Shown here piece by piece: positions 1-64,000 of a stretch of DNA of 64,000 bases. The notes under the pieces are model-generated. The model had not been told where the DNA came from, made no database searches, and saw only the letters and a list, made by a program, of their open reading frames with translations. Numbering within the stretch: the first letter of the stretch is position 1; the number at the start of each line of letters is the position of its first letter. Position numbers and translations under genes: made by a program. The stretch is from Bacteroidales bacterium (GTDB taxonomy: Bacteria; Bacteroidota; Bacteroidia; Bacteroidales; Prolixibacteraceae): the NCBI GenBank assembly GCA_012729335.1, contig JAAYDJ010000036.1, positions 1-64,000 on the forward strand, in the 5' to 3' direction.

Positions 1-1667
1 GAGGAGGTGGAGGCAGACCTCCCTTTTGAAGCACCGCCGGTGGACGAGGGTGCAGGCCTATGCCCGGATGGGGTGGAAGGTGAGGAGCCTGAAGAGGAGC
101 GGGAAGTGGCTGAAGAGGAACGCGAGGAGCCTGTGGAAGAACGCCGGGGGCCTGAAGAGGAGCGTGATGGTTCGGAGGAGGGGCGTGATGGTGTGGAGGA
201 GGATGGTGCATGGCGGTTCGTGCCAGGGTGTCCTCCCTTCCGGGAACCACTCCGGGAAGGTTCGGCGGGAGTCTGTGGTGCGCGGGTCGGGGAAAACCTG
301 CCGCGGTTCCGGGGGGGATGCTGTTCCGACATGCGGGGAGAGCGGCCTTCCCTTCCGTGGGAAGAATCCTGTTCGCGAGGGCTTGCAGCCTGACGGGCCG
401 CACGGGTATTCCCGCTTTGGCGACGCCAGGAGGAATCACCGGAGGAATCCCTTCCACGGGAAGCCGTTACGGATCTCCCCTCCTGGACCTCCATAAAGGC
501 AGGAGTCTCCTCCTCCGTCGCATCTTCCCCGTCGCCCATGAAGGGATGTTCCTCCACCACGGGCACAGTCTGGCGGATCAGTTTCTGGATATCCTTCAGC
601 CAGGGAATCTCCTCGGCATCACAGAAAGAAATGGCTTCCCCTTCCATGCCTGCCCGGGCAGTACGGCCAATGCGGTGGACATAGGTTTCCGGGATGTTGG
701 GAATGTCAAAATTGATGACCAGGGGCAACTCTTCGATATCGATACCCCGGGCGGCAATATCGGTGGCCACCAATACTCCCGAGCGGCCGCTTTTAAAATT
801 CCCGAGGGCCTGCTGACGGGCACCCTGCGATTTATTGCCATGGATGGCGGCAGCTTCTATACCGCTCTTCTTCAGAATCCTGACCACCTTGTCGGCCCCG
901 TGCTTGGTGCGTGTAAAGACCAGGACCGCCATGCCAGGGTTCTGCTTCAGAAGATGGATCAGCAAGGCCGGTTTCCGCTTCTTTGTCACCATGTATACCG
1001 ATTGCTTCACCTTTTCAGCAGTGGTCTGCTCCGGCTGGATGCTCACCTTCTCGGGATTACCCAGAATCTTGCGTGAGAGCTCTACGATCTCGGGGGGCAT
1101 GGTCGCCGAGAAAAAAAGCGACTGTCGTTTTTGCGGCAACCGGGCGATGATCTTCCTGATATCATGGATGAAGCCCATGTCCAGCATCCGGTCGGCCTCG
1201 TCGAGAACCGACCAGCCAATGTGGTCGAGTGAAACATATCCCTGGTCCATCAGGTCGAGGAGACGGCCGGGTGTAGCCACAAGTACGTCAACCCCCGCCT
1301 CGAGAGCGGTCACCTGCGCCCCCTGCTTGACACCCCCGTAAATCACCGCGTTTTTAATTCCCGTAAATTTCCCGTAGGTGGTGAAACTCTCCCCGATCTG
1401 CAGGGCCAGTTCGCGTGTGGGAGTCACTACCAACGCCCTGATTTTGCGCATGTGGTTGTTCTGTTGCCGCTCCATATAGAGGTGCTGCAGAATGGGAATC
1501 GCAAAGGCCGCCGTCTTGCCGGTGCCTGTTTGGGCACACCCCAGCAGATCTTTTCCACGGAGTAAAATGGGGATCGCCTGTTCCTGAATGGGGGTCGGGG
1601 TTTGATAACCCTCAGCTGTTAAAGCCCTGAGAATAGGCTCTATAATTCCTAAATTTGTGAATGTCAT
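1..1667 (-). CDS. rhlE: DEAD-box RNA helicase, RhlE type (3' end beyond window)
   Basis: ATP-dependent RNA helicase that unwinds short duplexes in RNA metabolism or ribosome assembly. The frame opens at the ATG complementary to 1665-1667 and stays open to the left edge, so at least 555 residues are present and the C-terminus is missing. Visible motifs: F..LG and PTPIQ of the Q motif (residues 4-28), AQTGTGKT Walker A (45-52), PTREL (83-87), DEAD (156-159), SAT (187-189), and [10 protein letters not shown] near 330. After about residue 386 the protein becomes low-complexity, and the last 80 visible residues are mostly Ser, Arg, Pro and Gly with repeated SRSSSG-like units. RhlE proteins usually carry basic Gly/Arg tails for RNA binding, so the Ser/Arg character is unusual. 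No operon partner is visible to the right. Confidence 0.93.
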
Positions 1668-1760
1668 CTCTTTAAAATAAGGCGCAAAGGTAGTTTAATT
1701 CCCAGTCCGGAATGCCTTACCTCTATTCCGGGGCCCATTCTGACCCATAAATTAACCTGA

Positions 1761-1824
1761 AGGAGGTGGATTTCCCCAGAATAGGAGGGGGATTTCCCCA
1801 GAAAAGGAGGGGGATTTCCCCTGG
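1761..1824. repeat. 22-bp tandem repeat, 3 copies
   Basis: Three direct copies of a 22-bp unit (1761-1782, 1783-1804, 1805-1824, the last slightly short), each with the core GGATTTCCCC preceded by AGGAGG. It lies in the 262-bp gap between the divergent helicase and S9 peptidase genes, so it sits in the upstream region of both. The function is unknown. The same 22-bp period recurs in two other gaps of this window with unrelated sequence. Confidence 0.85.
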
Positions 1825-1929
1825 AACTGCGGCTCCACTTCCGTTTTTGGGCTTTTTTATTAAAATGAGCGGAGTTCCTGACAGCTGTTTTCAGGATTTT
1901 ACGGATATTTAGGGCTTTCACATATATCA

Positions 1930-4725
1930 ATGAGGGTTGTTATGCAAAAGCTATTATGGATAGTGTTCCTGACGTTACCGTGTTGGCTCAACGGCCAGCC
2001 GACGGCTAAAAAGGTACTGTCATCAGGCGACTATGCCGGATGGAAAACCATCTCGGGACAAAAGATTTCAGCCGGTGGGCAACTGCTGGTTTTTGAGGTC
2101 AATCCCCAACAAGGCGACGGTGAGCTTCAAGTGGTTGAGACGGCGTCGGGAAAAACCAGGGTGGTTCCCCGTGGGAAAGGCGCAGGTGTGGCCCCTGCCG
2201 GAGAATTCGTCCTTTTCAGGATTGCACAGCCCGAAGACACCTTGCGGAAAGCCCGTCTTAATAAAGTCAAGAAAGAGGAGATGCCCCGCGACAGTCTGGG
2301 CCTCCTGGTTACCAGCAGCGGAGCCATGATCAAATATCCCGGGTTGAAGAGTTTTTCCTTTTCCGAAGAGCACCCGCAGTGGGTGGCCTTCACCCTGGAG
2401 CCCCGTGCCAACAGGGATACTACCCGCACTGGGCGCAGGGGAAAGGGGCCCGGAATGACCGGCGATGACCTTATCCTGTACCGCATTTCGACGGGTGATA
2501 CCCTCAGGTTTCCCCGCGTGACCGAGTTCGTGTGTCCGAAAAAGGGAGGATCGGTATACTTTATTAGCCAAAAGAAGGATTCCCTGGTAACATGGTCGGC
2601 CCTCCACCGGATGGATGCCCAGACCGGCGGCATAAGCCTTCTTTTCACCTCCCCGGGGTATATGAAGAAACTGGTCACCGATGAGCCGGGGAGACAATAT
2701 GCTTTCCTTTTCTCAACCGACACCGCGGACACAAAGGTGTACGCACTGTACCTGGGCGGGGGAGATGCTGAAGCGCCCCGTTTAATCGCAGGCCCGGAAA
2801 CCCCCGGGATGCCCGCGGGATGGTCCCCTTCGGAGAACGGAACCCTCCGCTTCTCGGAAGCGGGCGATATGCTGTGGCTGGCCACCGCTCCCACTCCCCG
2901 CCAGAAGCCCAAAGACACCATCCCCGATGAGGAAAAACCCCGGGTCGACATCTGGAATTGGCAGGACCCCGACCTGATGAGCCAGCAGCTGAAAGAAGTT
3001 GAACGGGAGAAAAAAAGGAGCTATGCGGCATTGTGGCTTACCGGAGAGGGGAAATTCCTTCAGCAGGCCGACAGTTTGCTTCCCGAGGTGATGCCCGCCG
3101 GCAGGGGCAAAGGGGAGCTGGCACTGGGCGTTTATGACCTTCCCTATCGCAGGATCAGAAGCTGGGACAGGGAAGGGATGGCCGACTACCACCTTGTGGA
3201 CCTGCGCAGTGGGGAGCGGCGGCTGCTGGCTAAAGCCACCGGGAGAGCGCGGCTCTCACCCCGCGGCCGATACCTCTGGTGGTATGAACGCTCCGACAGC
3301 ACCATCCGGGTCCTGCCTACCGGTGATCCGCAAGCCCTCCCCCGGCCCGTCACCCGGGATTTGCCGTTTCCGATTTACAACGAACTGAATGACACCCCCG
3401 GTTCCCCGGGGCCCTATGGGATCGCCGGCTGGAGCAGCGACGAACGCTATCTTTTCCTGTACGACCGTTACGACATCTGGAAAACCGATGCAGAAGGCAG
3501 GGAAGCCCCTGTATGCGTCACCAGCGGATATGGCCGCCAAAACCAGATCACCCTCAGGTACCTCTCCCTGGATCCTGAAGAGGAGTTTATTCCGGGGAAC
3601 AGACTCTCCCTTCTGAGCGCTTTCGACCACCAAACCATGTCGGCCGGCTTTTACAACGCCAACCTCCATGAAGCGGCCACCCCCCGCGCACTGGTGATGA
3701 GCGCCCACTATTACGGAACGCCCCTGAAGGCCAGAAACAGCGACAGGCTTCTATGGACCAGGGAGTCGGCCACCGAATTCCCTGATGTGTGGACCAGCGA
3801 CCTCTCCTTTAGAAAACCGGTGAAGATCAGCAATGCCAACCCACAGCAGGCGCAATTCAATTGGCTGACCACTGAATTGACGGAATGGACCTCCTTCTCC
3901 GGGGAGAAACTCCAGGGGATACTTTACAAACCGGGCGATTTCGATCCTTCGCGGAAATACCCTATGGTGGTATACTTTTATGAGCGGAATGCCCAAAACC
4001 TGCATCGCCATCCGGTACCATCGCCCAGCCGGTCTACCATCAACAGGGCCTTTTATGCCAGCAATGGCTATCTGGTGTTTGTACCCGACATTACATACCG
4101 TGATGGTTTTCCCGGGCAGAGTGCTTATGATGCCATTGTCAGCGGAGTATATGCCCTGGCGGCCACCCGCCCCTGGGTAGACCTCTCCAGGGTGGGATTG
4201 CAGGGGCAGAGCTGGGGAGGATACCAGACGGCCTGGCTGATCACCCGGACCGGGTTGTTTGCGGCGGCCATGGCCGGCGCCCCCGTGAGCAATATGACCA
4301 GCGCCTATGGGGGCATCCGCTGGGAATCGGGAATGAGCCGTATGGCACAGTACGAACAGAGCCAGAGCCGCATCGGAGCCACCCTCTGGGACAAACCCAT
4401 GCATTACCTCGAAAACTCCCCCCTCTTCGCGGCCCCGCAAATCACCACCCCGCTGCTCATCATGCACAATGACAACGACGGCGCCGTGCCCTGGAGCCAG
4501 GGCATCGAAATGTTCATGGCCCTCTCCCGGCTCGGAAAACCCGTCTGGATGCTCAACTATAACGGAGAACCCCACAACCTTAAAGATGAAAGCTGGGCCA
4601 ACCGAATGGACCTCGATAAAAGAATGTTCCAGTTCTTCAACCACTATCTCAAGGGAGATCCTATGCCCGAATGGATGGAGAGAGGCCTCCCGGCCGTCAG
4701 AAAAGGGGAATCCCTGGGATACTAA
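1930..4725 (+). CDS. Secreted S9-family prolyl oligopeptidase-like peptidase
   Basis: Predicted exported serine peptidase of the S9 (prolyl oligopeptidase/dipeptidyl peptidase) family, 931 residues. A hydrophobic signal peptide (about residues 5-22, ending near LNGQ) directs it to the periplasm or outer membrane. The middle, roughly 40-620, looks like the family's beta-propeller, with repeated segments reading like TolB/WD40 blades. The C-terminal alpha/beta hydrolase domain carries the nucleophile in GQSWGG (Ser761), a likely Asp in HNDNDGAVPW (Asp850) and His in GEPHNL (His882), in the expected order and spacing. The start could be ATG 1930 or the in-frame ATG 1942; the signal peptide works with either. 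The gene is monocistronic and ends at a shared hairpin terminator facing the phosphate transporter. The exact peptide substrate cannot be read from sequence. Confidence 0.93.
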   Translation: MRVVMQKLLWIVFLTLPCWLNGQPTAKKVLSSGDYAGWKTISGQKISAGGQLLVFEVNPQQGDGELQVVETASGKTRVVPRGKGAGVAPAGEFVLFRIAQPEDTLRKARLNKVKKEEMPRDSLGLLVTSSGAMIKYPGLKSFSFSEEHPQWVAFTLEPRANRDTTRTGRRGKGPGMTGDDLILYRISTGDTLRFPRVTEFVCPKKGGSVYFISQKKDSLVTWSALHRMDAQTGGISLLFTSPGYMKKLVTDEPGRQYAFLFSTDTADTKVYALYLGGGDAEAPRLIAGPETPGMPAGWSPSENGTLRFSEAGDMLWLATAPTPRQKPKDTIPDEEKPRVDIWNWQDPDLMSQQLKEVEREKKRSYAALWLTGEGKFLQQADSLLPEVMPAGRGKGELALGVYDLPYRRIRSWDREGMADYHLVDLRSGERRLLAKATGRARLSPRGRYLWWYERSDSTIRVLPTGDPQALPRPVTRDLPFPIYNELNDTPGSPGPYGIAGWSSDERYLFLYDRYDIWKTDAEGREAPVCVTSGYGRQNQITLRYLSLDPEEEFIPGNRLSLLSAFDHQTMSAGFYNANLHEAATPRALVMSAHYYGTPLKARNSDRLLWTRESATEFPDVWTSDLSFRKPVKISNANPQQAQFNWLTTELTEWTSFSGEKLQGILYKPGDFDPSRKYPMVVYFYERNAQNLHRHPVPSPSRSTINRAFYASNGYLVFVPDITYRDGFPGQSAYDAIVSGVYALAATRPWVDLSRVGLQGQSWGGYQTAWLITRTGLFAAAMAGAPVSNMTSAYGGIRWESGMSRMAQYEQSQSRIGATLWDKPMHYLENSPLFAAPQITTPLLIMHNDNDGAVPWSQGIEMFMALSRLGKPVWMLNYNGEPHNLKDESWANRMDLDKRMFQFFNHYLKGDPMPEWMERGLPAVRKGESLGY

Positions 4726-4747
4726 GTGAACTTCCCCATATTCTCAA

Positions 4748-4779
4748 AAGCGCCATCCCCTCCACCGGGGATGGCGCTT
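4748..4779. terminator. Bidirectional intrinsic terminator
   Basis: Perfect inverted repeat AAGCGCCATCCCC / GGGGATGGCGCTT with a 6-nt loop, placed between two convergent genes that end at 4725 and 4792. No long U tract follows on either strand, so efficiency is uncertain, but stem and location fit a shared terminator. Confidence 0.75.
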
Positions 4780-4791
4780 CCCCTTGACAAA

Positions 4792-7056
4792 TCAGAGGTA
4801 TTTCCCACTTGAATGGTAGAAGTTGCGGAAGGACTTGACCACATTCACCGTATGGAGCAACAGGTTCCTGGTTTCGGTGAGTGACTTGAAGAAAAGCAGG
4901 GAATTGCGGGTATTCACCTCCAGATCCTTGATCCGCTTCACCTGATCCTTTTCAATGCTGTAGAGTTTTTCGGCGATATTTACCCGTCGGGTCACCAGCA
5001 GATCGATGTTGTCGAATTTGTGTTCCCTGACGATCTCCAGGGCAAAGGTAAAAAAGTCATCGACCGCGCGGATCAGCATTCTGACCTGGGCATTCTGCGA
5101 TTCCGTGAAAGGTTTGTGCTGGTTCTCCATATGCTGCTTCAGGGGATCCACCATGAAGTGGATGGCATGGGCCATTTCCCGCTGGGCATCCACCAGCTGT
5201 ATGTAATGGTAGCCGGCATCGACGTCCACCATTTTCATTTTGGACATCACCGTGATGCTTTTATTCTTCTGTTTTTTGGTTTTGGCATTCAACAGGGTGT
5301 TGCGTTCCATGGCTTCGCGCATGGTGGTGATGTCCTCCCTGATGAAACTGTCGAGGGCATCTGAAAAAATCCGGTTGGTATTGATGATGGTTTTGGCGGC
5401 CTGGTTTTCAGCTTTCTCAATGCGCTTGACCAGTTCATCTTTTTCGCTGATCATTTCCTCCTCCTCGGCATTATTTACAAGGCGCTTTCGGAAAAGAATA
5501 TGGGTACGCACCACCAGGGTAGCGGAAAGCACCATCAGGGCGGCTATGGCAATCCATCCTCCGGCACTGATCAGCCAGGCCACCAGTCCGCTGATGGTAA
5601 AGGCAATGACTGCGGTCAGGAACCACCCTCCCACGACGGTAAAGACGCCTGAGATGCGATATACTGCGCTTTCGCGCCCCCAGGCCCGGTCGGCCAGGGA
5701 ACTTCCCATGGCCACCATAAAGGTCACATAGGTCGTGGAAAGAGGGAGCTTCAGGGAGGTCCCGAAGGCGATCAGGCTGCTGGCCACCACCAGGTTCACC
5801 GAAGCCCTGAGTTTATCGAAGGCCGGCGCTTCAGGGTCATCAGAGGTTTCCACAGGAGCAAACCGTTTCATCAGAAATTGATTTGCCTTATAGGGCATGA
5901 GCCGTTTCAACCGTTTATTAAGGCGCACCGAACTGCGCACAATGGCCCGTGCAATGCCCGAAGAGCCGAACCGTTCGGCGCCTTCCAACTGCCGTCCCAG
6001 ATTCACCTCCGTTTCGGTGACCTTCTTTGCTTTCTTGCTGGTTATAAGGGTAATGACCATGACTACCCCGGAAATCAACAGGAAGAGGAATGGCGTTTCC
6101 ACGTTCCCCAGGAGCATGTCCATGTTAAATGCCGACGGATCGGCAGCCCCGGCGGTCACCCAGGCTTTGAAAGAGGCATATCCGGCAATGGGAACCCCGA
6201 TAAAGTTGACTAGGTCATTGCCGGCGAAAGCCATGGCCAGGGCAAAGGTCCCGGCCAGTACCACCACCTTGAGGATGTCCATCCTGAAAAGCCACCACAG
6301 CACCTGAATGAGTACCGTCCAACCCAAAAGGCTGATCGTCAGAAGCATTCCGGTATGGGCGCTGATCCACTCCGACAGGGGCGTGGCATGGTGCCCCACG
6401 GGCAGGGAGGCAAAGGAACTGCCGTCAATTCCCTTGATCAGGATAAAATAACTGATCATGGTGATGGCCACACCGCCGAAAAGGCTTCCAAAGTACAGGA
6501 GCTTCCGCTCAAAACGGAAAGTAAAGAGAAGCCTGGCCAAATATTGGACCAGGGTGCCGAAGGAAAAAGCGATGAGAATGGAAACCAGGATACCCCCAAT
6601 GATGGCCAGGGCTTTCCCCGTATTGACATACTGGGCCAGGTCGCCGAATGTTCCACCCAGGGCACTGATTTTCACCAGGGAAACGGCAAAGGCCGACCCC
6701 AGCAATTCGAAAACCAGCGACACCGTGGTCGAGGTGGGCAACCCCAGTGAATTAAAGGCATCAAGAAGGATGACATCCGTGATCATCACCGCCAGGAACA
6801 GGATCATGATCTCCGAAAAGGAAAACATGTCGGGGAAAAACACTCCCTTGCGGGCCACTTCCATCATGCCCGTGGAAAAAGTGGCGCCAATGAGGACACC
6901 GAGGGCCGCCATGGTGAAGATCACCCACCTGGGGGCTGCCTTGGATCCTATGGCCGAGTTGAGAAAATTGACGGCGTCGTTGGTGACGCCCACGATGAGG
7001 TCGGAAATCGCCAGGGCAAAGAGAATCACGACGATGACCAGATAGAAATTCTCCAT
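4792..7056 (-). CDS. PiT-family inorganic phosphate transporter with helical C-terminal domain
   Basis: Inner-membrane low-affinity phosphate permease, 754 residues from the preferred ATG at 7056 (MENFYLVIVV); an upstream in-frame ATG at 7167 would add an unlikely 37-residue leader. The two PiT signature repeats are visible as GVTNDAVNFLNSAIGS near the N-terminus and GNDLVNFIGVPIAGYAS in the middle, separated by many hydrophobic segments. After the last membrane segments (about residue 520) come roughly 230 residues of mostly charged helix, resembling the PhoU-like cytoplasmic domain seen in long Bacteroidota PiT proteins. Such fusions may couple transport to phosphate signalling; that is inference here. 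It is convergent with the S9 peptidase and divergent from amtB across a 450-bp gap. Confidence 0.92.
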   Translation of the reverse strand: MENFYLVIVVILFALAISDLIVGVTNDAVNFLNSAIGSKAAPRWVIFTMAALGVLIGATFSTGMMEVARKGVFFPDMFSFSEIMILFLAVMITDVILLDAFNSLGLPTSTTVSLVFELLGSAFAVSLVKISALGGTFGDLAQYVNTGKALAIIGGILVSILIAFSFGTLVQYLARLLFTFRFERKLLYFGSLFGGVAITMISYFILIKGIDGSSFASLPVGHHATPLSEWISAHTGMLLTISLLGWTVLIQVLWWLFRMDILKVVVLAGTFALAMAFAGNDLVNFIGVPIAGYASFKAWVTAGAADPSAFNMDMLLGNVETPFLFLLISGVVMVITLITSKKAKKVTETEVNLGRQLEGAERFGSSGIARAIVRSSVRLNKRLKRLMPYKANQFLMKRFAPVETSDDPEAPAFDKLRASVNLVVASSLIAFGTSLKLPLSTTYVTFMVAMGSSLADRAWGRESAVYRISGVFTVVGGWFLTAVIAFTISGLVAWLISAGGWIAIAALMVLSATLVVRTHILFRKRLVNNAEEEEMISEKDELVKRIEKAENQAAKTIINTNRIFSDALDSFIREDITTMREAMERNTLLNAKTKKQKNKSITVMSKMKMVDVDAGYHYIQLVDAQREMAHAIHFMVDPLKQHMENQHKPFTESQNAQVRMLIRAVDDFFTFALEIVREHKFDNIDLLVTRRVNIAEKLYSIEKDQVKRIKDLEVNTRNSLLFFKSLTETRNLLLHTVNVVKSFRNFYHSSGKYL

Positions 7057-7506
7057 GGATGGTTCTGTTTTCAGGAGCAAAACTACGTAACAAAAACGTC
7101 CCTTCAACAACGAAAACCGGGTTGCATCAAAAAATTGCGGAACGAAAACCGGTCTCTTAACCTGCATAGTTTAAAATGGGCCGCTGATGAAATCACCGCG
7201 ACCAGATTATGCCCGGAGAAAGGTGCAGGATAATTCACATAATTAAATATTTATTTAGTACCCCCCCTTAATTAGGGGGGAGTATGCGTATATTTATATT
7301 ATTTTCTTTGTTACCCCTATGTTAATTTATGGGTATATATGGCTATTATATATCTTTTTGTTACCCATACCCCTATTTTAAGTATACATTTGATTGCAGA
7401 ACGATGTGTTTTCCTACAACCATTGCTGAACCCGCGGGAAAATGGAGGGAAGGAAAGCCGTGGCAAGTGGAGGAGGGAGAAAACCAATTAACCAATACTG
7501 TTTGAT
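7057..7506. promoter_or_regulatory. Divergent control region between the phosphate and ammonium transporter genes
   Basis: A 450-bp gap holding no convincing gene. The central part (about 7220-7400) is strongly AT-rich. It contains a hairpin-forming inverted repeat CCCCCCT-TAATT-AGGGGGG at 7262-7280 and two direct repeats of TTTGTTACCC (starting 7307 and 7367, 60 bp apart), each followed within a few bases by CCTAT. Spacing and position suggest operators for amtB, but the binding protein is unknown. No clear sigma-54 box was found. Confidence 0.5.
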
Positions 7507-8829
7507 ATGAAAAAGAAGTTATTTATGTTGCCCTTGCTGTTGCTGGCAGGGATGAAGGAAGCCCTGGCGTTGGGGCCGGTGAGTTGCGATACGGGAGTTA
7601 CGGCCTGGATGCTGACCTCCACGGCGCTGGTATTGCTGATGATCCCCGGACTGGCCATGTTTTACGGAGGATTGGTGAGGAGCAAGAATGTGCTGGGGAC
7701 GGTCATGCACAGTTTTGCGGCCATGGGCATCATCAGTGTATTATGGGTGGCGGTGGGCTATGCCATGTGTTTTGGCCCGAATGTGGCCGGAGGCTGGTTT
7801 GGCTGGGACTCCGCCTATTTTTTTCTGAAAGGGATCGACACCAGGGTGATGGAAGCCGGGATTCCCGAATATGTATTCTCGATGTTTCAGGGGAAGTTCG
7901 CCATCATCACCCCGGCCCTGATCGCGGGAGCCTTTGCGGAGCGGGTCTCCTTCAAGGCTTACTGCCTGTTTATTGCCCTGTGGAGTCTGTTTGTTTACAA
8001 TCCCTTGTGTCATTGGGTATGGGCTTCTGACGGATTTCTGTTCAACCTGGGAGCCCGTGGGGCCATAGATTTTGCCGGAGGAACGGTGGTGCACATCTCT
8101 GCGGGGGTAAGCGGACTGGTAGTGGCCTTGTTTCTGGGGTCGCGCCGGGGTTATCCTTACCAGGTCATACGCCCGAACAATCTGGTGATTACCATGTTGG
8201 GAGCCGGGTTGCTCTGGGTGGGTTGGTTTGGATTCAATGCCGGAAGCAGCATCTCAAGCGGGCTGAGTACGGCCCAGGCTTTGGTGGCCACCCAGGTGGC
8301 GGCAGCCGCCGGAGCCATGACCTGGCTGATCATCGAAAGCTATCACCAGGGAAAGGCCACCGCCCTGGGGTTTGCCAGCGGTATCCTGGCCGGACTGGTG
8401 GCGGTGACCCCGGCGGCAGGGGTCGTCCAGCCCTACGGCGCCATGGCCCTGGGCATCCTCGCCTCCTGTGTCTGTTACCTGGCCATTCAGCTGAAAAACA
8501 AAATGGGGTATGACGACAGCCTGGACGCATTTGGCATCCATGGCGTGGGAGGCATCGCCGGCGCCCTCCTGCTTACCTTTTTTATCCGTCCCTCCTGGAT
8601 GAAGGAAGCCTCAGAAGCAGCAGGCGGAATGTGGACCACCCTTCAGCAGCTCGGCGTCCAGGCCCTGGCCGTCGGCATCGCCATCGCCTATTCCGCCGCC
8701 ATGACCCTGCTGCTCGTTTTCCTGCTCAACAAGGTCATCCCCCTGCGCTCCTCCGGAGAAGATGAGATGGCTGGCCTTGACCGTACCTACCATGGCGAAA
8801 GAGGCTACGGCATGCTCAACCCCAGCTGA
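7507..8829 (+). CDS. amtB: Ammonium transporter (Amt/MEP/Rh family)
   Basis: Inner-membrane ammonium channel, 440 residues. A cleavable signal-like N-terminus (about 1-22) precedes eleven hydrophobic segments, as in Amt proteins. Family landmarks are present: GLAMFYGGLVR near residue 50, the first pore histidine in NPLCHWVW, and the second in DAFGIHGVGG. Length matches the family. A PII gene follows 158 bp downstream, the classical amtB-glnK arrangement in which PII binds the cytoplasmic face and blocks the pore when nitrogen is plentiful. Regulation probably acts through the AT-rich upstream region with its paired TTTGTTACCC repeats. The gap to glnK is not empty (see the small ORF and the nested inverted repeats). 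Confidence 0.96.
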   Translation: MKKKLFMLPLLLLAGMKEALALGPVSCDTGVTAWMLTSTALVLLMIPGLAMFYGGLVRSKNVLGTVMHSFAAMGIISVLWVAVGYAMCFGPNVAGGWFGWDSAYFFLKGIDTRVMEAGIPEYVFSMFQGKFAIITPALIAGAFAERVSFKAYCLFIALWSLFVYNPLCHWVWASDGFLFNLGARGAIDFAGGTVVHISAGVSGLVVALFLGSRRGYPYQVIRPNNLVITMLGAGLLWVGWFGFNAGSSISSGLSTAQALVATQVAAAAGAMTWLIIESYHQGKATALGFASGILAGLVAVTPAAGVVQPYGAMALGILASCVCYLAIQLKNKMGYDDSLDAFGIHGVGGIAGALLLTFFIRPSWMKEASEAAGGMWTTLQQLGVQALAVGIAIAYSAAMTLLLVFLLNKVIPLRSSGEDEMAGLDRTYHGERGYGMLNPS

Positions 8830-8850
8830 TAAACTTAAATATTTATACAA

Positions 8851-8991
8851 ATGAAAGTCGCATGGTGCTTCGACCACATAAGGACATGTATTATTGCTCC
8901 ATGCGACTTCCATGGGCGTGAAGCACATCAACCGGCTTCACCTCAATATATAACTGAAGAACATAGCATTAACACACAACTATACAAATGA
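8851..8991 (+). CDS. Possible 46-residue ORF between amtB and glnK (unrecognised)
   Basis: An ATG at 8851 opens a 46-codon frame that runs to a TGA at 8989-8991, giving a 4-bp ATGA overlap with the glnK start. Its start context TATACAAATGAAA is the same as that of glnK (TATACAAATGAAAC), as if the initiation region had been copied. The peptide begins MKVAWCFDHIRTC, has three cysteines and no obvious membrane segment. It could serve as a leader for translational coupling. I recognise no family. Against it, the same stretch holds strong inverted repeats that could by themselves explain conservation of the DNA. Confidence 0.35.
   Translation: MKVAWCFDHIRTCIIAPCDFHGREAHQPASPQYITEEHSINTQLYK
8855..8926 (+). 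other. Nested inverted repeats (possible RNA switch or pseudoknot) between amtB and glnK
   Basis: AAGTCGCATGG (8855-8865) is the exact reverse complement of CCATGCGACTT (8899-8909). The adjacent GTGCTTC (8865-8871) is the reverse complement of GAAGCAC (8920-8926). The order A-B-A'-B' means the two stems cannot form as a simple hairpin pair; they would be alternatives or an H-type pseudoknot. Located in the amtB-glnK transcript ahead of the glnK start. Confidence 0.5.
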
Positions 8992-9335
8992 AACTCATTA
9001 CAGCCATCATAAGGGAAGTCCAACTCGACAAAGTCCACGAAGCCCTGATAGAAGCGGACATCAAACGGATTACCGTCAGCCGTGTTTCGGGTCACGGGCA
9101 ACAAAGGGTGGAGGAGTTGCACCGCGGACAAATTGTGGTACCCGATCTGATTCCCAAAATAAAAATTGAGATCGCCGTCAATGACGCCTTTGTAGAGATC
9201 ACCGTAAACGCCATACTGAAAGCAGCCCGCACCAACGGTGCGGAAGGGACCGTGGGTGACGGCAAAATCTTCATCTCCCCCCTGGAGGAGTGCATCCGGA
9301 TCCGCACGGGAGAGAGAGGTGGCACAGCCATCTGA
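8988..9335 (+). CDS. glnK: PII nitrogen regulatory protein (GlnK/GlnB family)
   Basis: Small trimeric signal protein (115 residues) that senses ATP/ADP and 2-oxoglutarate and controls the adjacent ammonium channel. The PII core is clear: MKLITAIIREVQLDKV at the N-terminus, PDLIPKIKIEI in the middle, GDGKIFI, and the C-terminal IRIRTGERG nucleotide loop. Two features stand out. At the positions of the uridylylated T-loop tyrosines of enteric GlnB (YRGAEY) it reads HRGQIV, so neither Tyr46 nor Tyr51 is present and GlnD-type uridylylation is not expected. The loop before GDGK is about four residues longer than usual (ARTNGAEGTVGDGK). It is cotranscribed with amtB, probably also with the small ORF that overlaps its start codon. 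Confidence 0.95.
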   Translation: MKLITAIIREVQLDKVHEALIEADIKRITVSRVSGHGQQRVEELHRGQIVVPDLIPKIKIEIAVNDAFVEITVNAILKAARTNGAEGTVGDGKIFISPLEECIRIRTGERGGTAI

Positions 9336-9371
9336 AGCCGCCGGAACCACCGGTACAGTTTTATCAGGAAA

Positions 9372-9409
9372 GTGCCCTCCGGCCGATGCCATCGTTGCCG
9401 GACGGGCAC
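9372..9409 (+). terminator. Hairpin after glnK
   Basis: Inverted repeat GTGCCC-TCCGGC / GCCGGA-C-GGGCAC with one bulged C and an 11-14 nt loop, 37 bp after the glnK stop. It lacks a good T tract (followed by CTTCATC), so it is a weak intrinsic terminator or an mRNA 3' stabiliser. Confidence 0.5.
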
Positions 9410-9496
9410 CTTCATCACAGATTTGGAAGGAAGATAAGTTCATTTGGGAAAAATTCCCATATTTACATCCTGAACGACTAACCACTTCCTACCTGT

Positions 9497-11758
9497 ATGA
9501 AAACCAAACGTTTTCGGCTTCTGGCGATGGCATTTGCCCTGACAGCCGTCGTATTCCTAATTATTTACATCATTCTTCCTGCAAGAACAACCGATGGTCT
9601 GGCGATGACCTATCCATATGAAAAAACAGTGTTTCCGGCCGACATCGCTTCACAAACCTTTGTATGGAATGATGCAGACCCGGAGGCAGCGGAGTGGCAG
9701 GTGAAAGCTGCAACCGGAGGAAGAATCATCGCCGGCCCCCTGAATGTCAGGGAAAGGTACTGGCAGCCCACCCCGGAGGAGTGGGCCACCCTGAGAGCCG
9801 CCGGCCCCGGGGAAGAGATCAGCCTGACCGTGAACAGGTTCTCAGGGAAAAGAAAAGGCCGCGGGGCGGTCGTGAACTTCTCCTTTTCAGTCGATCCTGT
9901 TGAAGCCCCCATATTTGTAAGAAGCGTTCCCCTCCCCTTTAAATTTGCCCGCGAAAACATGAAAAAAATCCGCTGGGTATGGGGTTCGGTGAGCAGTCAG
10001 GACAAACCCTCCATTCTGCTTGACAACCTTCCCACCTGCGGCAACTGCCACTCCTTCACCCCTGATGGCCGAAAACTGGCCATGGACGTGGATGCCAACA
10101 ACGACAAAGGCTCCTATGTCATCACCTCCTTTGGCCCCACCACCGACATCGCCGGCGACAGCATCATCTCCTGGAGCACATTCCAGGAGGGAAAATTCAC
10201 CTACGGGCTTCTCTCCCAGATCTCTCCCGACGGCCGCTATGTGGTCAGCACCCTGCGCGACTGCGAGATTTTCACCGACCGGCCCGAAATCGAATACAGC
10301 CAGCTTTTCTTTCCCTTCAAGGGGATATTGGTAATCTACGACCGGCTGGAAAAGCGGTTTTTCGAGCTGGAAGGCGCCAATGACACCCTGTTTGTCCAGA
10401 GTAATCCCACCTGGACTCCCGACGGAAAATACATTCTCTTCTGTAAGTCGAGAGCCCGGCATTACCCGGAGAGCGGAATCCACAACGGATCGGTGGCCCG
10501 CCCCGCCGACATGAAAACCTATCTCGGTTTCGAGAAGCGGTTTCTGGACCGCGACTCCCTCATGAAATTCGACATTTACATGATCCCCTTCAACGACGGT
10601 AAAGGAGGAAAGGCCCTCCCGGTGGAGGGAGCCTCGCAAAACGGAAAGAGCAACTATTTCCCAAGGGTTTCCCCCGACGGCAAATGGCTGGTTTTCTGCC
10701 AGGCCGAGAGCTTCATGCTCCTCCAGCGCGACAGCAGGCTGGTCATCAGACCCATGGAAGGGGGAGAAACCAGGGTTCTTGAACACAACACAGCCAACAT
10801 GAACTCGTGGCACTCCTGGTCGCCCAACAGCAAATGGCTCGTTTTTTCCTCCAAAGCTTTCGGCCCCTACACACAACTGTTCCTCACCCACATCAACGAC
10901 GACGGCACCAACACGCCCCCCGTCTATCTCGACCGGTTCACCTTCACAGGCTATGCCAATAACATCCCCGAATTTGTCAACACCCCTTACTCGCCCCACT
11001 TTAAAATCGCCCCATCCTTCCTGACAGAAGATGAATTCATGATCCGCAACGGGGAGATCCTCCAAAAATCGGGCGATGAACAGGGGGCTCTTCTGGCCTT
11101 CACCAGGGCTGTGAAAAAATTCCCGCAAAAACCCGAAGGATATTACCGGAGGGGACGTATCCACTTCAACCGTAAACAGGTTCATGAAGACCTCAGGGAC
11201 CTCGACAGGGCCGTGACCCTGGAAGGCCACAACGACTATTTCGTAACACGGGGAACCATCCACCTCGAGATGGGCAACAGGGAAAAGGCGCTGGATGACT
11301 TCACGCGTGCCCTCCGGAGAGATTCCACCGACCACAGGGCATGGAGCTACCTGGGCATCCTCCGCGCCCGGGAGGGTGATCCGGATGGAGCAGAAGAATA
11401 CTTCGCCAAAGCCATCGACATCTATCCCTTCGACTACTACTCCTTCTACCAAATGGGAAAACTGCAGTTCGAACAGCACCAATACCCACAGGCCCAAAAC
11501 GCCCTGACCTCTGCCCTGCAATATTGCGACAACCCCGGGATGGTCCCCCTTATCCTGGAACTCCGGGGCACCTGTCGCAGAGAACTCAACGACCTGAAGG
11601 GAGCCCTGGCCGATTTCACCCAAGCACTGGAACACCATCCGGAAGACCCCCAACTCTACCTGGCCAAGGCAGAAACAGAGAAAACGCTGGGCCTGACCCG
11701 GCAAGCCGAAAAAAGTTATCAGAAAGCCAAAGAACTCAGCCGCAATCCCCACCCCTGA
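9497..11758 (+). CDS. PD40/TolB-like beta-propeller protein with one haem c motif and TPR repeats
   Basis: Predicted periplasmic or outer-membrane-associated protein, 753 residues. An N-terminal hydrophobic anchor (about 8-28) is followed by an Ig-like segment, then CGNCH at residue 181, a canonical CxxCH site for covalent haem c just before the propeller. From about 185 to 500 there are repeated PD40-type blades (SPDGRY, TPDGKYILF, SPDGKWLVF, SPNSKWLVF). From about 515 to the end come TPR repeats with typical A..D...A pairs. This order is known in Bacteroidota proteins annotated as PD40/TPR proteins; their role is not established. No neighbouring cytochrome gene is attached: it sits alone between glnK and the DUF5320 gene. 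A redox sensing or scaffold role is inference. Confidence 0.85.
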   Translation: MKTKRFRLLAMAFALTAVVFLIIYIILPARTTDGLAMTYPYEKTVFPADIASQTFVWNDADPEAAEWQVKAATGGRIIAGPLNVRERYWQPTPEEWATLRAAGPGEEISLTVNRFSGKRKGRGAVVNFSFSVDPVEAPIFVRSVPLPFKFARENMKKIRWVWGSVSSQDKPSILLDNLPTCGNCHSFTPDGRKLAMDVDANNDKGSYVITSFGPTTDIAGDSIISWSTFQEGKFTYGLLSQISPDGRYVVSTLRDCEIFTDRPEIEYSQLFFPFKGILVIYDRLEKRFFELEGANDTLFVQSNPTWTPDGKYILFCKSRARHYPESGIHNGSVARPADMKTYLGFEKRFLDRDSLMKFDIYMIPFNDGKGGKALPVEGASQNGKSNYFPRVSPDGKWLVFCQAESFMLLQRDSRLVIRPMEGGETRVLEHNTANMNSWHSWSPNSKWLVFSSKAFGPYTQLFLTHINDDGTNTPPVYLDRFTFTGYANNIPEFVNTPYSPHFKIAPSFLTEDEFMIRNGEILQKSGDEQGALLAFTRAVKKFPQKPEGYYRRGRIHFNRKQVHEDLRDLDRAVTLEGHNDYFVTRGTIHLEMGNREKALDDFTRALRRDSTDHRAWSYLGILRAREGDPDGAEEYFAKAIDIYPFDYYSFYQMGKLQFEQHQYPQAQNALTSALQYCDNPGMVPLILELRGTCRRELNDLKGALADFTQALEHHPEDPQLYLAKAETEKTLGLTRQAEKSYQKAKELSRNPHP

Positions 11759-11864
11759 CCCTCTGAAAACAAACCAGGGAACCATTCCCCTTTCCCCTTC
11801 ATCTGCAGCAGGCTGGCCGTAAAACGGCAAAAAAGTCCTGCCCGGATCCCGATTTCCCCGTAAT

Positions 11865-11928
11865 GGTGATACCCTGTATAGGTAATATGCTGTATTGGTG
11901 ATAAGCTGTATCGGTGATATATATTCAT
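11865..11928. repeat. 16-bp tandem repeat, about 4 copies
   Basis: Four imperfect 16-bp units (starting 11865, 11881, 11897, 11913) built on GGTGATAnnCTGTAT. They lie in the 265-bp gap before the DUF5320 gene. The last unit runs into an AT-rich stretch holding the 12-bp palindrome TGAAAATTTTCA (11949-11960). May be an operator array or a simple slippage repeat. Confidence 0.7.
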
Positions 11929-12023
11929 ATACCATCAAAAAACCGTTTGAAAATTTTCATTTCAAGAATATTCTCATTATATTTGAAACAGATTTCATTC
12001 AACCCATAAAAAAAAAGAAAAAG

Positions 12024-12278
12024 ATGCCTGGATTTGATCAGACAGGCCCGACAGGACAAGGAGCCATGACGGGCAGGAGGATGGGGCGGTGTACCCATTA
12101 TGGAGCGCGGCTCAGGAATGAGGCTCCCCGGCAGGGAGATCAGGCTGTGCCTGAAGAACCCATATCCCTGGAAATGTATCCCGGAAGAGGTTTCGGCCGC
12201 GGAAGGGGCTTTGGTCAGGGCCAATTCGGCGGTGGCCGCGGCAGAGGATTCCGCAACCGGTTCAGAGGAGGTGGCTGA
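12024..12278 (+). CDS. Small Gly/Arg-rich DUF5320-like protein
   Basis: An 84-residue protein from ATG 12024, preceded by an A-rich leader. The N-terminus MPGFDQTGPTGQGAMTGRRM followed by GRC matches the DUF5320 signature (MPGxDxTGPxGxGPMTGRGxGxC), and the rest becomes Gly/Arg/Phe-rich (GRGFGRGRGFGQ and similar). DUF5320 proteins are small and uncharacterised, and are often seen near NifX/NafY-like iron-molybdenum cofactor binding proteins; no such neighbour is present here. The last 12 codons lie in the first unit of a 46-bp tandem array that continues 140 bp past the stop, so the C-terminus is in an unstable region. The RG-rich tail suggests nucleic-acid or polyanion contact; that is inference. 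Confidence 0.75.
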   Translation: MPGFDQTGPTGQGAMTGRRMGRCTHYGARLRNEAPRQGDQAVPEEPISLEMYPGRGFGRGRGFGQGQFGGGRGRGFRNRFRGGG

Positions 12279-12418
12279 CCACGACGGCAGAGGATTCCGC
12301 AACCGGTTCAGAGGAGGTGGCTGACCACGACGTCAGAGGATTCCGCAACCGGTTCAGAGGAGGTGGCTGACCACGACGTCAGAGGATTCCGCAACCGGTT
12401 CAGAGGAGGTGGCTGACC
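12241..12418 (+). repeat. 46-bp tandem repeat, 4 copies, starting inside the DUF5320 gene
   Basis: Near-perfect direct repeats start at 12241, 12287, 12333 and 12379 (the last is cut at about 40 bp). Unit 1 encodes the C-terminal GFRNRFRGGG and stop of the DUF5320 gene. Units 2-4 repeat that coding segment and its stop. Because 46 is not a multiple of three each copy falls in a different frame. The only differences I see between copies are a G/T at the junction. There are no unique spacers, so this is not a CRISPR array. Confidence 0.93.
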
Positions 12419-12563
12419 GGGAAAGAGGAATTTTCATCAACCGGATCTAAGTCACCGGTTGGCCACCACAAATCAGCCCGGGGGAGTTATTCACCGTCAC
12501 AGACGACTACCCGAAGTGGGAAGAAGCCCTTTGATAAGAGATGGAGAAAAGGCGAATGTTGTC

Positions 12564-12571
12564 TATCTTTG
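12564..12571 (+). promoter_or_regulatory. Bacteroidota -7 box (TATCTTTG) before the ECF sigma gene
   Basis: TATCTTTG matches TAnnTTTG and lies 31 bp before the sigma gene start. A similar context (TATCTTTGCGC) precedes tyrS. A good -33 TTG at the expected spacing was not seen. Confidence 0.5.
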
Positions 12572-12601
12572 CGCCACTGAACCAAAAAACGGTTAAACCA
12601 G

Positions 12602-13201
12602 TTGGCAGAAAAGGACAACAGCCACCAGCAGGTAATCTGGGACCAGTTCTTATCGGGGAACAAGGAGGCGATTGCCGCCTTGTACAACCTGCATGCGGAG
12701 GCTATGTTCCGGTATGGGACCAAACTCTGCAGCGACCGGGAACTGGTCAAAGACGCCATGCAGGAAATCTTTATCGAAGTCTTCCTGAAGCGCCACAGAT
12801 TGAAGACCACCGCCGGTCATTTCCGGTATTATCTGTTACTGGCTCTGAAGCGCAGCGTGATCAAAAAGCTGGAATCGGGGCGGAGGCAGCTTCCGCGCGA
12901 GGAAAAAGAGCGGTACTTTGAAGTTTCCTACAGCATAGAAAAAAATATTATTGACCAGGAGGAGGAAGCCGAAAGGAACCGGAAGGTGGCAGAACTCCTT
13001 AATACACTTCCTGCAGGGCAAAAGGAAGCCCTTTACCTCCGCTTTAACGAAGCCCTGGATTATCCAGAGATCGCCGAGATCCTTCATATCACCGTAGAGT
13101 CGGTTCGCAAGCAGGTGTACCGTGCCCTCACCTCCATCCGTGAAAAATGGAGTACATCCCCCACCCTGGCATGGATCCTCGCCCTATTTCTCTCATGGTG
13201 A
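12602..13201 (+). CDS. ECF sigma-70 factor (FecI-like, SusCD-linked)
   Basis: RNA polymerase sigma factor of the extracytoplasmic-function group, 199 residues. Region 2 spans about 25-90 (ALYNLHAEAMFRYGTKL, then DAMQEIFIEVF, the -10 recognition helix). Region 4 spans about 130-180 (LPAGQKEALYLRF, then the helix-turn-helix YPEIAEILHITVESVRKQVYRAL). The only start giving full region 2 is TTG at 12602; no in-frame ATG lies at a sensible position before it. It is followed 90 bp later by the FecR gene and then the SusC/SusD genes. In known systems a ligand-loaded SusC releases the sigma factor from FecR, which then activates the susCD promoter. Confidence 0.92.
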   Translation: MAEKDNSHQQVIWDQFLSGNKEAIAALYNLHAEAMFRYGTKLCSDRELVKDAMQEIFIEVFLKRHRLKTTAGHFRYYLLLALKRSVIKKLESGRRQLPREEKERYFEVSYSIEKNIIDQEEEAERNRKVAELLNTLPAGQKEALYLRFNEALDYPEIAEILHITVESVRKQVYRALTSIREKWSTSPTLAWILALFLSW

Positions 13202-13291
13202 CTTTTTTCATCACCCTTCCTCAAAAAAAACGAGCCAATCTGTCCATATTCCGGAAGTCGACCGCCTTTTAAGGCAGAACGGTCAAATTAC

Positions 13292-14485
13292 ATGGACAAC
13301 ATTGGCAAATACATCGAAGACGATCGGTTCATCCGGTGGGTATTCGATAAAGATCCCCAATCAGAAGCGTATTGGCGGTCGTTTGAAACGGCGCATCCCG
13401 GAGAAAAAGAGAACATCAGGCTGGCCCGCAGGGTATTGAAGAAACTGCGGACGGTTGACCAGGAACTTCCCGAGAATGAAAAAATCGTCTTGTTTTCCCG
13501 GATCCTGAAAGAGATCGAAGGGAGGGAAAGGCGACATAAAAGCCGCATCATCATGATGGAGATGATGAAATATGCGGCCATAGCCCTGTTTTTCTTTTTA
13601 GCGGGAGCCTTGCTATTTTCCCGGCAAAAGGAGGTATACCCCACTTTCGCCGCACAGGAGCAGACAGCTCCCGTTATGGGAGAAGAAGCCCGGCTGATTC
13701 GTGAGGGGGAGGAAGACATCCTGCTCAGCGACAGGAAGTCGAGGATTGAATACCGGGAAGACGGGCAGGTGGTGGTCAACGACTCCGTACTGGGGGGGAC
13801 CGGGCTGGCCAGAAAGGGAATACCTGTGATGAATCAGCTGGTCATTCCCTATGGCAAAACCTCAGAGGTGACGCTTCCCGACGGGACCCGGGTGTGGCTG
13901 AATGCCGGCAGCAGGCTGATCTACCCTGGGTTTTTCCCCGACAAAACCCGCGAGGTCTTTCTGGCCGGAGAAGCCTTTTTCAGCGTCAGGCATGATGCCC
14001 GACGGCCCTTTGTGGTCAAGACCGCCGACATCAGCGTAAATGTCCTGGGCACCCGGTTCAACCTTTCGGCTTACGCCGGCGACAATCTCATCGAGACCGT
14101 TCTCACAGAAGGAAAAATCAGAATCTCACAAAACAACGCCGGACGATTTGCCGAATCCGTGGAAATCGCCCCGGGCCAGCTGGCCGCTTTCAGCAAGGAA
14201 GAACGCACCTTCAGCCGGTCGCAGGTAGACATCGAGAACCATACGCTCTGGACGGAGGGATTGATGAAATTCGAATCTACCGACCTGAGCCGGGTCATCA
14301 AGAAACTGGAACGCTATTATAACATCCGTTTCAGGTACCACGATCCCCTGCTGGGGGGAATTAAAATCTCAGGAAAGCTCGAACTCAATGAGCACTGTGA
14401 TGCCGTTCTGGGCATTGTGGCCGATGCCGCTTCGGTGAAAATTGACCGGGCCGGGGAAGGCTTTTTTGAAATCACGAGAAAATAA
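13292..14485 (+). CDS. FecR-family anti-sigma factor
   Basis: Single-pass inner-membrane regulator, 397 residues. The cytoplasmic N-terminal part (1-85) would hold the ECF sigma factor; one membrane segment follows at about 90-109 (AAIALFFFLAGALLF). The periplasmic FecR domain lies at about 185-285 (LPDGTRVWLNAGSRLIYP, then VFLAGEAFFSV and VLGTRFNLSAY). A DUF4974 domain closes the protein (about 322-390), reading SRVIKKLERYYNIRF, the part thought to contact the STN domain of the cognate SusC. That SusC, next door, has an STN domain, so the three genes form a complete trans-envelope signalling unit. A bulged hairpin follows the stop. Confidence 0.94.
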   Translation: MDNIGKYIEDDRFIRWVFDKDPQSEAYWRSFETAHPGEKENIRLARRVLKKLRTVDQELPENEKIVLFSRILKEIEGRERRHKSRIIMMEMMKYAAIALFFFLAGALLFSRQKEVYPTFAAQEQTAPVMGEEARLIREGEEDILLSDRKSRIEYREDGQVVVNDSVLGGTGLARKGIPVMNQLVIPYGKTSEVTLPDGTRVWLNAGSRLIYPGFFPDKTREVFLAGEAFFSVRHDARRPFVVKTADISVNVLGTRFNLSAYAGDNLIETVLTEGKIRISQNNAGRFAESVEIAPGQLAAFSKEERTFSRSQVDIENHTLWTEGLMKFESTDLSRVIKKLERYYNIRFRYHDPLLGGIKISGKLELNEHCDAVLGIVADAASVKIDRAGEGFFEITRK

Positions 14486-14487
14486 AA

Positions 14488-14520
14488 AAACCGGAAGGTG
14501 TTGCCGCACCTTTCCGGTTC
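14488..14520 (+). terminator. Hairpin between fecR and susC genes
   Basis: AACCGGAAGGTG pairs with CACCTTTCCGGTT (one bulged T) around a 5-nt loop, immediately after the fecR stop. There is no U run behind it, so it may attenuate or process the message between the regulatory and transport genes rather than end it fully. Confidence 0.55.
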
Positions 14521-14564
14521 ATGGTGTTAAATTTTAATAGTGTGTAACTTAACAGATCAAAGGT

Positions 14565-17500
14565 ATGAAAAAAAAGCTACAATGGCTGCCTCCATATGGA
14601 GGTAACCCTGAACTTAAACTCTTTTTAAGAAAAATGAAACTGACGCTGATTTTTACGATGCTGGTCTTCCTCACCTTCGGAAACGGGTTTTCCCAGGTGA
14701 AGGTCTCTTTGCACTTTGAAAAGGCGACCATCCAACAGGTGATGAAATCGATTGAGGAGCAGACCGGTCATGTATTCCTTTACAAGGATGGGATTTTCGA
14801 TCCTTCCAGCAAGTATTCGGTGGATTTCACCGACGTTCCCTTTGATGAAGTCCTGAACTCGGTTTGTGAAACGGCCGGTGTGCAATATGAAGTGCGCAGC
14901 AACCGGCAGATCATTTTGACCGAAAAAGGAAAAGAGGAGATTCTGGCGGTCACCCAGCAGCAGAAAACGGTCACAGGGGTAGTCACTGATCCGCGGGGAG
15001 AGCCGTTGCCGGGGGTGACGGTTCTGGTGACCGGCACGACAGTGGGGACCATCACCGACAGTCAGGGAAAATTCACCCTGGCGGTTCCCGCATCGGCTGA
15101 AGAGCTGCAGTTTTCCTTTGTAGGGATGAAAACACAGCACATCCCCCTCTCGGGCCGCAATGTCTTCACGGTGGTGATGGAAGAGGAGAGCCTGGGTGTC
15201 GATGAGGTGATCGTGGTAGGTTATGGTACCCAGAAGAAATCAGACATCACGGGATCGGTGACATCGGTTCCCAGGGAGCGCCTGGCCAAGCTGCCGGTCA
15301 CCAACGTGATGCAGGCCGTCCAGGGTGCTGTCTCCGGAGTACAGGTCACCCAGACCTCCTCGATTCCCGGGGAATCCCCAGCCGTGGTGGTCCGCGGCGG
15401 AGGCTCTATCACCGCCTCCAACAGCCCATATGTGATCGTCGATGGGATCCCTATCACCAAAATGGACGGATCGGTCAACGACATCAATCCCAACGACATC
15501 GAATCGATAGAAATCCTCAAGGACGCCTCAGCGGTAGCCATCTACGGGATGAACGGGGCCAACGGGGTCATCCTGATCACCACCAAAAGGGGAAAAAGCT
15601 CCAAACCAACCATTCAATACAGGGGCTATGCCGGGGTGGAGAATTTTGCCCATGTTCCGGAGATGGTTTCCCCGGAGGAATTGCTGGCGCGCTACAAAGA
15701 GGGGAACCGCATCAACGGTTCACCCATGTACGACGCCAATGTCAAATACCAGTATGAGGTCGATAACTACAAGAACGGTCATGTCACCGACTGGATCGAT
15801 GCCGTCTCCCAGACGGGCGTCCAACAGAACCATAATGTAAGCATTTCCGGAGGCACCGAAGGGATCAACTATTATGTTTCCGGGGATCTTCTCGACCAGA
15901 AAGGGGTGGTCAAAGGGTACAATTACAAACGTTACTCTCTGCGCACCAACATCGATGCCAATGTCACCGATTTCCTGAAGATCGGCACCAACACCTTCAT
16001 TGTGGCCCATAACCGTGATGGCGGGCGGGCCAACCTGCTCAATGCCGAGGCGATGAGTCCCTACGGCCGGATGTACGAGGAAGATGGCACCTATACCATT
16101 TACCCGATGTTCGGGGAGACCCTCTGGGCCAATCCCCTGCTTCCCACCACCTCTGAGCAGGAACGGCGCCAGTACAATGTCAACCTGAACGGATATGCCG
16201 ACCTGGACTTCGGGAAAATATGGAAGCCACTGGCCGGACTGACCTATAAGCTGAATGCAGGCTTCTCCTATATTCCCCGCCGCGCGAACAGCTACAACGG
16301 GGCTTCGGTCAACGACCTGCTCGGAACGGCTGAAATATGGCACTATGAAACGCAGGCTTACACCATCGAGAACATCGTCAGGTACACCCGTGACATTGCC
16401 AAACACCATTTTGACCTTACCGGGGTTTATGCGGCCCAGCAGAGAAAATACAGTGAAAGCTACGCCCGGGCCCGCGATTTCGTCAACGACGAACTGGGCT
16501 GGAACCGCATGCAGGCCGGCGCCAGCGCCAATGTCAGCTCCTATGCCGATAAATACGCCGCCCTCTCCCAGATGGGACGTCTGAATTACGCCTTCGACAG
16601 CCGATACCTCTTTACCTTCACGATCCGCCGCGACGGCTCCTCCGTATTCGCAGAAGGTCTCAAATATGGGATCTTCCCATCGGTGGCCCTGGGTTGGAAT
16701 ATCCACCAGGAAAACTTCCTCAAAGAAAACGAAACCATCAACAACCTGAAGCTGAGACTCTCCTACGGGATCTCCGGAAATGAGGCCGTGGCCGTTTACC
16801 GTACTTTCACCACCATGCGTGACGTGCAAATCGCCCTGGGCGGTGTCACCAATATCGCTATGGTCACCGACCGCCTCGGAAATGCCGACCTGAGCTGGGA
16901 AAGCAAAAAAAGCCTTAACGCCGGGGTGGACTTCGGATTCTTCAACAACCGGATCAACGGTACCCTCGACCTCTATTCGGCCAGCAACTATGACCTGCTT
17001 CTCTCCCGGAAGCTGCCGGCGGCCTCGGGTTTCGGAGACGTGATCGCCAACATCGGAAAAACTGAAAACAAAGGACTCGAACTCACCCTGAACACGGTGA
17101 ATGTCTCCACCAAAGATTTTAAATGGCACTCGACCGTCGTCTTCTCCACCAATAAAAGTGAAATCGTGGAACTTTACGGTGATGGCAAAGATGATATCAG
17201 CAGCGGTTGGTTCCTGGGGCAGCCCATCGGAGTGATCCGCGACTATGTCAAGGTGGGCATATGGCAGGAAGAGGAAATCGCCAACAAAGAACATCTCACC
17301 CTGGATCCCATTGCCAAAGCCGGCGATGTTAAACTGGCCGACCTGAGTGGCGCCGACGGGATACCCGATGGAAAAATCGACGACTTTGACCGGAAGATCC
17401 TCGGCCAGACCGCTCCGAAATGGACCGGGGGTCTGACCAACACCTTCACATGGAAAAACCTCTCGCTCAATATTTTCATCCAGACCAACCAGGGCGCCAT

Positions 17501-17891
17501 GCGTACCAACACCCACATCGGCATGGCTTCTGACGAACTCGAACGGCGCAACAGTCTGGCCGAAATCGGCTACTGGACCCCGGATAACAAAAGCAACGAG
17601 TGGCGTTCCCTCAACAAAAACTCTAACCCCCATGGTTACCGCTTCCCCGTCGACATCAACTACACCCGCATCAAAGACGTCACCCTCAGTTATGACGTGC
17701 CCGGAACCCTCATCAAGAAGGCTGGCATCAGCGCCCTGGGCGTATACCTCAGCGGCAGAAACCTCTACACCTTCACCGACTGGATCGGTTGGGACCCCGA
17801 AGAGAGAGATGATGCCCGCGGTACCGGTAACTGGGACATCAACTATCCCAGTGTGAGATCAATCGTTTTTGGTGTTAACCTTACTTTATAA
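14565..17891 (+). CDS. SusC/RagA-family TonB-linked outer-membrane transporter with STN domain
   Basis: Outer-membrane TonB-dependent importer, 1108 residues. The N-terminus (MKKKLQWLPPYGG and onward) is the long pre-signal leader often seen in these proteins, with the hydrophobic signal at about 25-43; an internal start at 14634 is possible. Next come an STN signalling domain (about 46-115), a carboxypeptidase-regulatory-like domain (about 130-210, VTGVVTDPRGEPLPGVTV), the TonB box/plug start VDEVIVVGYGTQKK (about 212-226), and a large barrel ending in an aromatic/hydrophobic strand (VFGVNLTL). It pairs with the SusD lipoprotein that follows 10 bp later. No polysaccharide-degrading enzyme lies in the cluster, so the ligand (glycan, peptide or other oligomer) is unknown. 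Confidence 0.96.
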   Translation: MKKKLQWLPPYGGNPELKLFLRKMKLTLIFTMLVFLTFGNGFSQVKVSLHFEKATIQQVMKSIEEQTGHVFLYKDGIFDPSSKYSVDFTDVPFDEVLNSVCETAGVQYEVRSNRQIILTEKGKEEILAVTQQQKTVTGVVTDPRGEPLPGVTVLVTGTTVGTITDSQGKFTLAVPASAEELQFSFVGMKTQHIPLSGRNVFTVVMEEESLGVDEVIVVGYGTQKKSDITGSVTSVPRERLAKLPVTNVMQAVQGAVSGVQVTQTSSIPGESPAVVVRGGGSITASNSPYVIVDGIPITKMDGSVNDINPNDIESIEILKDASAVAIYGMNGANGVILITTKRGKSSKPTIQYRGYAGVENFAHVPEMVSPEELLARYKEGNRINGSPMYDANVKYQYEVDNYKNGHVTDWIDAVSQTGVQQNHNVSISGGTEGINYYVSGDLLDQKGVVKGYNYKRYSLRTNIDANVTDFLKIGTNTFIVAHNRDGGRANLLNAEAMSPYGRMYEEDGTYTIYPMFGETLWANPLLPTTSEQERRQYNVNLNGYADLDFGKIWKPLAGLTYKLNAGFSYIPRRANSYNGASVNDLLGTAEIWHYETQAYTIENIVRYTRDIAKHHFDLTGVYAAQQRKYSESYARARDFVNDELGWNRMQAGASANVSSYADKYAALSQMGRLNYAFDSRYLFTFTIRRDGSSVFAEGLKYGIFPSVALGWNIHQENFLKENETINNLKLRLSYGISGNEAVAVYRTFTTMRDVQIALGGVTNIAMVTDRLGNADLSWESKKSLNAGVDFGFFNNRINGTLDLYSASNYDLLLSRKLPAASGFGDVIANIGKTENKGLELTLNTVNVSTKDFKWHSTVVFSTNKSEIVELYGDGKDDISSGWFLGQPIGVIRDYVKVGIWQEEEIANKEHLTLDPIAKAGDVKLADLSGADGIPDGKIDDFDRKILGQTAPKWTGGLTNTFTWKNLSLNIFIQTNQGAMRTNTHIGMASDELERRNSLAEIGYWTPDNKSNEWRSLNKNSNPHGYRFPVDINYTRIKDVTLSYDVPGTLIKKAGISALGVYLSGRNLYTFTDWIGWDPEERDDARGTGNWDINYPSVRSIVFGVNLTL

Positions 17892-17901
17892 TCGTTTAAT
17901 C

Positions 17902-19608
17902 ATGAAGACAAGAAATATTTTACTGAAGATAGCCGTGGTGCTTCTTTTGGCAGCCACCTCCTGCAGCGAAGAGTTCCTGGAAGAAAAACCCTATTCCTCC
18001 TATGCCGCGGAAACGTTGTCGGATGCCTCGGGCGTCGAGGCAGCCCTGAAGGGATTACACTACACTTTCGGACAATTATGGACCTGGTCTGACCAGCAGG
18101 GGTGGCTCTGCCTCTGGCAGGTGGGCACCGACGTATGCTCTCCCGGAGGCATCCAGGGGGTGGAAATCCCTTTCTTCAAGTATGAAGACCTGAATCCCGA
18201 GAATGCCGGGGTCAACTACATGTGGTCACAAGGCTTCCGGCTTATCAACAATGCCAACAACGCCCTGAAGGCCATCGGCGAAAACGGGGAAGCCGCCAAA
18301 AAGGCCGAGGCCCTCTTTTTCCGGGCCTGGATGTATAACCTCCTGGTGACGCTCTATGGTGATATTCCGTTGCTCACCGAACCCACTTCTTCAGCCCGGA
18401 CCGACTATGAGCGGACACCGGTCGCCCAGATCAACGACCAGATCGTGGAAGATCTCAAATTTGCCGCCGCCAACCTTCCCGACATCGACAAGGCTCCCTC
18501 CATCAGCCGGGCCAACAAGTACATGGCCCTTCAGACCCTTGGGGAGGTCTACCTGCGCATCAACAAACCAGACCTGGCCGAAGCGGCGCTCACCGAAATC
18601 ATCAACAGCGGCAAGTTCCAGCTGATGCAGGACCGTTTTGGTATCGAGGCGGCCAAACCGGGTGATTATTTCCACGACATGTTCATCTATGGCAACCAGC
18701 GCCGTTCCCAGGGCAACAAAGAAGCCATCTGGACCTTCGAACTGGAGTATACCAAGAATGTGGCCGGAGGCTTCACCAATGCACCGCAGCACCGCCGCGT
18801 GTGGGTCCCTGCCTACCACAACGTCCCGGGGATGGCCTATGAGGTGACCGATCCCACCCTGGGTAAGATCAGCACCTACGGAGGTCGCGGTAACGGCCGC
18901 ATGCGCCCCAGCAACTGGGTGAAATACCAGCTTTACCAGGAGGGTGACATGCGCAACTCGGAATATAATCTCACCCGTAAGTTCCGCTACAACGCCCTGA
19001 ACTGGAGCTCCACCATCGGCATTGATGCCAGGGGTTTCAGGGTAGCCGCCAATTCCCCCAGTGCCGTGGAGGTCAGAACCGTGAAAACCGGCGACCCGGT
19101 CGTCAACGCCCCCGGTGACACCCTGGAAGCCATGTTCCCCTACACCCGGAAATGGGACTCCTATGACCCGGCCGATGGATGGGGCTGGACCTGCATCAAG
19201 GACTTTCCGATGATGCGCCTGGGTGAAACCTATCTGCTGAGAGCCGAAGCCCGCTTTAAAAACAGCAATTCCTCAGGGGCCGCCGACGATATCAACGCAC
19301 TGCGCAACAGGGCCTTCAAGCTCTCCCGCCAGGCGACCGGCAACCCCGACCTGGGTAAGGTAAGTTCAGCGGAGATCAGCCTTGACTTCATCCTTGACGA
19401 ACGGGCCCGCGAACTCTTCGCCGAGGAACTGCGCCGCCTCACCCTGATGCGCACCGGCACCCTCATCGACAGGGCCAAACTCAACAAGGAGAGCACCATC
19501 AAGGGAACCATCAGCGGCCTCGATTCCAGAATCAACCTCTGGCCCATCCCACTGAGCGAAATCCAACGCAACAAGGACGTGACCTGGCAAAACAACCCGG
19601 GGTACTAA
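17902..19608 (+). CDS. SusD/RagB-family nutrient-binding lipoprotein
   Basis: Surface lipoprotein lid of the SusC transporter, 568 residues from ATG 17902; an upstream in-frame start at 17869 overlaps susC and lacks a signal. The signal peptide ends in a lipobox with Cys21 (LAATSC). The N-terminal SusD-like helices follow (EEFLEEKPYSSY, then RAWMYNLLVTLYGDIPLLTEP, typical of the TPR-like scaffold), and the C-terminal RagB/SusD domain ends in the usual LDFILDERARELFAEELRR and LWPIPLSEIQRN motifs. Translation is probably coupled to susC. The pair is closed by a strong terminator at 19661. Confidence 0.96.
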   Translation: MKTRNILLKIAVVLLLAATSCSEEFLEEKPYSSYAAETLSDASGVEAALKGLHYTFGQLWTWSDQQGWLCLWQVGTDVCSPGGIQGVEIPFFKYEDLNPENAGVNYMWSQGFRLINNANNALKAIGENGEAAKKAEALFFRAWMYNLLVTLYGDIPLLTEPTSSARTDYERTPVAQINDQIVEDLKFAAANLPDIDKAPSISRANKYMALQTLGEVYLRINKPDLAEAALTEIINSGKFQLMQDRFGIEAAKPGDYFHDMFIYGNQRRSQGNKEAIWTFELEYTKNVAGGFTNAPQHRRVWVPAYHNVPGMAYEVTDPTLGKISTYGGRGNGRMRPSNWVKYQLYQEGDMRNSEYNLTRKFRYNALNWSSTIGIDARGFRVAANSPSAVEVRTVKTGDPVVNAPGDTLEAMFPYTRKWDSYDPADGWGWTCIKDFPMMRLGETYLLRAEARFKNSNSSGAADDINALRNRAFKLSRQATGNPDLGKVSSAEISLDFILDERARELFAEELRRLTLMRTGTLIDRAKLNKESTIKGTISGLDSRINLWPIPLSEIQRNKDVTWQNNPGY

Positions 19609-19660
19609 CCCCCGGGAAGGTCAGGCCAGACAGAAATCTATCGGCCTGATCCTGCCCATA

Positions 19661-19697
19661 AAAGAGGCTGATGGTGAGGTCAGCCTCTTTTATTTTT
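19661..19697 (+). terminator. Strong intrinsic terminator after the SusCD unit
   Basis: AAAGAGGCTGA / TCAGCCTCTTT, an 11-bp perfect stem with an 8-nt loop, followed by TATTTTT. It separates the SusCD operon from the cytochrome module. Confidence 0.92.
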
Positions 19698-19840
19698 GCG
19701 CATTTTCAATTTTGAAATTATTATGCTAATTTTATAGGAACCGAAACTGACCAGAAATGAAAGCCAGGCTTCACATAAAAGCCCTTCCTCTCAGACCAGC
19801 ATAAGACTCTGATAATCTTCACCCATAAAAATCTGTACCT

Positions 19841-20920
19841 ATGGACTACACCTCACTGATTCCCGTGGCAGATTCAATTCCCGCACCCGCATGGCTCTTT
19901 GTCATTTTGGAACAATTGATCTTTCTGCTGCACATCGTCCTGATCAATGCCGTACTGGGAGGGGCCCTGATCATGCTGTTCGGCAGGAACATGGAAAAGG
20001 ATTCCGGGACGGCCTACAACCGGTACATGCCGGTGGCGGCCCAACTGCCTGTCATGGTTGCGCTCGCCATCAACCTGGGAGTTCCCCCCCTGCTGTTCAT
20101 GCAGGTGGTCTTCGGTCATCTCTTCTACACCAGTTCAGTACTGATGGCGGTATACTGGATCATGATCATTCCCCTTCTTATCCTGGCCTACTATGCCATC
20201 TACATCCACAAACTGAAATTTCTGCGTTCCCCTCTTCTTTCAAAGTTGTCGCTGGGAACCGCCATTCTCTTCATCCTTTACATCGGGTATATACAGGTGG
20301 CCAACAACGCCCTCATGGAACAGCCAGAAAGCTGGACGGCCTACTTCGCCCAACGGGGAGGCACCTTCCTGAACAGCAGCCATCAGACCTTTTTACCGCG
20401 TTACCTCCATTTCATCGTCTCCTCGGTGGCCATTGGGGGATTGCTCTTTGCCCTGGTCTTTCATTTCAGGAAAGAGACCGTGGAAAAGAGAGAGGAATCC
20501 ATCAGGCGCGGGCTCAGGATTTTTGCCCTGGCCACCTCCGTACAGGTGGTGGTGGGCTGCTGGTACCTCCTCTCCCTTCCCCGCGAATTCATTCTTCAGT
20601 TCATGGGGAGGAACGCCCTGGCCACCTTCTTCCTGCTGGCCGGTGCCGTGTGCGGCACCGGCGCCATGGTGACCGCATGGTCAGGCCAGTTCAAGACCAC
20701 GATCCTGCTTACCCTGGCCACCCTCGCAGCCATGATCATCACCCGCTACCAGCTCAGAATCATGTACTTAAATGACCACTTCTCGGTCAGCGAACTCACA
20801 CTCAACCCGCAATATGGTGTGATGGCGCTTTTTCTGATCATCCTGGTAGCCGGATTGGTGGTGATCGGTTATATGCTGAAAGTTGGGTTTAACAAAACAG
20901 AAAGGAGCGCAGCACAATGA
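19841..20920 (+). CDS. Cytochrome bd-like integral membrane subunit (partner of the octahaem fusion)
   Basis: Polytopic inner-membrane protein, 359 residues with about nine hydrophobic segments and no CxxCH site. The first helix (LFVILEQLIFLLHIVLINAV) places a His inside the membrane in the manner of CydA helix 1. A later segment reads VVFGHLFYTSSVLMAVYW, similar in layout to the CydA quinol/haem region. The next gene begins 4 bp before this one ends (overlapping ATGA) and has the same kind of N-terminal fold, so the two probably form a heterodimer comparable to CydA-CydA' or CydA-CydB pairs. It would hold haem b and/or the quinol site. The family assignment rests on hydrophobic pattern and few residues, so it is less certain than for the neighbour. 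Confidence 0.7.
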   Translation: MDYTSLIPVADSIPAPAWLFVILEQLIFLLHIVLINAVLGGALIMLFGRNMEKDSGTAYNRYMPVAAQLPVMVALAINLGVPPLLFMQVVFGHLFYTSSVLMAVYWIMIIPLLILAYYAIYIHKLKFLRSPLLSKLSLGTAILFILYIGYIQVANNALMEQPESWTAYFAQRGGTFLNSSHQTFLPRYLHFIVSSVAIGGLLFALVFHFRKETVEKREESIRRGLRIFALATSVQVVVGCWYLLSLPREFILQFMGRNALATFFLLAGAVCGTGAMVTAWSGQFKTTILLTLATLAAMIITRYQLRIMYLNDHFSVSELTLNPQYGVMALFLIILVAGLVVIGYMLKVGFNKTERSAAQ

Positions 20921-23568
20921 ATTATCCGATATGGGAATTGGCGCAATTGAACAGCGGAACGCTGGTCGCCTTCATCGCTACCATTCACGCCTATGTGGCC
21001 CATCTGGCCGTGGGTGGAGGACTCTTCCTCTGGCTCACCGACCTGAAAGCAGTCCGTGACAACGACCCCGTCATCAAAGCTTACGTAAAACGACACACCT
21101 GGTTCTTCCTGTTGCTGACCATGGTTTTCGGCGGCGTTTCCGGAGTGGGCATCTGGTTCATCATCGCCCTGGCCAACCCGGCAGCCACCTCTTCACTCAT
21201 CCACCATTTCGTCTTCGGATGGGCCATCGAATGGGTCTTCTTCATCGGAGAAATCGTCGCCTTGCTCATCTATCACTACCGCCACGATCAGATGCGTGAA
21301 AAAGACCGCCTGCGCGTGGCTTTTCTCTATTTCCTCTTTGCGTGGCTGAGCATGGTCGTCATTAACGGCATCCTGGCCTTTATGCTGACTCCCGGAAAAT
21401 GGCTCGAAACCGGGCAATTCTGGGATGGGTTCCTCAATCCCAGCTATTTCTCATCGCTCTTCTTCAGAAGCGCAGCAGCGGTTATGATCGCCGGCCTTTT
21501 CGGGTATGTCACCGTGGTCTTCTCCAAAGAGGAGGAACTCCGTGGAAAAATGGTGAAATATTGCACCAAATGGCTGCTCTACCCGGTCCCGTTTATCATG
21601 GCGGGTGCCTTCTGGTATATCCATTCGGTGCCGGAAAGCGTCCTTCAGACCACTTTCCACCTCAATGCCCAGACACAGTTCGTGGTCACCGCCTTCGTGG
21701 TCACGTCGGTGCTCATCTTCGTGGCCGGTCTTTTCTACTCCCTGCGCACCACACCCCTCCTCCAGAAAATCATGGTCTTCGTGTTTCTGCTCATCGGACT
21801 GGGATGGTACAGCAGCTTTGAATACCTCCGGGAATATGCCCGGAAACCTTACATCATCCACGGCCATATGTATTCCACCTCTATCCTTGCCGCCGATGTG
21901 GAAATGCTGAACAGGGAAGGGGTGCTGAAACACGCCAGATGGAGTTCCGTGCACCAGGTGACCGAAGAAAACCGGCTGGCGGCAGGAAGGGAACTCTTTA
22001 ACCTGCAATGCCTGGCCTGCCACACCATCGGCGGAGTCAAAAACGACATCATCGAAAAAACCAGGGATCTGACTTATATGGGCATGATCTCCCAGCTTTA
22101 CGGCCAGGGGAAAGTCCTCGATTACATGCCACGCTTCACCGGCACCCGGCAGGAAATGGAAGCCCTGGCCGCCTATATCATTTCCGGATTACAGGGGAAG
22201 GAACTGGTGACCACCCTGGCTCAGTTCGACCCCACCCCGGTCGACAATGAGATCCCCCCCTTCGACAGCGCCACCGACGACTATGTTCTGCTGGCCTGGA
22301 ACGATCTGGGAATGCACTGTATTTCCGACTGTGATCCCTGGTTCATCCTGCTTCCGCCGGCCAACACCCTCGAGGCCCAGCTGATCAAACGGGGAGCTCT
22401 TCCCGAGGTGATCACCGATGGCATCGTGCTTAAATTCCGGGTAGAAAAGGGGTTTGAAAATCCCTCGGCACACGTGGAATTCTGGGATTTCGCGGAGTCT
22501 TACTTCGGGGTCAGACTTGACAAAAACAGAGGCCTGGGAGGGAAAGGTCTTGAAGGGGAATTCGACTGGCACGAAGAACGCAACAGCTTTGTGGCCGAGA
22601 TGATTCCGGTGGTGCCCTATCATGATGACGGCTCCTTCCAGCCCTATCCCCTGTTCATCATCGATGCCGTGGAGAAGGAAACCGGCAGGCTGTTGGCTTC
22701 CACGAAAGCCGTGGCGCCGGTTTCGACCGAGATGGGATGCCGCAACTGTCACGGCGGAGGATGGCGTGTCAACGGGGTGTCGGGGGTTGCTGATGAGACA
22801 GCCGTCAATATCCTGAAAGTGCATGACCGCATCAACGGCACCGCTCTGTATGGGTCTGCCAGCCAGGGATCACCTGTTCTGTGCCAGAGCTGCCACGCCG
22901 ACCCGGCCATCGGGGCACCCGGCACAGAGGGGCATAATAATTTCTCCACGGCACTGCATGGATGGCATGCCAACTACATGCATGTGGAGGGGGGGCGTGC
23001 CTGCGTGATGTGCCATCCCGCGGCCGCCGAAGGGAACACCCGCTGCAACAGGGGAATCCACCCGCAAATGGGACTGACCTGCACAAACTGCCACGGGACC
23101 ATGGAGGAGCACGCCACGGGACTCCTCAATGCCCAAATGGAAAACCCCAGCAGCAGGCGACTGGTTAAAAACCTGACCACCACGGTGTCTGAGGTAAAGC
23201 CCCGGACGCCTTGGATCCAGGAGCCCCAGTGCCTGGCCTGTCACCGCCAGTTCAAACAGCCCGCACGCAGCTCCTCGGGGGTGAACAGCTGGAACGAGGC
23301 CTTCTCACAGCTCTACCGTATCCGTACCGACAACGCTGGCCTGCGCTGTTCCGCATGTCACAACTCCCCGCATTCGGAGTACCCGGCGTACAATGCTTTC
23401 GGCAAACACCGCGACAACACCCAGCCCATGCAGTATGCCCGTTCGCCCCTGCCCATCGGTGCGGAGTTCAGCTGCACCGTCTGCCACAAAAAGGAGATGA
23501 ACCATTCGGTGCACCACCCCAATATGGTCAGACCTTTCAGAAACAAGCAGGCAGTCAGGGAACAATAA
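20917..23568 (+). CDS. Cytochrome bd-like membrane domain fused to an octahaem cytochrome c
   Basis: A predicted quinol-oxidising membrane protein with an extracytoplasmic haem chain, 883 residues. Residues 1-320 form about eight membrane helices resembling CydA: His24/His29 in helix 1, GVSGVGIWFI near 73-82, and E105/E112 in GWAIEWVFFIGEIV, matching the region around E99/E107 of E. coli CydA. A monohaem c domain follows (CLACH at 365). Next is a domain opening with AWNDLGMHC at about 455, a motif I know from multihaem proteins of other phyla but with no assigned function. Seven further haem sites follow: 608 (CRNCH), 656 (CQSCH), 696 (CVMCH), 722 (CTNCH), 772 (CLACH), 811 (CSACH) and 853 (CTVCH). 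bd-superfamily members with C-terminal haem c are known (the OR-C families); eight haems plus the NDLGMHC domain is far beyond the usual one or two. Electrons likely flow from menaquinol outwards, or to O2. Confidence 0.85.
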   Translation: MNYPIWELAQLNSGTLVAFIATIHAYVAHLAVGGGLFLWLTDLKAVRDNDPVIKAYVKRHTWFFLLLTMVFGGVSGVGIWFIIALANPAATSSLIHHFVFGWAIEWVFFIGEIVALLIYHYRHDQMREKDRLRVAFLYFLFAWLSMVVINGILAFMLTPGKWLETGQFWDGFLNPSYFSSLFFRSAAAVMIAGLFGYVTVVFSKEEELRGKMVKYCTKWLLYPVPFIMAGAFWYIHSVPESVLQTTFHLNAQTQFVVTAFVVTSVLIFVAGLFYSLRTTPLLQKIMVFVFLLIGLGWYSSFEYLREYARKPYIIHGHMYSTSILAADVEMLNREGVLKHARWSSVHQVTEENRLAAGRELFNLQCLACHTIGGVKNDIIEKTRDLTYMGMISQLYGQGKVLDYMPRFTGTRQEMEALAAYIISGLQGKELVTTLAQFDPTPVDNEIPPFDSATDDYVLLAWNDLGMHCISDCDPWFILLPPANTLEAQLIKRGALPEVITDGIVLKFRVEKGFENPSAHVEFWDFAESYFGVRLDKNRGLGGKGLEGEFDWHEERNSFVAEMIPVVPYHDDGSFQPYPLFIIDAVEKETGRLLASTKAVAPVSTEMGCRNCHGGGWRVNGVSGVADETAVNILKVHDRINGTALYGSASQGSPVLCQSCHADPAIGAPGTEGHNNFSTALHGWHANYMHVEGGRACVMCHPAAAEGNTRCNRGIHPQMGLTCTNCHGTMEEHATGLLNAQMENPSSRRLVKNLTTTVSEVKPRTPWIQEPQCLACHRQFKQPARSSSGVNSWNEAFSQLYRIRTDNAGLRCSACHNSPHSEYPAYNAFGKHRDNTQPMQYARSPLPIGAEFSCTVCHKKEMNHSVHHPNMVRPFRNKQAVREQ

Positions 23569-23621
23569 CGTGACCGGCACCGGCTACACGTTCAGTTTTT
23601 TTCCACAACTCCGGGCGTAGA

Positions 23622-24266
23622 TCAGCACAGGATCTCCCGTGCCAGAGGAAGCAGTTCCGCCGGATCATCGGCCAGGGAATCGGGGTGGAGTGAGGCAAGA
23701 AGATCCCTGCTGTTCAGTCCCCAGCTCACGGCAATCACCCGGATTCCGGCCTTCCTGCAAGCTTCGATGTCGCGGGTTTCATCCCCGATATAGACGATTT
23801 GATGCCGCTCAATTTTCTCACGCCCCAGCATGCGCGTGATCACCTTATCCTTGCCAAAAAGGCTTTTCCCGCTGTAAATGAAATCCATGACGCCCGACAA
23901 GGATTTATGATCAAGGAACTTCATGACATTATCCCTGGAATTGGAAGTCAAAACACCCAAAGAGTAACCCGCGTTCCGGAGATTCCTCAGGGCAGTCTCC
24001 ATTCCTTTTGCCAATCCGGCTTCCGTGATGTGCTGATGCAACTCCTTCTGCATCCTGAGCAACAAAGCCATCAGCCTGAGACGCGACAAACCAAACGATT
24101 TCAGGAACTCCTGAGGCTTGCGGGAGCGGAGCACATCCACCTCCTCCATGCTGATATTTTGCATGTTGTATTCAGGAGCAATGCGGTTGTAAATGGAAAA
24201 GGCGAGATCCAGGGTATCGGCCAGGGTCCCGTCAAAATCAAATACCATGTATTTTTTCGCTTCCAT
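23622..24266 (-). CDS. HAD-superfamily phosphatase (phosphoglycolate phosphatase-like)
   Basis: Cytoplasmic Mg-dependent phosphatase, 214 residues from the ATG at 24266; an in-frame start further up at 24332 adds a non-conserved leader. HAD motif I is DFDGTLADT (Asp nucleophile and Asp+2 acid/base), motif II is LTSNS, motif III Lys lies in GKDKV, and motif IV is GDETRDIEACRKAG. The helical cap between motifs I and II fits the Gph/PGP subgroup, which cleaves 2-phosphoglycolate or other small phosphoesters. The true substrate is not readable. It is convergent with the cytochrome module and transcribed away from the kinase gene. Confidence 0.88.
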   Translation of the reverse strand: MEAKKYMVFDFDGTLADTLDLAFSIYNRIAPEYNMQNISMEEVDVLRSRKPQEFLKSFGLSRLRLMALLLRMQKELHQHITEAGLAKGMETALRNLRNAGYSLGVLTSNSRDNVMKFLDHKSLSGVMDFIYSGKSLFGKDKVITRMLGREKIERHQIVYIGDETRDIEACRKAGIRVIAVSWGLNSRDLLASLHPDSLADDPAELLPLAREILC

Positions 24267-24483
24267 AAGATCTGCACCCCGGTTTGAATTAAAGGCATGC
24301 TCTGCGGCAAATATAGATAAAACATAAAGCATCTATATTTGGCACCGGCGATAAAACCGGTTTATCCAACGCTCTTCGTCGCCGGAGGTCACCATCACCC
24401 CCCCCTGACCACCCCTGGTAAAGCCGGCGTTTCTTCTTCGGCACCAGGCTTTCTTAGTTTTCGGGGAACGAACCACTGCTAAG

Positions 24484-24504
24484 ATGAAAATTTTCATAAG
24501 TTTG
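24484..24504 (+). promoter_or_regulatory. Palindrome plus -7 box before the hybrid histidine kinase
   Basis: ATGAAAATTTTCAT (24484-24497) is a perfect 14-bp palindrome running straight into TAAGTTTG (TAnnTTTG), 20 bp before the start codon. The composite AAATTTTCATAnnTTTG also occurs before norB at 37607-37623, suggesting a shared factor. Confidence 0.55.
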
Positions 24505-24524
24505 TTTTCCAGTATTACCTCCGT

Positions 24525-27077
24525 ATGACCAGAAAATCTGCAATACGAAGGAAACATGGATTTTTCAGGATGAGAGCCGACAGGAGGTTTGGTGTAAAAA
24601 CATTCAGGATTGAATTCCAGATTGCCCTGCTTGCCCTGGTGATTGCCGCGGCGGTCATCACTGCCGGGTATCTGGCCTACGACAGCATGTCGCGGATTGT
24701 GTATTCCGTACACCAGGAAGCCAAACCCGACAACAGGCTGTTTCTGTTCAAAGAGATCAATAACGACCTGGCCTCCCTGGAAAACGCCGCCAGGCTTTAC
24801 ATTCTGAGCAACCAGGAGGAGGAACTCCTCTTGTTCGACACCCTCCTGGGTCAGATTTCTGATAAGCTGGATCTGATTCCCGCCCTGCCTTCCGAGGGAG
24901 AGGAAGAGAGGATCCTGACCGATTCGATCCATAACCTGGCCCTTCAAAAACAGGAGCTGTGGCAGGAGCTCCTCTCCCTTCATATGGCTAACCAGGAAGC
25001 CGGCGCCACCTTCTCAGGCATTTACTCGAAACTGGATGAACAAAGGGTCGACACGGTGACCACCCTTCAGAAAAAGAAAGGATTTTTCAGAAGGATGTTT
25101 AGCAGGGATAAAACCACCTTGGATACCGCATATGTGGCCCGGTCGCTCGACCGGGAGGAGATCAAGAAGGAGGTGCAGGATCTGCAATCCCTCATCCAGA
25201 AAGAAGGGGAGAAAGCCAGAAACATTACGGTGCTGGAGTCACGGCTGATTGAGGAGAACATGAGGATAACGGCAAGCCTGAACGGCATGATTTCCCTTGC
25301 TGAGCAAAGAAAAGCCACGCGGTTGGCCGAAAAGAGTGAGGAGGTTGACCGGCTGGCCAGGAAGGCCTACAGACAGCTGGCGGCCTTTTCGGCGACAGCG
25401 GTACTCCTGCTGCTCATCGCCCTGTTTGTCCTCTTCAGTTATCTGAAGAAAACAAGGGCCTATCAGAAGGCATTGCGCGATGCCCGCCAAAAAGCGGAGA
25501 ACCTGGCCCATGCCAAAGAACAGTTTGCAGCCAACGTGAGCCATGAACTGAGGACCCCGGTCAACGCCATCGCCGGCCTCACCGAACTGGCCCTCCAAAG
25601 GGACATGGAGCCCGAAACCAAAGAGCTGGTCACTGTCATTTCCAAGTCCTCACAACACCTGAAAAACATCATCAACGACACCCTTGACTTTTCAAAAATC
25701 GAAGCCAGGAAGATCGTTTTTGATTCGGTTGACTTTTCTCCTGCGGAAACGTGCCGGGAAGTATTGTCCATTCAGCAATATGAGGCTGCAAGAAAAGGGC
25801 TGGCACTTCATTTTCAACCCGTGGGAGAACTCCCCGGGGCGCTCCTGGGAGATCCGGTAAGGCTGAAGCAAATCCTGCTCAATCTCATCGGGAACGCCGT
25901 GAAATTCACCGGCGAAGGGGCGGTAACCCTCCGTCTTGACGCCAGGAATCCGGGCCATAGCAAGGTTTGGCTCCTTGTAACTGTGGAGGATACCGGCCCG
26001 GGAATGTCGAAGCAGGATCTTCATGTGATCTTTGATGAGTTCGTACAGGCAAAAAGCACTTCCGGGAAGAAGCAGAGCGGGACAGGCCTGGGGCTGTACA
26101 TTGTCAAGAAGCTGGTCGAATTGCAGGGGGGGAAGATTCATATTGAAAGTGAACCGGGGAAAGGGACCCGTGTAAAACTGGAGATACCCTACGCACAAGG
26201 AGACGTGCATAGAATCGGGGCCGAAGCCTACCATACGGTCTGGAGCCCCGGACTTCTGAAAGGGATTTCCGTGCTGGTGGCTGATGACGATGAGTACAAC
26301 ACCTTTTTGCTCAGGAAAATTTTTCAGAAATGGGGGGTCTCCCTCACGGAGGCTAAGAATGGGAAAGAGGCCGTGGAGGCTACCACAAACCGGGCCTTTG
26401 ATGTTATTCTGATGGATGTACACATGCCTGAAATGGAGGGGCCTGAGGCGGCAAAAATCATCAGGGAAAAACATCCCCTGACCAGGATCATTGCGGTCAC
26501 GGCTACCCTTCACCCGGAAGAGCTGAAAGCCTGCCGGGAAGCAGGGATGGAGCATATGCTCATCAAACCCTTTTCCGAAAGGGAGCTTTTCGAGGCCCTG
26601 CAACAAGTGGTTGCACCCGGGCAGGAAAAGAATCCTGACCAGCCGCAAATGACCGTTGCCGTGACGGGAGAGGCCACGCTCCAGCCACAGAAAACGGCGC
26701 CCGGTGCAGGAGAGGAATCCCCCCTGCCCCCACCCGCCAGCATTAAAGAACTGGAAAACCTCACCGATGGAGACCCGGACTTCCTCCGGGAAATGATCAC
26801 CCTTTTCATAACTTCGACATCGGTGGCCAGGGAGGAGATCCGCCATTGCCTGGACGACGGCGATCCAAAAAGCATCTTTGAGAAAGCCCATAAGATAGCA
26901 GCCTCATGCAAACAGATCCAGGCCGTCAGACTCTATGACCTGGTCAAGAATCTGGAAGCAGAATCACGTAAGGAAAGCCCTCCGGAAACCCTGCGCGACC
27001 TGTTCAGGTTGATGGAAACCGAAATGAAGCAGGTCCATGACTTCCTGGGCGATTACCTGGAAGGCATGGTGTCCTGA
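24525..27077 (+). CDS. Hybrid sensor histidine kinase with REC and HPt domains
   Basis: Membrane-bound phosphorelay kinase, 850 residues. A membrane segment at about 32-50, a periplasmic helical sensor region of about 230 residues with coiled-coil character, and a second membrane segment at about 287-305 precede the catalytic core. HisKA carries His340 in SHELRTP; HATPase_c has the N box (NLIGNAVKFTG), DTGPGM and GTGLGL motifs. A receiver domain follows with phospho-acceptor Asp631 (LMDVHMPEM) and DD near its start (VADDDEY). At the end an HPt domain carries His789 in AHKIAAS. All relay residues appear intact. The sigma-54 response regulator gene starts 17 bp downstream and is the obvious output partner. 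The signal sensed is unknown; the sensor region shows no recognisable ligand-binding fold. Confidence 0.95.
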   Translation: MTRKSAIRRKHGFFRMRADRRFGVKTFRIEFQIALLALVIAAAVITAGYLAYDSMSRIVYSVHQEAKPDNRLFLFKEINNDLASLENAARLYILSNQEEELLLFDTLLGQISDKLDLIPALPSEGEEERILTDSIHNLALQKQELWQELLSLHMANQEAGATFSGIYSKLDEQRVDTVTTLQKKKGFFRRMFSRDKTTLDTAYVARSLDREEIKKEVQDLQSLIQKEGEKARNITVLESRLIEENMRITASLNGMISLAEQRKATRLAEKSEEVDRLARKAYRQLAAFSATAVLLLLIALFVLFSYLKKTRAYQKALRDARQKAENLAHAKEQFAANVSHELRTPVNAIAGLTELALQRDMEPETKELVTVISKSSQHLKNIINDTLDFSKIEARKIVFDSVDFSPAETCREVLSIQQYEAARKGLALHFQPVGELPGALLGDPVRLKQILLNLIGNAVKFTGEGAVTLRLDARNPGHSKVWLLVTVEDTGPGMSKQDLHVIFDEFVQAKSTSGKKQSGTGLGLYIVKKLVELQGGKIHIESEPGKGTRVKLEIPYAQGDVHRIGAEAYHTVWSPGLLKGISVLVADDDEYNTFLLRKIFQKWGVSLTEAKNGKEAVEATTNRAFDVILMDVHMPEMEGPEAAKIIREKHPLTRIIAVTATLHPEELKACREAGMEHMLIKPFSERELFEALQQVVAPGQEKNPDQPQMTVAVTGEATLQPQKTAPGAGEESPLPPPASIKELENLTDGDPDFLREMITLFITSTSVAREEIRHCLDDGDPKSIFEKAHKIAASCKQIQAVRLYDLVKNLEAESRKESPPETLRDLFRLMETEMKQVHDFLGDYLEGMVS

Positions 27078-27094
27078 CCTAAAACCTATTTAAT

Positions 27095-28438
27095 ATGGAA
27101 GAAAGAACGTTTAAGATATTCGTAGTGGAGGACAACGACTGGTATAACCGGTTACTGGTTCATACACTCTCCCTGAATCCCGATTACGAGATCGCATCCT
27201 TTGTCACGGGGAAGGAGTTTCTTGACAACCTGCACAAAAATCCGGATGTGGTGACCCTTGATTACCGTCTTCCCGACATGCCCGGACTGGAAGTTCTCAA
27301 AAGGATCAAGGCGGTGAATGAGGAGATTCAGGTCATTGCCATATCGGAGCAGGATGACATTGAAGTAGTGGTTGATCTGTTGAAGAACGGGGCGTACGAT
27401 TACATTGTCAAATCGAAGGATATCCGCAGCAGGTTGCTGAACACCGTTGAAAACATCAGGAAAGGAGTGCACCTCAAAAGGGAGATCCAGACGCTCAGAA
27501 GAGAGGTACAGAACAGGTACAGTTTTCAGAATGCCATCATCGGCAGCAGCCAGGCCGCGAAGAGGATCTGCGGGCAGATTGAGAATGCCGCCCGCACAAA
27601 CATTTCGGTGACGATCACGGGGGAAACGGGCACCGGCAAGGAGGTGGTGGCCAAAGCCATCCATTACAACTCGGCAAGGGTAGCGAAGCCCTTTGTGGCC
27701 GTCAACATGGCGGCCATCCCTGGCGAACTGGCCGAAAGCGAACTTTTCGGGCATGAAAAGGGGGCCTTCACAGGTGCCCAGTTCCGCAGGATCGGGAAAT
27801 TTGAGGAAGCCTCAGGAGGAACCCTTTTCCTGGATGAGATTGCGGAAATGGACTTCACCCTGCAGGCAAAGCTTCTGCGGGCATTACAGGAAAAAGAGAT
27901 TGTGAGGGTCGGAAGCAACAAGCCGGTGAAAACCGACTGCCGGATCATTGCCGCGACCAACAAAAACCTCCAGGAAGCCGTGCTCAATAAACAGTTCCGG
28001 CAAGACCTCTATTACCGCCTTTACGGCTTTCAGATCGAACTCCCCCCCCTGCGGGAAAGAGGTAACGACATCATCCTTTTATCGCGCCACTTCATTAAAG
28101 AGTTCTGCGCCGAAAACAATCTCCCCCTGAAATCCCTGTCCAAAACCGCAGCCGACAAGCTGCTCTCCTATGCTTTCCCCGGAAACGTCAGAGAACTGAA
28201 ATCGGTTACCGAACTGGCTGTCGCCCTCTCCACAAACGAGGAGATCACGGAAGACCAGATCATTCTGGGCAACGAAATACTTATGCATGACTATTCCGGC
28301 AGGGAGATGACCCTGCGCGAATACGACATCCACATCGTAAAAAGGTATCTGGAAAGGTATGGCAACAACATCAAACTGGTGGCACAAAAGCTCGACATCG
28401 GCGTGGCCACCATTTACAGGATGCTGAAAGAAACCTGA
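27095..28438 (+). CDS. NtrC-family sigma-54-dependent response regulator
   Basis: Transcription activator acting with sigma-54 RNA polymerase, 447 residues. The REC domain has its phospho-acceptor Asp56 in TLDYRLPD. The AAA+ domain (about 145-380) has Walker A GETGTGKE near 176, the GAFTGA loop at about 223-228 that contacts sigma-54, Walker B GGTLFLDEI, and the sensor region RIIAATNKNL. The C-terminal Fis-type helix-turn-helix reads NNIKLVAQKLDIGVATIYRM. All parts needed for enhancer-dependent activation are present. It is cotranscribed with the upstream hybrid kinase. Forty base pairs after its stop lies a paired palindrome followed by a sigma-54-like promoter, a candidate target with a second copy at 40.3 kb. 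Confidence 0.96.
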   Translation: MEERTFKIFVVEDNDWYNRLLVHTLSLNPDYEIASFVTGKEFLDNLHKNPDVVTLDYRLPDMPGLEVLKRIKAVNEEIQVIAISEQDDIEVVVDLLKNGAYDYIVKSKDIRSRLLNTVENIRKGVHLKREIQTLRREVQNRYSFQNAIIGSSQAAKRICGQIENAARTNISVTITGETGTGKEVVAKAIHYNSARVAKPFVAVNMAAIPGELAESELFGHEKGAFTGAQFRRIGKFEEASGGTLFLDEIAEMDFTLQAKLLRALQEKEIVRVGSNKPVKTDCRIIAATNKNLQEAVLNKQFRQDLYYRLYGFQIELPPLRERGNDIILLSRHFIKEFCAENNLPLKSLSKTAADKLLSYAFPGNVRELKSVTELAVALSTNEEITEDQIILGNEILMHDYSGREMTLREYDIHIVKRYLERYGNNIKLVAQKLDIGVATIYRMLKET

Positions 28439-28477
28439 CCCCCTGACCACAATCCCAGGATAGGTCCTGCCCTGCCC

Positions 28478-28509
28478 TATCAAAATGATAATACCCTATC
28501 ATATTGAGA
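28478..28509 (+). promoter_or_regulatory. Candidate enhancer: two palindromic sites 19 bp apart
   Basis: Site 1 is TATCAAAATGATA (28478-28490), arms TATCA/TGATA with a 3-nt spacer. Site 2 is TATCATATTGAGA (28497-28509), the same layout with one arm mismatch. Their starts are 19 bp apart, close to two helical turns. Site 1 is repeated exactly at 40278-40290, also with a second TCA-N3-TGA site 19 bp on. Position about 90 bp before a sigma-54-type promoter fits an NtrC-family upstream activating sequence. Confidence 0.6.
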
Positions 28510-28568
28510 GGAGAAATTACACACCCCGGAAAAACAACATCCTGCAATACAGTGCGATAAGATTTTCT

Positions 28569-28585
28569 TTGGCTTTTGGCCTGCA
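28569..28585 (+). promoter_or_regulatory. Candidate sigma-54 promoter
   Basis: TTGGCTTTTGGCCTGCA has the invariant GG (28571-28572), exactly 10 bp, then GC (28583-28584), with the flanking TTGGC and TGCA of the -24/-12 consensus. Transcription would start near 28596. No recognised gene lies directly behind it, only a possible 51-codon ORF or small RNA. Confidence 0.5.
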
Positions 28586-28595
28586 TATTGCCACT

Positions 28596-28775
28596 TTAAA
28601 GGCAAAGAAAAAGTCGGGAATGTTTCAGGAGCCACATAAGATCAGCAAACCATTTGTTTTACGCAACCATGATGAAAGGTTCCAGGGCCAGTCTTTCAAG
28701 GAGATTCATCATTGCAGTGTCCCGGCAGATTTCCGGATGACTGGCCTTTTTTCTGACACCAGTTTAGCATCATGA
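28596..28775 (+). ncRNA. Candidate small RNA or 51-residue small protein behind the sigma-54-like promoter
   Basis: If transcription starts near 28596, two readings are possible. As an RNA, GGCCAGTC (28686-28693) pairs exactly with GACTGGCC (28739-28746), with an inner CCGG/CCGG stem, and TTTTTT follows directly: an intrinsic terminator giving a transcript of about 155 nt. As a protein, ATG 28620 opens 51 codons ending at TGA 28775, beginning MFQEPHKISKPFVLRNHDE; that frame runs past the T tract, so the two readings compete. I recognise no family for either. The arrangement, a sigma-54-type promoter next to an NtrC-type gene with nothing annotated behind it, is the reason for listing it. Confidence 0.35.
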
Positions 28776-28822
28776 TAAATCCTTCTCTCTGGGATTTACC
28801 CTCATCAAAAAGTGAAAGTGAC

Positions 28823-28856
28823 AAGGGGCTTCAGCAATGAAGCCCCTTTGTTTTTT
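28823..28856. terminator. Intrinsic terminator before the anion permease 3' end
   Basis: AAGGGGCTT / AAGCCCCTT stem (28823-28831 and 28840-28848) with an 8-nt loop followed by TGTTTTTT on the plus strand; on the minus strand the stem is followed by a T-rich stretch as well. It serves the rightward transcripts and possibly the leftward permease gene. Confidence 0.8.
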
Positions 28857-28898
28857 ACTGGCATGGCTGAAGGTTCTGAGGTGCAGGTTGGCTGCGGG

Positions 28899-30128
28899 TC
28901 ACAGCCATAACCACAACACGGCGATGGAAATAAGGCAGCTGAGCAGGGTGACCGGCAGGCCGATTTTAAAGAACTGCCTGAATCCGATGGTCACCTTTTC
29001 CTTTTCGGCCGATTCGATGACGATAAGGTTGGCCATAGCCCCGATGATGGTGGCGTTTCCCGCCAGGGTCGAGGCCGACGCCAGTGTAAGCCACAGGATG
29101 TCACCCGGGAGGGACTTCAACACGGGAAGCATCATCACCGTATAGGGTACATTGCTTACGATCTGAGACATCAACAGGCTCAATCCATGCAGTTTGACGA
29201 TCCCTTCCAGATCACCCGTCAATACTGAGCCAAAGATAAAAGCGTCCATCAGTCCGGCTTTCACCGCCCCCTCCACCACGATGAAGAGCGACGCAAAAAA
29301 GAGCAGCAACACCCAGTCGACGTTTTTGATGACCTCCGAGGGTTTCACCTTCCCCAGAAGAAGGATCAGGGAGGCCCCTGCCAGGGCGATCACCGGAATG
29401 GAAAGACCAATGATTTTCCCCAGGAAAAAGAGGACTACCACGCCCAGAAAGATGGGCACCGAGAATTTCATGGATGGCATCCGGTAGTGGAAGTGGTTTT
29501 CCCCGGTGGCGATCACGCGCCCCGGCCTGAACTCAGAACGGTAGAACCAGCGTACCATACCCACAATCACGAGCATTCCTGACAAAGAAACAGGCAGAAG
29601 CTTGAAGAAGAAGGTGGCGTAATCGATGCCCGAGGTGATGCCGATCAGCATATTCTGGGGGTTACCGGTGATGGTCATGGCGCTCCCGGTATTGGAAGCA
29701 AGGATTTCGGCGATGAGGTAAGGGACGGGGTTGAGGCGGGAGGTACGGCATATGGCGATAATGACCGGAGTAAAGAGGAGGACCACGGCGTCATTGACCA
29801 GGAAGGCGCTGGCGATGCCTGTCACAAAGGTGATGATGACCAGCAGGCGCCCCGGGGTCCGCGACCAGGAAAGGGTTTTTCGGGCAATCAGAGAGAAGAA
29901 CCCGTCGAGTTGCAGGGTCGAGATAATGATCATCATGCCCAGGAGCAGGGCGATGGTGTTATAGTCGATGGCCTTGACGGCTTCCCCGAGGTCGAGAACC
30001 CCAAAGACAACCATGGCCACCGCTCCGAAGAAGGCCGCCGACGGCCGGTCGACATTGATTCCCGGAAGGCGGGTGAAGATGATCCCCACATAGGTGAAAA
30101 TAAATATGATCAGCGCGGTCAGCTGCAT
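28899..30128 (-). CDS. ArsB/NhaD/SLC13-type anion permease
   Basis: Integral inner-membrane transporter of the ion-transporter (IT) superfamily, 409 residues with about eleven hydrophobic segments. Markers of the group are present: LLGMMIIISTLQLDGFF, FLVNDAVVLLFTPV, SNTGSAMTITGNPQNMLIG (the re-entrant NP motif) and, in the second half, SNVPYTVMMLP with SLLMSQIVSN. The two-fold inverted repeat typical of the family can be followed. Substrates in this superfamily include arsenite, dicarboxylates, sulfate and Na+/H+; none can be chosen from sequence. It appears monocistronic, with its promoter in the 195-bp gap that also contains a 22-bp direct repeat. Confidence 0.88.
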   Translation of the reverse strand: MQLTALIIFIFTYVGIIFTRLPGINVDRPSAAFFGAVAMVVFGVLDLGEAVKAIDYNTIALLLGMMIIISTLQLDGFFSLIARKTLSWSRTPGRLLVIITFVTGIASAFLVNDAVVLLFTPVIIAICRTSRLNPVPYLIAEILASNTGSAMTITGNPQNMLIGITSGIDYATFFFKLLPVSLSGMLVIVGMVRWFYRSEFRPGRVIATGENHFHYRMPSMKFSVPIFLGVVVLFFLGKIIGLSIPVIALAGASLILLLGKVKPSEVIKNVDWVLLLFFASLFIVVEGAVKAGLMDAFIFGSVLTGDLEGIVKLHGLSLLMSQIVSNVPYTVMMLPVLKSLPGDILWLTLASASTLAGNATIIGAMANLIVIESAEKEKVTIGFRQFFKIGLPVTLLSCLISIAVLWLWL

Positions 30129-30258
30129 AGGCCATCTGTTGCCGCAAAGATATCATTATCCCCGATTCAGTTCACATTGTCTGAAGGGAGGGAGAAGGTC
30201 ACCCCACCATGTGAAGATCGTTCTGTCACGAAAGTCAAGGGGAGACCCTGAAGTTGCA

Positions 30259-30302
30259 TCCAGAGCAGGCTGTGGTTTTCTCCAGAGCAGGCTGTGGTTT
30301 TC
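30259..30302. repeat. 22-bp direct repeat, 2 copies
   Basis: Two exact adjacent copies (30259-30280, 30281-30302) starting TCCAGAGCAGGCTGTGG. They lie upstream of the anion permease start and downstream of the ABC permease stop, within a gap that holds no gene. Confidence 0.9.
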
Positions 30303-30323
30303 AATACGTGACAGAAGACAATT

Positions 30324-31442
30324 TTACGCGCTCTTCCGGTATTTCCATATGGCAAAAAGGGTGGACACCAGGGCGATGGCTGTCAGGGCACAGATATCGC
30401 CCTTAATGTCTCCGAAGACAGATCCCTTGAGCATGACCATCCGGTTAATCCGCATGATATAAGCTACGGGATTGAAGAGGTTGATGGTCCGGGCCCACTC
30501 CGGCATGCTCTCAAGGGGAGTGAAAATACCGCTCATCAGCATAAAGATGATCATAAAGAAAAATCCGGCAAACATGAACTGCTGCTGGGTATGGGTAAAA
30601 GTTGAAACGAAAAGGGCAACACCGAGGGCCGCAATCATGAAGATGAAGGAACTCAGGAAGAGGAGGAGGGCATGGCCCTCAAAGGGCATTTGGAAGACCG
30701 CCATACCCACGGCTATCCCCAGGGCCAGGTCAATCAGTCCGATGACCAGAAAAGGGACCATCTTGGCTGCAATGAACTGGTATTTTCTGACCGGAGTGAC
30801 GTTGATCTGCTCAATGGTACCGCTCTCCTTCTCCTTTACCAGGTTAAGTCCAGCCAGTACAAAGGCAATGGCCAACACCAGGATGCCCAGGACACCCGGG
30901 AGCATGTAATACTTGTAGTTGAGCATTTCGTTGTACCAGTAGCGGTGGGTGATGTCCATCTTCGGAACAGCGGAGAGGCCGATATCGCCGGTTTTGCTGG
31001 CTGCGAGGTTGAGGTTGTAATCGCGGATCACACCGCTGACGTAGCCCCAGGTGAGCTGGGCATGGGTGGCATTGATGGCATTAACAGGGACCATCAGCCG
31101 TGAAGGCACGCCGTTGCCCATGTTCTTCCCGAAACCGGCGGGAATTTCCAGGAGAAGGTCGCACTGGTCGCGGTGCATCAGATCAAAAGCCTCCTTTCCG
31201 GAAAGGGTGGTGTGGGTGACCCTGAAAAAGGAGGAACCCTCCAATTGAGAAATCAGGGCCCGCGACTCCACACTCCGGTCCCGGTCTATGACACACATCT
31301 TTACATTCCTGATCTCAAAGGTGACGGCCGGCACCAGTATGAGCATCTGGACTATGGGAATGGCAAAAATGGCCTTCCCGATAAACTTGTCCCTGAAAAT
31401 CTGCAGAAACTCCTTTCTTATGAGGTAGAAGATGGTTCTCAT
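30324..31442 (-). CDS. ABC-2 type efflux permease (second permease of pair)
   Basis: Inner-membrane permease of a drug/lipid-type ABC exporter, 372 residues. One N-terminal membrane segment (about 20-45, IFAIPIVQMLILVPAV) is followed by a large periplasmic domain (about 46-180) and five more membrane helices, the ABC2_membrane_3 layout of YbhR/YbhS/YhhJ proteins. The conserved stretch KEKESGTIEQINVTPVR at about 208-224 is the coupling region of this family. It is the last gene of a seven-gene leftward operon; the other permease gene lies 18 bp upstream and the pair should form a heterodimer. Confidence 0.92.
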   Translation of the reverse strand: MRTIFYLIRKEFLQIFRDKFIGKAIFAIPIVQMLILVPAVTFEIRNVKMCVIDRDRSVESRALISQLEGSSFFRVTHTTLSGKEAFDLMHRDQCDLLLEIPAGFGKNMGNGVPSRLMVPVNAINATHAQLTWGYVSGVIRDYNLNLAASKTGDIGLSAVPKMDITHRYWYNEMLNYKYYMLPGVLGILVLAIAFVLAGLNLVKEKESGTIEQINVTPVRKYQFIAAKMVPFLVIGLIDLALGIAVGMAVFQMPFEGHALLLFLSSFIFMIAALGVALFVSTFTHTQQQFMFAGFFFMIIFMLMSGIFTPLESMPEWARTINLFNPVAYIMRINRMVMLKGSVFGDIKGDICALTAIALVSTLFAIWKYRKSA

Positions 31443-31460
31443 CGTTTGTCTCCCGCTCTT

Positions 31461-32570
31461 TTATTCCAGTCTGACCTTAAAACTTCTGATGCTCATCACC
31501 ACAAAGAAAACCGCAAACAGGAACAGGATCAGGGTTTCCTTCCATACATGGAGGAACCCGGTTCCCTTGATCATAATATTCTTGAGAATGACAATAAAAT
31601 AGCGGGGAGGCAGCACGGCGCTGACCCACCGGTAGGCTCCCGGCATGCTTTCTACGGGAAAGATAAAACCCGAAAGGAGGACGGTGGGGAGCATTCCCCC
31701 CACCAGGGTGATAAAGATGGCCTGTTGCATGGTTTTGGCCACCGAAGAGATGAGGATGCCCAGGCTCAGGCTCATCAGGATGTAAAGCATGACCTCCAGC
31801 CACAGCAGAAACAGGCTCCCCTTGACCTCCAGCCCGAACACCAGCCGTGAGAGCAATATGATCAGGACAGCATCGATCAGGGAGAGAAAGAAATAGGGGA
31901 TCACCTTACCCATGATGATCTGTATGGGTTTCAGGGGGGAGACCAGTAAGGCCTCCATGGTTCCGAACTCCTTTTCGCGGGTAAGGGTGATGGAGGTCAT
32001 CAGGGCACAGATCAGGATCATGATCATGGTGATCAGTCCGGGTACAAACATGTACTGGCTTTTAAGTGCAGGGTTGTAGACCATTCTGACTTCGGGTTGC
32101 ACCAGGAGGTTGGCGGTGACGGCGGTTCCGGCCAGCTCACGGTTGACATCGGCGGCAATGGCCGAGATGAAGCTGGTGGCCTGCGTGGCTACATTGGGTT
32201 CAGAACCGTCGGTGACGATGTGAAGGGTCGCCCTGCCTTCACTGAGGAGATTCCGCCCGAAATGTTCCCCAAAGATGATAACGACCTTGACCCGCTGGCT
32301 TCTGAGGGCCCCGTCAATCTCCCCGTAGTTCTCCAGGTCGCCGGCACGCATGAAAAAACCTGAAGAGGAGATCTTGTCCGCTATTTTTTGGGTCATCTCA
32401 TCGCGTGAAAGGTCGAGGAAGGCCACTCTGACATCCTTGAGTTCAGTGGTGATGACAAATCCGAAGAGCAGGGTCATCAGGGCAGGGATCACAAAAAGGA
32501 TGATCATGGTCAGGGGATCCCTGAAGATATGGATGAACTCCTTTCTGACAAAACCGGCAAACCTTTTCAT
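31461..32570 (-). CDS. ABC-2 type efflux permease (first permease of pair)
   Basis: Partner permease, 369 residues, with the same layout: N-terminal membrane helix (IILFVIPALMTLLFGFV), periplasmic domain, then five helices. The family coupling segment reads TREKEFGTMEALLVSPLKP. Its start overlaps the end of the upstream ATPase gene by 4 bp (32567-32570), implying translational coupling. With the second permease it would build the transmembrane part of an exporter comparable to YbhFSR or YhhJ/RbbA systems. Confidence 0.93.
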   Translation of the reverse strand: MKRFAGFVRKEFIHIFRDPLTMIILFVIPALMTLLFGFVITTELKDVRVAFLDLSRDEMTQKIADKISSSGFFMRAGDLENYGEIDGALRSQRVKVVIIFGEHFGRNLLSEGRATLHIVTDGSEPNVATQATSFISAIAADVNRELAGTAVTANLLVQPEVRMVYNPALKSQYMFVPGLITMIMILICALMTSITLTREKEFGTMEALLVSPLKPIQIIMGKVIPYFFLSLIDAVLIILLSRLVFGLEVKGSLFLLWLEVMLYILMSLSLGILISSVAKTMQQAIFITLVGGMLPTVLLSGFIFPVESMPGAYRWVSAVLPPRYFIVILKNIMIKGTGFLHVWKETLILFLFAVFFVVMSIRSFKVRLE

Positions 32571-33310
32571 ATCGTGACATGTTGAGGCCGGGCAATTTTT
32601 ACGAAGACCTCTTCGACCGATGCGGCCTGCCAGGTCGATTTGAGTTCCTCAGGGGTACCGATGGCCACGATTTTTCCTTCGCTCATGATGGAGATCCGGT
32701 CACAGTATTCGGCCTCATCCATGTAGTGCGTGGTGACGAAAACGGTGATACCGGCGGCGGCGGTTTCATAGATCAGTTCCCAGAATTGGCGGCGGGCCAC
32801 AGGGTCCACGCCTCCTGTAGGCTCATCGAGGAAGACAATCCGGGGTTGATGAAGGACCGCCACCGAGAAGGCGAGTTTCTGCCGGAAACCCAGGGGAAGC
32901 CCGGCGATCAGCCGGTCGCCGTACGCACTGAACTGGAGCCGGTCAAGGAGCTCTCCGCATCTCTCCCGGATCACCTTTTTGGGCATGCCATATATCCCTC
33001 CATAAAGCATGATGTTCTCCCTGACCGTCAGATCCTCGTAGAGGGAAAACTTCTGGCACATGTATCCGATGTTTTTCTTGATCTTTTCGGGTTCCCTGGC
33101 GGCGTCAAAACCGGCCACCCTCACCGATCCGGAGGTGGGCTGCGAGAGTCCCGACAAAATCCTGATGGCCGTGGTCTTTCCGGCGCCGTTGGCCCCCAGG
33201 AAACCAAAGATCTCACCCTCGTACACATCAAATGAGAGGTGATCATTGGCGGTGAAAGCGCCGAACTTCTTCACCAGTTGCCTGACGGTGATGACTGCCT
33301 GTTTGCCCAT
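32567..33310 (-). CDS. ABC transporter ATPase, efflux type
   Basis: Nucleotide-binding subunit, 247 residues. Walker A is GANGAGKTT, Walker B is RIVFLDEPTGG, and the H-loop is VTTHYMDEAEYC. The signature region reads LPLGFRQKLAF rather than LSGGQ, a degenerate form often seen in one ATPase of this exporter class (as in the two halves of YbhF). The second ATPase gene upstream has a canonical LSGGM signature, so the pair probably forms one canonical and one degenerate catalytic site, as in fused YbhF-like proteins. The C-terminus lacks an extra domain. Confidence 0.94.
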   Translation of the reverse strand: MGKQAVITVRQLVKKFGAFTANDHLSFDVYEGEIFGFLGANGAGKTTAIRILSGLSQPTSGSVRVAGFDAAREPEKIKKNIGYMCQKFSLYEDLTVRENIMLYGGIYGMPKKVIRERCGELLDRLQFSAYGDRLIAGLPLGFRQKLAFSVAVLHQPRIVFLDEPTGGVDPVARRQFWELIYETAAAGITVFVTTHYMDEAEYCDRISIMSEGKIVAIGTPEELKSTWQAASVEEVFVKIARPQHVTI

Positions 33311-33369
33311 GCGGTAGTTTTATAATTCCATGTTCATTTCATACTCCAATCCCAATGTTTGCCGGAGGG

Positions 33370-34308
33370 TCATGGACCGGCGTGTGCCCCGCCCATGAGT
33401 TCAAGGAAGCAGTCTTCGATGCCGGCGCGGATTTCGGTAATCCGGGCATCGGTGATTCCCACCTCCCGGAGGAAATTTTCCAGGCCGGAGGCACGCCCCT
33501 CTTCCCTGAAGGTCACGTGGACGTCTTCTCCGAAAGGCCATGCGGTCCTTGTTTCCGGAAATTTCCGCAGGGCAGTGATGAGTCTGAATTTTTCTGCCGA
33601 CCGCACGCTGTAAAGCCTCCGGGAGTACCCTTGTCTGATGTTTTCAGGGGTATCGATGGCCAGAATACGGCCTTCCTGGAGAAGGGCTACGCGGTCACAG
33701 CGCATGGCCTCATCCATGTAAGGCGTCGACACCAGGACCGTAATGCGGTGTTCCCTGAGTTGGCGGAGCATCTCCCAGAATTCGGTACGTGAAACGGCAT
33801 CCACACCGGTGGTGGGTTCGTCGAGGACCAGCAGGCGTGGCCGGTGGATCAGGGCGCAGGAAAGGGCCAGCTTTTGTTTCATCCCTCCGGAAAGGCGCCC
33901 CGCCAGCCGGTTCGTGAAAGGTTCGATATGGGTATAGATGTCGCGGATCAGGTCGTAATTCTCCTCAATGGTGGTCCCGAACACCGAGGCATAAAACCGG
34001 AGGTTTTCCCCGACGGTCAGGTCCATGTAAAGACTGAACCGACCCGGCATGTAACCGATTTCACCGCGAAGCTTCCGGAACTCCCTGACCACATCACGCC
34101 CCAAAACGGTCATGGAACCCTTTCCGGGCAACAGCAGGGTGGTGAGGATACGGAAAAGGGTGGTTTTCCCGGCGCCGTCAGGACCGATAAACCCGAAGAT
34201 CTCCCCTTCGTTCACCCCAAAGGAAATTTCCTTCAGGGCCTCTGTGGTCCCGAAACTTTTAGCGATTCCCGACGCCCTGATCACCTCCTGTTTCTGTTCA
34301 TTCCTCAT
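33370..34308 (-). CDS. ABC transporter ATPase, efflux type, with C-terminal extension
   Basis: Nucleotide-binding subunit, 312 residues. Walker A is GPDGAGKTT, signature LSGGMKQKL, Walker B RLLVLDEPTTG, H-loop VSTPYMDEAMRC (the usual His is Pro here: STPYMDEA against STHYMDEA in the partner). About 80 residues follow the ATPase fold (from about 230), as in DrrA/YbhF-like proteins. Together with the second ATPase it powers the two permeases. The altered H-loop in this subunit and the altered signature in the other are complementary defects, which fits one active composite site; that is inference. Confidence 0.93.
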   Translation of the reverse strand: MRNEQKQEVIRASGIAKSFGTTEALKEISFGVNEGEIFGFIGPDGAGKTTLFRILTTLLLPGKGSMTVLGRDVVREFRKLRGEIGYMPGRFSLYMDLTVGENLRFYASVFGTTIEENYDLIRDIYTHIEPFTNRLAGRLSGGMKQKLALSCALIHRPRLLVLDEPTTGVDAVSRTEFWEMLRQLREHRITVLVSTPYMDEAMRCDRVALLQEGRILAIDTPENIRQGYSRRLYSVRSAEKFRLITALRKFPETRTAWPFGEDVHVTFREEGRASGLENFLREVGITDARITEIRAGIEDCFLELMGGAHAGP

Positions 34309-34452
34309 GTCGATTGACTAAGTTTCCTTGTTGATTGCCGGAATCTCTGTTCTGCCTGAAAGGCGGAAGAGCCGGTTCAGAAAAGGTCCGTCCCCGGCTT
34401 TCCCGGTGTCTGACCATCAGCGACCCTCCCTGTACGGCCCGGGCGATTCAGT

Positions 34453-35337
34453 TCAGAAAAGGGCTTCCCCGGGCATTCCCGGTTTCATGGAGCCGTCATT
34501 GGCCACGTCAATGGTTACGGCATAGACCAAAGTCACCCGCTCTTCCCTGGTCTGGATGATCTTCGGGGTGAATTCGGCTTTGTCAGACACATGGCTTACG
34601 GTTCCCGGAAAGCTGCGGTAATCCTTCTCCCCGTCGTCAATGCGCACCGTACAGGGAGCTCCTGTCTTCACTTTTACCAGCTGGGCCCCGCTGACATATA
34701 CCTTGAGCCTGACCACCGAGAGGTCAGCCAGTTTGGCCAGAGGCCTCCCGGGGGCCGTTATCTCGCCCGCCTCGGCATATTTCTCCAGAATCACCCCTTT
34801 CAGAGGACTCCTTACATGGCTCCGGCGGATCTGCTCATCGAGGGTGGCCATTTTTGAGGCCAGGAGTGTCTGCTCAGCGGCAATGGAGGCCTTCTGGGTG
34901 TGGTTGGCCGCCATCTGCTTCCTCAAAACGGCCACCTGACCCGTCAGGTCATCATATTGTTTCTGCGTGGCGGCATCATTCTTCAGCATCTTTTCGATCC
35001 GGGAGATGTTCACTTCCAGGTTTTCAATCTGCTGCCTGAGGATGTCATTCTGGCCGTTCACCTGTGGAATGCGGGTCATCACACTCTTCATGGAGGCTTC
35101 CAGTTCTCCCTTCTGAAGATGAAAAAGGGTGGTGTCGATCAGGGCGATCTCCTCTCCCTCGGCGATGTCCTGCCCCTCCCTGATTTCAAAGAGGAGGATG
35201 CGGCCTCCGGTTTCCGCAGACACGGTCACCTCGGTGACCTCAAAAGTGCCATAGGCATCGGCCTGGCCCGTTTCACTATGGCAACCGGTAAAAACCAGGG
35301 CAGCAACCCAAAGAATGATCTGTGCTCTCATATCCAT
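34453..35337 (-). CDS. HlyD-family periplasmic adaptor (membrane fusion) lipoprotein
   Basis: Periplasmic adaptor linking the ABC exporter to the outer-membrane channel, 294 residues. A lipobox at Cys19 (LVFTGC) anchors it to a membrane. The biotinyl-lipoyl-like domain reads VSAETGGRILLFEIREGQDI (about 40-60), followed by a long coiled-coil hairpin (about 75-165) and the second lipoyl half (VRSPLKGVILEKYAEAGE). The C-terminus ends early with PGMPGEALF, so there is a beta-barrel but no long membrane-proximal domain. It lies between the TolC-like gene and the ATPase genes. The 144-bp gap behind its stop contains a degraded copy of its own last codons (34375-34418). Confidence 0.93.
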   Translation of the reverse strand: MDMRAQIILWVAALVFTGCHSETGQADAYGTFEVTEVTVSAETGGRILLFEIREGQDIAEGEEIALIDTTLFHLQKGELEASMKSVMTRIPQVNGQNDILRQQIENLEVNISRIEKMLKNDAATQKQYDDLTGQVAVLRKQMAANHTQKASIAAEQTLLASKMATLDEQIRRSHVRSPLKGVILEKYAEAGEITAPGRPLAKLADLSVVRLKVYVSGAQLVKVKTGAPCTVRIDDGEKDYRSFPGTVSHVSDKAEFTPKIIQTREERVTLVYAVTIDVANDGSMKPGMPGEALF

Positions 35338-35452
35338 CTGACTTTTATTATGTTGTTCTCAATTTCCGGAGCTGAAGGAGTGAACTACCCCTGCCGCTCT
35401 TCCCTACAGGGAAACACCCTTCCAGGGAATCCTGCATTGCGTATGAAAACGG

Positions 35453-36847
35453 TTATGGCAAGGCCCCTCCGGTGATATGGAGGTATTCGACACGGGCCAG
35501 GAGCAGGGAAATCCTGTGAATTTCATGGTTGATCAGGGCTTGTTGTTCGGCATGGAGTTCCTGCAGATAATCGGTGGCGGTGACGACTCCGTTGGCATAT
35601 TGGGATTCAGCGGTGGCAGTGATGCGCCTCCGGAGGGCGATCAGGCTGGAATCGGTTTCCAGGAGCGCCCCAAGGCTGGCTATTTCGGCCTTCTTAGCGT
35701 CAAGGGCCCTGCGGATATGGTCGGCAAGCTCCTGTCTGCGCCCTTCCAGCACCGTCTTCTGAAGCGCAACCACCTGCTTCTCGTTCCGGGTCCTGGCCCA
35801 ATCCCACAGGGTCCATTTCAACCCTGCCCCGATGAGGTAATAAGGAGCGAATTCATCCTTGAAGAAATTGTTCCCGGGAGGATTCCCGTAGCCCAGGGTG
35901 GCAAAACCAAAGGCCACAGGTTTCAGCCGGCTTTGGAGTAGGAGCAGGGAGGCGTCGAGCTGTTCCCGCTTCAGGTCGAAGAGATCCAGTTCAGGCCGGG
36001 CCAGTTCGCCGGGAAGGCTCTCTCCGACAGTGGGCAGCGCCAGCACGGCAGAATCATCCACGGGAGTGCCCGTGATATCGGAAAGGAGCTTCAGAAAAGA
36101 GGCCCGCCTGATCCGGTTTTCAGTGAGCTGTTGTTGAAGCCTGATCTTTTCCGAGGTCAGGACATCGATATCGGAAAGAAGAGCCATCCCATTCTCCCGG
36201 GCACTCTCCAGGGAGGCGAGACGCTTCTCAATGAGTACCAAAAAGTTGCCGAGAAGCTCCTTTTGCCGGTCGAGCAAAAGCAGATTGAAATAATAGCCGT
36301 TGACCTGACTGCGTAACTGGTAAAGGTCGGCCTCCGTCTGTTTCTTCTGAACCTGCAGTCCGGCCCTTTCCACGGCCCGGGATCCTTTGACCGCTCCCCC
36401 GTCATAGATCATCTGACTGACTTCCAGGGTTACCTTATATTGTTCGTGGGGCAAGGGCTTGATCAGCTGGCCGATTCCCGGGACGGGGAGTGCCCCCATC
36501 ACTTCGGTGAGGTCGACCACCGAGGAGTTGTACACCAACTGCCCGCCGGCGCCGAGGGATGGCAACCAACCCTTCGAAAGGTTGGCATCCCTGAGCTGCC
36601 AGATCCCGGTATGGGCCTGGTTCTCACTGGCAAGTGGAGCCGACGCCTCCGCCTTCTCGTAGCACTCCCGGAGGGTCAGAATCCGCTGGGAAACCCCCCG
36701 CACAGGAGAAAATGCCAGGAGAAGAAAAAACAACAGAAAAACCAGAGGCACTATGCCCCGATTCCCGTTTTGTATGGCCCCGCCGTGGGGGCACTGACGG
36801 GCACTGTCACTTAAACCCAATGGTTCCATAGACGAAAGGTTTTTCAA
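35453..36847 (-). CDS. TolC-family outer-membrane efflux channel
   Basis: Outer-membrane factor of the exporter, 464 residues. The annotated start gives a polar leader before the hydrophobic signal (VPLVFLLFFLLLAFSPV, about 35-50), so the true start may be internal, but no better ATG close to the signal was seen. The two OEP repeats, long amphipathic helices with short strands, can be followed: LTLRECYEKAEASAP near the N-terminus, ELDLFDLKREQLDASLLLLQS in the middle, and QYANGVVTATDYLQELHAEQQA near the end, all typical of TolC proteins. It is the second gene of the operon, 10 bp after the TetR gene. Confidence 0.93.
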   Translation of the reverse strand: MKNLSSMEPLGLSDSARQCPHGGAIQNGNRGIVPLVFLLFFLLLAFSPVRGVSQRILTLRECYEKAEASAPLASENQAHTGIWQLRDANLSKGWLPSLGAGGQLVYNSSVVDLTEVMGALPVPGIGQLIKPLPHEQYKVTLEVSQMIYDGGAVKGSRAVERAGLQVQKKQTEADLYQLRSQVNGYYFNLLLLDRQKELLGNFLVLIEKRLASLESARENGMALLSDIDVLTSEKIRLQQQLTENRIRRASFLKLLSDITGTPVDDSAVLALPTVGESLPGELARPELDLFDLKREQLDASLLLLQSRLKPVAFGFATLGYGNPPGNNFFKDEFAPYYLIGAGLKWTLWDWARTRNEKQVVALQKTVLEGRRQELADHIRRALDAKKAEIASLGALLETDSSLIALRRRITATAESQYANGVVTATDYLQELHAEQQALINHEIHRISLLLARVEYLHITGGALP

Positions 36848-36857
36848 TGTTTACAGG

Positions 36858-37472
36858 TCAACCCTGTTTCAGGGCATTGATCACAAAATGGGCTGCATAC
36901 TTTTTGCGCTTTTCAATGTAGTCGTCAAAGTCGTACCCCATCTTTTCCAGAATGACGGACAACAATCCCTTGGCAGCAAACGGGAAAACACTTAATGACA
37001 AGATCGAAGTCATCAGCTGGGGGATGTTTTCGCGGGTGATGCCGTACCGTACAAACTCCTCCCTGTGCTGACGCTCGAGCTTTTCCCACATCCCGGTAAT
37101 ATCAAATCCCATAATCAGTTTCCTGATCCTGTCGGGATGGCGATTGATCTCGTTCAGCAGAAAACCCGGGAGCGCGGGATTCTGCCTGAGCAGTTCGAGG
37201 TGTTCGGCATAGAAAAAGGTGATCTTCTCCTCCAGGGAAAGATGTTCATCAAACACCGGGGCAAAACGCTGAAACACCTGCCCGGCCACCTTCTCAAACA
37301 CCGCATTGAACAGACGGTCTTTGGTACGGTAATAATAATGAAGCAGCGACTGGTTGATCCCGGCACGGGTGGCAATATCCTGCATCCGGGCACCGTCCAT
37401 CCCCTTCTCAATGAAGACCTCGGTGGCCGACTCAAAAATCTTCATCTCCGTTTGCTTGTCATGTTCCCCCAT
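36858..37472 (-). CDS. TetR-family transcriptional regulator
   Basis: Probable repressor of the efflux operon it heads, 204 residues. The N-terminal helix-turn-helix is clear (KIFESATEVFIEKGMDGARM, then DIATRAGINQSLLHYYYRTKDRLF, about residues 12-58); the C-terminal ligand domain is of the AcrR-like type. As first gene of the run tetR-tolC-hlyD-ATPase-ATPase-permease-permease it likely controls its own promoter in the 181-bp region shared with norB, and drug or metabolite binding would relieve repression. It could also touch the divergent norB promoter. The effector is unknown. Confidence 0.93.
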   Translation of the reverse strand: MGEHDKQTEMKIFESATEVFIEKGMDGARMQDIATRAGINQSLLHYYYRTKDRLFNAVFEKVAGQVFQRFAPVFDEHLSLEEKITFFYAEHLELLRQNPALPGFLLNEINRHPDRIRKLIMGFDITGMWEKLERQHREEFVRYGITRENIPQLMTSILSLSVFPFAAKGLLSVILEKMGYDFDDYIEKRKKYAAHFVINALKQG

Positions 37473-37653
37473 GGACGTGAACTTATCAATTAAATCACTA
37501 AAATAAACTATTTAATTTAACTATTCAATCAACATGGAAAAATTTTTGCGGAGCAAACAGAGTCAAAAAAACTATAAATTATTAAATGGCCATTTTATCT
37601 TTTTATAAATTTTCATAGATTTGTCTCTTGCTTAAACCAGAATTTTGATACTC
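37473..37653. promoter_or_regulatory. Divergent promoter region, tetR operon / norB
   Basis: A 181-bp AT-rich gap. On the plus strand TAGATTTG (37616-37623) is a TAnnTTTG box 30 bp before norB, inside the composite AAATTTTCATAnnTTTG that also precedes the histidine kinase gene. Closer to tetR are two direct AACTATT heptamers (within 37501-37533), a possible operator. No Crp/Fnr- or NsrR-type NO-responsive site was recognised. Confidence 0.5.
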
Positions 37654-39879
37654 ATGGAAAAAGAGACATTGCTAGACCGGTTTATGAGCCGGAAGGGGCT
37701 TTACACCGGTTTCTGGATCATTGCCCTGCTGATGGTGACCGTGCTGATATATTACACGGCCAACCTGCAGAAAGAGGTACCTCCCATTCCGCAGACGGTC
37801 AAATCGGCCTCGGGGGAAGTGCTGTACACCTATGACGACGTGGTGGAAGGGAAGGGTTACTTCCAGCAGTTTGATTTGATGGACTGGGGCACGATGCTGG
37901 GGATGGGAGCCTATATGGGGCCTGATTTCACCACCGATTTCCTGCATTACCGTGCCGAATATCTTTATGATTTTTACGGGCAGGAGCTCTATGGGAAGGC
38001 AGCCGGTGCGCTGACCGCCGTGGAGCGGGGTGCGGTGAAGGAGCGGGTCAAACAGGATGTCAGGGAGCAGACGCGTCTTCTGGAGGCAGGAACTGTGCTG
38101 ACTGATGCATCTGCCTCGGCATTCCGGAAAAACAAGGCTTACCTGACCGACCTTTTGGTCAACGGTGATCCGGAAAGGGCTTTCACCGGCGGAATCATTC
38201 TAAAGGAAGAGGCCGAAAAAATCGCTGCCTTTGTGGACTGGGGACAATTGGCCGCCTCTTCGGTCAGGCCGGGGACCGACCGGACCTGGACCAACAACTG
38301 GCCGCCGGAACCCCTGCTGGACCAGGACGTGACCTTTGTAGCCCACAAGGTCTCCCTCTGGGAATTGCTTGTATTGTGGACGATGACCATCGTGGTGATC
38401 TATCTGGCATACGAGTACCTCTTCAAAAAGGATCCCCATGAAAAGCTGGAACCGGCCATCAAAGTGAACAGTCTGTTCGGATCGCAGCGTAAATTGCTCA
38501 AATACATCCCCATTGTGGCGGCGCTTTTTGTAGTGCAGCTGATTATCGGGGGCTATATCGCTCACCTCTACACCGAACCAACGAAGGATTTTCTCATTTC
38601 GCAGGAATTGTTGCCCTTCAACGTACTTCGTTCAGCCCATACCCAGATTGCCATCCTTTGGGTAGCTGTGGGATGGTTGGTGGGCGGGCTTCTGATCGCT
38701 CCGTGGATTGCCAACCGTGACCACAAATACCCCTGGCTCGTCGATGTATTATGGATCGCCCTGCTGGTGGTGGCTGTGGGCAGCCTGATAGGGTTATACA
38801 TGGGCGCCACCGGCCAGATGCGTGAAACCTGGTTCTGGCTCGGCAATGAAGGGCGTGAACTGCTCAACCTCGGGCGTGTATGGGATATCGGACTGGTCAT
38901 CGGGCTGGTGTTCTGGTTCCTGCTGATCATCTCGCTGATCAGGAAAGCCTCCACCAACAACCCGATCGTGAGCACCATCATCTGGTCGGCATTCGCCATC
39001 GCCACTTTGTACATTGCCGGGATGATGCCGATCCACCAGATCTTCCCTAACTATACGGTGGATGACTATTACCGCTGGTGGGTCATTCACCTCTGGGTGG
39101 AACTGACTTTCGAACTATTTGCTGCAGGGGTGATCGCCTTCTTCACGGTCTCTCTGGGACTGATTTCCCATAAGGTGGCCGTAAGAACCATGCTCTTCGA
39201 GCTGCTGCTGATCATGATGAGCGGCACCCTGGGAGTGGGGCACCACTACTGGTGGCAAGGCCTCGACGAGTATTGGATTGCCGTGGGAGGAATTTTCTCG
39301 GCCCTGGAACCCCTGCCCCTGGCCCTCATGATCGTGGAAGCCATGAAAAACGCCCGCGAACAGCGGCTCGGAGGCCATAAAAACGCATTCTCGGTCTCCT
39401 TCATGTGGATCGCAGGTTCGGCCATCCTCAACTGGATCGGGGCCGGTTTCTTTGGCATGCTCATCAACCTGCCCACCATCAACTACTATTCACACGGTAC
39501 TTATCTGATCATGCCTCACGGCCATGTGGCCCTGCTGGGAGCATTTGGTTACATTTCCATTGCCTTCCTTTATATGGCGTCCCGTACCAATTCCCTGGCC
39601 AAAGGACTCGCCTGGGACGACAAACTGAGTAAATACGGCTTCTGGATCCTGACCATCGGCACCCTGCTGTTTACCATCCCCACTTATATCATCGGTATGG
39701 AACAGACCCGTATCGCCCACGACATGGGATACTTTTACTCCCGTGTAAGAGAAGCTGTGGAACCCATGAAAACCTGGATGTGGCTCAGGCTCATCCCCGA
39801 CAGCATGATGATCCTGGGCGGAGTGATCATTCTCTACGACCTGGTCATGAAAACCTACCTGGCCAAAAAGAGCACGTAA
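37654..39879 (+). CDS. norB: Quinol-dependent nitric oxide reductase (qNOR-type NorB)
   Basis: Membrane haem-copper superfamily enzyme reducing two NO to N2O with quinol electrons, 741 residues from ATG 37654 (a TTG 9 bp upstream is less likely). The fused N-terminal part, one helix plus a periplasmic domain to about residue 235, marks the quinol type that needs no NorC. Active-site ligands are present: His479 in VIHLWVE, His530/His531 in GVGHHYWW, with Glu483 and Glu487 in HLWVELTFE; the usual sequence there is HLWVEGVWE, so three residues between the two glutamates differ while both acids are kept. The haem region PHGHVALLGAFGY is also standard. The FeB histidines rule out the Asn-substituted NO dismutase form. 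There is no neighbouring NO regulator or nitrite reductase, so detoxification or partial denitrification is likely. Confidence 0.94.
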   Translation: MEKETLLDRFMSRKGLYTGFWIIALLMVTVLIYYTANLQKEVPPIPQTVKSASGEVLYTYDDVVEGKGYFQQFDLMDWGTMLGMGAYMGPDFTTDFLHYRAEYLYDFYGQELYGKAAGALTAVERGAVKERVKQDVREQTRLLEAGTVLTDASASAFRKNKAYLTDLLVNGDPERAFTGGIILKEEAEKIAAFVDWGQLAASSVRPGTDRTWTNNWPPEPLLDQDVTFVAHKVSLWELLVLWTMTIVVIYLAYEYLFKKDPHEKLEPAIKVNSLFGSQRKLLKYIPIVAALFVVQLIIGGYIAHLYTEPTKDFLISQELLPFNVLRSAHTQIAILWVAVGWLVGGLLIAPWIANRDHKYPWLVDVLWIALLVVAVGSLIGLYMGATGQMRETWFWLGNEGRELLNLGRVWDIGLVIGLVFWFLLIISLIRKASTNNPIVSTIIWSAFAIATLYIAGMMPIHQIFPNYTVDDYYRWWVIHLWVELTFELFAAGVIAFFTVSLGLISHKVAVRTMLFELLLIMMSGTLGVGHHYWWQGLDEYWIAVGGIFSALEPLPLALMIVEAMKNAREQRLGGHKNAFSVSFMWIAGSAILNWIGAGFFGMLINLPTINYYSHGTYLIMPHGHVALLGAFGYISIAFLYMASRTNSLAKGLAWDDKLSKYGFWILTIGTLLFTIPTYIIGMEQTRIAHDMGYFYSRVREAVEPMKTWMWLRLIPDSMMILGGVIILYDLVMKTYLAKKST

Positions 39880-39917
39880 GGAAAAGGAACTGTCATACCT
39901 GTTCAGACACAAAAATG

Positions 39918-39955
39918 AAAAGAGGGGGATCTGTGGAGATCCCCCTCTTTCTTCC
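39918..39955 (+). terminator. Strong intrinsic terminator after norB
   Basis: AAAGAGGGGGATCT / AGATCCCCCTCTTT, a 14-bp perfect stem with a 4-nt GTGG loop, followed by CTTCC. It closes the norB transcript. Confidence 0.9.
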
Positions 39956-40277
39956 GGGAATGGGCCCTGTAGAATGAGCACACCGGTCCATCTGATGCCA
40001 GCCGTACCGGAAAGTACCGTACAGGCTTCAGTCCGCTGCCACTCCGGTGCCTGCGGAAGTTTCCGGTGCAGTGCCCCATTTACTCACCCGGACTCAACAA
40101 AAGGGATCCAACGGCCCCTGCCACGGCCCTGGCCACATAATTATGGTAAGGCCCCACAGGGCAACCTGCATAGATACCCGTGGTACCAGCCCTGGATGGC
40201 CGCCCGACGGCGGGCCAAACCCAAGCAATCCGCCTCAGGTAAAGGCATTATCCTGCCTGGGTAGGAAGGCCCCGCTT
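39956..40277 (+). pseudogene. Gene-free stretch, possibly a decayed DUF5320-like gene
   Basis: No convincing intact ORF; the short frames present are Pro/His/Arg-rich without recognisable structure. Around 40090-40135 the reading CCCGGACTCAACAAAA followed by GG-CC rich triplets resembles the start of a DUF5320 gene (P-G-L-N-K, then TGP-like codons) broken by indels, and the downstream part is Pro/Gly/Trp-rich. This is a weak by-eye resemblance only. Confidence 0.2.
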
Positions 40278-40380
40278 TATCAAAATGATAATTCCCACTC
40301 AGAATGAGGTTCTGTCGCCTTTCTCAGGAAATTACAACGCTCTGCATTTCTGCCAGATAGTTTTCCGGCATGCCCAAGGC
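40278..40380 (+). promoter_or_regulatory. Second copy of the paired palindrome with a weak sigma-54-like promoter
   Basis: TATCAAAATGATA (40278-40290) is identical to the site at 28478. A second site, ACTCAGAATGAGG (40297-40309), again TCA-N3-TGA, starts exactly 19 bp later, as in the other copy. About 89 bp after the first site comes GG (40367-40368), 10 bp, GC (40379-40380): CGGCATGCCCAAGGC. The -24 half is fair, the -12 half poor. The coiled-coil gene starts at 40451. Confidence 0.5.
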
Positions 40381-40450
40381 CCGGTATTTGCAGCAGTGAC
40401 TTGCGGGACGCATATTCAACATTCAACATTTAAGAAACGAAAGAAGAATT

Positions 40451-41380
40451 ATGAGCACAAAATCGAAAACCATCCTGCAGGTTGCAGCAGGGATTCTTTT
40501 ACTGGCCGTCATTGGTGCCGGGCTGAAGATCATCTTGAATAAAAATGCTGAAGTTAATCAATTAAACGCCCTGAATGCCGGCCTGAGCAACACCCTGCAA
40601 CAAAGGGATTCCCTGGTCAGCGAGCTGGCGGATGCGTTCGACGAAATAGAGAATAACCTCACCTTCGTCCGCGAGAAAAGAGGCCAACTCTCCATTGCCC
40701 CGGCAGAAGCGAAAAAATCCAGGAATGAGACGATCGTCGAAGACGTCAGGTTGATGAATGACATGCTGACAGAAAGCAGTAAAAAAATCGAGGAGCTCGA
40801 GAAGAAGCTGAAATCCTCGGGAATTGAGATTAAATCCTTCAGGAATAAAATCGCCGCACTCAGCAAGAGCATTGAAGAACAGCAAAACAACATCACGACA
40901 CTTACCGCAGAACTTGAACAGCGGAATCTGAAGATTGCGGATATGGACCAGCAAATTACGGTCATGAAAGAGGATATGGTGGTCATGCAGGAAGAGATTA
41001 GCTCCAAAGCGGACACCATCAACATGAAATCGCAGGTCATCGAATCCAGGGAGAATGAACTGAACAAAGCATTTTTCGTTTCCGGCACTTACCGGGAACT
41101 GCTTGACAAGGGAATTATTGAGCGTGAAGGAGGATTTCTGGGACTGGGCAAAGGGAAAGATCTCAAAGATGATCTGAATGAGACCTGGTTATTACCCCTT
41201 GACCAAAGGTTGGTCCAGTCCCTGCCCATACACGCCAAAAAAGCCCACCTGATCACCGAACATCCCGGCGGTTCCTATCAGCTGGTATACGAAAATGACC
41301 AGGTAGCTTTCATTCAGATCGAGGATCCTTCCGCATTCTGGAAACTGAGCCGCTATCTGGTGGTGGAAACCAGAAATTAA
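40451..41380 (+). CDS. Membrane-anchored coiled-coil protein, unknown function
   Basis: 309 residues. One hydrophobic segment (about 8-28, ILQVAAGILLLAVIGAGLKII) serves as signal-anchor; residues 32-215 are almost continuous heptad coiled coil (for example SSKKIEELEKKLKSSG and KSIEEQQNNITTLTAEL). A compact C-terminal domain (about 215-309) contains FVSGTYRELLDKGIIEREGG, LGLGKGKDL, and KKAHLITEHPGGSYQLV. I have seen this C-terminal pattern in Bacteroidota proteins, some named after a collagen-binding adhesin, but cannot verify any function. No operon partner. The upstream region has the same paired palindrome as the one beside the NtrC-type gene, so control by that two-component system is a reasonable hypothesis. 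Confidence 0.75.
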   Translation: MSTKSKTILQVAAGILLLAVIGAGLKIILNKNAEVNQLNALNAGLSNTLQQRDSLVSELADAFDEIENNLTFVREKRGQLSIAPAEAKKSRNETIVEDVRLMNDMLTESSKKIEELEKKLKSSGIEIKSFRNKIAALSKSIEEQQNNITTLTAELEQRNLKIADMDQQITVMKEDMVVMQEEISSKADTINMKSQVIESRENELNKAFFVSGTYRELLDKGIIEREGGFLGLGKGKDLKDDLNETWLLPLDQRLVQSLPIHAKKAHLITEHPGGSYQLVYENDQVAFIQIEDPSAFWKLSRYLVVETRN

Positions 41381-41510
41381 CCCCGGTCCCGTAAAATGGG
41401 TTTGTATCCTTAGACCATGATATGCGATGCAAATGCTGATTTTTTAACAGCAATGATCGCCATCTCTTGATTAAAGCAGGCCAGGGGAGTTGTTCCCGGC
41501 TGGGTTCAAC

Positions 41511-43280
41511 TCAAGGCCTGGAAAAGGTTTCCAACAGTTCTTTACCCTTGGCCAACATTTTCTCCAAATCTCCCGGCCTCTCAATGACGTTGAAAACGCA
41601 GACCAATTCATTGAGCTGTTGCAATTTTACCTTAGCTTCAGGGGTGTCCTGCTCCTGAAGGGTCTCACGTAAAATCCTGATCTTTTCCGCATCCTGAATC
41701 CCTTCGACCAGCCTTTCGAACCGGATGGAACTGCGCCCATCGGGATAAACAATATAAGTATCGCCGGCAGGCCATGTGCGGAACCGTGAATCGAGCAGGG
41801 GTTCTTTCACCCAGCTGTTATAGGCCCAGCGCAAAAAGCCATCGAAGCCGGCGGCCGTGGTGTACCATCCGATAAACGCCGCTTCTGCAGGATGTGAAAA
41901 GGTGAAAACGTTCGGAAATTCATCGGCACAACAGACATACCATGTGGTCACATATCCCTTTTGGGTACGGTATATCCGGTCTCCGTCCTCCACCGTAGCC
42001 CCGTGGGCCACACACAAATCGGTCAGCTCATCGGGATAGAGCCTGTAACTTTTATGGTTATCAGCCAGGGCCACACCCATTCCGGGCGCCACTTCGCCCA
42101 GTAACTTCAGCATCGCCTGCATCTCGGCAGGGGCCCGCTCGTCCATGGCTATGCGGGTCATCTCCCTCCAGCCTTTCTCTTCCAGATGCCTTATGAAATC
42201 AAGCAGAAAAGGCTTCCATAATGCGGCATATTCCGGGGTTCCCGGTGCGGCCGAAACCTTTACTTCCCGGCCCTGTTCTTCATCATAATAAAACAGGAAA
42301 TTCCCCCAGGGGACCATCGAATAACAGTTGATTTGGCTCCGGATGCCCAGGTCCATCATGAACTCCACCCACCGGTCAAAAACCGAATAATCGTATACCC
42401 AGGCCGTATCGTTTTTCCTGGTCCATCCGATCATGGAATCAAAGGCATCTTCTGTCTGTCCGTTCCAGGGACGTTTGTTGAGGGTGGCGGTGATGACTTT
42501 CTGGCCGGCATTGGCCAGCATTTTCATGACGGGGTACAAGGCCTCCCAGTGGGCTTCAGACCATGGTTCCACTCCAGCGACCCGTGCGACAGCATAAGGA
42601 TTCTGCCACAAATCGAGATGAAATTTCCATTCTGATGGTGGTGGAAGCCATTGCGGCAGAACCTCGAGCGTAAGGGTAAAATCACGGCTTTTCTCTCCCC
42701 TGGCCATCAGTTGCAGCGTGGAGGTGTAAACCCCCGGTGCAGCGCCGGCAGGTACATCGAAGGTTAACCAAACCGGACAGGCAGTACGGGGTGAGATATT
42801 AAAACAGGTGACATGGTCCAGAACATCGGCACTCAGGGAACTGGCATAGTTCGCAGGATCGCGTTTGCCGCAACCATCTGCGAATTCATCGGTGATCACA
42901 TAGCGCACAAACCTCGCCTGAGCCATTTCCGCAGGGATGGCTTTCCCATCGGCAGAGACGAATCCGGAAAACCGGAAGCGCACCTGCTCCACACTGTCCT
43001 TGCTCCATAGAACCAATTGAGCTGAAACACGCTCCCCTTTCCATGCAGAGCCGTTCCAAGCCTGCGTTTCTTCAACGCCGGGAATCTCTTGTTTTTCGTA
43101 CCGGCGGTCGATGCTTCCAAAGGAGGCATGGAGTCCGCCACCCAGGGCGTTCCAGTCAGAGCGCACCGTTGCGGGTATATTGGCTTCCACATAGGTTTGA
43201 CAATCCGCAGGCATCCGGCCTGAGGAGGTACATCCGGCTATCCACACGACAGACAGGATGAGGTGTATAAATTTGCCCAT
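41511..43280 (-). CDS. GH123-like glycoside hydrolase lipoprotein (DUF4091)
   Basis: Predicted surface or periplasmic lipoprotein, 589 residues, lipobox at Cys17 (VWIAGC). An N-terminal beta-sandwich (about 45-220) precedes a TIM-barrel-like catalytic part. The acidic pair Asp380-Glu381 in IAMDERAP matches the Asp-Glu pair used by GH123 enzymes (substrate-assisted beta-N-acetylgalactosaminidases), and WYVCCADEFPNVF and DGFLRWAYNSWV near 450-495 are typical of the GH123/DUF4091 barrel. The C-terminal YPDGRSSIRFERLVEGIQDAEK is a family hallmark. Glycan target is unproven. It is convergent with the coiled-coil gene and not linked to a SusCD pair nearby. Confidence 0.88.
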   Translation of the reverse strand: MGKFIHLILSVVWIAGCTSSGRMPADCQTYVEANIPATVRSDWNALGGGLHASFGSIDRRYEKQEIPGVEETQAWNGSAWKGERVSAQLVLWSKDSVEQVRFRFSGFVSADGKAIPAEMAQARFVRYVITDEFADGCGKRDPANYASSLSADVLDHVTCFNISPRTACPVWLTFDVPAGAAPGVYTSTLQLMARGEKSRDFTLTLEVLPQWLPPPSEWKFHLDLWQNPYAVARVAGVEPWSEAHWEALYPVMKMLANAGQKVITATLNKRPWNGQTEDAFDSMIGWTRKNDTAWVYDYSVFDRWVEFMMDLGIRSQINCYSMVPWGNFLFYYDEEQGREVKVSAAPGTPEYAALWKPFLLDFIRHLEEKGWREMTRIAMDERAPAEMQAMLKLLGEVAPGMGVALADNHKSYRLYPDELTDLCVAHGATVEDGDRIYRTQKGYVTTWYVCCADEFPNVFTFSHPAEAAFIGWYTTAAGFDGFLRWAYNSWVKEPLLDSRFRTWPAGDTYIVYPDGRSSIRFERLVEGIQDAEKIRILRETLQEQDTPEAKVKLQQLNELVCVFNVIERPGDLEKMLAKGKELLETFSRP

Positions 43281-43684
43281 ATCCGTTTATTAATACAAAT
43301 TGTCAGACCAGCACTGAAAACGCAGGTGATACACCGACGACTTTGAAACTATGTCTCAAGCCCGGTCCCCACTTGAAAAAAAACGAATCTACGCATTTTC
43401 CGGCAGATTCAACGGAAACCATGGAAATAAGAAAGGCATCACATTGGAAAGGGCTTTTAAACGGTTGCATGAAGATGATATACCGGAATAATGCTATATT
43501 TAATCCCAATAAATGTGAATGCACATGGCAAAGAAAATCCGATTTCCGGAGTGGGGATAAGCGACGGGAATCGGTACTTTTCACATAAATGGGCAGCATC
43601 ATGGAATGTAATATTATAAGAATGGGCCGCCTGATCCTGAGGTCTCCCCATTCTCAACATGCCAGGAACAGATGGCATAAGAGA
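43281..43684. other. Gap between divergent genes, no gene supported
   Basis: About 400 bp separating the GH123-like gene (leftward) from the beta-barrel gene (rightward). Base composition turns AT-richer here. The short frames present (for example 43343-43588) show no recognisable protein features. It must contain promoters for both flanking genes, but no box with matching -7 and -33 elements was identified. Confidence 0.4.
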
Positions 43685-44512
43685 ATGGATTTCCGATGGT
43701 TATCCCCAATACATAAAGGCACCTTTCTTATTGCCTTTCTGGCTCTTTCCACATGGGCATTTTCACAGGACAATATCAACCAGACGATCAGGTTGAGCGG
43801 CAACATGACCTTGACCACAAAAGGACTATCCACTTTTCCGAATCTGACCTTAGGGAAACCTGCTGCCCTTTTCGATTTCTCTATCGGTAGTGGTAAATTC
43901 CGTTTTGACCCAACCTTACGGTTTGGTCTCGATGGAAAACCATGGACTTTTATTTTCTGGCTGCGCTATGAACCCATAAAAACTGAAAAATTCGGATTAC
44001 GGTTTGGAGCACATCCTGCCTATTCATTCAAGGCGATCGATGTGGTTCACAATGGGAAAACATCAGAAGGTCTGAGGGCTTACCAGTTTCTTGCAGGAGA
44101 AATCGCCCCTTTATTCAAAGTGGCTGAGAACATCACCTTAGGACCCTATTACATATACTCCCGTGGGATCGACCATGACGCAGTGCAGAACAGCAACTTC
44201 ATCTCCTTTATCACCAATTTCACCCAGATCAGCCTGGCCGGAGATTTCTTTGCCAACCTGATGGCACAGGTCTATTACCTGAAGATGGATACCCGTGACG
44301 GCAGCTACTTCAATTCTGCCTTGTCATTTAACAGGAGGAATTTTCCCATATCCGTCTCTTCAACAATCAACAAAGCAATAAACAAATCGATACCAGGCGA
44401 TAGTTTTCTCTGGAATATCAATCTCACCTGGAGGTTCGGCGGATCATTCAAAAAAGAGGGTTCCGCCCCGCCTCATAAAACGGTCAGGACACACCAGGTT
44501 TCGGGAAAATGA
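43685..44512 (+). CDS. Outer-membrane beta-barrel protein, unknown
   Basis: 275 residues from ATG 43685; an upstream in-frame ATG at 43589 would add 32 polar residues before the signal peptide. The signal peptide ends near WAFSQ. The remainder is alternating amphipathic strands with aromatic girdles (FDFSIGSGKFRFDP, FIFWLRYEPIKTEKFGLRFG, ISLAGDFFANLMAQVYYLKM) and ends close to LTWRFGGSF, so a barrel of about 10-12 strands is likely. I recognise no specific family. It is the first gene of the AT-richer block and may be expressed with the DUF1593 gene 195 bp downstream. Confidence 0.75.
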   Translation: MDFRWLSPIHKGTFLIAFLALSTWAFSQDNINQTIRLSGNMTLTTKGLSTFPNLTLGKPAALFDFSIGSGKFRFDPTLRFGLDGKPWTFIFWLRYEPIKTEKFGLRFGAHPAYSFKAIDVVHNGKTSEGLRAYQFLAGEIAPLFKVAENITLGPYYIYSRGIDHDAVQNSNFISFITNFTQISLAGDFFANLMAQVYYLKMDTRDGSYFNSALSFNRRNFPISVSSTINKAINKSIPGDSFLWNINLTWRFGGSFKKEGSAPPHKTVRTHQVSGK

Positions 44513-44707
44513 ATCTAACCGGCGGATGTACACCTGACGGTAAATGGTAACTGGAAATCATCTGAAGCTTTGCAACATGTGAGCCCAAAATGGTGCAACC
44601 GGTAACGAAGGTCCCGAGAAACACAAAACGTAACGCGACCAAAATTACATGACACACCACATACAGGAATTTTTCTTAAATTGTTGCCTGATTCTAATCC
44701 TGATTTT

Positions 44708-46105
44708 ATGAAATGGATGCCTTATATCATTCTTCAGTTTTTCTCCATTTATTCTTTTGGGAATCCCATCCAGGCAGAAAATATTGGCTTAAAGCCACGC
44801 ATTATAGTCCTCACGGATGTTTCCACCTGGGAAACCGATGACAGTGAGTCTCTGGTAAGACTTTTCGTATATGCCGACCGGTTTGAGATTGAAGGACTGA
44901 TATTTACCACCGGATGGAGTCTGTCGGAAACCCGCGATGATTTTCTGCAGCTCATCCACAACGCTATCGATGCCTATGAGAAGGATTTGTCCCATCTTAT
45001 GAGACGGTCAGGACAAACCGGATTTCTGGAAGATGAATCACGCCAGTTCCTGGGATACTGGCCAACTCCTGATTATCTGCGTAAACGGACCATGGTCGGC
45101 AGCCGGAAAAGAGGCATGGAATTTATCGGGAAGGAGAATGTTTCTGAGGGGAGTAACTGGATTATAAAGCAAGCTGATGAGAAAGACGACCGTCCCTTGT
45201 GGATTCTGCTCTGGGGCGGCGGGAATACGCTGGCGCAGGCCATCTGGCAGGTGCAGCAGGAACGCCCTGAAAAGGAGCTGAAAGCCTTTTTGCATAAGGT
45301 ACCCACTTATGCCATTACCGACCAGGACAGGTCATATGAAAGCGGCACTCCCTTTGACATCAGTTCCCACCAGTGGATGCGCAGGGAATTCGAACAGGAG
45401 CTGAAGTTTCTGTGGTGTGAGTGTGCCTGGAAACACCACAACGACACCGGTCGTAAAAACTGGGAGGAATACGCCGTTCATATTCAAAGTCACGGACATC
45501 TCGGGAAAGTCTACCCAAAGTACAAATACGGCGTCGAGGGGGATACCCCTTCGTTTCTCCATGTCATGCCCAATGGCCTGAACGATCCCTTGGAGCCGGG
45601 TCAGGTGGGATGGAGCGGATTTTTTGAGTGGGGGCAGGGTCCCGATGATGTCACCCATGCCTTTACGAACCATAAGGGAAGTGCTTTCGAAATCTGTACG
45701 AAGTACTTCACCTATTTCTATCCGGCGATTTTCAATGATTTTGCTGCACGGATGGACTGGGCCAGGGACGGCTCTGGAAACCGGAATCCCGAAGTGGTCA
45801 TCAATGGGAAAAAAGGCCTTGATCCCATCATCATGAAGAGTCGTCCCGGCCAGAAGATCAGGCTGGATGCCTCCAAATCTGCCGACCCGGAAAATCACCG
45901 GCTCAACTTTAAATGGTGGGTCATCCCCGAAGCCGGAACATATAAACAGAAAATGGCCATCACTTCCGCTGACGCAGAGAGGATAACACTGGCCATTCCC
46001 GGTGATTCTTCAGGAAAAACCATCCATCTGATCTGCGAAGTGAGTGACAACGGAGAGCCTCAACTCACCAGTTACCGGAGGATTATCATCCATTCAGGTA
46101 AGTAA
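44708..46105 (+). CDS. DUF1593 nucleoside-hydrolase-like secreted protein
   Basis: Exported protein, 465 residues from ATG 44708 (an earlier in-frame start at 44681 precedes the signal peptide). After the signal (about 1-22) comes a nucleoside-hydrolase-like fold: RIIVLTDVSTWETDDSESLVRLFVYADRFEIEGLIFTT carries the Asp cluster of the family, and WILLWGGGNTLAQAIWQV lies at about 165-185. The C-terminal 90 residues form an Ig-like domain (PGQKIRLDASKSADPENHRLNFKWW) matching the Sde182-type C-terminal domain. Related genes occur in polysaccharide utilisation loci and were once called cellulose-binding; biochemical role is not settled. Confidence 0.85.
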   Translation: MKWMPYIILQFFSIYSFGNPIQAENIGLKPRIIVLTDVSTWETDDSESLVRLFVYADRFEIEGLIFTTGWSLSETRDDFLQLIHNAIDAYEKDLSHLMRRSGQTGFLEDESRQFLGYWPTPDYLRKRTMVGSRKRGMEFIGKENVSEGSNWIIKQADEKDDRPLWILLWGGGNTLAQAIWQVQQERPEKELKAFLHKVPTYAITDQDRSYESGTPFDISSHQWMRREFEQELKFLWCECAWKHHNDTGRKNWEEYAVHIQSHGHLGKVYPKYKYGVEGDTPSFLHVMPNGLNDPLEPGQVGWSGFFEWGQGPDDVTHAFTNHKGSAFEICTKYFTYFYPAIFNDFAARMDWARDGSGNRNPEVVINGKKGLDPIIMKSRPGQKIRLDASKSADPENHRLNFKWWVIPEAGTYKQKMAITSADAERITLAIPGDSSGKTIHLICEVSDNGEPQLTSYRRIIIHSGK

Positions 46106-46282
46106 CACCGGAAATGGCCATGACCAATGGCGATGAAATGCAGAGCAAATATTTCCAGGCTGAATTCATGGAATGTGCCGATTGGATGCTCCCCTGAATG
46201 ATCTAAAATGAATCGATGAAAGATCCACAGTGTGATTTTCCTGAGGGCAGTGCGAATAATGGAATAGAATTTAATCAGGAAA

Positions 46283-46810
46283 ATGATGGCTCGTTATACC
46301 AATATATCCACAACCAGGAAAGAGAAGTTCATCGAAATATTGGACTCCCATAAACGGATGATTTATAAGGTTGTGAATTCCTATTGCGTGAATCAGGAAG
46401 ATCGAAAAGATCTTGAACAGGAAATCATCATCCAGCTCTGGAAATCCTTTGATAACTACAATCCGGATTTTTCTTACTCGACATGGATATATCGTATTGC
46501 CTTGAATGTGGCCATCTCTTTTTTCAGAAAACAAAAAAGTTGGCGCTCAAGATTTGATCCATTCCCGGAAGAAACCCTGTTTAATATTCAGGATGAAGAA
46601 AAATTCAATTCGGAACGGGATGATAAACTCATACTATTGCAACAATTAATCCAACAGCTCGATGAGTTAAGTAAAGCCCTGATGCTTCTCTATCTGGACG
46701 GGAAGAGACATGATGAAATCGCAGAGATTCTGGGAATTTCAAAAACCAACGTGGCCACGAAGATCAGCAGATTGAAAGTTAAATTAAGTAAATCATTTGA
46801 AAACGAATAA
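46283..46810 (+). CDS. ECF sigma-70 factor
   Basis: Alternative sigma factor, 175 residues (start at ATG 46283 or 46286). Region 2 includes HKRMIYKVVNSYCVNQEDRKDLEQEIIIQLWKSF-type helices at about 25-60 and YSTWIYRIALNVAISFFR at 67-84. Region 4 at about 120-170 has LDELSKALMLLYLDG followed by the HTH HDEIAEILGISKTNVATKISRL. Base composition is visibly more AT-rich than the surrounding chromosome. The next gene begins 3 bp after the stop and encodes a membrane protein that is probably the cognate anti-sigma factor. Confidence 0.92.
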   Translation: MMARYTNISTTRKEKFIEILDSHKRMIYKVVNSYCVNQEDRKDLEQEIIIQLWKSFDNYNPDFSYSTWIYRIALNVAISFFRKQKSWRSRFDPFPEETLFNIQDEEKFNSERDDKLILLQQLIQQLDELSKALMLLYLDGKRHDEIAEILGISKTNVATKISRLKVKLSKSFENE

Positions 46811-46813
46811 ACA

Positions 46814-47476
46814 ATGAATGCAATGGAATTAGAACAGTTAATGGAGGAGTACAACCGGAAATTAGATGAAATCATTCATCTTAATAAGAACAACACCTTC
46901 AAAAATCTGCCATTCAGAAAGTCCCGGCAAACCACAAACTCACTTCTTTTTTATCGGATTACCGAAGTTGCTTTTTGGGGACTTGTGGTCGTATTTATGG
47001 GTTCATTTGTGGCCTTCCATCTGAAGGAAATACATCTTGCCGTAAGCGGGCTCATTATTGAACTGTTTGCATTAATCGCCTTGACAGGAAGCATTGGTCA
47101 GATCGTGCTGATACGTCAAATCGACTATTCCAAGCCAGTGGTGGAAATCAGGAAAAAAATCGAATCAGTCAATGCTCATGGTTTACTATTCATAAAACTC
47201 CTGATGATTTCACTGCCCGTATGGTGGGTATATGCCATCGTGGGACTTTACCTGCTTTTCGGCATTGATATATATCCATACTTAAATCCTAAATTTGTAA
47301 CGGTTTACTTGACAATGAACGGAGTACTGGTTATTCCTTTAATCTGGTTTCTAAACAAATTGTCGTATGAGAACCTGCATATAAAATGGGTGCAAAAGAC
47401 CATAAACGGGTTAACCTCGCCCAGAACAAGAAAGGCACTTCATTTTCTGAAGGAGATTGAAGTATTCGAAAAATAA
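46814..47476 (+). CDS. Four-helix membrane protein, probable anti-sigma partner
   Basis: 220 residues with a polar N-terminal 45 residues (MNAMELEQLMEEYNRKLDEI and onward) and four hydrophobic segments at about 52-75, 80-105, 130-152 and 160-180, ending in a basic cytoplasmic helix. No family motif is recognised. The N-terminal amphipathic helix and the position directly behind an ECF sigma gene fit a membrane anti-sigma factor; similar sigma/membrane-protein pairs are frequent in Bacteroidota. AT-rich like its neighbours. It precedes the serine hydrolase gene by 16 bp. Confidence 0.65.
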   Translation: MNAMELEQLMEEYNRKLDEIIHLNKNNTFKNLPFRKSRQTTNSLLFYRITEVAFWGLVVVFMGSFVAFHLKEIHLAVSGLIIELFALIALTGSIGQIVLIRQIDYSKPVVEIRKKIESVNAHGLLFIKLLMISLPVWWVYAIVGLYLLFGIDIYPYLNPKFVTVYLTMNGVLVIPLIWFLNKLSYENLHIKWVQKTINGLTSPRTRKALHFLKEIEVFEK

Positions 47477-47492
47477 AACCTGATCAATTTGA

Positions 47493-48547
47493 ATGAAGGG
47501 AAAAAAACAAATATTCAGACTAATATTGGCTGCAGGAACCATTACATCCATGTTTTTTTACCGTGGACCCTGATAAGAGTGTGGTTAACGCCACTACCCG
47601 TTACAATTCAGGAACAAGTCGACAAGACGATTAGGTATGGCTTTGACGGAATGATCGTATATGTAGATCAAGGAGGGATGGCCCCAAGTGTATATACCGC
47701 CGGATGGAAAAATACAAAAAACAAAATACCTGCCCACCCAAACGCCTTATTTAAAATAGCCAGTATGGGCAAGTTATACGATGCCGTGGCTGTGGTCAAA
47801 TTGATCACTGACAATCGTTTATCATTAGACAAAACTCTGGCTGACTATTTCCCGGAATGGGCAGGAAGAATCGAAAATGCAAATAAAATTACCCTTCGAA
47901 TGATGGTGCAGCACCGAAGTGGTATCCCCAATTTTACCGATACCCCGAATTTTTGGACTGACCCTCCGCAGAACGACCAGGAAACACTGGAACGCATATT
48001 TGATTTACCCGCAAGCTTTGAACCCGGTAAAAAATACGAGTATTCAAATACCAATTATCTGCTTATCTCCAAACTTATAGAGAAGGTAGTAGGCTACAGC
48101 AAATTCCAGTATATTAAAGAAGAAATACTGAACCCGCTTGGACTTACAAACACCTATGCATCGATTCATGATGTAAACATGGATGATGTGATGAGTGGCT
48201 ATTACGTGGGGGTGGAGGAGGATATTAAGACGGTTGATTATGGTTCCATGTTGGCCACGGCAGAGGATGTGGGGATTTTCTTAAGGGCACTGAATGATGG
48301 CTCCTTGTTTTGCAAAGGGGAACAAGAAATTTACTCTTCCCTTTATGAGTACAATCACACAGGATTGATCCCTGGCTATCAAAGTATTGGCCGATATCAT
48401 AAAAGTATAGACGCGGTGGTGGTACAATTTACCAATACAACCGATTTTGACGGATACAACTGGACCTTATCGGAGATGGCCTATCGCAGGATAGTGAAAA
48501 TCCTGAAAAGAAACACCAGGGAAAAGCAGGTGCCGGGCGTTGAGTAA
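47493..48547 (+). pseudogene. Beta-lactamase-family serine hydrolase with apparent frameshift at a T7 tract
   Basis: Class C beta-lactamase-like serine hydrolase. The catalytic SxxK is in KIASMGKLYDA, the YxN motif in YEYSNTNY, and a third motif HTG in YNHTGLIPGY. The domain frame runs open from TTG 47489 to 48547. However, its N-terminus in that frame (NEGKKTNIQTNIGCRNHY) is not a signal peptide. The frame beginning at ATG 47493 gives MKGKKQIFRLILAAGTITSM, a good signal sequence, which stops after 26 codons. One extra T in the run of seven Ts at 47553-47559 would join the two frames. So this is either a sequencing error, a slippage-controlled on/off gene, or a broken gene. Last gene of the AT-rich ECF operon, ended by the terminator at 48592. 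Confidence 0.75.
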
Positions 48548-48591
48548 TTGCCCCCCAACTATAGGCTGACGAGGTAATGGATAGGATTGAC

Positions 48592-48624
48592 AAAAAAAGA
48601 GGTCACTTCTGACCTCTTTTTTTT
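48592..48624. terminator. Bidirectional terminator between serine hydrolase and tRNA-Asn genes
   Basis: AAAAGAGGTCA-CTTC-TGACCTCTTTT with A-run before and T-run after, thus an intrinsic terminator in both directions: for the rightward serine hydrolase operon and for the leftward tRNA gene. Confidence 0.93.
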
Positions 48625-48625
48625 C

Positions 48626-48702
48626 TGGCTCCCCAGGTAGGACTTGAACCTACGACCTACGGATTAACAGTCCGCCGCTCTAACCAACTGAGCTACTAGG
48701 GA
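48626..48702 (-). tRNA. tRNA-Asn (anticodon GTT)
   Basis: Read on the minus strand from 48702: acceptor 5' TCCCTAG pairs with CTGGGGA (one G-T wobble), D arm AGCTCAGTTGGTTAGAGC, anticodon arm CGGACTGTTAATCCG with GTT, TPsiC arm GTAGGTTCAAGTCCTAC, discriminator G and encoded CCA. 77 nt. It borders the AT-rich block on its left and has its own terminator. Confidence 0.97.
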
Positions 48703-48767
48703 ATTTTACCGCCTCTGGGTTTTCCAAAAGCGCTGCAAAAATAAGAGGTTTTTCAGAAAGAAAAAAT

Positions 48768-48775
48768 ATTTTTGT
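48768..48775 (+). promoter_or_regulatory. -7 box TATTTTTG before the PfkB kinase gene
   Basis: TATTTTTG matches TAnnTTTG, 21 bp before the start codon at 48797, in an AT-rich stretch between the tRNA gene and the kinase gene. Confidence 0.5.
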
Positions 48776-48796
48776 AAAAATTTAAGCGCAAAGATC

Positions 48797-49798
48797 ATGC
48801 AGAATACCGCACTTCCCCCGGCCATACTCGGCGTTGGCAATGCCCTTGTGGATATTATGATTGCCCTGCCCGACGATGATGTTCTCAGCCATTTTAATCT
48901 GCCACGGGGCAGTATGACCCTGGTTGACGCCATCCTGAGCTGGAAGATATACCAAACCACCCATGCCTGGCAGAAGAGCACCACCACGGGCGGGTCGGCG
49001 GCCAATACCATTCACACCCTGGCTTCTCTGGGTGGCCGGTGTGGCTATGCCGGCAAGATCGGCCGTGATGAACTGGGAGAGGTCTTTGCCGGCGAATTTG
49101 CCGCAAAGGGAGTCTCCACCCACCTCTCCTACAGCGACTCGGGTACAGGCCGCGTCATGGCCATGGTCAGCCCCGACTCGGAACGCACCATGGCCACCTT
49201 TCTGGGAGCCGCCGCAGAACTCCTGCCCGAAGATTTTACAGACACCCTCATGCAATCCTATGACTACCTTTATGTGGAAGGGTATCTGGTCCAGGATCAC
49301 CAGCTCATCGAAACCATCCTGAAAAAAGGGAAAGAAAACGGACTGACGGTAGTCATCGACCTTTCGAGCTATAATATCGTGTCACAGAACCGCGATCTCC
49401 TGGAATACCTGATCACCAGCTATGTCGATATCGTCTTCGCCAACGAAGAGGAGGCCCTGGCCTTTACAGGTCTCATCCCTGAAGAAGCGGTGGCCGCCCT
49501 GGGAAAACTCTGCGACATCAGCGTGGTCAAAACAGGTAAAACCGGATCCCTGGTGCATAGGGAGAACCATCTGACCCGGATTGATCCCATCGAAGCAGGA
49601 GCCATAGACACTACCGGTGCAGGAGACAGTTATGCCGCCGGATTCCTTTATGGCCTGACCCTCGGCCTCCCCCTTCCAAAGTGCGGAGAGATCGCCTCCC
49701 TGGTCTCCGCCAGAACCGTGGAATTCATGGGAGCCAAGATTCCCGATACGGAATGGCCCGCACTGTTGGCCAGAGTCAAAGCCATTACGGAAGAGTAA
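48797..49798 (+). CDS. PfkB-family carbohydrate/nucleoside kinase
   Basis: Cytoplasmic ribokinase-like kinase, 333 residues. The substrate-binding motif reads TTTGGSAANTIHTLASLGG (about 55-73), and the C-terminal anion-hole/ATP motif is DTTGAGDSYAAGFLYGL (about 273-289) with catalytic Asp in GAGD. This subgroup with early GNALVDI is often annotated as adenosine kinase; ribokinase or another sugar kinase activity is also possible. Monocistronic, followed by a short low-complexity repeat and the convergent deoxynucleoside kinase gene. Confidence 0.92.
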   Translation: MQNTALPPAILGVGNALVDIMIALPDDDVLSHFNLPRGSMTLVDAILSWKIYQTTHAWQKSTTTGGSAANTIHTLASLGGRCGYAGKIGRDELGEVFAGEFAAKGVSTHLSYSDSGTGRVMAMVSPDSERTMATFLGAAAELLPEDFTDTLMQSYDYLYVEGYLVQDHQLIETILKKGKENGLTVVIDLSSYNIVSQNRDLLEYLITSYVDIVFANEEEALAFTGLIPEEAVAALGKLCDISVVKTGKTGSLVHRENHLTRIDPIEAGAIDTTGAGDSYAAGFLYGLTLGLPLPKCGEIASLVSARTVEFMGAKIPDTEWPALLARVKAITEE

Positions 49799-49809
49799 AA
49801 CCCAAAGGA

Positions 49810-49868
49810 AGGTCAGAAGATCAGAAGGTTAGAAGATCAGAATACCTGAAGATCAGAAGATCAGAAGG
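49810..49868. repeat. Low-complexity AGAAGATC repeat
   Basis: Irregular tandem repeats of a 8-10 bp unit (AGAAGATCAG and variants) fill the 73-bp gap between two convergent genes and reach the stop codon of the deoxynucleoside kinase gene. No terminator hairpin is visible; slippage-prone filler is the simplest reading. Confidence 0.75.
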
Positions 49869-49871
49869 AGG

Positions 49872-50486
49872 CTAGAAGAGGCCGTGGATGTTGGCGTCGA
49901 CCTTGTCGATCACAAAACTGAGATCCTCCCTGCGACTGGCAAAATCAATGTCATCTACGTTGACAATCAACAGTTTTCCCATGGTATAACCCTTGATCCA
50001 GCTTTCATAGCGGTCGTTAAGCTGCCTCAGGTAATCGAGCCGGATCGAGTTCTCATACTCCCTGCCGCGCTTCTGAATCTGGTTGACCAGCGTCGGAATA
50101 GAAGCCTTCAAATAGATCAGCAGGTCGGGTGGCCTGATTAGTCCGATCATCAGGTCGTACAACGTTTTGTAGTTATTGAAATCACGGGTGCTCATCAGCC
50201 CCATGGCATGCAGGTTGGGGGCAAAAATCTCGGCATCCTCGTATATGGTGCGGTCCTGAATCACCGTGGTCCCTGACTTGCGGATTTCGAGAATCTGGTT
50301 GAAACGCGAATTGAGAAAATAGATCTGCAGGTTGAACGACCAGCGCTGCATATCGTTGTAAAAGTCATTCAGGTAAGGATTGTCGTCCACATCCTCATAA
50401 TTGGGTTTCCACCCATAATGTTTGGAGAGCAATTCGGTGAGTGTGGTCTTCCCTGCACCGATATTTCCTGCAACGGCTATATGCAT
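49872..50486 (-). CDS. Deoxynucleoside kinase
   Basis: Cytoplasmic nucleoside salvage kinase of the dAK/dGK/dCK family, 204 residues. P-loop GNIGAGKTT (7-15), substrate-binding QIYFLNSRF (about 54-62), the DR(T/S) motif in QDRTIYEDAEIF, and the lid RGREYENSIRLDYL are all in place. It phosphorylates deoxyadenosine, deoxyguanosine or deoxycytidine; the choice is not readable. The GH3 gene lies 34 bp upstream on the same strand and may be cotranscribed. Confidence 0.94.
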   Translation of the reverse strand: MHIAVAGNIGAGKTTLTELLSKHYGWKPNYEDVDDNPYLNDFYNDMQRWSFNLQIYFLNSRFNQILEIRKSGTTVIQDRTIYEDAEIFAPNLHAMGLMSTRDFNNYKTLYDLMIGLIRPPDLLIYLKASIPTLVNQIQKRGREYENSIRLDYLRQLNDRYESWIKGYTMGKLLIVNVDDIDFASRREDLSFVIDKVDANIHGLF

Positions 50487-50520
50487 AAGTCAAGGTTTAA
50501 ATCGATTTCAAAGATAACAG

Positions 50521-52038
50521 CTATTTTTTCCCGAGCAACTCCAGAAGCTGGTCAAGATACAACCGGTCATTGGCCAGGCGCGGAATTTTGTTCTGCCCGC
50601 CGGTCTTCCCCCGGTTTTTCATCCAGGCATAAAAAGTTCCGGGAGGAGCAATGACCAGTTGCGGCATGGACAGGGTCATATTCTTATGTCGCTTGGCTTC
50701 ATAATCCGAATTGAGGGTCTTCAGAGCTGTATCGAGCAGCGTCATGAAATGCTCAGGACTGGAAGGTTCCTTCTCGAATTCAATGATCCACTGGTGGGCT
50801 CCCTGTTCTCCTTCACTCATGAAAACCGGCCCCGCCGTATACTCCTGAATGATGGCATGCTCCCGCTCACAGGCAATCTTCAGCGCCTGTTCGGCATTAT
50901 CGACAATTAATTCCTCCCCAAAGGCATTGATGAAGTGCCGTGTACGGCCCGTAATCCTGATTTTATAGGGATTCAGGGAGGTGAACCGCACCGTGTCACC
51001 GATGATGTACCGCCACAACCCCCCGTTGGTGCTGATCACTATGGCATAATTCTCCTCCGTGTTGACCCCTTCAAGCGTCACCACCCGCGGAGAATCCGTA
51101 CCCCACTCCTTCATCGGAATGAATTCATAAAATACCCCCAGATCCAGCATCAACAACATGTCGTGCTGGCTGGGATTGTCCTGGATGGCAAAAAAACCCT
51201 CCGAAGCATTGTAAGTCTCCATGTAGTGCATCTGGGCCGATGGAATGATCTTCCGGTACTGCTCGCGATAAGGATCAAAATTGATCCCCCCGTGTATAAA
51301 CAACTCCAGATTGGGCCAGATCTCCAATATGCTTTTGCTGCCTGTTTTCTCCAGAATCCGCTTGAGCAGCACCAGATACCACGAGGGCACTCCGGCAAAG
51401 GAGGTCACATTTTCATTCAGCGAGGTCTCAATGATCTTGTCGATTTTCTCCTCAAACTCCGGAATCAGGGCGATCTCCGTGGAGGGAATCCTGATGAACT
51501 GGGTCCAGAACGGGATATTCTCAATCAGAATGGCAGAAAGGTCACCGTAAAAGGAGTTGTTGCTGAAATTGTTGATGGCATGGCTGCCCCCCAGAGTGAG
51601 GGACTTGCCTGTGAAAATCCGTGATTCCGGATAGTTGCGCATATAGAGAGCCAGCACATCCTTGCCGCCCCTGAAATGACAACTCTCCAGAGACTCTTTC
51701 GTCACTGGAATGAATTTGCTTTTGTCGTTGGTGGTCCCCGATGATTTGGCAAACCACCGTACCTCTCCCGGCCAGAGAAGATTTTTCTCACCCGCCCTGA
51801 GCCGCTCCACCCAGGGCTTAATCTCCTCATAGCCTTGCAGGGGCAGCCGCCGCTGAAACTCACCCACCGTTTGGACCGATTCAAACTGGTACATTTTCCC
51901 GAACTCAGTGTTCCTGGCCAGGTCAAGCAACTGAAACAACTGCTCCTGCTGAATGTCAATAGGGTGCCGGCTGTAAAGGTCTATCTGGTATATCCTTTTG
52001 TAATTCAACCAGTTTACAACAGAATTAATAAGCGGCAT
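50521..52038 (-). CDS. GH3-family acyl-adenylate/amidosynthetase-like protein
   Basis: 505 residues, bacterial member of the GH3 superfamily (the adenylate-forming fold of plant auxin-amido synthetases). The P-loop-like motif is SSGTTNDKSKFIPVT at about 98-112, followed by the GGSHAINNF region (about 148-156) and YNASEGFFAIQ at about 280, which corresponds to the YxxSE nucleotide-binding motif. The C-terminal half has INAFGEELIVDNAEQAL, also family-typical. Bacteroidota carry such genes widely with unknown acyl and amine substrates. It is divergent from the CvpA gene. Confidence 0.92.
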   Translation of the reverse strand: MPLINSVVNWLNYKRIYQIDLYSRHPIDIQQEQLFQLLDLARNTEFGKMYQFESVQTVGEFQRRLPLQGYEEIKPWVERLRAGEKNLLWPGEVRWFAKSSGTTNDKSKFIPVTKESLESCHFRGGKDVLALYMRNYPESRIFTGKSLTLGGSHAINNFSNNSFYGDLSAILIENIPFWTQFIRIPSTEIALIPEFEEKIDKIIETSLNENVTSFAGVPSWYLVLLKRILEKTGSKSILEIWPNLELFIHGGINFDPYREQYRKIIPSAQMHYMETYNASEGFFAIQDNPSQHDMLLMLDLGVFYEFIPMKEWGTDSPRVVTLEGVNTEENYAIVISTNGGLWRYIIGDTVRFTSLNPYKIRITGRTRHFINAFGEELIVDNAEQALKIACEREHAIIQEYTAGPVFMSEGEQGAHQWIIEFEKEPSSPEHFMTLLDTALKTLNSDYEAKRHKNMTLSMPQLVIAPPGTFYAWMKNRGKTGGQNKIPRLANDRLYLDQLLELLGKK

Positions 52039-52140
52039 AAGAAGGTTTTATTTACTTCAAATGTAGGAATATTTTCAGGTGTGACAGTCCGACAGAATAA
52101 ATTCATAAATTTACCTCTGTCTAAAAAACAGATTTGAGTG

Positions 52141-52653
52141 ATGAACTACCTCGACATCGTGTTGGCCATTTTACTGCTTCTGTCGGCGATTAACGGTTTT
52201 GTGAAGGGTTTTGTAGAAGAGCTGGCCGGACTTGCAGGCCTCATACTGGGGATATGGGCAGCCCTCCGTTTCTCTGACCGCGTGGCCCAATTCCTCTTCG
52301 ACCAGTTCCACTGGACCTTTGACCATCTCGACATCATTGCCTTTGTCATCACCTTCATCCTGGTGATCATCCTGGTCAGCCTCATTGGTTCCTGGGTGAA
52401 CAAAATGGTCAAGGCCGTAGCCCTGGGATTCCTCAACAGGTTGGCCGGACTGGCCTTTGGGGTGATTAAGGGGGCCCTTATCCTGAGCATTTTTCTGGTG
52501 ATTTTCCATAAATTCGACCAGGATGTCCACATTATCAACCAAAATGTCAAAGCCAGCTCCCGGCTTTTCAACCCCCTGAAAAATTTCGCCCCGGGGGTTT
52601 TCCCCTTCCTCGACTTCTGGGGAGAGAACAGCTCCGATAACGACGAAGGATGA
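52141..52653 (+). CDS. CvpA family membrane protein
   Basis: Small inner-membrane protein, 170 residues from ATG 52141 (a GTG directly before it at 52138 is in frame). Four hydrophobic segments and the opening [25 protein letters not shown], with [17 protein letters not shown], are typical of CvpA. E. coli CvpA is needed for colicin V export and purine-related phenotypes; here the role is unknown. tyrS follows 47 bp later with its own promoter box inside the gap. Confidence 0.93.
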
Positions 52654-52675
52654 GCTTTGCAAAGATTCTATTTTT

Positions 52676-52683
52676 TATCTTTG
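52676..52683 (+). promoter_or_regulatory. -7 box TATCTTTG before tyrS
   Basis: TATCTTTG matches TAnnTTTG, 17 bp before the tyrS start codon; a TTTG at 52656-52659 may act as the upstream element though the spacing is short. The very short leader suggests little 5' regulation and no T-box. Confidence 0.55.
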
Positions 52684-52700
52684 CGCAAAATTTTGAAAAC

Positions 52701-53993
52701 ATGAACTTTGTTGAAGAACTTTCCTGGCGGGGAATGATCCACGATGTGATGCCGGGAACGGAAGAGTTGCTGCTGAAAGAACTCACTTCGGCATACGTGG
52801 GCATCGATCCCACAGCCGACTCCCTCCATATCGGTCATCTGGTAGGGGTAATGATGCTGAAGCATTTCCAGCGGTGCGGCCACAAACCCATCGCCCTGGT
52901 TGGAGGGGCCACCGGAATGATCGGTGATCCCAGCATGAAATCGCAGGAACGAAACCTCCTCGACGAAGTCACCCTACGCCATAACCAGGAGTGCATCAAA
53001 AAGCAACTCGCCTGCTTCCTCGATTTTGAATCAGATGCACCCAACGCCGCCGAAATGGTCAACAACTACGACTGGATGAAGGAATTCACCTTCCTCGATT
53101 TCATCAGGGACATCGGCAAACACATTACTGTCAACTACATGATTTCCAAAGATTCGGTAAAGAAGAGGCTCTCTTCTGAAAGCAGCGCAGGCATGTCCTT
53201 TACCGAATTCACCTACCAGCTGGTGCAGGGGTACGACTTCCTTTACCTTTTCCAGCATAAAAACTGCAAGCTGCAAATGGGCGGATCTGACCAGTGGGGC
53301 AACATCACCACCGGCACCGAGCTGATCCGCAGGAAAACCGGCGGAGAAGCCTTTGCCCTGACCTGTCCGCTGATCACCAAGGCCGATGGCAGTAAATTCG
53401 GAAAAACAGAAGCCGGAAATGTCTGGCTCGACCCCGAAAAAACCTCCCCCTACGAGTTCTACCAGTTCTGGCTAAACACCTCCGACGAAGATGCTGAGAA
53501 ATACATCAAAATCTTCACCCTTCTCAACCGGGAGGAGATCGATCAGCTGACCTGCGAACACAGGGAGGCGCCTCATCAGCGGCTTCTCCAGAAAAGACTG
53601 GCCGAAGAGATCACCGTCATGGTCCACAGCCGCGAAGAGTATGAAATGGCTGTGGAAGCCTCCCTCATCCTCTTCGGACAAGGAACAGCCGACCAGTTGC
53701 GCCGGCTCAGCGAGAAAACCTTCCTGGCCATCTTCGATGGGGTTCCCCGTTTTGACGTTTCCCGCGACGAACTGGCCCATGGGTTGAACATCGTGGATCT
53801 CCTGACTGAGAAAACCACCGTCTTCCCCTCCAGGGGGGAAGTCCGCCGGACCATCCAGGCCAACGGACTCAGTCTCAACAAGGAAAGGATCACCTCACCC
53901 GACATGGTGGTAGACGCCTCCTTCCTCATCGGCGGAAAATTCCTCCTGGCCCAGAAAGGAAAAAAGAACTACCACCTGATCGTCGCCCGATGA
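52701..53993 (+). CDS. tyrS: Tyrosyl-tRNA synthetase
   Basis: Class I aminoacyl-tRNA synthetase charging tRNA-Tyr, 430 residues from ATG 52701; an upstream in-frame ATG at 52650 overlaps cvpA and adds an unconserved leader. HIGH motif is SLHIGHLVG, the tyrosine/ATP pocket is [11 protein letters not shown] and [12 protein letters not shown], and the KMSKS loop is KFGKTEAG (the final Ser is Thr). An S4 RNA-binding domain closes the protein (about 360-430, with [17 protein letters not shown]). No amino-acid leader or T-box lies upstream. Confidence 0.97.
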
Positions 53994-54130
53994 GCCGCAC
54001 TCCCGGGCCCTTAGCCGATCCTCCCGGGTCAGACAACCTGCCGGATTTGGCCGTTATATAACATGGCTTCCGGATAATAAAGGCTAAATGCTGACGTTTA
54101 GATAGTAACCGACAAGAACAAACCGATTTT

Positions 54131-55081
54131 ATGAATGATGTTTTCGACAATCAGCGTATTCTGGAAGTGATCCGCAAACATTTCCTGCATTTTGTCCTCA
54201 TTGGGATCGCCGCAGTGGTGCTGGCCGCCCTCTTCTCTTCCCCTATGTTCATCACGCCCAAATTCCGGTCTACAGCCCGGATTTACCCGGTCAACATTGC
54301 CGTGGTCAGCATGGAGTCAGAGTCGGAACAGATGCTGGAAATCATCAACTCCAATGATATCAAACTAAAAATGTTCGACGCCTTCAGGCTCGATACCGTA
54401 TATAAAATCGATAAACAGGATCCCCAATACCTCACCTACATGCTGGCAGAGTACAATGCCCATGTGTCGACCAATAAAACAGAGTTTGAAACGGTAGAGA
54501 TTTCTGTTCTGGACAAGGATCCCCAGCGTGCCGCAGCCATGTGCGATTCCATCATCCACTTTTACAATAATAAGGTCAGAGAGATGCACACCATCAAAAA
54601 CTGGGAAATGGTGACCATCCTGAAAAACAACATGGACAAAAGAACATCTGAAAGAGATTCCATTCACCAGTTGATCAGGGAACAACGCCAGAAATACAAG
54701 ATTCTGGATTTCCCCACCCAGGTCAGGGAGGTGACCCGCGGGTATATGGAAGCGCTTTCCACTGGCCGCGACCGCACTCCGGGCGGACAGGAAATCAGGC
54801 AGTTGTACGGCAACCTTTCTGAGAAGGGAGGCGAAGCTTACCTCCTGGAAACCCAGTTCCGGAGAATCAGCAACACCATCGACTCCCTGAAATTTCTCTA
54901 TGACATCAACCTGTCAGAGGCCACCAAGGAGATCACATACTGTTTCGTGGTCGAAAAGCCGTTTCCTGCCGACAAGAAAGCCTATCCTGTGAGGTGGATG
55001 ATCGTGGCCATGACCACCCTTTCCGCCCTCTTCCTGGGCCTGTTGCTGTTTATCATCCTCGATTACAGGAGGACCCGGTGA
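54131..55081 (+). CDS. Wzz/GumC-type chain-length determinant protein
   Basis: Polysaccharide co-polymerase, 316 residues. Two terminal membrane helices (about 21-41 and 288-310) flank a periplasmic coiled-coil region (about 45-285), the Wzz layout. A motif KKAYPVRWMIVAMTTLSALFLG at the second helix matches the Pro-rich Wzz C-terminal region. There is no Wzc-type tyrosine kinase domain. The next gene, an O-antigen ligase/polymerase-like protein, overlaps the stop by 4 bp (GTGA), so the pair is cotranslated. No glycosyltransferases accompany them in this window. Confidence 0.9.
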   Translation: MNDVFDNQRILEVIRKHFLHFVLIGIAAVVLAALFSSPMFITPKFRSTARIYPVNIAVVSMESESEQMLEIINSNDIKLKMFDAFRLDTVYKIDKQDPQYLTYMLAEYNAHVSTNKTEFETVEISVLDKDPQRAAAMCDSIIHFYNNKVREMHTIKNWEMVTILKNNMDKRTSERDSIHQLIREQRQKYKILDFPTQVREVTRGYMEALSTGRDRTPGGQEIRQLYGNLSEKGGEAYLLETQFRRISNTIDSLKFLYDINLSEATKEITYCFVVEKPFPADKKAYPVRWMIVAMTTLSALFLGLLLFIILDYRRTR

Positions 55082-56538
55082 TTACAATTCTCCGGAAACC
55101 TTCGGCCCGCATCCTGCTCGTTTACGCGGTTACCCTGCTGTTCATCGTGTTGAACGGGTGGATGATCGTGAAGAAACAGACCATGCTTGCCGCCACGCTT
55201 CCGGCGCTCTTCGCCATCGTCCTGCTTGCCATTTACTCCCTTGACAAAGTCCTCCTGCTCACCGTCTTCCTGACCCCGCTGTCGCTCCCCCTCCATGCGG
55301 TGATGCCCCACCTCTCCTTTGACATGTTCCTGCCAACGGAACCCCTCCTCTTCGGAGTTCTCCTGCTCTTTCTCATGAAGTTCGCTGCAGGATATCGCCC
55401 CGATAAAAAGGTGATGTTTCACCCGGTGACCCTCACCATCGCCCTCTATCTGGGCTGGATGTTCATCACCAGCCTCACCAGCACCATGCCCGTGGTATCC
55501 CTCAAATTCTTCCTGGTCAAGGTCTGGTTTATCACCGGGTTTTACATTCTGGCCATTCCCCTTTTTGCGGAAAAAACCAACATCCGCAGGTTTGTTTGGC
55601 TTTACACCGCAGCCCTGCTGCTGGTCATCGGCTATACCATCGGCCGCCACCTCGGATACGGACTCATGGACCAGCAGGCCGCCCACTTCGTGATGAATCC
55701 CTTTTATAAAGACCACACCTCCTACGGAGCTGCTCTGGCCATGTTCCTCCCCTTTATCACCCTGTTTGTCTTCCATGCCATCCAGCGCCCCCTCTTCCGG
55801 TGGATCGCCGGCGGAGTCCTGGCCATCCTACTGCTGGCCTTTGTCCTTTCCTACACCCGGGCAGCCTGGCTCAGCCTGTTCCTGGCCCTGGGCGTTTGGG
55901 TGATGCTTAAACTCAGAATCAAATTCAAAACCCTTCTGCTCACCCTGGCCACCCTGCTGGTGGTGGTGGTGGTCTTCCAGCAGCAAATCGTCTCCTACCT
56001 CGAACGAAACGACGAGGAATCCTCCTCCGACCTGATGGAGCATTTCACCTCCATGTCGAATATCACCACCGATGCCTCCAACCTGGAGCGCATCAACCGC
56101 TGGAGCTGCGCCCTCCGCATGTTTAACGACAGGCCCGTTTTCGGGTTCGGCCCGGGAACCTACATGTTCAAGTACGCCCCTTACCAGCTGACCAAAGACC
56201 GCACCATCATCAGCACCAACGCCGGAGACGCCGGAAATGCCCACAGCGAATACCTGGGCCCCCTGGCCGAAAGCGGCCTCCTTGGCATGCTCTCCTTCCT
56301 CCTTCTGGCCGGAACCATCCTTTATGTGGCTTTCAGGGCTTATTCCAGGGTCCGGGACAAGGAGATGAAGGTTTACCTGACAGGAGCCCTTCTGGGCCTC
56401 ATCACTTACCTCGGGCATGGCTTCATGAATAACTTTCTCGATACCGACAAGGCTTCCGTACCCTTCTGGGGCTTCACCGCCATGATCGTGACCATCGACT
56501 TATGGTCACACAGCCACCCTGAAGAATCCCAAACGTAA
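55078..56538 (+). CDS. O-antigen ligase/polymerase-like membrane protein (Wzy_C)
   Basis: Inner-membrane protein of the WaaL/Wzy type, 486 residues with about ten hydrophobic segments. The start is taken as GTG 55078, which overlaps the TGA of the wzz-like gene; the frame is open upstream to 54994 but that part would code a polar, unconserved leader. The Wzy_C periplasmic loop contains the family's Arg and the GFGPGTYMFKY motif, then NAHSEYLGPLAESGLLG with the conserved His-Glu pair. It joins or polymerises lipid-linked glycans on the periplasmic side. Paired with the Wzz-like protein it may act in exopolysaccharide or O-antigen assembly. Confidence 0.9.
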   Translation: MITILRKPSARILLVYAVTLLFIVLNGWMIVKKQTMLAATLPALFAIVLLAIYSLDKVLLLTVFLTPLSLPLHAVMPHLSFDMFLPTEPLLFGVLLLFLMKFAAGYRPDKKVMFHPVTLTIALYLGWMFITSLTSTMPVVSLKFFLVKVWFITGFYILAIPLFAEKTNIRRFVWLYTAALLLVIGYTIGRHLGYGLMDQQAAHFVMNPFYKDHTSYGAALAMFLPFITLFVFHAIQRPLFRWIAGGVLAILLLAFVLSYTRAAWLSLFLALGVWVMLKLRIKFKTLLLTLATLLVVVVVFQQQIVSYLERNDEESSSDLMEHFTSMSNITTDASNLERINRWSCALRMFNDRPVFGFGPGTYMFKYAPYQLTKDRTIISTNAGDAGNAHSEYLGPLAESGLLGMLSFLLLAGTILYVAFRAYSRVRDKEMKVYLTGALLGLITYLGHGFMNNFLDTDKASVPFWGFTAMIVTIDLWSHSHPEESQT

Positions 56539-56553
56539 AACCAAAGACCACCA

Positions 56554-56662
56554 CCCCGGAAGACAAACGTTTTTACCCGGAAGTCAAAAGTCATCACTTC
56601 GGAAGACAATTGTCATCTCCCCGGTAGACAATCGTCATCTCCCTGGTAGAAAATCGTCATCA
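56554..56662. repeat. 22-bp tandem repeat, 5 copies
   Basis: Five imperfect units starting at 56554, 56576, 56597, 56619 and 56641 (22, 21, 22, 22, 22 bp), with core GGTAGACAATCGTCATC or close variants. Each unit holds a short inverted repeat (GACAA-TTGTC type in unit 3). It lies in the 204-bp gap between the ligase gene and the efp terminator. No unique spacers are present. Confidence 0.88.
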
Positions 56663-56680
56663 CCGCCTGCCCCGGTAAAA

Positions 56681-56720
56681 AAAAACAGTGATCTCCCTTA
56701 TCCGGAAAATCACTGTTTTT
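56681..56720. terminator. Bidirectional terminator between ligase and efp genes
   Basis: AAAAACAGTGAT / ATCACTGTTTTT, a 12-bp perfect stem around a 16-nt loop, A-rich before and T-rich after, between convergent genes. Confidence 0.88.
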
Positions 56721-56742
56721 CAATGCAGAGGAAAAGTATCCC

Positions 56743-57312
56743 TTATTGTTTGACGCGTTCGCTGTAGCTCCTGTCGCGGGTATCCACTTTAATCATATCC
56801 CCTTCATTGATGAAAAGCGGCACCATGATCTCGGCGCCGGTTTCCACGGTCGCAGGCTTCAGGGCCGTTGTACTGGCCGTGTTCCCCTTTTCCCCCGGAA
56901 CGGTGTAAGTGACGCCCAACTCCACGAAAGGCGGCAGCTCTGCCGTCAATGGAGTCTCCGTATCGGCATGGAACTGCACCTCAATCACCTGGCCCTCTTT
57001 CATCAGATCGTTGTTCTCGATCAGGTCGGGATTAAGGGAAATCTGCTCAAACGTCTCCATATGCATGAAATTGCAGCCCATGTCGTCCTTATACAGGAAC
57101 TGGTAAGGCCTCCTTTCAATACGTACCACATCGATCTTCACCCCTGAGTTGAATGTATTCTCGATCACCCTCCCGGTCTTTAGGTTTCTCAGTTTCGTCC
57201 TCACAAACGCCGGTCCTTTACCCGGTTTTACGTGCAGGAACTGGACGATCGTCCAAAGCTGGTCGTTCCACTCCATGCAAAGCCCGTTTCTGAAATCTGC
57301 TGTTGTCGCCAT
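56743..57312 (-). CDS. efp: Translation elongation factor P
   Basis: Ribosome factor rescuing stalls at proline stretches, 189 residues from ATG at 57312 (open upstream to 57555 but with an unconserved leader). The KOW-like N-domain carries [16 protein letters not shown]; the loop Lys in PGKG is the position modified by EpmA, or left as such in other clades. The two OB domains follow, with [46 protein letters not shown], a normal EF-P ending. No epmA/epmB or YmfI genes lie close by. It is the last gene of a leftward run and has a good promoter of its own. Confidence 0.97.
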
Positions 57313-57333
57313 ATAAATCTCAATTTTTTTGCG

Positions 57334-57365
57334 CAAAAATAGACAAATCTGGGAAAATCGGGCAA
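57334..57365 (-). promoter_or_regulatory. Bacteroidota-type promoter of efp
   Basis: On the minus strand TTG (complement of 57363-57365), a 21-bp spacer, then TATTTTTG (complement of 57334-57341), the TTG/TAnnTTTG pair of the Bacteroidota housekeeping sigma factor. It lies 21 bp before the efp start. Confidence 0.65.
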
Positions 57366-57490
57366 AAAAGTCGCAGTAGCATGCACATTTTATCTCCTTA
57401 AAAGGTTGAGACAGTGTCCCAAAACCTTCTTCATATAGAAGGAAACTTCCTGCCAACCCATCAGGATGGCGGCTCCTTGCGGCGTTTAAA

Positions 57491-58294
57491 TCACTTGATT
57501 TGTTCCTTGCCGTTGATGCGGTAACTGACCAGCAGCGCCCTGAGCGTCCCTGCACGGGTCTCGAAATCGAGCTGAACAGGGATTTTCCCCTCTTTGGATA
57601 TGTAAAATTTCATGCCGTCGGAACGCTTCAGCACCTTGCCCTTGTCGACCACAGGGGAGAGTACCATCGACTCTACAGGCCCCATGGGTGTATCCACCAT
57701 TTCATACCCGTTGAACCGGATCTTGATGTTCTGGATATCGTGGCCGTTGAGGGTGGGCAGCACGACCGTCCGCCCCTTGTTGATCTCCTCGATCATATTG
57801 TTCCGGGCAAAATAAAAAAAGACCGTCAGGATGTCGGTGAGGTTATCGGGAACTTTCTTGCCTCCTGTTCGTTCACTGTATATGGAATCTTTATCCTGAA
57901 AATGAAAGACTTCGTTGTAATAACGGTATTTTCTTTCACGGATATTGCGCACCGAACGGTAAGGCAGGTAAGTCTCGGCATCTACGGTACTTTCATAGAC
58001 ATCATCCACCTTGAACACCTTGTCGGTCACACCGGTGGTGCGGCCTTTCAGGTGATAATCGACTGCTTTTTTACCGTTATAGGTGGTATCCCTGATGGTG
58101 AGAATGGCCTCACCACCCTTAACGAATCCCAATTTCAGATCGAAGACAAGCCGTTCGCGGGTTTTGGCGCCCACCGCCCCTGCCTGGCCCAGAAAAATAA
58201 AAACCAGCAGGGCCGTCACCCAGGCCTGCCCCCGTAACCGGGTTTCAAGTCTGACCAGCCATTTTGCATGCATACAGTATTCTGAATTTCTCAT
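57491..58294 (-). CDS. DUF3108 periplasmic protein
   Basis: Exported protein, 267 residues, signal peptide about 18-43 ([19 protein letters not shown]); start may be the annotated ATG or the in-frame ATG seven codons later. DUF3108 hallmarks are present: [19 protein letters not shown], the [14 protein letters not shown] strand, and [21 protein letters not shown] near the end, a lipocalin-like barrel. Bacteroidota homologues are usually secreted and uncharacterised. It follows tsaB by 5 bp and precedes efp. Confidence 0.88.
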
Positions 58295-58299
58295 TTTTC

Positions 58300-59031
58300 T
58301 TAAAACACTTTGTTCCTGGGAACGGTAGCAATGAAATCCTTCAGATAGAACGGCTCAAAGTAGGGAACGTTCTCGAATTCCTGTTTTTCATACCTTTCCT
58401 GAGCCAACTGTGACATAAACCGTGCCGAAGCCTGCAAATGGCCGGGGAACCAGGCGTTGGGACCCGTGATGATCTCCCGGCATTTGGGGGCGCCGTTGCC
58501 AAAGAAAACGACGGCCCCCGAGGAGAGTTCTGCGATAAAAGAGTCTTTTCCAATGATCCGGGCAGTGATATCGGTGAGCCGGTGGCCGTGCCGGTCATAG
58601 AGCGCTGTGTAAACTTCCATGCGCCGTGCATCGAGCATGGGGCACAACAGGTGGGGGACCTTAAAAGGGTCTTCAGGGGCGGAGTGCTCCGGGATTTCCC
58701 CGCTATCGAGGAGTTTTGCAGCATGGGCAGCCAGGGCATCCAGGGTACTGATGGCCAGCAGGGGAATCCCCAGGGCGTAACAAAGCCCCTTGGCCGCCGA
58801 CACCCCGATGCGAAGCCCGGTATAGGAACCGGGACCACGGCTGACGCACACGGCATCGAGGTCTTCGGGGCGTATCCCCGCCGTGGCCAGCACCCTCTCC
58901 ACAAAAACCGTCAGTAATGCCGAATGACGCCCTCCCTCTGTATCCTCCTCCAGAGCCACCACCTCACCCGCCGTGGCCAGAGCTACCGAACATACCTCCG
59001 TGGCCGTCTCCACCAAAAGAATATTTGCCAT
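58300..59031 (-). CDS. tsaB: tRNA threonylcarbamoyladenosine biosynthesis protein TsaB
   Basis: Partner of TsaD in making the t6A37 modification of ANN-decoding tRNAs, 243 residues. The ASKHA-type N-terminus MANILLVETATEVCSVAL is followed by the GGRHSALL dimer region and the SRGPGSYTGLRIGVSAAKGL signature (about 63-82). The C-terminal half is variable as usual. It lies in the leftward run purD-DUF6427-tsaB-DUF3108-efp, with a 167-bp gap between the DUF6427 gene and tsaB. Confidence 0.95.
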   Translation of the reverse strand: MANILLVETATEVCSVALATAGEVVALEEDTEGGRHSALLTVFVERVLATAGIRPEDLDAVCVSRGPGSYTGLRIGVSAAKGLCYALGIPLLAISTLDALAAHAAKLLDSGEIPEHSAPEDPFKVPHLLCPMLDARRMEVYTALYDRHGHRLTDITARIIGKDSFIAELSSGAVVFFGNGAPKCREIITGPNAWFPGHLQASARFMSQLAQERYEKQEFENVPYFEPFYLKDFIATVPRNKVF

Positions 59032-59198
59032 AGTCTTTAATGCCTGTTTTCAGAATACAAAGGTAATGATTCACGGATTAACCTGAAGAGATGAACTGCC
59101 ATGGAACGCAGGGGAAACTTCGCAGCAGGGAAGAGCGGTTCAGCCCCGGCATACTTGTCCTCCCCGGTACCGTCATCGATGTGGTGGAGAACCGGGCC

Positions 59199-60182
59199 TC
59201 AGAGCAGCTGAATATAGATCACCAGGGCCAGAATCAACAGCAGAATCAGATCGCCGGGCAGGTATCTCCGGAAGGATTCGAGATAGTTGGAGAGAAGAAA
59301 AGTCACAGGGAGGGCCGCCAGGATGAAAATGGCCGGAGTGACTCCCGGAATAAAAAAATAAGCCGGTACGCAGGAGATGAACAACAGAAAAAAGAAGATG
59401 TAAAACCTGCGGAAGCTCACTTTATTCTGGTCGTAATGCTGAAGGATCGAATAGCTTCCCGCCAGGGTAAGCAGGGCCGTGAAGCCAATAAAGAGCATCA
59501 CGGGAATGCTGATGGAGAGTTTGGGGACAGGGGTCAGTAGTTGACCGGAGATGAGGCCGGCCAGATCCCTGGTGGAATCGGTCAGGAAAGCCGCCGAAAA
59601 GGCGAAGATCCAGGGAACGAGGGTTCCGAGGAACAGGAGGGTGCCTTCACGCCAGCGGGTATCGCGTGCCATCATGTTTGCGCCAATGATAAAGGCCGGC
59701 AACAGAATGAGGAGATGAAACCAAAAAAGGGACCCCAGGCCCAGAAACAGCCCGGTATTGAAAAGCAGGCTGTAAGGTTTCCTGAGATCAAAGGAGACAA
59801 AGAGCCGGTCAATGGCCAGGCTCAGAAAAGGAAGGGCCAGCCACACCGGGTGAAGGGTCTGAAACCCCCCTATTCCACTCGACAGGAGAATAAAAAGAAT
59901 GGCCGGAAGCATGGACCAAGATTTGGGAAAGAGGTGTTCCCTGTAGATCCTGAATAGAAAAAGGCTGTTCAGGGCAAGGAGAATGATCGCCACCAGGCTC
60001 CGGGTCAGCAGCTCCCCAGGCAACATTCTGTGAACCAGCCCAAAAAGAGCAAACCGCTCCTCGCCATTACTCCAGGTGTATGGATATGGAGCCATCAGGT
60101 GGTTCATCCAGATACCCGCCAGAATGAACGGGAAAAGAACAAACCCGCTGCGCCGGTGGTTTTTGAGGAGTCGTAACAGCAT
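59199..60182 (-). CDS. DUF6427-like polytopic membrane protein
   Basis: Inner-membrane protein, 327 residues with about ten hydrophobic segments, few charged loops (SFDLRKPYS, ARDTRWREG, HYDQNKVSFRR). The order and the aromatic-rich N-terminus (APYPYTW) resemble DUF6427 proteins, a Bacteroidota family of unknown function; by eye it also recalls glycosyltransferase GT-C membrane domains. It starts 2 bp after the purD stop and is certainly cotranscribed with it. Confidence 0.7.
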   Translation of the reverse strand: MLLRLLKNHRRSGFVLFPFILAGIWMNHLMAPYPYTWSNGEERFALFGLVHRMLPGELLTRSLVAIILLALNSLFLFRIYREHLFPKSWSMLPAILFILLSSGIGGFQTLHPVWLALPFLSLAIDRLFVSFDLRKPYSLLFNTGLFLGLGSLFWFHLLILLPAFIIGANMMARDTRWREGTLLFLGTLVPWIFAFSAAFLTDSTRDLAGLISGQLLTPVPKLSISIPVMLFIGFTALLTLAGSYSILQHYDQNKVSFRRFYIFFFLLFISCVPAYFFIPGVTPAIFILAALPVTFLLSNYLESFRRYLPGDLILLLILALVIYIQLL

Positions 60183-60184
60183 GG

Positions 60185-61453
60185 TTACAAATCAAACCCG
60201 ATATCGGTTCGGAAATATCGTCCTTCGTATGCAATTTTACGGGCATCGGTATAACAGCCTTCCAGGGCTTCCTGCCGGGTTTTCCCTGTGCAGGTTACGG
60301 CCATGACCCTGCCACCGGCGGTTTTCAGCTTCCCGAATTCCAGTTTCGTTCCGGCATGAAACAGAAGGCTTTCAGCCACTTCATTGTACCCGGAGATGAC
60401 TTTTCCCTTTTCGAAATCACCGGGATAGCCTCCCGATACCAGCATCACCGTGGCGGCGGTATGGCTGAGGGTGACCAGCTCCTTCCCCCCGAGATGCCCC
60501 GTGGCCGCAGCATCCAGCAATTCAAGCAGGTCACTGCCAATGCGCGGCATCACCACTTCGGTCTCGGGATCCCCCATCCTGACATTGTATTCAATCACAT
60601 AGGGGTCCCCGCCGCAGTTGATCAGTCCAAAGAAGATAAAACCCGTATAGTTCAAACCATCCTCTCTGATCCCCCTGATGGTAGGCCCGATGATCCGTTC
60701 CTCCACCTTGTTCATGAAGTCTGCTCCGGCAAAGGGGACGGGACTCACTGCCCCCATTCCGCCGGTATTGGGGCCAGTATCGGCTATCCCCACCCTTTTG
60801 TAATCCTTGGCCTCGGGCAAAAGCAGATAATCCCGGCCGTCGGTCAGAACAAATACCGACATTTCAATACCCCGCAGAAACTCTTCGATCACCACCTTAT
60901 CACCGGCATGCCCGAACCTGCCGCCCAGCATCTCTGCCAGCAGATGCTTGGCCTCATAGAGATTGTCGGGAATCAGCACCCCCTTTCCCGCCGCCAGCCC
61001 ATCGGCCTTCAGCACATAGGGCGGCTCCAGCGACTCCAGAAAACGGTACCCCTCCAAAAGGGTCTCCCGGGTAAAAGAGGCATACCGAGCCGTGGGGATC
61101 TTGTGCCGAACCATAAATGCCTTGGCAAAATCCTTGCTGCCTTCCAGAAGGGCCCCGCTTTTATGGGGACCTATCACCTTCACATGCTGTAAATCGATCT
61201 CAGAAGTGAAGAAATCGTGAATCCCCTCCACAAGAGGGGCTTCCGGCCCCACCACCACCAGATCAATCTCATTTTCTAGCACCTCACGCCTGATCGACTC
61301 AAAATCGCCCGGCTGCACATCCAGGTTGGTACCCAACAGGGTGGTTCCCGGATTGCCGGGGGCAAAAAAAAGATGCTTCAACAGCGGACTCTGTCCGATT
61401 TTCCACCCCAAGGCATGTTCCCGGCCTCCCGATCCGATGATCAAAACGTTCAT
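60185..61453 (-). CDS. purD: Phosphoribosylamine-glycine ligase
   Basis: Second enzyme of purine synthesis, joining 5-phosphoribosylamine with glycine using ATP, 422 residues. The N-terminal GSGGREHALGWK, the ATP-grasp motifs KADGLAAGKGV (about 146-156) and IEEFLRGIEMSVFVLTDG, and the metal-binding EYNVRMGDPETEV near 285-297 are all present. No other pur genes accompany it. The DUF2723 gene ends 78 bp upstream on the same strand. Confidence 0.97.
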   Translation of the reverse strand: MNVLIIGSGGREHALGWKIGQSPLLKHLFFAPGNPGTTLLGTNLDVQPGDFESIRREVLENEIDLVVVGPEAPLVEGIHDFFTSEIDLQHVKVIGPHKSGALLEGSKDFAKAFMVRHKIPTARYASFTRETLLEGYRFLESLEPPYVLKADGLAAGKGVLIPDNLYEAKHLLAEMLGGRFGHAGDKVVIEEFLRGIEMSVFVLTDGRDYLLLPEAKDYKRVGIADTGPNTGGMGAVSPVPFAGADFMNKVEERIIGPTIRGIREDGLNYTGFIFFGLINCGGDPYVIEYNVRMGDPETEVVMPRIGSDLLELLDAAATGHLGGKELVTLSHTAATVMLVSGGYPGDFEKGKVISGYNEVAESLLFHAGTKLEFGKLKTAGGRVMAVTCTGKTRQEALEGCYTDARKIAYEGRYFRTDIGFDL

Positions 61454-61530
61454 TCGCCTAATTGTCCTTTCATGTTTCTTACTTCATTTGACTGTCAAAG
61501 GCATGCCTGACCGGATCCTTCCACCACCGG

Positions 61531-64000
61531 CTAGGGCTGGGTGGGGTACCTGCTTACAAACTCATCGAGGGTGGCCCCCAGTTTGACAGCCATGGTGTTG
61601 TCGCCAGCCACCTGGGCGGTTCGCGCCATCTTTTGCATGTAAAAAAGGTTGCGCTGCATCTCATCCATCACATCACCTGAAAGCTGTAACCTCCTGGGCA
61701 TGGACATGAGATAATTGAGATTCTCACTGAAGGTACGCAGAGCGTCTTCGGTATGCTTCACGGCCTTTTCATTGGCCCCGGCAGCGTAAAGTGTGGCAAT
61801 CATTTCGAGCGAAAAATATTCGTAGGGAACCACCGACACGGGTACCATCTCAAATCCCTTCTCGATAACCGTCACCGCGGAATCCTTCCTGCCCTCTTCA
61901 ACCAGGGTTGAGGCCAGACGGTTGAAGTTGTTGCGGATGTTGGTCATCATACGGCTGTTGTTCTCATCGATATAAACCGAAGGATCGTTCATGTTGCCCC
62001 ATTTGAACTTGTTGAAGAGATTGTCATACATGAGATCGGTGGCAGCACGGCCAAAATTGATTCGGTCGGGGGCCGCATTGCCCGCCTTGATGGGTACCAG
62101 ACGATAGGCAAACCCCTCCAGCTGAAAGTAATCCTGAAGATTCAGAAACTTCGAAGGACCAATGGTGATGGCAAAGTATATAGGCCTTTCCCAGTTGTTG
62201 TGGGCGATCATGTCCAGGATCATATATTCATCCTTGGCCAGATAATCCCTGTCGCTCAGATCGATGTACATGGTATCCACAATCTTGTCATAATCCTGGG
62301 GCCTCACCACCTGATGACGGATCACCGCTTCCTTGTCGACTTTAAAGGTCAGTTTTTTCTTGGGGATATAGGCGGCGTTATCGGCCTGGACCAGTTTGGT
62401 GGCCGGGTCGTCACTGTTCACAAAATTGACAGCTTCGGTCAGCTCAATCGACTCCCTTCTGATCCGCGGATTATCAAGCAGGTAAATGATGTCGCGGGTC
62501 CCCTGCGTATACTTCTCTTCCGGAAGGGAAAAAGGCAGGGGCTTTGATTCGTATGCCTGCTTCTTCATCTGGGTAATGTACCAGTCGGTTTGCAGGTAGC
62601 TGAGGTTGCATACCCTGACATCGGTTCTGACTCCTTCGACCTCCTGGTTGTACCACAAGGGGAAGGTGTCGTTATCGCCGTTGGTAAAGACCACGGCCTG
62701 TTCAGCGCATGTCTTCAGGTAGTTGGCTCCCAGATCACGGGCGGTATAGCGGTTTGACCGGTCATGGTCGTCCCAATTCTCGGCGATCATGATCCCCGGA
62801 ACCAGTACCAGGGTGACCAGGGTGACCAGCGCAGCGTTCAGGGAATCAGGAAGCACCTTTTTGAGGGCTTCCACCAATGCGAGAACCCCAAGCCCGATCC
62901 AAATGGCATAGGCATAGAAAGATCCGGCAAAGGCATAGTCCCTCTCGCGGGGCTGCACCGGATACTGGTTGAGATACACCACAATGGCCAGCCCTGTCAT
63001 CACAAAGAGCAGGAATACCAGCCAAAGCCCCCTTTTGCCTTCACGCCCCTTGTTGTACTGGTAGAAAATCCCCAGCAATCCCAGGATCAGGGGCAGCATG
63101 TAGAATTTATTGGTGGCCCGGTTCTGCATGGATGGCGGCCGCGCATCCTGGTCCCCCAACCGGTAATTGTCGAGAAATCCGATCCCGGTAATCCAGTTGC
63201 CGTGTAACACGCCCCCGTGACTCTGCACATCATCCTGCCTACCGGCAAAGTTCCACATAAAATAGCGTAGATACATATGCCCCACCTGATACCGGAAGAA
63301 AAACCGGAGGTTCTCTCCCATCGTCGGTTTGGTAATCACGACCCGCTCCCCCTGTTCGTTGACATGCTGGATCCTGCGGCCCTTTATACGGCCCCAGCTT
63401 TCGTACTCAGGCCCGTGCTGGGGATCCTGGTTGCTCCACATCCTGGGAAAAAGGGTCTTGAACTTGTCGTCATAGTTGGGAACCACCCGGTGGTCGGTGA
63501 CCACGTATTTGCCGTCACGCTGGCTGTAATAAGGACTTCCCTGCTTATAACGCTCGGCAGGATTAAGGGGGGAATTGTAAAACTGACCATAAAATAGCGG
63601 CCTTGAGCCGTATTGTTCACGGTTGAGGTAGCCCTGAAGGCTGAAGGTATCGTTCGGACTGTTCTGGTCCATGGGTGTTCCCGCCGCGGAGCGGATGATA
63701 ATCAGAATAAACGAGGAGTAGCCGATCATGATGACGGTGACCGCCACAGCCAGAGTGTTGAGCCAGACCTTGTTTTTCTTTTCGGTCCACCAGATGGCAT
63801 ACACCAGTCCCGCAGCCAGAAGTACGAGGTAGATGAGAGACCCGGAGTGATAGGGTAGTCCCACCCCGTTGACAAAGATGAGTTCAAACCAGGAGGCGAC
63901 CTTCACAAACCCCGGAACGATGACGTACATGATACCTCCCAGGATAGCCACCGATACCAGCAGGGCATAGAGGATCCCCTTGTTGGTGACCTCATATTTC
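61531..64000 (-). CDS. DUF2723 protein (5' end beyond window)
   Basis: Large membrane protein with GT-C-like glycosyltransferase topology, at least 823 residues here; the frame is still open at the right edge (continuing upstream as KYEVTNKGILYALL), so the start and the N-terminal membrane part lie outside. Visible are several hydrophobic segments (VYAIWWTEKKNKVWLNTLAV, LGLLGIFYQYNKG, YAIWIGLGVLALVEALKK) and then a soluble C-terminal half with the family's FTNGDNDTFPLWYNQEVEGVRTDVRVCNLSYL stretch and helical repeats at the end. DUF2723 proteins are thought to be protein O-mannosyltransferase-like; activity is unproven. Confidence 0.9.
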   Translation of the reverse strand, partial: KYEVTNKGILYALLVSVAILGGIMYVIVPGFVKVASWFELIFVNGVGLPYHSGSLIYLVLLAAGLVYAIWWTEKKNKVWLNTLAVAVTVIMIGYSSFILIIIRSAAGTPMDQNSPNDTFSLQGYLNREQYGSRPLFYGQFYNSPLNPAERYKQGSPYYSQRDGKYVVTDHRVVPNYDDKFKTLFPRMWSNQDPQHGPEYESWGRIKGRRIQHVNEQGERVVITKPTMGENLRFFFRYQVGHMYLRYFMWNFAGRQDDVQSHGGVLHGNWITGIGFLDNYRLGDQDARPPSMQNRATNKFYMLPLILGLLGIFYQYNKGREGKRGLWLVFLLFVMTGLAIVVYLNQYPVQPRERDYAFAGSFYAYAIWIGLGVLALVEALKKVLPDSLNAALVTLVTLVLVPGIMIAENWDDHDRSNRYTARDLGANYLKTCAEQAVVFTNGDNDTFPLWYNQEVEGVRTDVRVCNLSYLQTDWYITQMKKQAYESKPLPFSLPEEKYTQGTRDIIYLLDNPRIRRESIELTEAVNFVNSDDPATKLVQADNAAYIPKKKLTFKVDKEAVIRHQVVRPQDYDKIVDTMYIDLSDRDYLAKDEYMILDMIAHNNWERPIYFAITIGPSKFLNLQDYFQLEGFAYRLVPIKAGNAAPDRINFGRAATDLMYDNLFNKFKWGNMNDPSVYIDENNSRMMTNIRNNFNRLASTLVEEGRKDSAVTVIEKGFEMVPVSVVPYEYFSLEMIATLYAAGANEKAVKHTEDALRTFSENLNYLMSMPRRLQLSGDVMDEMQRNLFYMQKMARTAQVAGDNTMAVKLGATLDEFVSRYPTQP

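Follow-up and report, generated by a model that had tools for sequence, protein, structure and literature searches.

A conserved pair of CydA-like membrane proteins with a fused octahaem tail, a candidate quinol-independent oxygen reductase of the cytochrome bd superfamily

In this report we describe two adjacent genes, here called A and B, from a Prolixibacteraceae genome (Bacteroidales; assembly GCA_012729335.1). They lie in a window of 64,000 nucleotides, the whole stretch of DNA that was analysed (positions 1 to 64,000 of contig JAAYDJ010000036.1). Subunit B joins a membrane core with the CydA fold, in which the residues of the high-spin haem site are invariant and the Q-loop and the b558 ligands are lost, to a tail with eight haem c motifs, and the A-B pair is conserved in other bacteria. 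On balance, we think that A-B is probably a quinol-independent, cytochrome-wired O2 reductase of the bd superfamily that resembles the OR-C family.

RESULTS

The two open reading frames lie on the forward strand and overlap by 4 bases, in agreement with the first-pass annotation of this DNA: A occupies positions 19841-20920 (359 aa) and B positions 20917-23568 (883 aa). The same annotation had reported that the pair lacks a CydB, and this holds, the flanking genes being SusD-like and HAD-like, with no CydB-sized open reading frame found among them. The gaps around the pair hold short open reading frames. Canonical CydA and CydB adjoin each other on contig 12 of the same genome, away from the contig that carries A-B, and this CydB is the sole CydB match in the genome. 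A promoter and terminator scan at the locus gave no signal exceeding that of shuffled sequences. Searches of Pfam, NCBIfam and the PDB (phmmer) with the window's own two proteins returned no bd name, so that family profiles were required.

The membrane core of B (residues 1-323; positions 20917-21885, from the model and the alignment) has eight long helices. The predicted structure of residues 7-323 has the fold of CydA (VIA Z 29.6-31.5 against bd subunit I), with about 315 residues superposing on CydA at a Z of about 30 and an rmsd of about 3 Å. The top 20 Foldseek matches were all bd oxidase chains, the best being 5doq_A (E 2.4e-7), which is also found by the B family profile at 4.3e-8. An NrfD/PsrC/ACIII fold was rejected for B, as ACIII scored 16.6-17.6 and PsrC 16.3 versus 29.6-31.5 for CydA. 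When the window copy and 53 relatives were scanned with Pfam, 34 of these 54 cores matched PF01654 (E<=0.01; best 2.9e-16), the window's own B giving no match to this profile. Judged from its model, the core of B is a CydA-type member of the cytochrome bd superfamily.

Structure and conservation were read from a hand-picked alignment of the window copy and 69 of the 74 full-length B proteins. The residues of the high-spin di-haem site, H24, E105, E112, E306 and R309, are kept in 70/70 rows. The alignment with 5doq_A, read by eye, pairs H24, E105, E112 and E306/R309/P311 with site residues of CydA, which we take to be H19, E99, E107, E445 and R448 in the E. coli protein, and E306-x-x-R309-[KR]-P311-[YFW] matches the CydA motif EVGRQPW. 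Among the ligands guessed at first, H24, E105 and E112 thus stand, while H29 is kept in most rows (66/70); the CydA-like haem ligand core expected with them is borne out in B by the fold and the invariant site residues. B is without the b558 ligands: in the 5doq_A alignment their positions read F183, next to the invariant R184, and Q254, opposite what are presumably the b558 His of helix 5 and Met of helix 7 in CydA. The Q-loop is likewise absent, since the 315 model residues cover CydA 2-462 and helices 6 and 7 are linked by a short stretch. Under the orientation of CydA, the loops of B count one K/R outside and ten inside, which places its tail in the periplasm.

The eight CxxCH motifs of B begin at residues 365, 608, 656, 696, 722, 772, 811 and 853; 2000 shuffles of the protein gave a mean of 0.02 and a maximum of 1. 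Exactly eight, the number counted originally, occur in 72 of the 74 full-length relatives (>=820 aa) drawn from genome contigs, and seven in the other two. Genome-wide, the CxxCH pattern was counted 233 times versus 149 for the reversed control pattern. Residues 350-424 (positions 21964-22188; Pfam and conservation) form a mono-haem domain of the cytochrome c6/CBB3 type, with the motif C365-H369 and M404 as candidate axial ligand. A strand-rich domain follows (residues 454-606; positions 22276-22734; model and homologues), which opens with YVLLAWNDLGMHC and has AWNDLGMHC at residues 460-468. Every Pfam and NCBIfam model scanned left it unnamed, which agrees with the initial description of a mono-haem domain followed by a nameless one, and it recurs in stand-alone secreted multihaem proteins. 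The letters of NDLGMHC vary among the 70 rows (N 40, D 48, L 44, G 69, M 59, H 39, C 39). The other seven CxxCH sites lie in residues 608-860 (positions 22738-23496; motif and conservation), and their candidate distal histidines are 636, 681, 684, 715, 732, 819, 866 and 867, of which seven are kept in 70/70 rows and the remaining one in 65/70. Histidines 866 and 867 fall just past the end of this stretch. A Por secretion tail is present in four of the six stand-alone relatives of the B tail that were scanned. Compared with solved structures, the octahaem tail gave weak matches at most (best 4.1e-4).

Subunit A has nine predicted long helices (open reading frame, alignment and model). Its model is closest to bd subunit I (VIA Z 27.1; next fold family 18.6), the best VIA rows being CydA chains, and A aligns with B with a probability of 96; hhalign of A against CydA gave a probability of 3.8. 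Foldseek with A returned nothing at E 0.001 (best 2.4e-3, with CydB and CydA chains mixed), the A family profile found no match in the PDB, and PF01654 matched none of the 63 A members. The bd kinship of A is therefore judged from how it aligns with B and from the VIA scores, and by these model-based measures A is a CydA-like paralogue of B, standing in place of CydB. The bd-like nature that the first-pass annotation had seen in both proteins is upheld, the CydA fold being far ahead of ACIII/PsrC for B (31.5 versus 17.6) and for A (27.1 versus 18.6). In a hand-picked alignment of the window copy and 62 of 71 A references, H31 and R187 are invariant and H190 is present in 61/62 rows; the wrong-frame row of L101 was left out of these counts, and the A model was built from an alignment that contains it. 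H190 sits at the position of the b558 His, with no Met alignable, so that a quinol or haem site in A is conceivable.

The pair forms a conserved family common to many bacteria of low-oxygen places. We took the best 80 of 130 relatives, which are named loci with about 14 phylum-level titles, many of them "Desulfo-"; weaker and unfused named relatives are therefore under-sampled. By tblastn, A lies upstream of B in 69/69 of these best 80 of 130 loci with more than 1200 nt of upstream sequence, and in 76/80 overall, the other four having less than 100 nt upstream. In L110, A lies about 300 nt ahead of B. The fusion is consistent with having arisen once. PF01654 is matched at 8.8e-21 by L048, an unfused mono-haem relative of B, and some unfused relatives have Rieske and cytochrome b genes clustered with them (L048 by Pfam; L049, L053 and L054 by eye).

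Canonical CydA lies within 8 kb of the pair in 12 of the best 80 of 130 loci, the chance expectation being about 0.2 if one CydA is taken per 4-Mb genome, and we count this in favour of O2 reduction by A-B. Eight of the 12 belong to one tree clade, leaving about four lineages, and in 6/8 loci of that clade an Rrf2-like gene (one Pfam-confirmed) lies between CydA and A. In the flanks of the other 68 of the 80 (best 80 of 130) no CydA was found, which we count against O2 reduction by A-B, as we do the presence of canonical CydA or a COX1-family protein in 21 of 25 carrier genomes (the search left out the genome of L122). CydA is equally common in relatives without the fusion (24/30).

DISCUSSION

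How might such a pair work? We propose that two CydA-like subunits, A and B, would pair in the membrane, replacing CydA and CydB. B would hold two adjacent high-spin haems close to the periplasmic face, and its C-terminus, in the periplasm, would consist of a mono-haem cytochrome c domain connected to a wire of seven haems, provided that the motifs carry haem. Periplasmic or outer cytochromes would be the electron source; electrons would enter at the wire and pass through the mono-haem domain to the di-haem site, where O2 would be reduced to water. O2 could in this way be scavenged without a draw on the quinol pool; many of the hosts are sulfate reducers by name. Because B has neither Q-loop nor b558 ligands and its di-haem residues are invariant, the haem chain is more likely to be an electron input.

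These same features speak against the direction suggested originally, from menaquinol to an outer acceptor. In that case A-B would oxidise menaquinol, perhaps in A, and the octahaem tail would hand the electrons on to an acceptor outside the cytoplasm or outside the cell; the di-haem site would then be no more than a relay. Such an export would suit H190 of A, kept in 61/62 rows, and the homology of the tail to stand-alone multihaem proteins, whose secretion tails (4/6 scanned) are also compatible with it; in cable bacteria, a CydA homologue acting together with Rieske and cytochrome b is proposed to carry electrons out of the cell into the periplasm (PMC12093952; compare PMC11247825). We nevertheless consider export unlikely, given what B has lost and given that high-spin residues kept in 70/70 rows would hardly be required of a mere relay; moreover, neighbours with at least three CxxCH do not recur: only 2 of the best 80 of 130 loci have such a protein in their flanks.

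NO binds to bd-type sites, and the intact di-haem site is possibly compatible with NO or another substrate besides O2, so that A-B could be a detoxifying enzyme that reduces NO or a similar ligand via the haem chain. The window contains a NorB-like gene (positions 37645-39879; PF00115 at 3.6e-58, PF22085 NorB domain at 1e-44) and NrfA is present in the genome, thus nitrogen oxides may matter to the host. This function appears quite improbable to us, since tblastn and blastp with the window's NorB-like protein, the genome's other COX1-family protein and NrfA gave no match near the pair in any of the 80 loci (best 80 of 130, flanks searched). No sequence mark sets NO apart from O2 reduction. Very improbable, in our judgement, is a quinol:cytochrome c oxidoreductase in which the A-B interface forms a new quinone site, that is, an alternative complex III with a fused octahaem product. 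The Rieske and cytochrome b clusters of the unfused relatives would agree with it, and the bd-like proteins of Nitrospina have been proposed as an analogue of that complex, if quinone-binding (PMC3578206); but neither the Rieske protein nor the cytochrome b of L048 had a tblastn match in the 80 fused loci (best 80 of 130), and the fold of B is nearer to CydA (Z 31.5) than to ACIII (17.6).

Returning to the quinol-independent O2 reductase, we tentatively suggest, as a possibility that we hold with some doubt, an "outside-in" enzyme: a quinol-uncoupled bd-type oxidase, wired through an octahaem module akin to secreted cytochromes, that burns O2 at the membrane with periplasmic or extracellular electrons. 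It would amount to a widespread and so far unstudied kind of O2 defence or respiration, common to sulfate reducers and Bacteroidota. If right, it would show how a bd oxidase can do without quinol and draw its power from a multihaem wire, and would supply sulfate reducers, Thermodesulfovibrio and Bacteroidales with a common O2-handling enzyme. Annotation can miss the pair, as the window's genes get no bd name from Pfam or NCBIfam; in the open-licence literature we found neither a description of an octahaem bd-like fusion nor the string NDLGMHC. A-B is also a testable case for the electron source of quinol-free bd members, a question for both OR-C and OR-N.

Subunit B shares its fold and high-spin residues with CydA (PF01654; Geobacillus 5doq, E. 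coli bd-I and bd-II). Unlike CydA, it has no Q-loop and no b558 His/Met, and its eight long helices are followed by a periplasmic octahaem tail; unlike in the canonical qOR bd oxidases, its partner is the CydA-like paralogue A and not CydB. Murali, Gennis and Hemp (2021) reportedly described an OR-C family of the bd superfamily, with a CydA-type core, no quinol site and a fused cytochrome c. B is like OR-C in having no quinol site and a fused cytochrome c, and seems to go beyond it in its NDLGMHC domain and its seven further haem c sites.

The OR-N CydAA' proteins of Nitrospira and Nitrospina are CydA-like subunits that have been proposed to pair and to be fed by cytochrome c and not by quinol (PMC10839748, PMC12342949, PMC3578206). 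By description A-B is similar, with two CydA-like subunits for which pairing and a cytochrome feed are proposed; for the Nitrospina protein, also likened by description, 14 helices are predicted, and PMC3578206 considers it alongside separate cytochromes and cupredoxins. Cable bacteria have a Rieske, cytochrome b and CydA-homologue set without CydB (PMC11247825, PMC10030654, PMC12093952), and by description this set resembles the clusters of A, Rieske, cytochrome b and mono-haem B in L048 (Pfam) and L049. The direction given for it in PMC12093952, from cell to periplasm, is opposite to the electron input proposed for A-B. Unlike the cable-bacteria set, the fused pair stands without Rieske or cytochrome b genes beside it and bears eight haem c sites of its own.

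Results

Our analysis shows that the two overlapping genes described in the first-pass annotation are present on the forward strand, gene A at 19841-20920 (359 aa) and gene B at 20917-23568 (883 aa), and that B carries, as claimed, eight haem c sites (eight CxxCH motifs, versus a mean of 0.02 in shuffled B). Pfam assigns B residues 353-421 to a CBB3-type cytochrome c domain and its multihaem models match the tail; A has no match in Pfam or NCBIfam. A single scan of genome contigs found 130 relatives of B, of which the best 80 loci were retained. Among these 80, 76 matches span residue 1 to at least 868, 72 of the 74 full-length copies have exactly eight CxxCH motifs, and tblastn finds A upstream of B in 76 loci, including 69/69 with more than 1200 nt of upstream sequence. 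Some individual loci differ: at L110 (about 6630-8000) the A homologue stops about 300 nt short of B, neither overlapping nor adjoining it; in the complete genome of Desulfosarcina widdelii (L118, 8001-10659) the B frame is broken in the membrane part, by a sequencing error or as a pseudogene; and in two Halodesulfovibrio loci (L114, L120) the eighth haem motif, at the B C-terminus, is one residue shorter between the cysteines.

By record title, the best 80 of the 130 loci fall into about 14 phylum-level groups (Bacteroidota, Ignavibacteriota, Kapabacteria, Calditrichota, Desulfo- lineages (Thermodesulfobacteriota), Nitrospirota, KSB1, Spirochaetota, Verrucomicrobiota, Gemmatimonadota, Glassbacteria, Krumholzibacteriota, Cloacimonadota and Zixibacteria), titles that come mostly from metagenome assemblies, so that individual assignments may be wrong. 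The full fusion occurs in 4 of 454 distinct genomes (2/61 of close relatives and 3/394 of the phylum, the window's genome being included in both). In a tree of 97 B cores one branch separates all 75 fused rows, with moderate support (SH-aLRT 88) and three fused rows on long branches, a topology that fits a single origin of the octahaem fusion followed by broad spread.

The structure models have mean pLDDT of 91.7 (A) and 90.9 (B). The top 20 Foldseek matches of the B model are all bd oxidase chains (best 2.4e-7), and the A model has no match at 0.001. Both proteins are nearest to bd subunit I, in agreement with the bd-like character first assigned to them: VIA Z is 29.6-31.5 for B and 24.5-27.1 for A, the latter reaching at most 18.6 against ACIII. 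An ACIII/PsrC-type fold for B (Z 16.3-17.6) was rejected. PF01654 is matched by 34 of 54 B cores (best 2.9e-16) and by the unfused relative L048 (8.8e-21), and A and B, which align with an hhalign probability of 96, are, judged by sequence, paralogues. Taken together, the folds, PF01654 matches and paralogy make the pair look like CydA plus a CydA-like protein rather than CydA plus CydB.

Aligning the B profile to 5doq_A and to canonical CydA of related genomes paired H24, E105, E112 and E306/R309/P311 with CydA residues that bind the two high-spin haems, and each is invariant (70/70). The b558 His and Met positions are occupied in B by F183 and Q254, R184 beside the lost His position is invariant, and the Q-loop is absent from B in the model, the structure comparison and the alignment to 5doq_A. 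In A, H31 (62/62) and H190 (61/62) are conserved, and H190 falls, in a weak alignment, at the b558 His position.

The B core has eight long helices and, with CydA orientation assumed, K/R counts of 10 inside versus 1 outside; helix number and charge rule together put the C-terminus in the periplasm, and haem c requires this placement. M404 of the mono-haem domain is invariant. For the seven other haem sites there are eight conserved candidate distal His (seven in 70/70, H732 in 65/70), a pattern suggestive of bis-His haems in a wire and not of catalytic haems. The NDLGMHC domain is predicted to be rich in strands and has weak Ig-like matches among solved structures (Z about 5). Genomes from the phylum to which the window belongs encode stand-alone proteins that share it, with five to eight CxxCH motifs and no Pfam name for their family: L042 (6814-8193) is lipoprotein-like, L043 lies at 8187-9689, and L044 (8114-9589), L045 (8578-10017), L046 (7902-9341) and L047 (7997-10591) end in a Por secretion tail. 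The lipoprotein-like protein and the Por tails place the module among surface or extracellular cytochromes.

Among unfused relatives, L048 (7241-11462, by Pfam) has a cluster of A-like, Rieske, cytochrome b and B-like genes, seen by eye also at L049 (4295-8514), L053 and L054; it is a bc-plus-bd-like set. The B-like proteins of L053 and L054 have no CxxCH, and their clusters adjoin apparent cytochrome oxidase genes. At L041 (7160-16465) a single A-like gene accompanies two tandem copies of an unfused mono-haem B, with small multihaem proteins and a COX1-family gene close by.

In the window, the neighbours of A-B (SusC/SusD-type genes upstream; a HAD-type hydrolase, a hybrid histidine kinase and a sigma-54 response regulator downstream) are uninformative on function. 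A 744-aa NorB-like protein at 37645-39879 (PF00115 plus NorB cytochrome c-like domain PF22085) is probably a quinol-type NO reductase. Of the best 80 of 130 loci, 12, from about four lineages, have a canonical CydA in their flanks, where a density of one CydA per 4 Mb would give about 0.2. Eight of the 12 form one clade with CydA divergent from A-B, and in six of these (L121, L124, L126, L127, L128, L131) an Rrf2-like gene lies between CydA and A, its type confirmed by Pfam for L121 only. Neither Rieske nor cytochrome b genes lie in the flanks of the same 80 loci, and just two of these loci have other multihaem genes there; directly upstream of A, seven loci encode a membrane protein of about 150 aa that resembles the PsiE family (L059 by Pfam; L056, L060, L064, L065, L066 and L119 by BLAST cluster). 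The 25 carrier genomes searched, MAG completeness being unestablished for most, contain canonical CydA in 19, a COX1-family protein in 13 and neither in 4; the COX1 family includes NO reductases. Since CydA is also common without the fusion (24 of 30 relatives), its presence in a carrier genome carries little weight as evidence, and CydA adjacency carries more.

Discussion

In which direction do electrons flow? The first-pass annotation had them passing from menaquinol through the membrane to an extracytoplasmic acceptor. The intact di-haem site, the lost quinol site and the fused periplasmic haem wire point the other way, and we lean, by a little over an even chance, towards electrons entering from cytochromes at the wire of B, with O2 being reduced at the membrane, at the di-haem site of B. 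The main rival is electron export through A-B and the octahaem tail; secreted relatives of the tail and proposals for cable bacteria (PMC12093952) speak for it. We consider export unlikely and prefer electron input with O2 reduction.

No description of the octahaem fusion was found in the open-licence literature searched. The bd superfamily is divided into qOR, OR-C and OR-N (PMC13189123; PMC10839748), and OR-N types are believed to take their electrons from cytochrome c (PMC10839748, PMC12342949, PMC3578206). The A-B fusion may be an undescribed variant within this known superfamily, or may already be catalogued under OR-C.
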